This document shows positions 1 through 33,941 of a stretch of 33,941 nt of DNA, piece by piece. The notes under the pieces are model-generated. The model searched no databases, was not told the DNA's origin, and saw nothing but the letters and a program-made list of their open reading frames with translations. The number at the start of each line of letters is the position of its first letter. Positions within the stretch are counted from its first letter, which is position 1. Source of the DNA: Betaproteobacteria bacterium (GTDB lineage: Bacteria > Pseudomonadota > Gammaproteobacteria > Burkholderiales > Thiobacillaceae); assembly GCA_020061585.1 (NCBI GenBank), contig JAGUXX010000127.1, forward strand, positions 1-33,941, in the 5' to 3' direction. A program made the translations under genes and the position numbers.

Positions 1-796
1 CCGAGGTGGCGAACCACGCCATCTTTTCCGGCAACGTCGCCAGCCACAGCCCGCCGCTGACCACCGCCAGCCCGCCGCCGGCCAGCATCAGCCGGTGCGC
101 CAGCGGCGACAGCCAGGCGATGTAGCCGGCGTCTTCATTGTCGCGACCCAGCAGATAACGCCGATAGGCGAACAGCCAGGCGGCGATCACGGCGACCGAC
201 AGCAGGATGAAGAAGGCGAAACGGGCGAGGCTGTAGCCATGCAGTGACTGGCCGGAGGCGTCGATGCGGCCGTTCGGCGCATACCAGTTCATCCATTGTT
301 CCGGCAGCAGCATTTGGTAGCTCAGCACATGCATGATCCAGCCGACGACCAGCATCAGCGCCAGCGAAATGACCAGATGCCAGGCGCCGCGCGTCGGCTG
401 TTCGGTCAGCCGGGGGTTGCGGTAGTAGAAGGCGTACAGCGCGATATAGCCGCCGATCAGGATGACGATGAAGGCGATCACCCAGCGCGCCGACAAGACG
501 TTGGCGGTGTACCAGAACGGGTCGTAGATGACCTGCACGAACAGCAGCGGCGCGACGCCCAGCACGATGGCGACCGACACCGCGATCTTGGCGGTGGCCA
601 GCATCGCGGCGGCCAGTCGGCGCCAGCGCGGATCGCGGCGGCTGGCGCCGAACAGGGTTAGCATGGAAGCGCCGAGCATGACCTGCACGGCGGCGATATG
701 CAGCGCCCAGGTCAGCACCCCCAGCACCAGGAAGATCAACGGATGCGACGGTACCCCGGCGGGGTCGCGCAGGGCATAGAGCATGGCGGTTTCCAT
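1..796 (-). CDS. Polytopic membrane subunit partnered with a cytochrome bd-like oxidase (3' end outside window)
   Basis: The minus-strand frame is open from an ATG at 794-796 to the left edge, giving at least 265 residues with no stop. Several long hydrophobic stretches (LIFLVLGVLTWALH near residue 20, then IAFIVILIGGYIALYAF, LVISLALMLVVGWIMHV and FAFFILLSVAVIAAWLF) mark an integral membrane protein. An AGGAG ribosome binding site lies 7 bases before the ATG, inside the end of the upstream gene, and the start is 4 bases past that gene's stop, so the two are translationally coupled. I infer it is the second membrane subunit of the bd-like complex encoded just upstream. I see no haem-binding motif in the visible part. 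It is not a textbook CydB, so no symbol is given. Confidence 0.75.
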   Translation of the reverse strand, partial: METAMLYALRDPAGVPSHPLIFLVLGVLTWALHIAAVQVMLGASMLTLFGASRRDPRWRRLAAAMLATAKIAVSVAIVLGVAPLLFVQVIYDPFWYTANVLSARWVIAFIVILIGGYIALYAFYYRNPRLTEQPTRGAWHLVISLALMLVVGWIMHVLSYQMLLPEQWMNWYAPNGRIDASGQSLHGYSLARFAFFILLSVAVIAAWLFAYRRYLLGRDNEDAGYIAWLSPLAHRLMLAGGGLAVVSGGLWLATLPEKMAWFATS

Positions 797-799
797 GGC

Positions 800-2218
800 T
801 TACTCCTCGGGGTCGGTGGTGGGGTTGGCGGCGAGGTTGGCGGCGGCCACGCGCGGCGCTGCGGCGCTGGACAATGACGCGATGAAGCGCGCCAGCGCGT
901 AGGCCTCGGCATCGTTGAGCGGGATGTGCGGCATGTAGATCGTGTTGCCGGTGCCCAATGCGCCTTGCAGATAGGTCTTGATCATCGCCACGTCGGTGTT
1001 GCCGCCGAAGTAGCGCGCCAGCGGCCGCATGCCGGTGGGCGACAAGGAATGGCAGTTGGAACAGGTGGTCAGCGCCAGGCTGTGGCCGGCTTCCAGCGCG
1101 TTGTGCGGGTTCACCTGCCGGAGTCGGTCCGGCACGAATACCTGGCTGGGCAGGAAGCCGCGTCGCTCGATCAGCGGAATTTCCGATTCGATGCCCAGAC
1201 CCGGCACATCGCGGGCGATGACCTGATTCGAATAGACGTACTGACCGGCGACATAGGGCTTGCGCAACGACTCGCGCGCCACTTCCTCCGGCCACAGACC
1301 GAACACCAGTACCGCGACGGTCATGCCGGAGGCGATGGCCGGGGTCAGCAGGCGCGGTTGCAGCCAGGTGACAGCGAACCAGGCGAAGATGCCGGAAAGT
1401 GTCGCCACCAGCGATAGCCCGAACCAGGCCGGCAAGCGGTTTTCCGCGATGACCTCGGCGGTTTCCGGCAGCGTGTTCATGTACCACTGGAACAGCAGGC
1501 CGCCGGCCACGGTGGCGGCCATGCCCAGCAGCGCCAGCTTGCGGGTGATCTCGCGCTTGAAGGCGGCGTCCTTGATCGCGCCGGCGACGATGCCGCCGAC
1601 CACGGCGGTCATGGTGAACATGAAGGCGGTGCGCATCGCCAGTTGCGCAAAGGTGTTGGCGCCGTAGAAGCCGTTCAGATAGCCGCCATCGACAAACCAT
1701 TCCGGTTTGCCCGGCCACATCATGAACGACAGGATGCCGATGATGATCAGCATGGTGCCGTAGGAAGCCAGGCCGAAGATGATCGAGATGCGCAGATGCG
1801 TGGCGCGATCGACCTTGCCGACCAGGTAGATGATCATGTACACGCCGACCACTTCGATGACGAAGAACACCCATTCCGTCGCCCATTTCCAGACGAAGCT
1901 GTGGATCAGCGCCGAGATGCCGCGCGGACTGGCGACGGTGGTCGAGTACCAGATGCCTGGGCCGGTGATGGAGCCCAGCACATAGCTGAAGATCAGCAGA
2001 AACAGGCCGTACTTTTTGATGAATTCCAGCAGTTCAGGCTGGTCGCGACGGTAGGCCTGAGTCGCCAGGTAGGCGAAGAAGATCGCCGCGCCGACCGCCG
2101 TATGCGAAAACAGCACATGCACCGTGGCGATCAGACCGACGATCCAGCCGCTGCCGATGCCGGGTTCGTACCACACAGGATAAAGACCGAGGTATTCCAT
2201 GCGAAATCCGTCCAGCAA
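800..2218 (-). CDS. Cytochrome bd-like oxidase subunit I fused to a C-terminal cytochrome c domain
   Basis: The protein has 472 residues. The N-terminal ~330 residues resemble CydA: hydrophobic helices with a histidine in VHVLFSHTAVGAA near residue 35 and an acidic helix KWATEWVFFVIEVVG. The C-terminal ~100 residues form a class I cytochrome c, with haem-attachment motif CSNCH at 386-390 and a likely axial methionine at 429 in the YMPHIP context. Canonical CydA has no covalent haem c. In the cytochrome bd superfamily, c-type-containing clades are described and are thought not to act as ordinary quinol oxidases. I infer electron transfer through a periplasmic haem c to or from the b-type haem membrane core. 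The partner gene (796 leftward) follows after 3 bases. Whether it reduces O2 or another acceptor cannot be read from sequence. Confidence 0.85.
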   Translation of the reverse strand: MLDGFRMEYLGLYPVWYEPGIGSGWIVGLIATVHVLFSHTAVGAAIFFAYLATQAYRRDQPELLEFIKKYGLFLLIFSYVLGSITGPGIWYSTTVASPRGISALIHSFVWKWATEWVFFVIEVVGVYMIIYLVGKVDRATHLRISIIFGLASYGTMLIIIGILSFMMWPGKPEWFVDGGYLNGFYGANTFAQLAMRTAFMFTMTAVVGGIVAGAIKDAAFKREITRKLALLGMAATVAGGLLFQWYMNTLPETAEVIAENRLPAWFGLSLVATLSGIFAWFAVTWLQPRLLTPAIASGMTVAVLVFGLWPEEVARESLRKPYVAGQYVYSNQVIARDVPGLGIESEIPLIERRGFLPSQVFVPDRLRQVNPHNALEAGHSLALTTCSNCHSLSPTGMRPLARYFGGNTDVAMIKTYLQGALGTGNTIYMPHIPLNDAEAYALARFIASLSSAAAPRVAAANLAANPTTDPEE

Positions 2219-2293
2219 TGAGATGGGTAAAAAATGCGGGTGTCATTGAAGGCGGAAAGCAATACCTGTGCCAAAGCATGGAACAAGTAAAAC

Positions 2294-2319
2294 TTAATAA
2301 TCAAGTCATTGATATTTAA
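2294..2319. repeat. AT-rich imperfect inverted repeat upstream of the bd-like oxidase gene
   Basis: TTAATAATCAA at 2294-2304 and TTGATATTTAA at 2309-2319 form an 11-base inverted repeat with two mismatches and a GTCA spacer. It lies about 75 bases before the oxidase start (2218) and downstream of dapE, in a 245-base gene-free stretch (2219-2463) that is otherwise featureless. The left half shares TTAATAATCA with a second inverted repeat at 3692-3723. It could be an operator, for example for an FNR-like regulator since TTGAT/ATCAA half sites occur, but spacing and orientation do not fit the FNR consensus. It could also be a weak transcription end for dapE. Confidence 0.4.
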
Positions 2320-2463
2320 TAATTTACGGATTTATTTTGCCCGTTTATGCTGGCGCATGTTGGTCTTGTAGAGCAATGAATGCCAATTACGGCAGGAGCT
2401 GCTGTCAATAATGACTGATCCGCTGTGGCCGGACGGCGTGGCCGTCGGCTTGACCCTTGCCGC

Positions 2464-3600
<1,137 letters not shown>

Positions 3601-3691
3601 TCAGGGCGGTCTCGGCGGCGGAGGTCAGTGGTTTCGGTGGACAGCACAGGCTTGCGCTGCTTGCCGTAAAGTTGATTGGCAAGGTAATAAA

Positions 3692-3723
3692 TTAATAATC
3701 AATTAATTGAAGATGATTATTAA
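3692..3723. repeat. Perfect 10-bp AT-only-rich inverted repeat between yffB-like gene and dapE
   Basis: TTAATAATCA (3692-3701) and TGATTATTAA (3714-3723) are exact inverted repeats separated by 12 bases. The repeat starts 4 bases after the stop codon of the ArsC-like gene (minus strand) and about 90 bases before dapE. As RNA it would form a weak AT stem, so it could be a poor terminator. As DNA it could be a dimeric-regulator operator. It shares TTAATAATCA with the repeat at 2294-2319. Confidence 0.45.
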
Positions 3724-3726
3724 AGT

Positions 3727-4074
3727 TTATTCTCCGAAAAAGGCGGCGTAGTTTTCGTCGCTGAAACCGACCTGGTACTGACCGTCCCGATCCAGAATCG
3801 GACGTTTGATGACGCTGGCGTTTTCCTGCATCAAGGCCAGCGCGGCGGTGGCGCTGGTGATTGCGGCCTTGCGCTCGTCGCTCAGCTTGCGCCAGGTCTG
3901 GCCGCTGCGATTGATGATGGATTCCCAGCCCAGCAGCTTGCACAGCGTTTTCATCAATGGCAGCGGCACGCCCTGTTTCTTGTAGTCATGAAATTCGTAG
4001 GGAATGTCGCGCTCCTCCAGCCAGGCGCGAGCCTTCTTGACGGTGCTGCAATTGGGGATGCCGTAAAGTTTCAT
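3727..4074 (-). CDS. yffB: ArsC/Spx-family thioredoxin-fold reductase-like protein (YffB type)
   Basis: The 115-residue protein has the arsenate-reductase-like fold: an N-terminal KLYGIPNCSTVKKARAWL segment with the single redox cysteine C9, then the SVIKRPIL motif near residue 85 that in this family positions the cis-proline. YffB proteins sit beside dapE in E. coli, as here. Their substrate is unclear; glutathione-dependent thiol reduction is suggested for the family, and true arsenate reduction is unlikely because there is no ars operon context. The start at 4074 faces the GNAT gene start at 4121 across 46 bases, so the two share a short divergent promoter region. Confidence 0.85.
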   Translation of the reverse strand: MKLYGIPNCSTVKKARAWLEERDIPYEFHDYKKQGVPLPLMKTLCKLLGWESIINRSGQTWRKLSDERKAAITSATAALALMQENASVIKRPILDRDGQYQVGFSDENYAAFFGE

Positions 4075-4120
4075 GGCAAACTCGCTATAGAAAAAAACCT
4101 CGTCATTTTACCTGCCTCGC

Positions 4121-4570
4121 ATGTCTCACGCCTTCATCGTTCGCGCCGCCGACTGGATTGTTGATGAATCCGCGATTGCCGGGATTCGGCGCGCGGTGTT
4201 CATCGAAGAGCAGGGGGTGCCGGAAGACCTGGAATGGGAGGCGGCGGACCCGCAATGCCGCTGGTTTGTCGCGCAGTCGAATCGGACGTTGATCGGCATC
4301 GTCAGGCTGACCGCGGCGGGACGCATCGGGCGCATGGCGGTATTGCCGGACTGGCGTCGGCGCGGCGTCGGCGGCGAATTGCTGGCGGTGGTGTTGCGGG
4401 TCGCGCGTGAACTGGGCATGCACCGGGTTCATCTTTCGGCGCAGATCCACGCCATCGGGTTTTATGCGCGCCAGGGTTTTATCGCCGAGGGCGCGGAGTA
4501 TCTCGACGCGGGCATTGCGCATCGGAGCATGGCGCTGAATTTGAACGTGAACTTGAAGGACTCAGCATGA
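4121..4570 (+). CDS. GNAT-family N-acetyltransferase
   Basis: The product is a 149-residue GNAT enzyme that transfers an acetyl group from acetyl-CoA to an amine. The acetyl-CoA pyrophosphate-binding loop is visible as [18 protein letters not shown] near residues 71-88 (R/Q-x-x-G-x-G pattern), followed by the late GFYARQGF strand-helix typical of the fold. The N-terminal [16 protein letters not shown] segment is characteristic of ElaA/YjcF-like members. The substrate is unknown. The gene ends in a 4-base ATGA overlap with ispF, indicating co-transcription. Confidence 0.88.
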
Positions 4571-5049
4571 ACATACGTATCGGCCACGGTTTTGACGTGC
4601 ATGCCTTCGCCGAGGGGCGCCGCCTGATCATCGGCGGTGTCGATATCCCTCACCACCGGGGATTGCTCGGCCACTCGGACGCCGATGTTCTGCTGCATGC
4701 GATTTGCGACGCGCTGCTGGGCGCGGCGGCGCTAGGCGACATCGGCCGACATTTCCCCGATTCCGACGCGCGCTTCAAGGGCATCGACAGCCGCGAACTG
4801 TTGCGCCATGTCGCTGAACTGCTCGACGGACGCGGCTGGAAGGTGGTCAATATCGATGCCACGATCATCGCCCAGGCGCCGAAAATGGCGCCGCATATCG
4901 CCACCATGCGCCAGCACATCGCCGAGGATCTCGGTGTTGCCGCCGAGCGGGTGAATGTCAAGGCGACCACCACCGAAAAGCTCGGCTTTACCGGGCGCGA
5001 GGAAGGTATCGCCGCCGAGGCGGTGTGCCTGATCGACAAGTCGGTGTGA
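4567..5049 (+). CDS. ispF: 2-C-methyl-D-erythritol 2,4-cyclodiphosphate synthase
   Basis: IspF converts CDP-methylerythritol 2-phosphate to methylerythritol cyclodiphosphate in the non-mevalonate isoprenoid pathway. The 160-residue length matches the trimeric enzyme. Visible motifs are the metal ligands D8 and H10 in GHGFDVHAF, the [10 protein letters not shown] segment with its metal-binding histidine, the GDIGRHFPD loop, and the C-terminal [19 protein letters not shown] signature. The usual partner ispD is not adjacent; instead ispF follows the GNAT gene with a 4-base overlap and precedes thpR by 13 bases. Confidence 0.97.
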
Positions 5050-5062
5050 TTGGGGCAGCCCG

Positions 5063-5599
5063 ATGCCGCGTGTGTTCTTCGCGCTCTGGCCGGATGCCGA
5101 TGCGGCGTCGCGCCTGCACACGATCGCCCGTTGCTGGCATGAAGTTCTGGGCGGACGGGTGATGCGCGAGGACTCGCTGCATGCCACCCTGGCCTTCGTC
5201 GGTGATGTCGCGCCGCAACGCCTGCCGGATTTGCGCGCCGTGGCTGCCGGCATCCGGCTGCCGGGGATGCCGCTGGCGTTTGATCGAGGCGGCTGCTGGC
5301 GGCATAACCAGATCGCCTATCTGGGCCTGCGCGAGACGCCCGATGCCTTGCGTTGTTTGTGGTCAGCGCTTGCCGCGGGTTTGCGGGCAGCCGATTTTTC
5401 GATCGAAACGCGCCCGTTCAGTCCGCACATCACGCTGCTGCGCAAGGCGAACTGCCTGGCTTTCGACGCGGCGACGGAGAAAGAAAATCCCGCAACGGAG
5501 CCAGTGGTCTGGTCGGTGCGGGATTTCGTGCTGGTCATGTCCAGCATCAGCGCGAATGGCTCGCGCTATGAGCAGATCGGCGCGTGGCCCCTGCTATAG
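5063..5599 (+). CDS. thpR: RNA 2',3'-cyclic phosphodiesterase (2H phosphoesterase family)
   Basis: The 178-residue protein belongs to the LigT/ThpR branch of 2H phosphoesterases, which open 2',3'-cyclic phosphates on RNA ends and can show 2'-5' ligase activity in vitro. The two H-x-T-x catalytic motifs are visible as HATL at 40-43 and HITL at 122-125. The N-terminal RVFFALWPD is typical. The gene follows ispF by 13 bases and probably belongs to the same transcript. Its stop codon TAG (5597-5599) directly abuts the stop codon of the convergent host-attachment gene. Confidence 0.92.
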   Translation: MPRVFFALWPDADAASRLHTIARCWHEVLGGRVMREDSLHATLAFVGDVAPQRLPDLRAVAAGIRLPGMPLAFDRGGCWRHNQIAYLGLRETPDALRCLWSALAAGLRAADFSIETRPFSPHITLLRKANCLAFDAATEKENPATEPVVWSVRDFVLVMSSISANGSRYEQIGAWPLL

Positions 5600-6028
5600 A
5601 AGTACTCGACTGTTGATTTGCGCCGTCAATGCCGTTGCCGGCAGACGGGTGTAGTCCTTGTCTATGCTCTCCGATAGCCTGCTCCTGACCTGTCCCGGCA
5701 GGTGTTGATTGACCAGCCCCACAAACGGAGCCGAGGCCACAAGAATGAGCCGGTCGTAGGCATGCTTCGCCAGACCTTGTTCCAGTTCCCGGGTAACTTC
5801 CTGGGCAAAACGCTCAGCCTCATGGTGCTTGGGGTCGGTTGCCTGCATGAATGCGCCGTGCCCTGTGCCGGTTCTCGATCCGGAACGGTCGCTGACCAGA
5901 TTGCATGTTTTCTCGCGGCTTTGCGGGTGCGCCAACTCCTTGATGAGCTGCAACTCCCGAAGTGGTCCGGTATTCGAGAAAAACCTGGCTAGACTTGCAT
6001 TGGCAACCATGACCCATGTAACAGACAT
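5594..6028 (-). CDS. Host-attachment family protein (AtsA-like, PF10116 type)
   Basis: The 144-residue protein begins with TWVMVANASLARFF, the N-terminal strand signature of the family named for a protein required for attachment to host cells. It continues with a central HEAERFAQEVTRELEQGLAKHAYDRLILVASAPFVG region and the typical LPATALTAQI tail. The fold is RNase H/eRF1-like in known members, and the biochemical role is not established; the family is common in non-pathogenic environmental bacteria, so the name should not be read literally. It overlaps the convergent thpR by 6 bases. Upstream, 6029-6135 is a short gap without clear motifs. Confidence 0.8.
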   Translation of the reverse strand: MSVTWVMVANASLARFFSNTGPLRELQLIKELAHPQSREKTCNLVSDRSGSRTGTGHGAFMQATDPKHHEAERFAQEVTRELEQGLAKHAYDRLILVASAPFVGLVNQHLPGQVRSRLSESIDKDYTRLPATALTAQINSRVLL

Positions 6029-6135
6029 CGAATCCTCCCTAATAACGTTGAAAGTTCAATTTCCCGCATTCCCTTTGCCAAGATCCGCCATGGTGTCCGG
6101 GGATCAATTTCAGGCTAGCAGGGGCTGGGGTTTCG

Positions 6136-7233
6136 TCAAGGCACTGAATTCGCCAGGTGTCGGGCGAGTTGCGCCATGGTGTCGGGGTCGGCGGCCGGGA
6201 GATTCAGCGTGGCGGCGTTCGATGCGCCGACAAAGTTGCGATTCAGCGAGCGCTTGTAGGCGGGGTCGTAGTGGTGGACCAGCAGTTCGGCGACCAGTTC
6301 GTCCCAGTGTCCGGCGCGGGCCAGGTTCTTCCAGCTCTCGATGCGCTCCTTGCCCTGAATTTCTACCAGGCAGTCGAGTTTCCCGCCGAGCAGTTCGGCG
6401 TCGCTGAGGAAATGCGCGTATTCCTGTTTCAACAATTCGACCCGCACCGCGATGTCGGCATGCAGATTGACGCAGGGCGCGGCGCGCATGCGTTTCAACA
6501 AGACTTCCGGGGTATGCAGATTGCCGATTTTCTTGCTTTCGGATTCGACGAAGATCGGCCGTTTGGGGTCGTATCCTTGCAGCGCGAACCAGATCCGCGA
6601 TTCGAACAGCTTTTGCGGCGGTTGCGGGCGCGCCGGGTCGGCGCCCAGCACCGAGCCCATGTGGGCGGCGAGATCTTCGAGATCCAGCACCTGTGTGCCG
6701 CAGGCCCGCAGGGCGTTGAGAAAGCGACTCTTGCCGACCCCGGTCGGGCCGCAGATCACGCGCAAATCGAGGTGATCCGGCAAGCTATCCAGTTGCTCGA
6801 TGACGTACTGCCGATAGGCTTTGTGGCCGCCTTCGAGTTGCGCGGCATTCCAGCCGACCGAACGCAGGATGGTGGTCATCGCGCCGCTGCGGCTGCCGCC
6901 GCGCCAGCAATAGATCAACGGCCGGTAATTGCGCGGTTTGTCCAGCAAACGGGTTTCCAGATGCCGGGCGATGTTGCGCGCGACCAGCGCCGCGCCGACC
7001 TTCTTGGCTTCGAAGGCGGAGGCTTGCTTGTGCAAAGTGCCGACACGAGCGCGTTCCTCGTCGTTCAGCACCGGCAGCGAGATCGCGCCGGGCAGGTGAT
7101 CCTGCGCGAATTCGCCGGGCGAACGGGCATCGATGATTTCATCGAATTCGAAGATTTCCGTGACCCGGGCCAGCCCGTCCTTGCGGCGTTGGCCCGCCGC
7201 GATACGCGGATTGGCGGGTTCTTTGCTGATCAA
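6136..7233 (-). CDS. mnmH: tRNA 2-selenouridine synthase
   Basis: MnmH (SelU/YbbB) replaces sulfur by selenium, through a geranylated intermediate, in 2-thiouridine at the tRNA wobble position. The 365-residue protein shows the rhodanese domain ([10 protein letters not shown] near 33-42, active-site C109 in [10 protein letters not shown]) and a following P-loop domain with GPTGVGKS at 162-169. The first codon is TTG at 7231-7233, overlapping the smpB stop in TTGA. No better in-frame start is seen before the conserved FDEIID segment, so the N-terminus is slightly uncertain. The gene is coupled to smpB and probably co-transcribed. No selD or selA lies in the window, so selenophosphate supply must come from elsewhere. 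Confidence 0.93.
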
Positions 7234-7679
7234 GCGTTTTTATCCCGCATCAGGCGCGATTTCTCGCGTTGCCAATCGCGATCTTTCTGCACCGCGCGCT
7301 TGTCATGCAGTTTCTTGCCTTTCGCCAGACCGATTTCCAGCTTCACCCGGCCTTTGTTGAAATGCAGGTTGAGCGGCATCAGGGTATAGCCGGCCTGTTG
7401 CACCTTGCCGATCAGCTTGCGGATTTCCTGGGCGTGCAGCAACAGCTTGCGGGTGCGCACCGGGTCCGGGTTGATATGCGTCGAGGCGGTCGGCAACGGG
7501 CTGATATGGCAGCCGATCAGAAACACTTCTTCCTTCTTCAGCACCACATACGCTTCCTTGAGTTGCGAGCGGCCGGCGCGTATGGCTTTGACTTCCCAGC
7601 CTTGCAGCATCAGACCCGCTTCATAGCGTTCCTCGATGAAGTATTCATGGAAGGCCTTCTTGTTGTCGACGATGTTCAT
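7230..7679 (-). CDS. smpB: SsrA-binding protein SmpB
   Basis: SmpB binds tmRNA and stalled ribosomes for trans-translation. The 149-residue product has the OB-fold signature: [28 protein letters not shown] at the N-terminus (shown in two parts by EYFIEE and GWEVK), the central HINPDP motif, and the C-terminal basic tail [18 protein letters not shown] that inserts into the ribosome. It is divergent from ratA, an arrangement common in Gammaproteobacteria. No ssrA (tmRNA) gene is seen next to it; mnmH lies directly downstream with a 4-base overlap. Confidence 0.97.
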
Positions 7680-7757
7680 GGGGCGGAGCGGTGGCCGATG
7701 CGGGTTGAATTTCGTGCTATTTTAGCAGGCCCCTCCATCCTTCCTTGTCCGTCCGTT

Positions 7758-8195
7758 ATGGCTGAAGTCGTAAAAACCGTGCTGGTGCCTTATTCGGCGG
7801 AAGAAATGTTCATATTGGTCGATGGCGTCGAGAGCTATCCGCAATTTCTGCCCTGGTGCGGCGGCACGGAACTGCATTTTCGCGACGACGTCACCACCGA
7901 AGCCACGATACATATCAGCTATATGCAGGTGAAGCAGCATTTCACTACACAAAACAGCAAGCGCCATCCGGAGGAAATGATCATCCGGCTGAAACGCGGA
8001 CCGTTCCGCAAGCTGGAAGGCTCCTGGCATTTCAAGGCGCTGGCGGCGGAAGCCTGCAAGATCGAATTCGTCATGCACTACGAGTTTTCCAGCAGCCTGC
8101 TGGAAAAAGTGCTGGGCCCGGTGTTCGGCATGTTGACCAACAATATGGTGGACGCATTCGTTCGCCGCGCGGAACAGGTATACGGCCAACGATGA
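7758..8195 (+). CDS. ratA: RatA/COQ10-family START-domain protein
   Basis: The 145-residue protein belongs to the SRPBCC/polyketide-cyclase group. Typical markers are the early KTVLVPYSAEEMFILVDGVESYPQFLPWC segment (seen as YSAEEMF and YPQFLPWC) and the C-terminal LGPVFGMLTNNMVDAFVRRA helix. E. coli RatA was reported to block 70S ribosome assembly, while homologues such as yeast Coq10 bind ubiquinone; both roles are possible. The start was chosen at 7758 because family proteins begin a few residues before KTVLVPYSA. The gene overlaps rnfH by 4 bases, the usual ratA-ratB pair. Confidence 0.93.
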   Translation: MAEVVKTVLVPYSAEEMFILVDGVESYPQFLPWCGGTELHFRDDVTTEATIHISYMQVKQHFTTQNSKRHPEEMIIRLKRGPFRKLEGSWHFKALAAEACKIEFVMHYEFSSSLLEKVLGPVFGMLTNNMVDAFVRRAEQVYGQR

Positions 8196-8512
8196 GCGAA
8201 CAGATACACGTCGAAGTGGTTTACGCCCTGCAAAACCGGCAAAAAGCGGTGATGCTGCAACTGCCGGCGGGGGCCACGCTGCGCGAAGCGGTGGAGCGTT
8301 CGGGTTTGATGGCCGAGTTCCCGGAAATCGATCTGGCGGCCAACAAGTTCGGCATCTGGAACAAACTCGCCAAACCCGACGCCGCGCTGCGCGACAACGA
8401 TCGGGTGGAAATCTACCGGCCGTTGATCGCCGATCCCAAGGAAGTGCGGCGCCAGCGCGCCGCCGAGGGCAAGGTCATGAAGAAGGGCGGCGGCGACGCG
8501 GAAGCGGCGTGA
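8192..8512 (+). CDS. rnfH: RnfH-family (RatB) ubiquitin-fold protein
   Basis: The 106-residue product has the beta-grasp RnfH pattern: HVEVVYALQNRQ at the start, LPAGATLREAVERSG, then NKFGIWNKLAKPDAALRDNDRVEIYRPL with the conserved YRPL and the DPKEVRRQRAAEGK tail. RnfH/RatB is encoded next to ratA in many Proteobacteria. Its function is not settled; it has been linked to Rnf complexes in Rhodobacter and treated as the partner of RatA in E. coli. The start ATG at 8192 lies in the ATGA overlap with ratA. Confidence 0.93.
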   Translation: MSEQIHVEVVYALQNRQKAVMLQLPAGATLREAVERSGLMAEFPEIDLAANKFGIWNKLAKPDAALRDNDRVEIYRPLIADPKEVRRQRAAEGKVMKKGGGDAEAA

Positions 8513-8523
8513 GTCGGGCGGCT

Positions 8524-8862
8524 TCAGCGTCGTTCGGTGGTCGGCAGGTCGAGTTGTTGCAAGCCCAGTTTTGCCTGGCTGGAAGCGAACGCGGCGTGTT
8601 GCAGCACGCCGGCGCTGTCGCCGGCGGCGGCGGCTTCTCGGGCGGCCCGCAATGCCGATTCCGCGGTGGTCCATAGCGCGAATTTCGAGCGGGCTAGGCG
8701 GATGTCGGTTTCGGCTTGCGCCAGCGCGGTTTGCGCCGCCGGACTGATTTTTACCGTGTCGGCGGAAACCGGGTCAGGGCCGCTTACCGATGGCGTGCCG
8801 CAAGCCGAGGTCAGAAAGGCAAGCAGGCTGGCGGCCAACATGAATTTCCAGTTCGAATGCAC
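8524..8862 (-). CDS. Small lipoprotein, DUF4398-like
   Basis: The predicted 112-residue protein has a lipoprotein signal peptide: hydrophobic [14 protein letters not shown] with a lipobox LTSAC. The mature part is alanine-rich and helical ([37 protein letters not shown]), as in DUF4398 envelope proteins. I start it at GTG 8862 because AAAGGA lies 5 bases upstream; an ATG at 8841 would give a shorter signal peptide. The reading frame continues upstream to 8949 but that part lacks signal-peptide character. It is convergent with rnfH and shares its upstream region with the guaB promoter. Its role is unknown, possibly outer-membrane or periplasmic structure. Confidence 0.7.
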
Positions 8863-8971
8863 GCTGATCCTTTGTGTCAATTGAAGTGATTTGTCGTTTG
8901 AGCAGGCTGACAGACATTGAACATAGTTGGCTGTCCGAGGCGGCGTCAATGGATTGTTTTACATGTTGCAT

Positions 8972-10490
<1,519 letters not shown>

Positions 10491-10498
10491 TTTTGCCC

Positions 10499-10822
10499 AT
10501 GTTGAATGAGCAGACCATCCTTGACGCAGCCCGACGCGCGGCCTCCGCCGCGTCACGTCCGGCCAGCGTGATGTTGTTTGGCTCCTACGCGCGTGGCGAG
10601 GCGGATGATCAATCCGATCTTGATCTGCTGGTCATTGAAGATGAAGTTGTCGACAAGGCGAGCGAATATTTGCGCATTCATCGCGCTATCGGATCGCTAG
10701 GTGTCGGCGTCGATGTGCTGGTGTTTTCGCGGCTGGATTTCGAACGGCGCAGTCTGGTCCCCGGCTCGCTGCCGTATCAGGTCAGGCTAGAGGGTAGACT
10801 TCTCCATGACGCCACAGGCTGA
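10499..10822 (+). CDS. MNT-type minimal nucleotidyltransferase (probable antitoxin of HEPN/MNT pair)
   Basis: The 107-residue protein has the polymerase-beta-like nucleotidyltransferase core: LFGSYARGEADD at 27-37 and SDLDLLV with D40 and D42, fitting G-S-x10-D-x-D. In characterised MntA-HepT systems the nucleotidyltransferase AMPylates and neutralises the HEPN RNase. The ATG at 10499 is preferred over an in-frame TTG at 10487 that would overlap guaB. The 3' end overlaps the HEPN gene by 17 bases, so the pair is co-translated. Its place between guaB and guaA is unusual. That it acts as an antitoxin here is inference from family and pairing. Confidence 0.88.
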   Translation: MLNEQTILDAARRAASAASRPASVMLFGSYARGEADDQSDLDLLVIEDEVVDKASEYLRIHRAIGSLGVGVDVLVFSRLDFERRSLVPGSLPYQVRLEGRLLHDATG

Positions 10823-11210
10823 AGAGGCGCAACGTCTGCTGCGTCTGGCGAAACGCGATCAAGGTACCTTCAGCTTGCTTGTCACCTTGCCACAATCGGA
10901 ACTGTCCGCGCTTGGCTTCCACGCCCAACAATCCGCCGAGAAAGCGCTCAAGGCGGTCACCGTGCATTCTGGATTGACCGTTTCAAGGACGCACGATCTG
11001 GTCGCGTTGGGTTCGGCGCTAACCATTGCTGGAGTTGAATTGCCGGTATCCGCTGAAGACTTGCGATTGCTGAACCCTTTTGCAGTCGAGTTTCGTTATG
11101 ACGATGAAGTCATCGCGTCAGTTACTCGCGATCAACTTGCGGACTGGTTGGCCGCAATCCTTGAGTGGGCCGCTGCGTGCATCAATCGTGTTGCAGATAG
11201 GCCCGAATAA
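10806..11210 (+). CDS. HEPN-domain protein (putative toxin partner of MNT)
   Basis: The 134-residue all-alpha protein carries the HEPN pattern: [14 protein letters not shown] at the start, the conserved [13 protein letters not shown] helix at 38-50, SRTHDLVAL near 60-68 and the FRYDDE segment near 96-101. I do not find the R-x4-H-x-Y catalytic motif of active HepT RNases, so it may be a nucleotide-binding or non-RNase HEPN, or use other residues. It overlaps the MNT gene by 17 bases, with GAGGG about 10 bases before its ATG. guaA follows 29 bases later and could be transcribed from the same operon. Confidence 0.85.
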
Positions 11211-11239
11211 CCCGTTTTTCCAAGGCTAACGTCCAAATC

Positions 11240-12802
11240 ATGCACGCCAAAATCCTGATTCTCGACTTCGGTTCCCAATACACCCAACTCATCGCTCGCC
11301 GCGTGCGCGAAGCCAACGTGTATTGCGAACTGCATCCCTATGATGTTACCGAGCAGTTCATCCGTGATTTTCAGCCTGCCGGCGTGATTCTCTCGGGCGG
11401 GCCGTCGTCGGTGACCGAAGACGACACGCCGCGCGCGCCGCTGGCGGTGTTCGAACTGGGCGTGCCGGTGCTGGGCATCTGCTACGGTATGCAGACCATG
11501 GCTGAGCAACTCGGCGGCAAGGTGGAAACCGCCAGCCACCACGAATACGGTTACGCCGAACTGCGCGCGCGCGGGCATTCCAGACTGCTGAATGAAGTAC
11601 AGGACCGCGTCGATCCGGATGGCAAGGCCTGGCTGGATGTCTGGATGAGTCACGGCGATCGCGTCGTGGAACTGCCGACCGGCTTCAAGGTGATCTGCGA
11701 CAACGCGTCGACGCCGGTGGCCGGCATGGCCGACGAAGAACGGCGTTTCTATGGCCTGCAGTTCCATCCGGAAGTCACCCATACCCTGCAAGGCAAAGCC
11801 ATCATCGGCCGTTTCGTGCACGAACTGTGCGGCTGCGGGCAGGACTGGAACATGCCGGATTACATCTCGGAAGCCGTCGCCAAGATCCAGGCCACTGTGG
11901 GCAACGATGAAGTCATCCTGGGCCTGTCCGGCGGCGTCGATTCATCCGTCGCGGCGGCGCTGATCCACAAGGCCATCGGCGATCAACTGACCTGCGTGTT
12001 CGTCGATACCGGCCTGTTGCGGCTGTACGAAGCCGAACAGGTCATGGAAACCTTCGGCAGGAATCTCGGTGTCAAGGTTATCCATGTCGATGCGACCGAA
12101 CAGTTCATGGGCAAACTGGCCGGCGTCGCCGACCCGGAAAAGAAACGCAAGATCATCGGCGGCGAGTTCGTCGCGGTGTTCCAGGCCGAATCCGCCAAAC
12201 TGGAAAATGCCCGATGGCTGGCGCAGGGCACCATCTATCCGGACGTCATCGAATCGGCCGGCGCCAAAAGCAAGAAAGCGCATGCCATCAAGAGCCATCA
12301 CAATGTCGGCGGATTGCCCGACGACATGCAACTGAAACTGCTGGAACCGCTGCGCGAACTGTTCAAGGACGAAGTACGCGAACTCGGCGTCGCCCTCGGA
12401 CTGCCGCACGACATGGTCTACCGCCACCCGTTCCCCGGCCCCGGCCTGGGCGTGCGCATCCTGGGTGAAGTGAAGCAGGAATACGCCGACCTGCTGCGTC
12501 GCGCGGATCACATTTTCATTGAAGAACTGCGCGCAAGTGGTTGGTATGAAAAGACTTCTCAGGCATTCGCCGTATTCCTTCCAGTCAAGGCGGTGGGGGT
12601 TATGGGCGATGGCCGTACCTACGATTACGTCATCGCGCTGCGCGCCGTGCAGACCCAGGACTTCATGACCGCGCATTGGGCGGAATTGCCTTACACGTTG
12701 CTGGCCAAGGTCAGCAACCGCATCATCAACGAGATACGCGGCATCAATCGGGTCACCTACGACATCACCGGCAAGCCGCCGGGCACCATCGAGTGGGAAT
12801 GA
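11240..12802 (+). CDS. guaA: GMP synthase (glutamine-hydrolysing)
   Basis: GuaA aminates XMP to GMP using glutamine and ATP. The 520-residue protein has an N-terminal class I amidotransferase domain (nucleophile C81 in LGICYGMQ, H176 and E178 in FHPEV), an ATP pyrophosphatase domain with the PP-loop SGGVDS at 230-235, and the C-terminal dimerisation domain with [16 protein letters not shown] and the ending PPGTIEWE. The 3' end of guaA is a recognised integration site for genomic islands, and the ICE integrase lies 364 bases downstream. The coding sequence is intact despite the insertion. Confidence 0.98.
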
Positions 12803-12809
12803 TTTGATG

Positions 12810-12901
12810 TCTGGCATCAGCTAGCATCAGCTAGCAAGAAGTACAACATAAGCCCATGTATGCATGGGCTTTTTGTTTTTATGATCTGGCATCAGCTGGC
12901 A
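12810..12901. repeat. Direct repeats flanking the guaA terminator (possible att arm sites)
   Basis: TCTGGCATCAGCTAGCA at 12810-12826 recurs as TCTGGCATCAGCTGGCA at 12885-12901, 16 of 17 bases identical. Inside the first copy GCATCAGCTA is tandemly doubled (12814-12823, 12824-12833). The repeats bracket the guaA terminator and lie between guaA and the integrase, where attachment arm sites are expected. They could also be scars of earlier integrations. Confidence 0.6.
12850..12880 (+). terminator. guaA: Rho-independent terminator of guaA
   Basis: A 9-base stem AAGCCCATG / CATGGGCTT (12850-12858 and 12863-12871) with a 4-base TATG loop is followed by a T-rich tract ending near 12880. It lies 48 bases after the guaA stop, within the island side of the junction. 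Confidence 0.85.
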
Positions 12902-12978
12902 ACTGCAAGCACGGCCAAGCAAGACCTGCGCGTGGCATTTTCACGGGTATCATTCCTGTAGGCAGTTTCTAGAAAGCA

Positions 12979-13121
12979 CGATACCATTCGTTGATGATGT
13001 GGTATTCGTGGTATCGAAAACATGCTTATGTGATTGTATATATTGATTAAAGTGCCGTTATTAGCGACCTTGAAATTCGTGGTATCGAATTTGAAGGTTA
13101 CTTGTTGTCGATGCCACGAAT
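12979..13121. repeat. Repeated TTCGTGGTATCGAA-type motifs upstream of the integrase
   Basis: ATTCGTGGTATCGAA occurs identically at 13004-13018 and 13075-13089. An inverted copy with one mismatch (as ATTCGTGGCATCG on the minus strand) is at 13109-13121, and an inverted TGGTATCG core is at 12979-12986. A partial GTGGTAT precedes the first copy at 12999. Their number, mixed orientation and place between guaA and int fit binding sites for the integrase arm domain or an excisionase at attL. The rest of 12902-13166 has no gene I can support. Confidence 0.65.
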
Positions 13122-13133
13122 AAACCATAAAAA

Positions 13134-13158
13134 CCTTGTATCTAATTGTTAAACAAGG
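13134..13158 (+). promoter_or_regulatory. Inverted repeat covering the integrase ribosome binding site
   Basis: CCTTGT (13134-13139) can pair with ACAAGG (13153-13158) across a 13-base loop. The right arm contains the AAGGA Shine-Dalgarno of the integrase gene (ATG 13167), so the stem would reduce translation if formed. Six base pairs is a modest stem, so function is uncertain. Confidence 0.35.
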
Positions 13159-13166
13159 AAAAACAA

Positions 13167-14363
13167 ATGCTAACTGATACCAAGATAAGGAACCTCAAGC
13201 CTCGGGACAGACTGTACAAGGTTGCGGATAGGGATGGGCTCTATGTGGCGGTCACTCCTGCGGCCAGTATTTCGTTTCGCTACAACTATGAGTTCAACGG
13301 CCGTAGCGAGACCCTGACCATAGGGCGCTATGGAACTGGTGGCATTACGCTCGCAGAGGCAAGGGACGCGTTGCATGAAGCCAAGCGGAAAATCGCTTCT
13401 GGGATCTCACCGGCCCAGGACAAGGCCAGATCCAAGGACAAGGAAAAGCAGGCCAAGACGTTTGACGACTGGGCTGAATCCTGGCTCAAAGGCTATCAGA
13501 TGGCGGACTCCACTCGCGACATGCGCAAAGCCGTTTACACAAGGGAGTTGAAGCCGGTTTTTGGCAATCGACTCTTGGCTGAAGTGACCCATGACGATCT
13601 GCGGCATCTAACTGACAAGATCGTCGAGCGCGGTGCTCCGGCCACGGCCGTTCATGCGCGTGAAGTGGTGATGCAGATTTACCGATGGGCATCCGAGCGG
13701 GGCCAGGATGTGGAAAACCCCGCGGATCGCGTCAGGCCGGCAGCCATCGCGAAATTCGTCCCCCGTGATCGGGCGTTGACTCAAGAAGAAATCGGTTTGA
13801 TGTACCAGTACCTGGAACGGGTTTCGACTTCCCCAACCATCCGCATAGCGGTAAAGCTTCTGTTGCTGACCTTGGTCCGCAAGTCAGAATTGACTGATGC
13901 GACTTGGGAAGAGGTGAATTTCTCGGATGGGATCTGGACCATACCTGCCGTCCGAATGAAGCGACGCAACCCGCACAACGTCTACCTGTCACGTCAGGCG
14001 GTCGATTTCTTCATTGCACTCAAAACCTGTGCAGGTGGCTCGCGTTATGTGCTGCCCTCAAGATATGACCCAGACATCCCGATGAGCAAGGCCACGCTGA
14101 ACCAAGTTACGACCTTGGCGTACACCGCGGCACAGAAAGATGGGAAGGTGTTGGCCAAGTTCGGGCCGCATGACCTGCGGCGCACTGGATCCACGTTACT
14201 TCATGAAGCCGGGTACAACACGGATTGGATCGAGAAGGCGCTTGCTCATGAGCAGAAGGGTGTTCGAGCCGTCTACAACAAGGCGGAGTACAGAGAACAG
14301 CGAAAAGCCATGCTGCAAGACTGGGCCGATATGATCGACGAATGGACGATCAAGAAGGCGTGA
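13167..14363 (+). CDS. int: P4-type tyrosine integrase of the ICE
   Basis: The enzyme catalyses site-specific integration and excision of the element. The 398-residue protein has an arm-type DNA-binding N-terminus (DUF4102-like, about 1-90, with LTDTKIRNLKP and DGLYVAV), a core-binding domain (about 98-180) and the catalytic domain with R238 (LTLVRKSEL), probable K265, H335-x-x-R338 (HDLRRTGS), H361 and nucleophile Y370. All catalytic residues are present. The ATG at 13167 with AAGGAA 7 bases upstream is preferred to a TTG at 13146. The gene lies next to guaA and its 3' end overlaps the convergent alpA by 14 bases. Confidence 0.95.
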   Translation: MLTDTKIRNLKPRDRLYKVADRDGLYVAVTPAASISFRYNYEFNGRSETLTIGRYGTGGITLAEARDALHEAKRKIASGISPAQDKARSKDKEKQAKTFDDWAESWLKGYQMADSTRDMRKAVYTRELKPVFGNRLLAEVTHDDLRHLTDKIVERGAPATAVHAREVVMQIYRWASERGQDVENPADRVRPAAIAKFVPRDRALTQEEIGLMYQYLERVSTSPTIRIAVKLLLLTLVRKSELTDATWEEVNFSDGIWTIPAVRMKRRNPHNVYLSRQAVDFFIALKTCAGGSRYVLPSRYDPDIPMSKATLNQVTTLAYTAAQKDGKVLAKFGPHDLRRTGSTLLHEAGYNTDWIEKALAHEQKGVRAVYNKAEYREQRKAMLQDWADMIDEWTIKKA

Positions 14364-14613
14364 TCCCTGGGCGCACAGCTTGATCGCCTGACGCCTTGCG
14401 AGCTTCAATCCACGCCTCGATTTCCGCCAGATCCCACGCCACATTTCGGCTGGTAAGCGCAAAGCGCCGTGGAAATTCCCCGCGCTTTTCCATATCGAAG
14501 ATGGTCCGGTCGGACAGCGGAACCATCTTCAGGAGCTGCTTTCGGTTGATCAGGGATTTGGTCGCAGGCAAAAACTCGTCATTCTTTTCGGGGCGCACCG
14601 CATTTCCTTCCAT
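14350..14613 (-). CDS. alpA: AlpA-family DNA-binding regulator / excisionase-like
   Basis: The 87-residue protein holds a winged helix-turn-helix of the AlpA/MerR-like excisionase type: LINRKQLLKMVPLSDRTIFDMEKRGEFPRRFALTSRNVAWDLAEIEAWIE, seen as SDRTIFDMEKRGEFP for the recognition helix and VAWDLAEIEAWI for the wing. Such proteins activate integrase genes or act directly as recombination directionality factors in ICEs and P4-like prophages. The ATG at 14613 lacks a good ribosome binding site; an in-frame GTG 15 bases later (at 14598) has AAGGA upstream and may be the real start. It is convergent with int, and a promoter with an embedded palindrome lies just upstream. Confidence 0.85.
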   Translation of the reverse strand: MEGNAVRPEKNDEFLPATKSLINRKQLLKMVPLSDRTIFDMEKRGEFPRRFALTSRNVAWDLAEIEAWIEARKASGDQAVRPGITPS

Positions 14614-14654
14614 GTAGTGTCGACGTGGGTTTCTGTTCCCAAGGAACGAGGTAA

Positions 14655-14684
14655 ATTATATACATGTGCAACGGTATATAACAA
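14655..14684 (-). promoter_or_regulatory. alpA promoter with embedded 8-bp palindromic operator
   Basis: On the minus strand TTGTTA (14684-14679) and TATAAT (14660-14655) are separated by 18 bases, a good sigma-70 promoter about 40 bases before alpA. A perfect inverted repeat TTATATAC / GTATATAA (14656-14663 and 14674-14681, 10-base spacer) spans the -35 to -10 interval, an ideal position for repression. Confidence 0.6.
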
Positions 14685-14734
14685 ACCATGCTTGCCGCTG
14701 CGCCACCTTGCCAGCGTGATGCCCCACGATGCCG

Positions 14735-15436
14735 TTACACGTATTTTTTGTAGTATTTGGCCTGAAACCGTGCCAGGGCAGCACAAGCAAGAGCAGCCGG
14801 CACAAGGATCAGCAACGGATCCACATCGCCAGGCCACCAAAGGTAGGCGGCCGACACCACGGTCGCCATGGTCACCTGGAAGTATTTCGCGCGGTGATAG
14901 ACCGTCGACGATTCGCGCCCGGCGCCGAACTTGCGCCGGGTGCGTTCGATGGCGCCATCCACGAATGCGAGCAGGTACATGAAGCCGATCCAGGGCAGGT
15001 AGGAAACCATGATTGCGGCGCGGATCGCGATCACCTGAGAGCCGGTGAGCGTTCTGGTGATGGCGAAGTCCATTGAGCGGACCCCACGCAGTACGGCCTG
15101 GTCGGTCATACCCAACCGGGATTGATCTTCCTCGATGTGCCTCAACAGCCCCGGCTTGCGATAGAACCATTCCGTGATGAAGGCCGCCCAGGATATCGCC
15201 CGGTCATGGGTCGATCCCATGAAATCCGGAGCGGCGGCCGCCTTGGCCATCTCGCGGTCGATGATCTCGGCAGGGGCGTCAAGCCGATCCCTGGCATCCG
15301 CCAACACCCACACATCGATGGCCATGCGGCCGACCAGGATCACGAAGAAACCGATCGCCAGGAAGGCGGCGATCTTGAAGGGGGCCGTGATGGCCTTGGT
15401 AACCCCGATATCGATCGCCGCGCCATCTCCGGCCAT
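14735..15436 (-). CDS. ICE membrane protein, DUF4400 type (TIGR03747-like)
   Basis: The 233-residue protein has an N-terminal membrane helix (IAAFLAIGFFVILVG), a soluble region with WAAFITEWFYRKPGLLRHIEED, and C-terminal hydrophobic segments around SYLPWIGFMYLLAFVDGAIERTRRKFGAGRES (seen as GFMYLLAFVDG and RRKFGAGRES) and LLILVPAALACAAL. This matches the integral membrane protein encoded beside traD in SXT/R391 and PFGI-type elements. Its role in conjugation is not defined; location suggests help for the coupling protein. The start is taken as ATG 15436, overlapping the traD stop in TGATG; GTG 15439 is equally possible. It is the last gene of the traI-traD unit; 14614-14734 downstream is noncoding. 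Confidence 0.85.
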   Translation of the reverse strand: MAGDGAAIDIGVTKAITAPFKIAAFLAIGFFVILVGRMAIDVWVLADARDRLDAPAEIIDREMAKAAAAPDFMGSTHDRAISWAAFITEWFYRKPGLLRHIEEDQSRLGMTDQAVLRGVRSMDFAITRTLTGSQVIAIRAAIMVSYLPWIGFMYLLAFVDGAIERTRRKFGAGRESSTVYHRAKYFQVTMATVVSAAYLWWPGDVDPLLILVPAALACAALARFQAKYYKKYV

Positions 15437-17505
15437 CACCAGCCGCTCCCTTTTCCAGGGACGGTCAACTCCCCTGAAGCGGTCGCGCCATGCGCGGCGG
15501 ATAGGGTGCGCATCTGGCGCGCCATGTCTTCGATGTCGGTGGGCACGCCCACTTCGTCCAGGGTGTCCGCCAGGGGGATTCGAATCTTCCAGAGCTGGCC
15601 GCCGTCGATCAGGGCGAAGGCCTGGCCCTTGGGCAACTGCACCAGGTCGGCCGGCGTCAGCATGGGTAGACGTTCGATGGTGATGCGGTCCTCGTTGCGG
15701 CTCTGGAATTCGGCGAAGTCGGTCGGGTCGTTGGAGTCGCTGGCCATGGATGCCACCTGGATGCTGGGCACCTCAACCTCTGGCAACTTCTCGGTCAGGA
15801 TTTCGGCGGTTTCGGTGTTCTCGACCCGCAGCATGATGCGGGTGTTGAAGTTACCGCCGATCTGCATGGCCTTGGCGGCATCGCCCACCTTGGCCTCCAC
15901 GTCGTGCCAGGTTTGGGTATAGGCGGTGACTTGGTAATCGGCGCCCCCGGCCTTGTTGACCATGGGAACGAACGAGTCGCCGACCAATTCGTTGAACTCG
16001 TCGACATGAAGCGCCAGCTTGCGCTTACCGGGTGAAAGTTGACCGGCGCCGACCCCAAACTTGTAAATCTGGCCGGCGACGCTGGTCAGGTCGGCGAACA
16101 TGGCCGTGCCGATCGCGCCGGCGACCTCATGATCAGAGAGCGAGTCGAGACCGATATAGACCACGGCCCCCTGATTGATGACGCCCATCCAGTCGATGAT
16201 CGGCCGAGGGTCGTCCAGATTCGCATAGTCGGGCGAGATCAGGTCGGCGATCTTGCCTGTGGTCAGCTTCTCCAGCAGGGGATAAAGGCTCGATACCAGC
16301 TTCTCGAAGTAGGTCCGGTCGTTGCTCAGGATCGACCGCAGGGCATCGGCCACGGGGTCGCGCAGTTCGTTGTCGCGGATGAACCCCATGATTGCCATCG
16401 TCCGCAGAGATCGCCCGCTTTTCTTCGAGGCCTCGTTAAGCAGCTTCGCCTGGGCGGATTCCAGTTCCGTGACCTCGGCCTGCCAGCCTGGCCGGATTCG
16501 GTCCAGCCACCAGGTGAAATAGCGCACGGCCAGGGACTCGGTGTCCACCGCGTAGGCATAGATGCTCTGGTAATCGGGGCGCTCGCCCAGGGTGGTCATG
16601 GCCTTGGCCAAGACGTTGACGAAACGCCAGACGAACTCCTTGAAGGCGGCCGAATTGCCCTCTGATGGCAGGGGCTCGGCCGTCCGGGTAGCCACTTCGG
16701 TGATGCGTGAGAACGCCCCGATGGGGTTGTAGCGCGCCGAGATATGCGGGAACCCGAGATGGAAGACATAGAAGGTCCGTCCGGCCCGGCGGGCCTCGAC
16801 ATACATCCTGATGAGCAGGTCGGCGTCGCCCTTGGGGTCGAAAGAGATCACCACGTCACCGCGACGGATGTCCTGGGTGATCAGGAGTTCCGCGAGCCGG
16901 GTCTTACCCACCCGCGTCGTTCCCAACACCAGGGTGTGCCCGACCCGTCCGGACAGCGGCATGACGACGGCTTCCTCGTTCGGCTCCACCCCATGCAGGG
17001 CCGGGTTGCCGCCGATATCGGGCAATGGCGCCCATCTGTTCCACCAGGCCTCCCGACGCATCAATGCGCGCAGCCTTTGGATGTTGGGGTTGGGATGATG
17101 CTCGTACTTCCGCTCGAAGCGCCGTAGGGTCCGGTACAGCCAGGAGGGCTCGACGTAGCGCTGGTTCCTCGGCTGCATCGCATCGTTCAGCCGGCGCGTG
17201 TGGAGCGCCGTCCAGCGAAACCCCATGCCCAGGAACAGCACTTCATTGCTCCAGGGGATATCGTCCGGCTTCAGGGCATACCGCTTCAGGAGGCGTAGGT
17301 TGCCCTGGTAGCGAATCACCTCCCAGGCTTGGCGAGCCCGCCAGGCCGACCCTGCCAGCAAGGCGAGGGACAGGCCCCAGGACAGTTCCGGCCCCACCGG
17401 GATCCAGGGCGGGGCGGCGGCCATGACGGCGGAGCCGATGAACAAGCTTCCCGCCGAAAAGAGTTCGACGGGAGGGCGCAGGCGGTTCTCAATTGGATAG
17501 CTCAC
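15436..17505 (-). CDS. traD: Type IV conjugative coupling protein TraD (VirD4/FtsK-like ATPase)
   Basis: TraD is the inner-membrane ATPase that delivers the relaxase-DNA complex to the mating channel. The 689-residue protein has N-terminal hydrophobic segments (about 18-55), Walker A GTTRVGKT at 195-202, the SFDPKGD segment at 221-227 typical of the SXT/TOL TraD subfamily, and a later Walker B-like ALHVDEFNEL region followed by TAYTQTWHDVEAK. The start is a GTG at 17505 in a GTGA overlap with the traI stop; no better ATG is near. It is co-transcribed with traI upstream and the DUF4400 gene downstream. Confidence 0.94.
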   Translation of the reverse strand: MSYPIENRLRPPVELFSAGSLFIGSAVMAAAPPWIPVGPELSWGLSLALLAGSAWRARQAWEVIRYQGNLRLLKRYALKPDDIPWSNEVLFLGMGFRWTALHTRRLNDAMQPRNQRYVEPSWLYRTLRRFERKYEHHPNPNIQRLRALMRREAWWNRWAPLPDIGGNPALHGVEPNEEAVVMPLSGRVGHTLVLGTTRVGKTRLAELLITQDIRRGDVVISFDPKGDADLLIRMYVEARRAGRTFYVFHLGFPHISARYNPIGAFSRITEVATRTAEPLPSEGNSAAFKEFVWRFVNVLAKAMTTLGERPDYQSIYAYAVDTESLAVRYFTWWLDRIRPGWQAEVTELESAQAKLLNEASKKSGRSLRTMAIMGFIRDNELRDPVADALRSILSNDRTYFEKLVSSLYPLLEKLTTGKIADLISPDYANLDDPRPIIDWMGVINQGAVVYIGLDSLSDHEVAGAIGTAMFADLTSVAGQIYKFGVGAGQLSPGKRKLALHVDEFNELVGDSFVPMVNKAGGADYQVTAYTQTWHDVEAKVGDAAKAMQIGGNFNTRIMLRVENTETAEILTEKLPEVEVPSIQVASMASDSNDPTDFAEFQSRNEDRITIERLPMLTPADLVQLPKGQAFALIDGGQLWKIRIPLADTLDEVGVPTDIEDMARQMRTLSAAHGATASGELTVPGKGSGW

Positions 17506-19688
17506 GACTTTTCCGCCTTGTCGGCGCCGACGTTCTGGCTCCAGTAGCGCAGGCGTTCGTTGGCCGGCGGTACCGGATTGACGAACTGCTCCGGATTGCG
17601 CACCAGAAAGCCGTTCAGCAAGCTGCCACCGCTATCACCGCGCCGGATCACCTGGAAACGATGGATGTTGCGACCGCGCGCGGCGGGCTGGTGCCATCCG
17701 GCTAGGGTAAAGGCCATCTGGATACCCATGCCGAGCTTGTTGGGTTCGACTTCGCCATCGGCACCGGTGGCCTGATCGCCGTAGGCCTCAGCGAAGGCAC
17801 GGAAGACCGCAGGCGAAACCAGCAGCATCATGGTCTCTTCCTGCTCCCTGAGATTGACCCTGACGAAATGCACCAGCGCCGTGGTGGTGTTGTAGGGCAG
17901 GCTGCCATCAGCCAGCCCCTGTTGCAGCCAGCCCATGAAGCGCAGGGCCGCGTCCGATGGCGTCGCACTGTTCTTGGCGCCAGTCTTTTTCGATGGCTCC
18001 TTGGGGAGGGCGACATGGGGAACCACGGCCCCGGTGAGGCGTGGAGGTTCGGCAAGCCGGGCGGGAAGGGGTTTTTCGGTGCTGGCGGAATCCTCATCGT
18101 CCAGGAATTGCCCACTGTCGACTGCCGAAGCGATGGATGCCTGCGGTTCAGGATCGGTTGGATTTGGAGCTTCAACGTGTGAGGTTTTCGCGCTTCCGAC
18201 CGATTTGCGCGTCGACTTGGGCGCCGCCCCGGCCAGACTCTGGACGCTCGGCAGGCGGGGTACATTGGCCAAGATGGGCGTTTTATCGGAGATAGGCTGG
18301 CTGGAAAGAGCCTTGTTCTGACCGGCCGGATAGTCCGCTCCCGGTGTCGCGGATGACGGGGCGGCCACAGGACAATCTTGGTCATGCGTTATCGCAACCG
18401 TCCCAGAGGCCGACGTCCCGGCCTTGATCCGAACCCGGCCAGCCAAAGCGGCGGGGTACAGGGCTGGTTCCGGATAGAGAAGCTCCAGGGGAAAGCGCAA
18501 TAGCGCCCCCAAGTAAAAAGTCTGCCCGCCCGTGAATTCGATATGGGCGCCCCACACGGCGCCCTGGGTGTCCGGGTTGACCTTGCAGGCCCCATATTCC
18601 TGCCAGGTGTCGAAGAGCCGGTCATTCATCGCTTCGCCTGGTACCGGCGCGTCCGGATAGGCCAACCTGAGCCAGTCCCGCACCTCGTTGGCCAGCCGCA
18701 CAGCGGCGAACCAGACATCCGCGCCATCGCAGAAACCGGCCGCACCCGGCCGGTTCAAGGGCAGACGTCCGCCTTCGGCCAGCATCGAGCGCAACGCCAG
18801 CATCAGCAGTTCGATCAACGGGGTGGCCTTGGCCATGGCAAAACGGACTCTCGAACCCGAGGCCAAGTTGCGCCGGACGCTCTCCGCTTCCGCCGCGCGC
18901 ACGATCTCGGCGATCGGCCCTTGTGTCTCGCCGGACAGGTAACCAAGCAACTGTCCAAGTAGCGTGGGATCGCTGCCGAGCCAAAGGCGCGTAATGGTGG
19001 GCACAAGCCGCTGTATCAGCTGAATGCCCAAGCGCTGATGGGCCTGATAGTCGCGCTCTGTGGCACGCGGAAAATCCACTACATAGGCCGAGGACTTCGC
19101 TTCAATCATGGACCCCATCAGGGCCTGCCAGGGTGCCCCGGCCGGATGTGAATCGGAGAACAAGGTCACCCGCAAATCGGATACCGGCTTGCCGATATCG
19201 TGCAGCAGGGCGGCGATATAGATTCCCACCGTCCATAAGTGCTGGGTCCGACCCTGGGTCTCGATATCTGCTCCAGGGGGCAGGATGCGGCCTTGACGCA
19301 ACTTGGCCGCATGCTGGAGGGTTTCCACCGTGTGCACGAACAAGCCGCCAGGCTCAGCGTGGTGATGGGCCTCTGAGGCGGGAAGTTGCTGAACCATTTC
19401 CGCCACGGCCTGGACGACAGGCACCACATGGGTTTGCCAGGTCGGGTCGGTGAGGTCAGAATCGCGTCTGACCTCGATGAGTAGCGGCGCCACGCCGGTT
19501 ATGGCGATGATCCGTTCGGCATTCAGGACGGGGAGGGCGGTTGCTGGCCACCGGGCGGGGGAGGGCGGAAGAGGCGAGTCGAGTATAGGAATCTCGGCAT
19601 GCCCCGGGCGACGATTCAGCCACCACGACGCGGCCACACCCAGTGCGATTGCCGGCACAGCGGCCAGGACAATCTCAGCGGTCTCCAT
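17502..19688 (-). CDS. traI: MobH-class relaxase TraI (ICE type)
   Basis: The relaxase nicks the transfer origin and pilots the DNA strand. This 728-residue protein has a TraI_2/MobH N-terminal domain with an HD-like metal site: HHHAEPGGLFVHTVE at 108-122 and AALLHDIGKP at 159-168. A C-terminal TraI_2_C (DUF1528) winged-helix region follows (FMGWLQQGLADGSLPYN to AVFRAFAEAYG). A hydrophobic segment at 4-22 suggests membrane association. The central region (about 450-590) is low-complexity and rich in P, S and A. MobH relaxases are typical of SXT/R391, PFGI-1 and IncHI-like systems. It overlaps traD by 4 bases and is transcribed away from the cargo. Its oriT has not been located. Confidence 0.92.
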   Translation of the reverse strand: METAEIVLAAVPAIALGVAASWWLNRRPGHAEIPILDSPLPPSPARWPATALPVLNAERIIAITGVAPLLIEVRRDSDLTDPTWQTHVVPVVQAVAEMVQQLPASEAHHHAEPGGLFVHTVETLQHAAKLRQGRILPPGADIETQGRTQHLWTVGIYIAALLHDIGKPVSDLRVTLFSDSHPAGAPWQALMGSMIEAKSSAYVVDFPRATERDYQAHQRLGIQLIQRLVPTITRLWLGSDPTLLGQLLGYLSGETQGPIAEIVRAAEAESVRRNLASGSRVRFAMAKATPLIELLMLALRSMLAEGGRLPLNRPGAAGFCDGADVWFAAVRLANEVRDWLRLAYPDAPVPGEAMNDRLFDTWQEYGACKVNPDTQGAVWGAHIEFTGGQTFYLGALLRFPLELLYPEPALYPAALAGRVRIKAGTSASGTVAITHDQDCPVAAPSSATPGADYPAGQNKALSSQPISDKTPILANVPRLPSVQSLAGAAPKSTRKSVGSAKTSHVEAPNPTDPEPQASIASAVDSGQFLDDEDSASTEKPLPARLAEPPRLTGAVVPHVALPKEPSKKTGAKNSATPSDAALRFMGWLQQGLADGSLPYNTTTALVHFVRVNLREQEETMMLLVSPAVFRAFAEAYGDQATGADGEVEPNKLGMGIQMAFTLAGWHQPAARGRNIHRFQVIRRGDSGGSLLNGFLVRNPEQFVNPVPPANERLRYWSQNVGADKAEKS

Positions 19689-19877
19689 GCCGGCATACCC
19701 GGTTCAGCAGATGGTGGGTGGTCCAACGTTTGGGGCAGGGGGACTTGAGCATGGCGGGCAGCTTAGGTCCTGGATTGCTCAGGAATAAGTGCAAAGAATT
19801 GGACGAATTCTACGGATGGTCAGTGTGCAGAATGGCTGCCCATTTTTTGTCGCACGCATCGTCATGTAGACATTGGC

Positions 19878-20243
19878 GTGGAGTTGTTACGAAGCTTGCG
19901 GGTGGAGGAGGCGACCCCGACCCCCCGCTATGCCGATACCGGGAACCTGCCGATTAGACAACATCCGGTGGAGAACTCCATCCGGCTGATTGCCATCGGC
20001 AAGAAGGACTACCTGTCCCAGTTCCAGGATTACTACGCTGACCACCGCGCCGAGCAACTGGCCGCCCGGAACATCCACACAGTCAAGCAGCTGCGCGCAG
20101 CGGACGCCGTGATCCTGCGGCAGGCCTGTTCGGTGGTGCTGGATCGCACGGTTCGGGTGCTCAGCGGCATTGCCTGTCTGGACCTGGAAGCCGAACGGCA
20201 GGTTCGCTCGGAAGCGGTAGGAAAGACAGCATACTCAAGTTAG
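19878..20243 (+). pseudogene. umuC (DNA polymerase V) fragment joined to unrelated sequence
   Basis: The open frame of 121 codons contains about 50 residues that look like the middle of UmuC: EQLAARNIHTVKQLRAADA, then RQACSVVLDRTVRVLSG and IACLDLEAE (encoded at about 20046-20195). The Y-family palm and most of the little finger are missing on both sides; a normal UmuC has about 420 residues. The first 56 codons (including RLIAIGKKDYLSQFQDYYAD) I do not recognise, and after LDLEAE the frame drifts into non-homologous residues. I read it as a decayed remnant of a umuDC operon, cut by later insertion of cargo. Rest of 19689-20303: no other gene supported. Confidence 0.6.
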
Positions 20244-20245
20244 AT

Positions 20246-20274
20246 TTGATTAGACTACACTTCTTGACTATGCG
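20246..20274 (+). promoter_or_regulatory. Possible promoter of the six-gene cargo operon
   Basis: TTGATT (20246-20251) and TATGCG (20269-20274) are 17 bases apart, 30 bases before the first cargo gene. Both boxes deviate from consensus, so this is tentative. An AbrB-like protein encoded by the first gene could act here. Confidence 0.25.
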
Positions 20275-20303
20275 GAACACCGGATTAGGCAGAGAAGAGA
20301 GCC

Positions 20304-20519
20304 ATGATAATTTTGTTTGATACTAAAACTGTACAAAAAATGGGGCGTGTCGTATTGGGCGAGGCGTTATTGAAGAATGCTGGGTTGCGGGAAGGCGACG
20401 AGGTGGAAATTTACTTCGATGCAGTTCATAAGCACATCGTCATAAAACGGGCCAGCGACTCTGAGGCGCAAGACCGTACGCCCGCTAACAAGCCTACGCA
20501 GCAAAGGAAAAAGGGATGA
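20304..20519 (+). CDS. AbrB/SpoVT-like small DNA-binding protein
   Basis: The 71-residue protein resembles a swapped-hairpin AbrB (MazE-type) domain: VQKMGRVVLGEALLKNAGLREGDEVEIYF, seen as GRVVLGEALLKNAGL and REGDEVEIYFD, then HIVIKRA. The usual proline in VxLP is replaced by glycine. The C-terminal 20 residues are basic and polar (NKPTQQRKKG). Such proteins are toxin-antitoxin antitoxins or transition-state regulators. As the first gene of the cargo operon, overlapping the next by 4 bases, it is probably an autoregulator; a structural role is not excluded. The coding sequence is clearly more AT-rich than the tra genes. Confidence 0.75.
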   Translation: MIILFDTKTVQKMGRVVLGEALLKNAGLREGDEVEIYFDAVHKHIVIKRASDSEAQDRTPANKPTQQRKKG

Positions 20520-21430
20520 GTGGCACGCAAGAGCGAACAGAGCGGTTCTCTGGACACGAATCCTTTGTATGCCGCTACGGCTGGCTGCCCAAGATTTACA
20601 ACGCGATCGGCCGAGACCCGTTACTCCTCAAAGACGAAGCCAAGTCCATCCACAAGCTGGGCATCGGACGCAACATGGTCAAGTCGCTGCAGTTCTGGGC
20701 CGAGTCAACCGGCGTGATCACCAACGACGGAACTGATGGTCACGCCCAAGGGCCTCTGGGTGATCTGCTGTTTGGTGAGCAAGGCTGGGATCCTCACCTA
20801 GAGAGCCTGGAGTCCCTATGGCTGATCCACTGGTGTTTGAGCACATCGGCGGGCATCGCGGTATGGAACGAAGTTTTTGGCGAGGGGCGACTGATTCGCT
20901 TCGATCGCCAAAAACTAATCGCGGCGCTGACTCAACGAGGTGCAGGCCTTACGCGACCTCTGGCTCCTAGCACTTTGGAGCAACACGCTTCCATCTTTGT
21001 TCAGTCCTACTACCAGAGCGAGCGCGGTACAGACGACACATCGTGGTGTCCATTGCAAGACCTGGGGCTGATCAAAGCATCCAAGTCCGACGATAGTCGA
21101 ATCATCTATGACACGGAGCAGATTGCCCCGGTCGGTTTGACCGTGCGAGTGTTCTTCTTGGCGCTGGTCGATTTCGTGCTTCGCCGAGGCAACGGATCCC
21201 ATTCTGCCGACCTGTCTCAGGTTCTCAAAGGGTCATACAGCCCCGGCATCGTGTTCCGCCTGGACGAGTACCAACTACGTCAATATCTGGAGGCTATACC
21301 CAAAGACTTTGCGCTTGGCAACGCCTTCCGCTTCAACGACACCGCTGACACTCAGAGCATCTTTCTGGACCCAATGAGTCTGGGCGAGCAATGGCTTCTG
21401 TCTACGCAGAAAGAACTAGAAAATGCGTGA
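20516..21430 (+). CDS. DUF4007-family protein of a putative defence operon
   Basis: The 304-residue protein matches DUF4007: FSGHESFVCRYGWLPK at 11-26, then LGIGRNMVKSLQFWAESTGVI near 47-67, and GWDPHLESLESLWLIHW. No catalytic motif is evident; the early part looks like a helical, possibly DNA-binding, scaffold. From general knowledge, DUF4007 genes recur in defence islands next to PAPS-reductase-like (DndC/SspD/BrxP-like) genes and large ATPases, exactly the neighbours found here. It overlaps the AbrB-like gene by 4 bases and the ATPase gene by 8. A good ribosome binding site (AAGGA, about 8 bases) precedes the ATG. Specific function unknown. Confidence 0.85.
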   Translation: MSGTQERTERFSGHESFVCRYGWLPKIYNAIGRDPLLLKDEAKSIHKLGIGRNMVKSLQFWAESTGVITNDGTDGHAQGPLGDLLFGEQGWDPHLESLESLWLIHWCLSTSAGIAVWNEVFGEGRLIRFDRQKLIAALTQRGAGLTRPLAPSTLEQHASIFVQSYYQSERGTDDTSWCPLQDLGLIKASKSDDSRIIYDTEQIAPVGLTVRVFFLALVDFVLRRGNGSHSADLSQVLKGSYSPGIVFRLDEYQLRQYLEAIPKDFALGNAFRFNDTADTQSIFLDPMSLGEQWLLSTQKELENA

Positions 21431-24400
21431 TTACATCATTGACATCCTGGCACTCAACGAACGGCACACGAGGTCCATCTCCCTGACGCGTGATCTATAT
21501 GAAGACACCGCGTTAGACGGCTACCTGCTGACCCCCAACAGTCTGACTGCATTGAGACAAATTGGAGAGGGCTTGGCTTCGGGGCGCCCCCAAAGAGCAT
21601 GGCGTGTAGTTGGACCCTACGGTAGTGGCAAGTCGGCTTTGGGCGTGATGCTTGCGCAACTCCTTGCAGGTTCCCAGGCATGTCCTCATGCAGCCAAACT
21701 CGTTGCATCAGCTTCCAAGACTGTCAGCGCATGTTTTACCAAGGCCGATCGTTTGTCAGTTGCCGTGGTGGGTGCTCGTGTGTCGTTTGGTAGCGAACTG
21801 GCCAATGCGCTGCTGGCTGCGGCAACGAAGCTGAGCAAATCCAAAGCTGTTGCTACTTGGAAAAAGCAGATTGATCTTGAAGGGTGCACTTACCAAGGAC
21901 GCCCGCTGTCGGCAGTCGCCGGAAAACTGGCTTCGGATTTCGCTAATCTGGCCGTAATTGAGGGCTATCGAGGCCTCGCTTTGTTGATTGACGAGGTTGG
22001 GAAGTTTGTCGAATACGCGGCGCTGCATCCGGATCAGGGCGATCTCATCGCTCTGCAACAGGTTGCTGAGGCGGCATGCACCGCACAAAGCGACAAGCTG
22101 ATGGTGGTCACAATGCTTCACCAACACTTCGCCAGCTATGCCGCCGGTGTTGGCCGAGCGCTGAGCGACGAATGGCACAAAGTGTCAGCGCGCTTTGAAG
22201 AAGTCCCCTTTGACGAACCGGTAGAGCGATATGCGCATTTCGCTGCCCACGCGCTTGGTGTGTCGGCAGAAGTAAAGAAGGACAAGGCACTTTGTGCGCA
22301 AGCGACGTCGCTTTACGAACAAGCGGTGCACCTGGGCATTCTGCGTGCCAGTACTGCCGCAGAAAAAAACCTGTTCAAGAGAGCAGAGACTCTTTACCCA
22401 CTCCATCCGCTCGTGCTGTCCACTTTGGCTGTCGTGTCCAAGCGGTACGGGCAGAGCGAGCGCTCATTCCATGCCTTCATCAAGGGCCACGAGCCCAAAG
22501 GGCTGCGAGAGTTTGCCAGCAAAGCAAACATCCCGTCGTGGTACACGCTTCCAAACCTGTACGACTACTTGGCTGAGGGCCACGGCCTACGCTTCCGTGA
22601 TCTCAGCGCGGAGCGTCGCTGGGCCTATGCAAGCAGTGCCATTGATCGCACTGATCTGAACGAGCAAGCTCTCGCAACACTGAAAACCATTGCGGTCCTG
22701 GAGCTTGCCCAAGCTGGCCAGCATGCATCCTTGCCCATCGACTTGATCGCCTACGGGCAAGGAGAGGCAGACCCAGCCACACTGGTAGGCACACTGAACC
22801 TGCTTTTTGACCAGGGTGTCTTGATTCGAAGAAAGGGCCATCGGGAGTACGCGATGGCTGTGTCGGAAGCAGTCAATGTAGAGGCCCTCTACGAGCAAGC
22901 AGCCCGGGCTAACGAAGATGCCCTGGTGATCAGCGGGATCAGCAAGGCTCTTTCAGACCGCACCATTGTTGCGAGCAGACATTACGACGAGACCGGCACC
23001 ATTCGCACAATGGGCATGCTCGTGGGAACCATCGACAGCCCTCCCAGCCCCCCAAAGACCAAGGGAGAAGAACCGAAGCCTGACGCCTGGCTGAAGCTCC
23101 TCTTGATTCCAGAGGCGCTCAAAGGCGATGAGCGCGTCGCTATCGCTATTCAGTCGGAACAAGACGAGCTCACGCTCTTGGCCCCCCTGTACTTGACCAG
23201 CGATGGACGGGCCGCACTCGCAGAATTCGCCATTTGGCAGAACGTTCAACGCGAGGTAACGAAAAGCCGCCTGGACCCTTGGACTTCGCGCTATGTGGAG
23301 TCCCGCATTGAAGAGGCCGCCCGGTCGATCGACCGCTTGGTCACCAGCGCGCTCACGCCCAACCCTGACTCTCAAGGCCCCACCTACTGGCACTGTGGCG
23401 CCCTGATCGAAGGGAGTGAGCAACAAAACCCAAACCAGCTGGCGTCCTGGCTCTTCAATACCGTCTACTCACAAACACCACGGATCATCAATGAGCTGAT
23501 CAACAAGGACAAGCCTGCATCAGCCATTGTGTTGGCGCGACAGCGCATGTTCGATGTGATCCTCAGTGGAGATTACACTCGCCCAATTTGTAGGGAGAGC
23601 GAGTTTCCCCCGGAGCGCCTGATTCACACCACGCTGCTGCGTGACACTGGTCTTTGGGTTGAAGGAAATGGTCAGTGGCGATTGACCAACCCAGATGGCA
23701 GAGCCCCCATCAACATTGGTGCAGTTTGGACAGAGATATCCCTTCAACTCGCATCTGAGGATCCCACAACCTTCTCCGATTTGCTGACCATCTTAGCTTT
23801 GCCGCCGCTGGGGGTGCGTGCAGGTCCTGCAGGCATCTGGGTGGTGTTGTACCTGCTGATCAATCGGTCCCGTTGTGCCGTTTTCGAGCGTGGCACGTTA
23901 GTGCTTGAACTGACAGCAGAGCACCTGCAGCGTATGTACAAGAACCCGAACACATTCCAGCTTCGGGAGCTGACCAATGCTGAAGCCAGCAAGAAACTGC
24001 TGACCGACTACAGGGCGGCACTCGCCAGCGTGGGGTGTACGTTTGAGGCAGAGCATACATACTTAGAGATCGCTCGTGTTTTGATTCGCTGGTTCGCCAG
24101 GTTGCCTGACTATACCAAGCAAACACAGAGGGTCAGCAAAGACGCAGCGCTAGTCCGCACGCTGCTGACCAAAGCAACGGACCCGATTGAGCTGCTAGCC
24201 AAGACCGTGCCGCGTTGCCATGTGGAGTCCAAGTCAAAACTGAGTCTCGGTGATTGGTTGACCAATACCTTGACAGACATCGGCATGGCACATCGACGAC
24301 TGCAAGACAGGGTCACAGATGAGTTGAGTCGAGGCTTTTCAATCGGTGGACCTTTGGGGCGCATCCGAAATCAGCTTCAAGCTGAATGCTCAAAAGAAGC

Positions 24401-24857
24401 CTCGAAGCTGGCCGATACCAAGCTGAAGAGCTTCATCTTGCGATGCACAGACTTGTTGTTGACCGATGAGAAGTGGCTTGACTCGGTTGGTGGCCTTCTT
24501 GTTCAACGCCCGCTAGATGCTTGGTCTGACGACACGTTTAGCAAGTTCCAAGAGCGACTGACTGAACTCTGCGGTCAATATAGGCGTTGGATGCAGGTGG
24601 TCATGCACCGTGGCCAAGCCCCGCAAGCGGCTGATCGTTTCGTTGGCCTGACACTGACCCTTTCCGGTGGCGAAGAAGCGTCCGTGTTCGTCACAACCAA
24701 CGAAACTTCGTCTGCACTGGCTAAAGACCTGTTGGCTATGGCGGCCAAAACAGCAAACGGCAACACCGAACTTGCGGCTGCTGCCCTAGCTCAAGCGCTG
24801 CTAGATTTGCAGACCAAGAACAAAGACGCAGTCGAGAGGGACGTTCGTCATGGGTGA
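21423..24857 (+). CDS. Large P-loop ATPase (1144 residues) of a putative defence operon
   Basis: The N-terminal third is an AAA/ORC-like ATPase: Walker A GPYGSGKS at 64-71, Walker B LALLIDE at 185-191, then VVTMLHQHFASYA (about 228-240) and EWHKVSARFEEVPFDEP (about 250-266), a sensor and arginine pattern also seen in BREX BrxC/PglY-like and other defence ATPases. The remaining ~850 residues are helical and not recognised; there is a proline-rich linker PPSPPKTKGEEPKPD near 540. No nuclease, helicase or methylase motif is visible. It overlaps both neighbours by 8 bases, indicating strict co-expression with DUF4007 and the PAPS-reductase-like enzyme. A role as motor or sensor on DNA is inference. 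Confidence 0.85.
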   Translation: MRDYIIDILALNERHTRSISLTRDLYEDTALDGYLLTPNSLTALRQIGEGLASGRPQRAWRVVGPYGSGKSALGVMLAQLLAGSQACPHAAKLVASASKTVSACFTKADRLSVAVVGARVSFGSELANALLAAATKLSKSKAVATWKKQIDLEGCTYQGRPLSAVAGKLASDFANLAVIEGYRGLALLIDEVGKFVEYAALHPDQGDLIALQQVAEAACTAQSDKLMVVTMLHQHFASYAAGVGRALSDEWHKVSARFEEVPFDEPVERYAHFAAHALGVSAEVKKDKALCAQATSLYEQAVHLGILRASTAAEKNLFKRAETLYPLHPLVLSTLAVVSKRYGQSERSFHAFIKGHEPKGLREFASKANIPSWYTLPNLYDYLAEGHGLRFRDLSAERRWAYASSAIDRTDLNEQALATLKTIAVLELAQAGQHASLPIDLIAYGQGEADPATLVGTLNLLFDQGVLIRRKGHREYAMAVSEAVNVEALYEQAARANEDALVISGISKALSDRTIVASRHYDETGTIRTMGMLVGTIDSPPSPPKTKGEEPKPDAWLKLLLIPEALKGDERVAIAIQSEQDELTLLAPLYLTSDGRAALAEFAIWQNVQREVTKSRLDPWTSRYVESRIEEAARSIDRLVTSALTPNPDSQGPTYWHCGALIEGSEQQNPNQLASWLFNTVYSQTPRIINELINKDKPASAIVLARQRMFDVILSGDYTRPICRESEFPPERLIHTTLLRDTGLWVEGNGQWRLTNPDGRAPINIGAVWTEISLQLASEDPTTFSDLLTILALPPLGVRAGPAGIWVVLYLLINRSRCAVFERGTLVLELTAEHLQRMYKNPNTFQLRELTNAEASKKLLTDYRAALASVGCTFEAEHTYLEIARVLIRWFARLPDYTKQTQRVSKDAALVRTLLTKATDPIELLAKTVPRCHVESKSKLSLGDWLTNTLTDIGMAHRRLQDRVTDELSRGFSIGGPLGRIRNQLQAECSKEASKLADTKLKSFILRCTDLLLTDEKWLDSVGGLLVQRPLDAWSDDTFSKFQERLTELCGQYRRWMQVVMHRGQAPQAADRFVGLTLTLSGGEEASVFVTTNETSSALAKDLLAMAAKTANGNTELAAAALAQALLDLQTKNKDAVERDVRHG

Positions 24858-25677
24858 GCAGAAACGGCTTAGGCATATCCTCAGCCTGTCAGGTGGCAAG
24901 GACAGCGCTGCGCTGGCCATCTACATGCGTGATCGGGTACCGGAGATGGAATACATCTTCAGCGACACCCGGAAGGAGCTCCCTGAAACGTACGAGTACC
25001 TGGACAGGATCTCCAGCTACTTGGGCAAAGAGGTTGTCCGCCTAAACGCTGACATTGGTTTTGATCACTGGTACGAGATGTACGGTGGGATGATCCCCTC
25101 CAACCACCGTCGCTGGTGCACGCGGGCGCTCAAGCTTAAGCCCTTCGAGCAATATTGTGGTGACGACGAGGTTGTCAACTACGTTGGCTTGCGTGCTGAA
25201 GAAAATCGAAGTGGCTACATCAGCCACAAGCCCAACATCAAAGCCGTTTACCCCTTTCGTGAAGACGGATTGGTGCTACGAGATATTGAAGAAATTCTCC
25301 GCACATCAGGCGTTGGGATGCCTCCATATACCAAGTGGGGGCGAACACGATCGGGATGCTACTTCTGTTTCTATCAGCAAAAGATCGAGTGGGTGCGCCT
25401 TAAGGAAACGTATCCAGATTTGTACGAAAAAGCCAAGGAATACGAGCGCCCGTACGAGAAGACCGGCAACTTTTTTACATGGAGCCAAGGCGAAAGTCTC
25501 CTAGAACTAGAGAAGCCTGAAAGGATGGAGCAGATCAAGCGAGAACATGCCATTAGAATAGAGCGACAAATAAACAGACGGGAAAATGCCACGTTGCTTG
25601 AAGTATTCTCTAGCGCAGAGACGCCTGAAGAGCCCGAAGAAGATGACGACCAGGGTTGCATCGTCTGCTCCCTGTGA
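24850..25677 (+). CDS. PAPS reductase/DndC-like PP-loop enzyme
   Basis: The 275-residue protein has the N-type ATP pyrophosphatase PP-loop SGGKDSA at 14-20, the SDTRKELPETYEYLDR segment, and HRRWCTRALKLKP at 86-98 typical of this family. Cysteines C90, C103, C170 and C173 (GCYFC) and C270 and C273 (GCIVC) could hold an iron-sulfur cluster, as in DndC/SspD, which adenylate DNA phosphate before sulfur insertion. The cysteine motif of assimilatory PAPS reductases (sulfate pathway) is absent, so a sulfate role is unlikely. No cysteine desulfurase (DndA/SspA), DndD or DndE is nearby; host IscS could supply sulfur. It overlaps the ATPase gene by 8 bases. DNA or nucleotide modification is inferred. 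Confidence 0.9.
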   Translation: MGEQKRLRHILSLSGGKDSAALAIYMRDRVPEMEYIFSDTRKELPETYEYLDRISSYLGKEVVRLNADIGFDHWYEMYGGMIPSNHRRWCTRALKLKPFEQYCGDDEVVNYVGLRAEENRSGYISHKPNIKAVYPFREDGLVLRDIEEILRTSGVGMPPYTKWGRTRSGCYFCFYQQKIEWVRLKETYPDLYEKAKEYERPYEKTGNFFTWSQGESLLELEKPERMEQIKREHAIRIERQINRRENATLLEVFSSAETPEEPEEDDDQGCIVCSL

Positions 25678-25683
25678 GGAATC

Positions 25684-28104
25684 ATGACCTTTAATATCAA
25701 AGCAAGAGTACTTCTGGAGCTTGGAGCTGAGCTCATTAGTTCCGACGGCATCGCTCTCTACGAGCTAATCAAGAACTCAGTGGATGCAGGAAGCGAAAGC
25801 GTCGATATCCGCGTCAGCGTGGCTCTGACCGCATCCGGCTATCGAGTACTGCAATCAAAGTTAGCCTCCTTACCGGCAGAAACACGTCTGCGGCGGGCGT
25901 GGCTTGAGGATGCAACCCAACGTTATTTCGAGAGTACCGCGTCCGACGAGCTTCGCGGGGCGTTCATCAACCGCCTCAATGGTCTCGGCCTCAAAGAGGC
26001 GGAGATTGCCGCAGAGGAGTTCTACCGTGAGTTCACCTTCATCGAAGTGGAGGACTGGGGCTGCGGGATGTCGATCAAGGACCTGCAGACCAAGTTTCTG
26101 ACGGTTGGTACTCCCAATCGTGCTCATGAACGTCAACGCCTCGGAAGAGCCGGAAGGTTGCTGGGTGAAAAGGGCATTGGACGGCTCTCCGCGATGCGCC
26201 TGGGAATGGCCACTGAGGTGATCACTGGCACCGAGGATGATCGTAAATGGGCAACCTTGGACATCGACTGGTCGAAGCTTCGTGACGATCCAGACATGGA
26301 TCTCGATCAGTTTGCCGCGGAGCCAAAACATGGTGAGCCGAAGCAGGCCGGCGAAAAGGGTACGCTCATCCGGATCAGTGACCTTCAGAGCGATTGGTCG
26401 CTTTCCAGGCTCACATCGCTTGCGCGCGCGGAGTTCTCCAAGCTTCAGGATCCATTCGAAACCACTGGAGCGGTCCTCGACATCAAGCTCTCATTCAATG
26501 GCAAGGATGTGACGGCTGTCGAAGAGCTCGACACCGAATGGCTCAACAAGTGGCACGGCTACTTCGAAATGTCGTTCACCTACAAGAAGATGAACCCACG
26601 CGATATAGAGGATCTGCGTGAGCAACCCGCCCTAAGTGGCACAGCGAAGTTCCGCTTGCCCAAACCGCCAGATGCCGCAGAAGCAATCGACGTCATTGAT
26701 GAGAAGGACATCGACGCATCGGGAGACAGCCTCTACAGCCTTCTGGCTTCCCCTGAGTACGCCGTCACCGGAGGCACCATCAACTATGCGTCGCGATTCG
26801 CGGGTATCGATACGCTGGGGCCGTTCAAGGCCGAGGGGTTCTGGTTCAATCGGCAGCGAGCCAAGCAAGAGCTCGGTGATCAGTACGCAAAGTTCATTGC
26901 CTGGCTCGAACAATGGGGCGGCGGCTTACTTGTCTACCGTGATGGGTATCGGGTGTATCCCTATGCAGCCCCTGACGACGACTGGCTAGAGCTCGACCAG
27001 AAGGCGCTACGTCGGAAGTCTTTCAAGCTGAACCGCGGCCAGTTCGTGGGGTACGTGCGCATTACATCGCTGGGAAATCGCGAGCTGCGCGATCAGACCA
27101 ATCGCCAGGGACTTTGCGATACGCCTGAGAAGCGCGCACTCGTCCAATGCATGCAGTACGTCATCTGGAAGGAGTTGGGTGCGCTCGTGACGAAGCACGA
27201 AGAGCGAATGGCGCGCCAATCGCTCACCACCGTGCGTGAGATCGAGAAGCAGGTTACCGAGCATGCGAAGGACGCCAAGGTCAAGCTGCGAGAACTAGCC
27301 AAACGAGTGCCTGAAGAGCACCAGACGGTCGCCGATCTTCGTGGCTATGTCGAGGAGCTTGAAGCAGCTTGGGCTGCGGCGAAGAAGACGTTGAAGAAGC
27401 AGGCGAGCCAAGCGGAACTTTACCTCCACTTGGCCGGGGTTGGCATGCTGTTGGAGTTTGTGATCCATGAACTGAATCGGGTCACTGGTGCGACCTTGCA
27501 GGACTTGCAGAAGATGAGCGGTAACGCGTTGCCGCCAGGCCTGAAGTCCCTCGCACGTCAACTTCAGACATTGGACAAGCGCCTGCGGATCTTGGATCCG
27601 GTGAGTACACCTGGGCGCCAGCGCAAGGAGGAAACTGACGTCGTCGAAGTTCTGCGGACGCTCTTGGACGCACACGAGCAGCAGTTTGATCGGCATGCCA
27701 TCAAGGTGCACCTCAATCTCCTACCGCAGGACAATCACTTGGTGTCCAGGGTGATCGTAGGTCAGATGTATCAGATCTTCGAGAACCTGATCGTGAACTC
27801 CGTCTATTGGTTGGCCCACCATCGAGCGATGAGGCGCGTTGACGGTGATGAGTTATTCGAGGCGTTGATCGAGATCGAAGTCGATGCAGGTGCGCAAACT
27901 ATAACGTTCCGAGACAACGGGCCTGGGATTGAGTGGGCTGATCGAGAGAAGATCTTTGAGCCTTTCTTCAGCAAGAAACCATCGGGTCGGGGCATAGGCC
28001 TCTACATCGTCAAGAGTTTGTGTAAAGAAAACGAGATCACCTTGTCGCTGCTTGAGAGAACAGCCGAGGGAACAGTTCCAGGATTCAAGTTCGAGATGCC
28101 ATAA
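25684..28104 (+). CDS. Double-GHKL ATPase: MORC/Hsp90-like N-terminus with histidine-kinase-like C-terminus
   Basis: The 806-residue protein has two separate GHKL modules. The N-terminal one has N-box ELIKNSVDAG (27-36), DWGCGMS (124-130) and GEKGIGRLSA (161-170), resembling MORC, MutL or Hsp90. The C-terminal one is histidine-kinase-like: N-box ENLIVNS (700-706), DNGPGI (744-749), IFEPFFSKK and GRGIGLYIVKSL (768-779), with a possible phospho-acceptor H595 in the preceding VIHELNRVTG helix. A coiled-coil-like linker (about 510-580) joins them. No transmembrane segment is seen, so it is cytosolic. A GAGGA site lies 5 bases before the ATG and the gene follows the PP-loop enzyme by 6 bases. It probably signals to the REC-like protein encoded next. 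Confidence 0.88.
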   Translation: MTFNIKARVLLELGAELISSDGIALYELIKNSVDAGSESVDIRVSVALTASGYRVLQSKLASLPAETRLRRAWLEDATQRYFESTASDELRGAFINRLNGLGLKEAEIAAEEFYREFTFIEVEDWGCGMSIKDLQTKFLTVGTPNRAHERQRLGRAGRLLGEKGIGRLSAMRLGMATEVITGTEDDRKWATLDIDWSKLRDDPDMDLDQFAAEPKHGEPKQAGEKGTLIRISDLQSDWSLSRLTSLARAEFSKLQDPFETTGAVLDIKLSFNGKDVTAVEELDTEWLNKWHGYFEMSFTYKKMNPRDIEDLREQPALSGTAKFRLPKPPDAAEAIDVIDEKDIDASGDSLYSLLASPEYAVTGGTINYASRFAGIDTLGPFKAEGFWFNRQRAKQELGDQYAKFIAWLEQWGGGLLVYRDGYRVYPYAAPDDDWLELDQKALRRKSFKLNRGQFVGYVRITSLGNRELRDQTNRQGLCDTPEKRALVQCMQYVIWKELGALVTKHEERMARQSLTTVREIEKQVTEHAKDAKVKLRELAKRVPEEHQTVADLRGYVEELEAAWAAAKKTLKKQASQAELYLHLAGVGMLLEFVIHELNRVTGATLQDLQKMSGNALPPGLKSLARQLQTLDKRLRILDPVSTPGRQRKEETDVVEVLRTLLDAHEQQFDRHAIKVHLNLLPQDNHLVSRVIVGQMYQIFENLIVNSVYWLAHHRAMRRVDGDELFEALIEIEVDAGAQTITFRDNGPGIEWADREKIFEPFFSKKPSGRGIGLYIVKSLCKENEITLSLLERTAEGTVPGFKFEMP

Positions 28105-28128
28105 GGCACGCAGAGGGAGTAGAGAACA

Positions 28129-30081
28129 ATGAATGTCGAAGCAGTCGCTGAGGTCAATCGCCGCAAGGCCGTCCTGATTGACGATGCCTACCTCCGACCG
28201 TCGCCAGAGGACTTGAGGCGAAGCCTGCCGCCTCTGCGAAGGTTCTTGAGGAACGTGCCCGCAGCCAAGGAGTGGTTCGACGCGACCTTTGGCCTCAACG
28301 GTAGCGCATCAGACCGGAATTACTTTGAGCCTCTGCTCGCTAGCGAACAGCGCACCGTGGAGCTTTGGGATCGTAGAGGTGAATGCCCTGAAAGTCAGAG
28401 GCTCTTGGATGAAGGTCTGGCTGACCTTGTCGCTGAAGTGGCGCCGTTGAGGCTTCCTCTCGAACAGGTCGAAGCAACGCTCACAGAGCAGGCTTGGGAG
28501 TTCGAGCGCTTCGGATCTTTGCCTGATCTGAAGGCGGTTCCAGCGGATGCGAGCCTCGTTGTTATCGACTACGTGCTCACGCCCGACACGCCGGCCGACA
28601 TGGAGGTGAAGGTCGATGAGAGTACGCAGTTTTTGCAGGGTCTTGTCCGACGCGCAGCTGGCTCCGAAAGAGGGCTACCGTTGATTGTGCTTGTTTCGAG
28701 TCGCCCCAATGTTGCTAAGGGCCATGCGGAGGCGTTCAGAAAGGCCGTAGGCCTGCATGGTGGCTATTTTCACTTCATTCGCAAGATCTCGGTACTGCAA
28801 GAGTTAGGGCTTCGCATTGACGGCTTCACTGCGGAGGTCGAGGAGCTGGAGAGCTACCGGCGGGTTCACGTGGCACTGCGCGACGCTCTTCAAACTGCAT
28901 GCGCATCATTAGCCGGCGACATTGACAGCATGGAACTCCAAGATCTCGCCGCGCTGCATGTCGGGCACCTGATTCATGAAGGGGAACCGCTCAGCGACTA
29001 CCTAGGCTGGATGCTCGGACAGGCTCTCACCGTCAAACTGCAGGAGAGCGTGACGTTTGCGGACGCATCCGGCCAGTTGCCGCCTGAGAACCATCGGGTG
29101 CTGCTCGGGCACTTGGAGCCTACACAGTGCATTCCCCAGCTCTTCTGTGAGGCCTCTACGGTTCGAACTGCATCCGGCCAGCTCCACAAGGTGACCAAAG
29201 GCTCGCGAGAGCTGCGATTCGGAGACATCTTTGTAGGCAAGGACGGACGGAAGGTCGACCTGTCGAGATTCCGCTTGGTTCTCAGTCAAACTTGCGACCT
29301 GCTGCAGGGGAAGATCACGAATGGCCAGGCTCTATGTGCGGAAGGGCGCGGTACCGAGGTCGCCAACACGGAGACGGAACTGATGCGGGCTACTTTGCGT
29401 CAACTCGACGACAAGGGAAGCACGCTCCTCCGCCTAGACGGAGGAAAATACTATCAGGTCGAGTGGAATGAGGTGAACCTGATCACGATTGAGCAGGCGA
29501 AGCTGAAGAGGGAGCAAGGCTACCGCTACGTCGGCCGCTTGAACGAGATCTACGCTCTCGAGGTTCAGCACAATGCGCTGAACAAGTTAGGTCGAATCGG
29601 TGTGCCGATCAAGCCTGGGTATGGTCTGGTTTTTGGAGCAATGCGTCTGAGGATTTGGGGCTCGAAGGCCGAGCAGGTTGCTCTAGCAAAGTCGTTCGAC
29701 AACAGGACCGTGACGGCCGTGCTCAGGCCGTTGCCCAAAAATCAAGTCGCGATCTTGCTATCAGCAGAAGTCAAGAAGTGGTTGGTTGACCAGCTTGGTC
29801 AATTGCAGGACGCGCTGCCGAAAGAAGTCCGTGACATCTCGCAGCAGCTGAGTGAGTGGATCAAGGCCGATGGAGACTTTCGCCTCTTCTGTAAGCAAGT
29901 TCACAGCGGCGAGATGAAACTGGGCGTGATGAAAGAGAAGGAAGAAAAAGGCAAGATGGTGAAAGAGACGGTATGGCAGAGTAAGCTGTCAATCGACTTC
30001 GGCGCCGCAGCTGTCTTTTCCAATCCCGTCACATCGGCTCAAGGACCTCGCTTGCAGATCGAACTAGATCCTATCGCGTGA
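28129..30081 (+). CDS. Divergent receiver-domain protein with unknown C-terminal output region (650 residues)
   Basis: The N-terminal ~225 residues fit a receiver fold: acidic pair D18-D19 in KAVLIDDAY, candidate phospho-acceptor D147 in LVVIDYVLTPD, S190-S191 in LIVLVSSRPN and K219 in FHFIRKIS. A ~115-residue insertion separates the first acidic strand from D147, which is unusual. The remaining ~420 residues are not recognised; they contain a CDLLQGK region near 390 and a charged KEKEEKGKMVKE stretch near the end. No helix-turn-helix or known catalytic motif is evident. It lies 24 bases after the double-GHKL gene with a GGGAG ribosome binding site. I infer it is the response partner and possibly the effector of the system. 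Confidence 0.8.
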   Translation: MNVEAVAEVNRRKAVLIDDAYLRPSPEDLRRSLPPLRRFLRNVPAAKEWFDATFGLNGSASDRNYFEPLLASEQRTVELWDRRGECPESQRLLDEGLADLVAEVAPLRLPLEQVEATLTEQAWEFERFGSLPDLKAVPADASLVVIDYVLTPDTPADMEVKVDESTQFLQGLVRRAAGSERGLPLIVLVSSRPNVAKGHAEAFRKAVGLHGGYFHFIRKISVLQELGLRIDGFTAEVEELESYRRVHVALRDALQTACASLAGDIDSMELQDLAALHVGHLIHEGEPLSDYLGWMLGQALTVKLQESVTFADASGQLPPENHRVLLGHLEPTQCIPQLFCEASTVRTASGQLHKVTKGSRELRFGDIFVGKDGRKVDLSRFRLVLSQTCDLLQGKITNGQALCAEGRGTEVANTETELMRATLRQLDDKGSTLLRLDGGKYYQVEWNEVNLITIEQAKLKREQGYRYVGRLNEIYALEVQHNALNKLGRIGVPIKPGYGLVFGAMRLRIWGSKAEQVALAKSFDNRTVTAVLRPLPKNQVAILLSAEVKKWLVDQLGQLQDALPKEVRDISQQLSEWIKADGDFRLFCKQVHSGEMKLGVMKEKEEKGKMVKETVWQSKLSIDFGAAAVFSNPVTSAQGPRLQIELDPIA

Positions 30082-30495
30082 TGCTTGGCGGTTGGCGCCC
30101 TGCATGTAGACGGCCTGTAGCCAGGGCTGACAGGCCTGCTGCTGGACGCAATGTAGAAGACGCCAGAAGACAGATTTCGTGCGTTGGGGGCAAGGTCTCA
30201 TTGGATGTATGGGGTAAGTAGTCCTATGGACGCACTGTGCCCCTTTCCCGGGGGGGGGGGCCGTAAATCCCTTCAATTACCGTACCCATACAGTCTCCTT
30301 TCGAGCCGAACGCGTGCTTCTTAGCGATCGGCCCACCCTTTGGATCGGCCCGTAACAATTAGATGTTGCCTGCCGTCCCTTTTCTCCCTTCCGAAATCGC
30401 AGCGTGAACTTTCAATAATTCCGTCTCGTTTTTGTACGAATTTCCCGTGGCTCATGACCCTATCGTGAGCGCACCGAAACGACAAGAACGACGGG
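30082..30495. other. Noncoding region between cargo operon and mating-pair genes (possible oriT or regulatory region)
   Basis: No gene is supported in these 414 bases. They hold a strong hairpin at 30112-30136 (GGCCTGT...ACAGGCC with inner AGCC/GGCT, no T tract); an 11-G run at 30250-30260; a 9-base direct repeat GATCGGCCC at 30326-30334 and 30343-30351; and an 8-base stem with one G-T pair at 30450-30470 (GCTCATGA / TCGTGAGC) just before the VirB1-like gene. In F-like plasmids oriT lies beside the transglycosylase gene, so an oriT here is possible but unproven. Confidence 0.5.
30112..30136 (+). other. Strong hairpin after the cargo operon
   Basis: GGCCTGT (30112-30118) pairs with ACAGGCC (30130-30136), extended inward by AGCC/GGCT with a single bulged G. 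It begins 31 bases after the last cargo gene. Without a following T tract it is not a classical intrinsic terminator; it may stabilise the mRNA 3' end or be a remnant of the pre-cargo sequence. Confidence 0.45.
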
Positions 30496-30945
30496 ATGTA
30501 CAAGCGCGCTCCCCTTTACCTTCTACCGATCAGCCTGGCGATCATGGCGGGGAATGCCCGTGCCGAGTGCTGGCATGACGCAGCCAAATCCTACGGATTG
30601 GAGCCGCTGGAACTGGGGGCCATCGCCTGCGTCGAGTCGCGACTGAATGCCGGCGCCATCAGCCCGGCCGGTGCACGCGGCGTCATGCAAGTGATGCCCT
30701 CCAATGCCCATGCCGTGGGCCTGCATCCCGATCTGCTTTGGGATGCCTGCACCAACATCTACATGGGCGCCTTTGTCCTGGCGCAGATGAAAGCCAGGTA
30801 TGGCGATACCTGGGAGGCGGTCGGCGCTTACAACGCGTCCTGCACGAAGTTGAAAGGCGCGTCCTGCCGCAAGGCTCGTACGCAATACGCCTGGCTGGTC
30901 TATCGCGCCCGGCAGCAGCTTGAGCGGACTGGCAAATGCACCTGA
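30496..30945 (+). CDS. VirB1-like lytic transglycosylase of the conjugation system
   Basis: The 149-residue protein has a signal peptide (about 1-23, cleavage after GNARA) and an SLT domain with catalytic E47 in AIACVESRLNAGAISPAGARGVMQVMP (seen as CVESRLN and GARGVMQVMP) and the C-terminal VGAYNAS motif. It opens peptidoglycan for assembly of the type IV secretion channel, like Orf169 of F or VirB1. It is the first gene of the plus-strand transfer block, upstream of traA. Its ATG has only a weak purine-rich ribosome binding site. Confidence 0.93.
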   Translation: MYKRAPLYLLPISLAIMAGNARAECWHDAAKSYGLEPLELGAIACVESRLNAGAISPAGARGVMQVMPSNAHAVGLHPDLLWDACTNIYMGAFVLAQMKARYGDTWEAVGAYNASCTKLKGASCRKARTQYAWLVYRARQQLERTGKCT

Positions 30946-30965
30946 TGGGCCGCGGAGACAAATCT

Positions 30966-31235
30966 GTGAGCCCACCCTCCGGCAAGAAGGTCACTCCAGG
31001 TTTTCGGCCCATTCTGGTTTCCGAAGAGGCCTTCGACCGGCTGAAGAAGCTGCAAAGGCTCGCATTCGGCCATGACAACGACCCGAACGGGGTTCGCTTC
31101 GATCTCAAGGATGTGGCCTCGGCCGTCGTGCTGGAGGCCTTGCTGATCGACGGCTTCCCGGCACGGGCCATGGACCGCGCCGCGCGGTCCGTTCTCGATT
31201 CCTTCCACCCCCTCTCCATGGAGAACGCAGTATGA
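30966..31235 (+). CDS. Small conserved ICE protein, possibly ribbon-helix-helix
   Basis: About 89 residues. The segment FRPILVSEEAFDRLKKLQRLAFG followed by RFDLKDVASAVVLEAL (seen as LVSEEAFDRLKKLQ and KDVASAVVLEAL) resembles the strand-helix-helix of CopG/TraY-like proteins. Position just before the pilin gene matches that of TraY in F, an oriT-binding relaxosome protein, so a DNA-binding role is plausible but only inferred. I start it at GTG 30966, which has GGAG 8 bases upstream; ATGs at 30936 and 30945 are alternatives overlapping the VirB1-like gene. It overlaps traA by 4 bases. Confidence 0.65.
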   Translation: MSPPSGKKVTPGFRPILVSEEAFDRLKKLQRLAFGHDNDPNGVRFDLKDVASAVVLEALLIDGFPARAMDRAARSVLDSFHPLSMENAV

Positions 31236-31603
31236 AGCTCGTCACCGCCACCCTGAGCCACATGAGCCAAGCCAAGGCCGCCATCGACCGCAAGACCACC
31301 GTCTGGTACGTCGGCGGTGTCGTCGGCCTGACCGGTATGGCCAACAACGCCCTGGCCATCAACCTCGACATGAACAACGTCGGCGCCGCCACCGGTCTCG
31401 GGCCGGTATCGACCGCGATCCAGCAGTTCGCCGACATGAACACCGGCCTGAAGGCCCTGGTGATCATCATCGGTTTCCTGGTGGCCTTGATCAGCCTGGC
31501 CGCGCTGCGCAACTTCGCCCCAGTGCTCGGCTATGTGGGCCTGGCCATCTTCGCGGCCGTCGGCCTCACGGTCGCTTTCGCCATCGCCGGGGCGGTCATC
31601 TGA
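31232..31603 (+). CDS. traA: TraA-like conjugative pilin precursor
   Basis: The 123-residue protein has a long leader with a hydrophobic segment and signal-peptidase-like site after NNALA (near residue 42), then a mature ~80-residue part with two hydrophobic helices (ALVIIIGFLVALISLAAL and LGYVGLAIFAAVGLTVAFAIAGAVI, the latter quoted in part as GLTVAFAIAGAVI) around a short basic loop RNFAP. This is the layout of F-type pilin. It stands directly before traL, traE, traK and traB, the order of the F tra operon. TIGR03745-type naming in other ICEs is an alternative. GGAG lies 8 bases before its ATG. Confidence 0.8.
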   Translation: MKLVTATLSHMSQAKAAIDRKTTVWYVGGVVGLTGMANNALAINLDMNNVGAATGLGPVSTAIQQFADMNTGLKALVIIIGFLVALISLAALRNFAPVLGYVGLAIFAAVGLTVAFAIAGAVI

Positions 31604-31606
31604 GTC

Positions 31607-31906
31607 ATGGACGGCAGCCGCATCCTTCGGCGACTGGACGATCCCTGGAAGCTCGGGCTCTGGGAGCTGGACGTCGCCGGGACCTTCGTCTTCTTTCTCT
31701 GCCTGGGTTTCATGAAGGGCACGATGGGGGCGTTCTTCGCCGCCATCGTGGCGGGCTATTTCGTCTGCTCGCGGATCTCCAAGCTGAAAGCGATGCGGCA
31801 CACCGGGTTCCTCTGGCATTTCCTGTTCTGGTGGTTGCCCCAGGAGGCCATGTTCATTCCACGCGATCTCCTTCCGCCCTCGCACTACCGCGAGTTGGTC
31901 GGTTGA
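31607..31906 (+). CDS. traL: Conjugative transfer protein TraL
   Basis: The 99-residue protein has the TraL (VirB3-like) pattern: RRLDDPWKLGLWELD at the start, then a hydrophobic double segment (VFFLCLGFMKGTMGAFFAAIVAGYF) and a basic KLKAMRHTGFLWHFLFWWLP tail. It is an inner-membrane component needed for pilus assembly. It starts 3 bases after the traA stop and is followed by traE after 16 bases. Confidence 0.88.
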   Translation: MDGSRILRRLDDPWKLGLWELDVAGTFVFFLCLGFMKGTMGAFFAAIVAGYFVCSRISKLKAMRHTGFLWHFLFWWLPQEAMFIPRDLLPPSHYRELVG

Positions 31907-31922
31907 TCGGGGGCGGGCAATC

Positions 31923-32540
31923 ATGAAGCGCGAAGCCTACGAAGCCGATGTCCAGATGCTCATCCGGCAGAACCGTTTTCTGTGGATCACGCTCGGGGGG
32001 ATCGTCACCGCCCTGGTCCTGGTCTTGTTGGTGGCCTGGGCGGGCATGGGCGCTACCCGGACAGTCGTCACCCCGCCGAAGATCGAAAAGTCCTTCTGGA
32101 TCACCGACAACACCGCCTCCGGCGAATACATCGACCAGATGGCGCAGTGGGTCTCCTACCTGACCCTCGACGTCACGCCCGACAACGTCCAGTACAAGTC
32201 CGATCTCTTGCTGAAGCTCGCCCACCCGGACTACCACGGCGCGCTGCAACAGAAACTGCGCGTCAACGCCGAGAAGATCCGGCGCGACAACGCCGCCACG
32301 TCCTTCGATATCCGCACCGTCCGTGCCGCACCGGATGCGCTGGCCGCGGTCCTGACCGGACAGCTCAAGGTGCTGATCAACGGCACGCCGGTCAAGAACG
32401 AAATTCGGCATTACCTGGCCCGCTTCGATCTCGATGGCGGCAAGGCACAACTCATCCAGTTCAAGCAGGTGAAAAACGATGACGTCAAAGCCGCTCTCGC
32501 GGATGCCGCTCTCGATGACGAAACCGACAGCAGTTTCTAG
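31923..32540 (+). CDS. traE: Conjugative transfer protein TraE (VirB5/VirB8-position inner-membrane component)
   Basis: The 205-residue protein has a short cytoplasmic start, one membrane helix (about 19-41, LWITLGGIVTALVLVLLVAW) and a periplasmic domain with FWITDNTASGEYIDQMAQWVSYLTLDVTP (key parts EYIDQMAQW and LTLDVTPDNVQY) typical of F-type TraE. It belongs to the core of the mating-pair apparatus at the inner membrane. A GGGGGCGGG tract precedes the ATG. Its 3' end overlaps traK by 62 bases if traK starts at 32479. Confidence 0.9.
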   Translation: MKREAYEADVQMLIRQNRFLWITLGGIVTALVLVLLVAWAGMGATRTVVTPPKIEKSFWITDNTASGEYIDQMAQWVSYLTLDVTPDNVQYKSDLLLKLAHPDYHGALQQKLRVNAEKIRRDNAATSFDIRTVRAAPDALAAVLTGQLKVLINGTPVKNEIRHYLARFDLDGGKAQLIQFKQVKNDDVKAALADAALDDETDSSF

Positions 32541-33261
32541 CGCGCTGGCCCTCGTGGGCCTGCTGTGCGTTTCGCCCGCCTGGGCACTCCAGAAGCTGGA
32601 GATCAAGCCGGACACGACCGCGACGGCGCGCATCGCCCTCAAGGAAACGTCCCGGATCAAGGTCGACGGCTTGGCCATCGTGGATGTCTTCGGGTCGGTC
32701 TACTCGCCGGACAACACCGCCGGCGAGTTGATGGTGGCCCCGGATGCCGCGAGCGGCGAGTTGTATGTCATGCCCTCGGCCATGGCCACGCCTGGGAAGC
32801 CGATCAACCTCTTCATCAAGACCGAGAAAGCGACCTACACCCTGTTGCTGACGCCGGTCGACATCCCGAGCGAGACGGTCATCCTGAACGATCGCCTGAC
32901 CAAGGCGAGCAGTCAGGCCGGGCCGCCGCCGACCGGTGAGGCGCCGGACTGGCTGCGGCAGATCAAGAACATGATGCTGGTCCTCACCGGGGAGTCGACG
33001 CCGCCCGGCTATGTCTCGGTCCCAGTCGGCAAACCCGTGGGGCTGTGGCAGGAAGCGCGTTTTCTGGAAATGCGTCGGATCACGCATCGGCGCCTGGCTG
33101 GTTCCGTATTCGATCTGACCAATGTGTCGGCGGCGCCCATGGTCCTGGACGAACGGGAGTTCTTCGACGCGGGCGTGGTGGCGACCGGTATCGCCAAGAC
33201 CCGATTGGCGCCGAACGAATCGACCCGCGTCTATGTGATCCGGGAGAAAACCGGTGAGTAG
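32479..33261 (+). CDS. traK: Conjugative transfer protein TraK (outer-membrane core, VirB9-like)
   Basis: The protein has up to 260 residues, a signal peptide with hydrophobic core AVSSALALVGLLCVSPAWA, and a mature part rich in beta strands (RIKVDGLAIVDVFG, GELYVMPSA, FIKTEKATYTLLLTPVDIPSET in parts) typical of TraK secretins that form the outer-membrane core with TraV and TraB. AGGTG lies 7 bases before ATG 32479; starts at 32503 or 32515 would give a more usual signal-peptide n-region and shorten the overlap with traE. The last bases overlap traB by 8. Confidence 0.88.
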   Translation: MTSKPLSRMPLSMTKPTAVSSALALVGLLCVSPAWALQKLEIKPDTTATARIALKETSRIKVDGLAIVDVFGSVYSPDNTAGELMVAPDAASGELYVMPSAMATPGKPINLFIKTEKATYTLLLTPVDIPSETVILNDRLTKASSQAGPPPTGEAPDWLRQIKNMMLVLTGESTPPGYVSVPVGKPVGLWQEARFLEMRRITHRRLAGSVFDLTNVSAAPMVLDEREFFDAGVVATGIAKTRLAPNESTRVYVIREKTGE

Positions 33262-33941
33262 CGCCCAGAGCAAACCCTCCGCGGCCCCCGGCCTCAGCGG
33301 GCTCAAGAACGCCCGTTATGCCCAGTTCGCGGTCATCCTGGTCGCCGTCCTAGGACTCTGGGCGGGTTTCGTGTTCCTGCTGTCTTCCGACAAGAAACCC
33401 AAGGTCCAGAGCGCCAGCACGGACCCTGGCAAGGTGGCGGTCAAGGCCATCACGGCGCCGGGCGAAGTGGTCACCGATGCCCAACGCTGGCTGTACAAGG
33501 CCGGCGACGACATCTCCACCTTGAAGGGCCGGGTCAAGGAAAGCGAATCGCTGAACAAGGAACTCCAGGCCCGCCTCGCGGCCTTGGAGGCCGAGGCCAA
33601 GAACAAGCCCACTGGTCCGGCATCGGCCAAGCCCTACGAATTCCCGCCCGGCACACCCTCAAACCCCGGCCAGGGCCAGCCGGTACCGAAGTTCATTCCG
33701 CCGCCCGTCTCCAATACGCCGCCGACGGGCGTCGGCGCACAGGCATCCACGCCGCTCCAGCCGGCTTTACCTCCACCGCCTAAGGCGGGCATCGGTCACG
33801 TCAGCCTGGCCACTGCACCCGTGCCGGGTGCCGGTGGCAGGGTGCCAGGACTGGCACCGGGCGCCGCGGTCAGTTCCACGGCGGCCCCCTCGTCGAAAGG
33901 GGGCGTCGCCGGCGCATCGGCCAAGGAACAGATCGGAAGAG
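33254..33941 (+). CDS. traB: Conjugative transfer protein TraB (VirB10-like), 3' end outside window
   Basis: The frame is open from GTG 33254 to the right edge (229 codons). It has one membrane helix (about 23-44, FAVILVAVLGLWAGFVFLL), a coiled-coil-like stretch (about 86-116, SESLNKELQARLAALEAEAK) and a proline-rich periplasmic linker (FIPPPVSNTPP, PALPPPPKAG), the expected N-terminal half of TraB that spans the periplasm. GGGAG lies 7 bases before the GTG, which overlaps the traK end. The final four codons may be affected by adapter-derived bases at 33930-33941. A full TraB has roughly 450 residues. Confidence 0.88.
   Translation, partial: MSSAQSKPSAAPGLSGLKNARYAQFAVILVAVLGLWAGFVFLLSSDKKPKVQSASTDPGKVAVKAITAPGEVVTDAQRWLYKAGDDISTLKGRVKESESLNKELQARLAALEAEAKNKPTGPASAKPYEFPPGTPSNPGQGQPVPKFIPPPVSNTPPTGVGAQASTPLQPALPPPPKAGIGHVSLATAPVPGAGGRVPGLAPGAAVSSTAAPSSKGGVAGASAKEQIGR
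33930..33941 (+). other. Likely Illumina adapter remnant at contig end
   Basis: The last 12 bases AGATCGGAAGAG are identical to the start of the TruSeq adapter. A chance match exactly at the terminus is very unlikely, so these bases, and the last four codons of traB, should not be trusted. Confidence 0.8.

What the first reader, a model, noticed from the sequence alone, without database searches (positions are those of the whole stretch)
20304..30081. Six-gene cargo operon that may be an undescribed defence system
Seen: AbrB-like, DUF4007, 1144-residue P-loop ATPase, PAPS-reductase/DndC-like enzyme, double-GHKL kinase-like protein and receiver-domain protein, all on the plus strand with overlaps of 4, 8 and 8 bases and gaps of 6 and 24 bases, inside an ICE cargo site. 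Known: PAPS-reductase-like enzymes and DUF4007 occur in phosphorothioation- and BREX-related defence loci; phosphorelay-like pairs occur in Detocs. Inferred: here the two logics are joined in one transcription unit, without DndA, DndD, DndE, PglZ, methylase or recognisable nuclease. I know of no named system with this gene set.
Basis: partly seen in the sequence, partly recalled or inferred. Interest (0 to 1): 0.9.

Follow-up and report, generated by a model that had tools for sequence, protein, structure and literature searches.

The report
Phosphorelay partner of sulfur-DNA defence
Three of the six genes make a known sulfur mark on bacterial DNA, and the last two form a conserved sensor-kinase and receiver pair that travels with that marking machinery and probably turns detection of unmarked invading DNA into a toxic response.

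Summary
The six genes and their spacing are as described. Genes 5-6 are the new part: a double-GHKL histidine kinase and a receiver protein. They form one co-evolving cassette (distance correlation 0.93) that is exchanged between sspBCD loci (0.29-0.34). Of 56 members, 50 have sspB/C/D in the fetched DNA and 3 more have sspD elsewhere in the genome; 0 of 40 distant relatives do. The order g1-B-C-D-g5-g6 recurs in 7 other loci. The His-Asp phosphorelay residues are invariant. The output region of gene 6 is predicted to be MazF/PemK-like. SspE was not found; SspFGH is absent from 32 of 49 loci. Best reading: a third, exchangeable effector cassette of Ssp defence working through a phosphorelay; the toxic output is inferred. 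A histidine kinase beside Ssp was noted in print for Acinetobacter, and a parent kinase/receiver family at restriction-modification loci in 2021. New variant of a known kind.

The parts
20304..20519 (+). g1: AbrB/MazE-like small protein, 71 aa, likely operon autoregulator (role inferred)
   Evidence: Pfam AbrB-like E 8.4e-4 and MazE E 0.0066, both below cut-off; homologues directly upstream of sspB in 7 other loci
20516..21430 (+). g2: SspB (DUF4007), 304 aa
   Evidence: PADLOC SspB PDLC02764 E 9.6e-112; Pfam DUF4007 E 7.7e-56
21423..24857 (+). g3: SspC ATPase, 1144 aa
   Evidence: PADLOC SspC PDLC02777 1558 bits; BrxC 268 bits
24850..25677 (+). g4: SspD, PAPS-reductase-type enzyme, 275 aa
   Evidence: PADLOC SspD PDLC02782 395 bits; DndC 16 bits, BrxP 46 bits
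25684..28104 (+). g5: soluble double-GHKL histidine kinase, 806 aa, first half of the phosphorelay cassette
   Evidence: HATPase_c_3 residues 117-201, HATPase_c residues 694-804; checked catalytic residues conserved in 54-56 of 56, gaps otherwise
26032..26286 (+). g5 N-terminal GHKL (MutL/MORC/Hsp90-type) ATPase core, residues 117-201
   Evidence: HATPase_c_3 E 6.6e-15; Hsp90-family chains matched weakly by the profile, best E 1.1e-6
27466..27468 (+). g5 His595, predicted phospho-accepting histidine (H-E motif)
   Evidence: H595 and E596 in 56 of 56; weak HEF_HK match residues 586-640, E 0.073, below cut-off
27763..28095 (+). g5 C-terminal kinase GHKL domain, residues 694-804
   Evidence: HATPase_c E 3.7e-17; solved histidine kinases matched by the profile, best LvrB 3.1e-21
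28129..30081 (+). g6: receiver-effector protein, 650 aa, second half of the phosphorelay cassette
   Evidence: no Pfam, PADLOC or NCBIfam family; receiver residues invariant in 54 members; model pLDDT 81
28156..28818 (+). g6 receiver domain, about residues 10-230, with a long insertion (limits inferred)
   Evidence: D18, D19, D147 and K219 in 54 of 54, S190 in 53 of 54; profile match to receiver-type distant partners, whose own profile finds solved response regulators
28567..28569 (+). g6 Asp147, predicted phospho-accepting aspartate
   Evidence: 54 of 54
29206..29598 (+). g6 MazF/PemK-like barrel with GD...xxCD...RxG motif, about residues 360-490 (limits inferred from secondary structure; Foldseek gave no aligned range)
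   Evidence: Foldseek PDB and BFVD, full and C-terminal models; G365, D390 and R489 54 of 54, C389 53 of 54
29623..30072 (+). g6 second beta-rich region, about residues 499-648, fold unassigned
   Evidence: secondary structure of the models; no confident fold match

Best explanation
The operon is a phosphorothioation (Ssp) defence locus in which the usual SspE or SspFGH restriction part is replaced by a two-gene phosphorelay cassette (g5-g6). Step 1, from homology to characterised systems: SspBCD, with a host cysteine desulfurase, puts single-strand phosphorothioate marks on self DNA. Step 2, inferred: g5, a soluble kinase with a MutL/MORC-like GHKL ATPase where an ordinary kinase has its sensor, samples DNA or the SspBCD machinery and is activated when unmarked, replicating phage DNA is met. 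Step 3, suggested strongly by invariant residues: g5 autophosphorylates on His595 and passes the phosphate to Asp147 of g6. Step 4, inferred from predicted fold: phosphorylation switches on the C-terminal MazF/PemK-like output of g6, probably an RNA- or nucleic-acid-directed toxic activity that stops the phage and perhaps the cell, while marked DNA keeps it off. The cassette is exchanged between sspBCD loci as SspE and SspFGH are.
For: g2-g4 are SspB, SspC and SspD. 41 of 43 genome loci with a Ssp-type g5 have g6 next to it, and the other two end at a contig end; 37 of 43 have sspB/C/D in the fetched DNA, 3 more have sspD elsewhere in the same genome. All 16 plasmid records with a g5 match of 28% identity or more (H9-H24) have sspD in the same region, within about 15 kb (one, H17, from the listing). 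0 of 40 distant g5 relatives have any ssp hit in the fetched DNA, and the 56 Ssp-type g5 separate from all 40 in a tree (support 0.987). Distance correlations in 45 loci: g5-g6 0.93; sspB-sspC 0.96; across cassettes 0.29-0.34. No SspE: 0 phmmer hits and 0 of 51 large ORFs beside a positive control; 32 of 49 sspC loci without SspF-, SspG- or SspH-like hits in the fetched DNA (these HMMs correspond to PADLOC SspF, SspG and SspH). Kinase and receiver residues invariant. MazF/PemK/CptN-type fold: top hits in PDB for two models and in BFVD. In print, 2,678 sspBCD occurrences had 196 with sspFGH, 199 with sspE and 36 with both, which leaves room for another effector (PMC8092258, passages).
Against: No experiment; phosphotransfer, DNA sensing and toxicity are all inferred. 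Foldseek support for the MazF-like domain is modest (best E 4.9e-4, target TM about 0.57; the domain-only model gives E 1.9e-3 at best) and no sequence profile finds MazF. MazF catalytic residues were not shown to be present; the invariant residues are a different set. 17 of 49 sspC loci also have SspFGH-like genes, so the cassette is not always the only candidate effector. Three loci (L029, L047, L049) have g5-g6 with no sspD found in the genome, in MAGs or a fragmented draft. 0 of 10 in the Pseudomonadota sample shows the combination is a minority form of Ssp.
Confidence: 0.5

Rival explanations
1. g5-g6 is an ordinary regulatory two-component system that tunes expression of ssp genes or the level of phosphorothioation, not an effector.
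For: Histidine kinase and receiver architecture. A 2020 paper speculated that histidine kinase genes beside an Acinetobacter Ssp locus regulate SspE (PMC7464106, passage). 17 of 49 sspC loci also carry SspFGH-like genes, which a regulator could act on.
Against: No helix-turn-helix or other transcription-factor output was found in g6 by Pfam, and its output is beta-rich and MazF-like. The cassette lies upstream, downstream, inside or opposite to sspBCD. 32 of 49 sspC loci show no SspFGH-like gene and none shows SspE.
Confidence: 0.2
2. g5-g6 is a direct restriction enzyme: the GHKL clamp finds unmarked DNA, and the g6 C-terminal region cuts or nicks DNA under control of the phosphorelay.
For: GHKL ATPases of MutL/MORC type act on DNA (established knowledge); g5 residues 116-285 resemble BbrUII/HgiDII restriction enzymes (E 1.7e-20, 73 bits against a cut-off of 550); invariant D390 and R489 and near-invariant C389 in the output region.
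Against: No DNase family or fold was found for g6; the best fold is that of endoribonuclease toxins.
Confidence: 0.2
3. g1 and g6 are a MazE-MazF toxin-antitoxin pair wrapped around the operon.
For: g1 has MazE-like similarity and g6 a MazF-like fold.
Against: g1 was found in only 8 of 56 loci with g5; some loci have an XRE-type regulator beside the ssp genes instead.
Confidence: 0.03
4. Genes 5-6 are an independent defence system that only happens to neighbour sspBCD.
For: Cassette exchange, cross-correlation only about 0.3; 0 of 10 sampled sspD loci have g5-g6; 3 loci have g5-g6 with no sspD found.
Against: 50 of 56 loci have ssp genes alongside, against 11 genomes with a strong SspD match among 398 sampled (own genome included); 40 distant relatives have none.
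Confidence: 0.04

Closest known systems
SspABCD-SspE and SspABCD-SspFGH phosphorothioation defence
   Same: sspB, sspC and sspD homologues; modular, exchangeable partner beside the modification genes (PMC8092258, passages)
   Different: No SspE or SspFGH in the window operon; the partner is a kinase-receiver pair; no sspA in the operon
Acinetobacter baumannii global clone 2 Ssp locus
   Same: Ssp without sspE; [quoted passage not shown] The A. baumannii plasmid-collection loci here carry g5-g6 convergent with sspDCB; that they are the same locus is inferred
   Different: The passages seen give no output fold, no survey across phyla and no test
HEF_HK / Response_reg_2 two-component-like pairs (paraMORC relatives) at type II restriction-modification loci
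   Same: HATPase_c_3 + DHp-like + HATPase_c kinase next to a receiver protein (PMC8011034, abstract and passages); distant g5 partners align to g6 over the receiver and CD-motif regions (hhalign 99.3%, E 4.8e-20)
   Different: 23 of 40 distant loci here have a C5 methylase within 6 kb, 0 of 56 Ssp-type loci; the terms phosphorothio, PAPS, DUF4007 and Ssp do not occur in that paper's main text; Ssp-type g5 form a separate clade
Detocs (recalled)
   Same: Phosphorelay logic from a kinase to a receiver-fused effector
   Different: Detocs has three genes and no DNA-modification partner (recalled); P0005 and P0006 matched no model of that name in PADLOC, but I did not check that the library holds one
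Type 4 BREX
   Same: BrxC/SspC-, PAPS-reductase- and DUF4007-type genes (PMC12839542, passages)
   Different: No PglZ or BrxL among the 26 window proteins scanned; SspC and SspD models score far above BrxC and BrxP

Membership tests
Ssp phosphorothioation system | sspB, sspC and sspD together | tested here: met
   PADLOC SspB 371, SspC 1558, SspD 395 bits
Ssp phosphorothioation system | cysteine desulfurase SspA, or host IscS in its place | tested here: inconclusive
   none in the operon; 11 Aminotran_5 matches elsewhere in the genome, best 295 bits; which one could serve is unknown
Ssp phosphorothioation system | restriction partner SspE or SspFGH | tested here: not met
   none in the operon; own draft genome: SspE model 26 bits over positions 2-110 only, an SspH query gave only an FtsK-like match over its C-terminal part
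Ssp phosphorothioation system | phosphorothioate in DNA | not testable with these tools
   needs chemistry
HEF_HK / Response_reg_2 pair at R-M loci | Pfam HEF_HK in the kinase and Response_reg_2 in the partner above cut-off | tested here: not met
   HEF_HK E 0.073, 14.0 bits against 24.1; Response_reg_2 in 2 of 41 g6 members at E up to 1, best 0.0026, not in P0006
HEF_HK / Response_reg_2 pair at R-M loci | same two-protein architecture and receiver/CD motifs | tested here: met
   profile comparison 99.3%; shared D, C-D and R positions. That the distant loci used here are members of the published family is inferred from architecture and C5 methylase context
HEF_HK / Response_reg_2 pair at R-M loci | C5 methylase neighbourhood | tested here: not met
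   0 of 56 Ssp-type loci against 23 of 40 distant loci
Detocs | kinase passing phosphate to a receiver-fused effector | tested here: inconclusive
   residues for it are invariant; transfer not tested
Detocs | third, phosphate-buffering receiver gene (recalled) | tested here: not met
   two phosphorelay genes only among the six
Type 4 BREX | PglZ and BrxL | tested here: not met
   no such match in the six proteins or in the 20 flanking ORFs scanned with Pfam
Dnd | DndC, DndD and DndE | tested here: not met
   best DndC model 16 bits; no DndD or DndE match
MazF/PemK toxins | sequence family match | tested here: not met
   no PemK match in any of 41 g6 members at E up to 1; no PDB match by profile
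MazF/PemK toxins | fold | tested here: met
   top hits, with modest E-values, on predicted models

The most novel reading that the evidence does not exclude
A DNA-modification defence in which self/non-self discrimination is not executed by a nuclease at the DNA but is read by a MORC/MutL-like sensor kinase and relayed by His-Asp phosphotransfer to a MazF-fold toxin. The same kinase-receiver-toxin module docks onto chemically different marks, phosphorothioate in one branch and methylcytosine in another, and is the missing effector for a share of 'orphan' sspBCD loci.
Probability: 0.3. Interest if true: 0.9.

Novelty: new variant of a known kind. Interest (0 to 1): 0.66.

Why it matters
Most published sspBCD occurrences (2,678 counted, with 196 sspFGH, 199 sspE and 36 with both; PMC8092258, passages) had no recognised restriction partner in that survey. 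This cassette gives a concrete, testable candidate for part of that gap, and suggests that a modification-based defence can signal through a phosphorelay instead of cutting DNA directly. The shared kinase/receiver/output architecture at cytosine-methylase loci would make it a general add-on to modification systems, and the invariant His, Asp and CD/R residues give clean single-residue tests.

Tried and rejected
Rejected: Dnd, Type 4 BREX and Detocs as names for the set (and membership test). Rejected: MazE-MazF pairing of g1 with g6 as the general logic (g1 in 8 of 56 loci). Rejected: chance neighbourhood of g5-g6 and ssp.

Led nowhere: the class-level search for g6 found only the own genome among 369; sequence profiles did not find MazF; the promoter and terminator scan gave no more sites than shuffles. 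DefensePredictor (PMC13092281) has HATPase and REC in one figure legend; passages seen only. eLife 2020 (PMC7159879) gave one passage on receiver domains. PMC10853773 holds none of 'histidine kinase', 'receiver', 'GHKL' in its main text (passages).

Statements that something is not in print rest on paper searches of the open PMC library only. Of the papers, only passages were seen, plus outline and abstract of PMC12839542 and PMC8011034; Xiong 2020 and the Detocs paper were not seen (recalled).

Genome loci were cut at 10 kb flanks or contig ends, so 'no SspFGH' and 'no ssp' mean in the fetched DNA. Rows dropped: L055 (hits at nearly the same positions and scores as L039) and L054 (hit scores for its ssp genes as in L033, from the same isolate name) and L017; L017 from the counts because its g5 is split over three frames; L048 and the contig-end loci L034 and L054 from A3 and A6. 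Genes in pieces (L017 g5, L058 g5, L034 and L056 sspC) were used only as separate pieces and not mended. One search aligned 19 of 40 distant partners; one search scanned 106 of 197 neighbour ORFs (24 of 40 loci). The SspF/G/H HMMs were built from triads in the plasmid loci and only afterwards checked against PADLOC with proteins of L012 and L007.
Full report
Observation. The setting is an integrated conjugative element: guaB and guaA (9030-12802), integrase 13146-14363, DUF4400, TraD and TraI_2 on the minus strand, and SLT, TraL, TraE and TraK genes from 30496. G+C is 63-64% over 15-19 kb, 52-58% over 20-30 kb and about 64% again after 31 kb, as expected for cargo.

What genes 2-4 are. PADLOC models give SspB (9.6e-112, 371 bits), SspC (1558 bits) and SspD (395 bits); DndC models reach 16 bits, BrxP 46 and BrxC 268. 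So the PAPS-reductase-like gene is SspD, and the P-loop ATPase and DUF4007 protein are its standard partners. No SspA lies in the operon; the genome holds 11 Aminotran_5 matches elsewhere, one of which could serve as IscS does in a published system (PMC8092258, passages). In the own genome, a draft of 336 contigs, the one SspE model searched gave a 26-bit partial match, and an SspH query gave only an FtsK-like C-terminal match.

What genes 5-6 are. Gene 5 has an N-terminal GHKL domain of HATPase_c_3 type, a DHp-like segment and a C-terminal HATPase_c. Gene 6 matches no family. I searched plasmids first. Gene 6 hit 8 records, all 8 with gene 5 and SspD hits as well. Gene 5 hit 337 records; the 16 with 28% identity or more (H9-H24) all carry SspD in the same region (H17 by the listing).

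A profile of 12 gene 5 proteins then scanned the collection of 84,980 species genomes: 80 loci were kept. They fall into two groups by HMM score. 43 loci score 469 bits or more: 41 have gene 6 directly after gene 5 (the other two end at a contig end) and 37 have sspB/C/D in the fetched DNA. Of the six without, three have SspD elsewhere in the same genome (L025, L035, L052) and three do not (L029, L047, L049; MAGs or a fragmented draft). The 40 distant members (37 genome loci and three plasmid loci, 237-384 bits) have no ssp hit at all in the fetched DNA. In a tree of 96 gene 5 proteins the 56 Ssp-type members separate from all 40 others, support 0.987. Record titles place members in Pseudomonadota, Chloroflexota, Planctomycetes, Akkermansia (Verrucomicrobiota), Acidobacteria and Magasanikbacteria.

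Cassette structure. In 45 loci holding all five genes, protein distances of gene 5 and gene 6 correlate at 0.93, sspB and sspC at 0.96, sspD with sspB or sspC at 0.82-0.83, but across the two groups only at 0.29-0.34; none of 2,000 permutations reached any of these values. So there are two cassettes that exchange partners; published trees likewise show SspE and SspFGH scattered over sspBCD (PMC8092258). Positions vary too: after sspD, between sspC and sspD, upstream, or convergent. The window's exact order g1-B-C-D-g5-g6 occurs in seven other loci: L019, L020, L021, L023, L027, L040, L063. In L018, the closest relative (gene 5 73% identical), g1 was not found.

Effector question. Of 49 fetched loci with sspC, 32 have no SspF-, SspG- or SspH-like hit and 17 have one; the HMMs used correspond to PADLOC SspF, SspG and SspH. 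SspE was not found by phmmer with one SspE, nor by PADLOC in 51 large ORFs from 25 of 31 loci without SspFGH, where the positive control scored; the other six had no further ORF of 550 aa or more. In an evenly drawn sample of 398 Pseudomonadota genomes, 10 non-own genomes had a strong SspD match (at least 299 bits). None of these 10 loci had g5-g6; three had SspFGH and at least one had SspE. The cassette is a minority partner of Ssp, while Ssp is nearly obligatory for the cassette.

How it may work. In 54-56 of 56 gene 5 proteins the checked ATP-site residues of both GHKL domains are conserved (gaps otherwise), and His595-Glu596 are 56 of 56. In 54 gene 6 proteins Asp18, Asp19, Asp147 and Lys219 are invariant. 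This is what a working His-Asp phosphorelay needs. Gene 6 continues with a helical linker and a beta-rich C-terminal part. AlphaFold2 on 41 members gave pLDDT 81, pTM 0.65. In the PDB the first 27 Foldseek hits are MazF/PemK-type or CptN-type toxins (best E 4.9e-4); a C-terminal-only model (pLDDT 77) gave CptIN and two S. aureus MazF-type toxin chains as its top three (E 1.9e-3 to 2.2e-2); in BFVD the top four are PemK-like or endoribonuclease proteins (E 1e-4 to 4.6e-3). Profiles by sequence found none of this, so I treat the fold as likely and the activity as a guess. G365, D390 and R489 are invariant and C389 nearly so.

Wider family. The distant gene 5 relatives are also followed by a large ORF, many with a receiver-like IDD start. 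An alignment of 19 of them matches gene 6 over receiver and output regions (99.3%, E 4.8e-20) with the same C-D and R positions. 23 of 40 of those loci have a C5 methylase within 6 kb, against 0 of 56 Ssp-type loci. This distant branch looks like the HEF_HK/Response_reg_2 pairs described at restriction-modification loci in 2021 (PMC8011034, abstract and passages); neither Pfam model reaches its cut-off on the window proteins.

Prior mentions. Acinetobacter Ssp loci next to histidine kinase genes were noted in 2020, with a guess that they regulate SspE (PMC7464106, passage), and in 2025, with the remark that it could suggest a new Ssp variant (PMC12421847, passages). I found no description of the cassette across phyla, its exchange, its output fold or its link to the R-M branch in paper searches.

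Verdict. A real, conserved, exchangeable phosphorelay partner of Ssp. My confidence that it is a functional partner cassette of Ssp is about 0.9; that it is an effector working by phosphorelay, about 0.5; that the output is a MazF-like toxic activity, about 0.35.

Noticed in passing
L129, L131, L132, L133, L135 (Pseudomonadota sample) and L057: A recurrent triad of helicase, MutL-type GHKL ATPase and PLD-type nuclease near sspBCD: 5 of 10 sampled sspD loci and one g5-g6 locus. It may be a further Ssp partner module; one of the five (L133) also has SspE.
   Followed up: partly
L130:10331-14802: PbeA-like and PbeC-like genes (a Dnd-type partner) directly after sspABCD, a hybrid of Ssp modification with a Pbe-type partner.
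   Followed up: no
L017:9986-12330: In one A. baumannii record of the plasmid collection the g5 gene is split over three frames, while L008, L146 and L147 have it open. Described only.
   Followed up: no
L059-L062, L064-L066, L068-L097 and L014-L016: Distant double-GHKL kinases followed by (mostly shorter) receiver proteins with the same CD/R output motif where aligned, often beside C5 methylases.
   Followed up: partly
window 9030-14363: The integrase gene lies directly downstream of guaB-guaA, suggesting that the element uses the guaA 3' end as its integration site.
   Followed up: no
window 29623-30072 (residues 499-648 of gene 6): A second beta-rich region with no confident fold match.
   Followed up: partly
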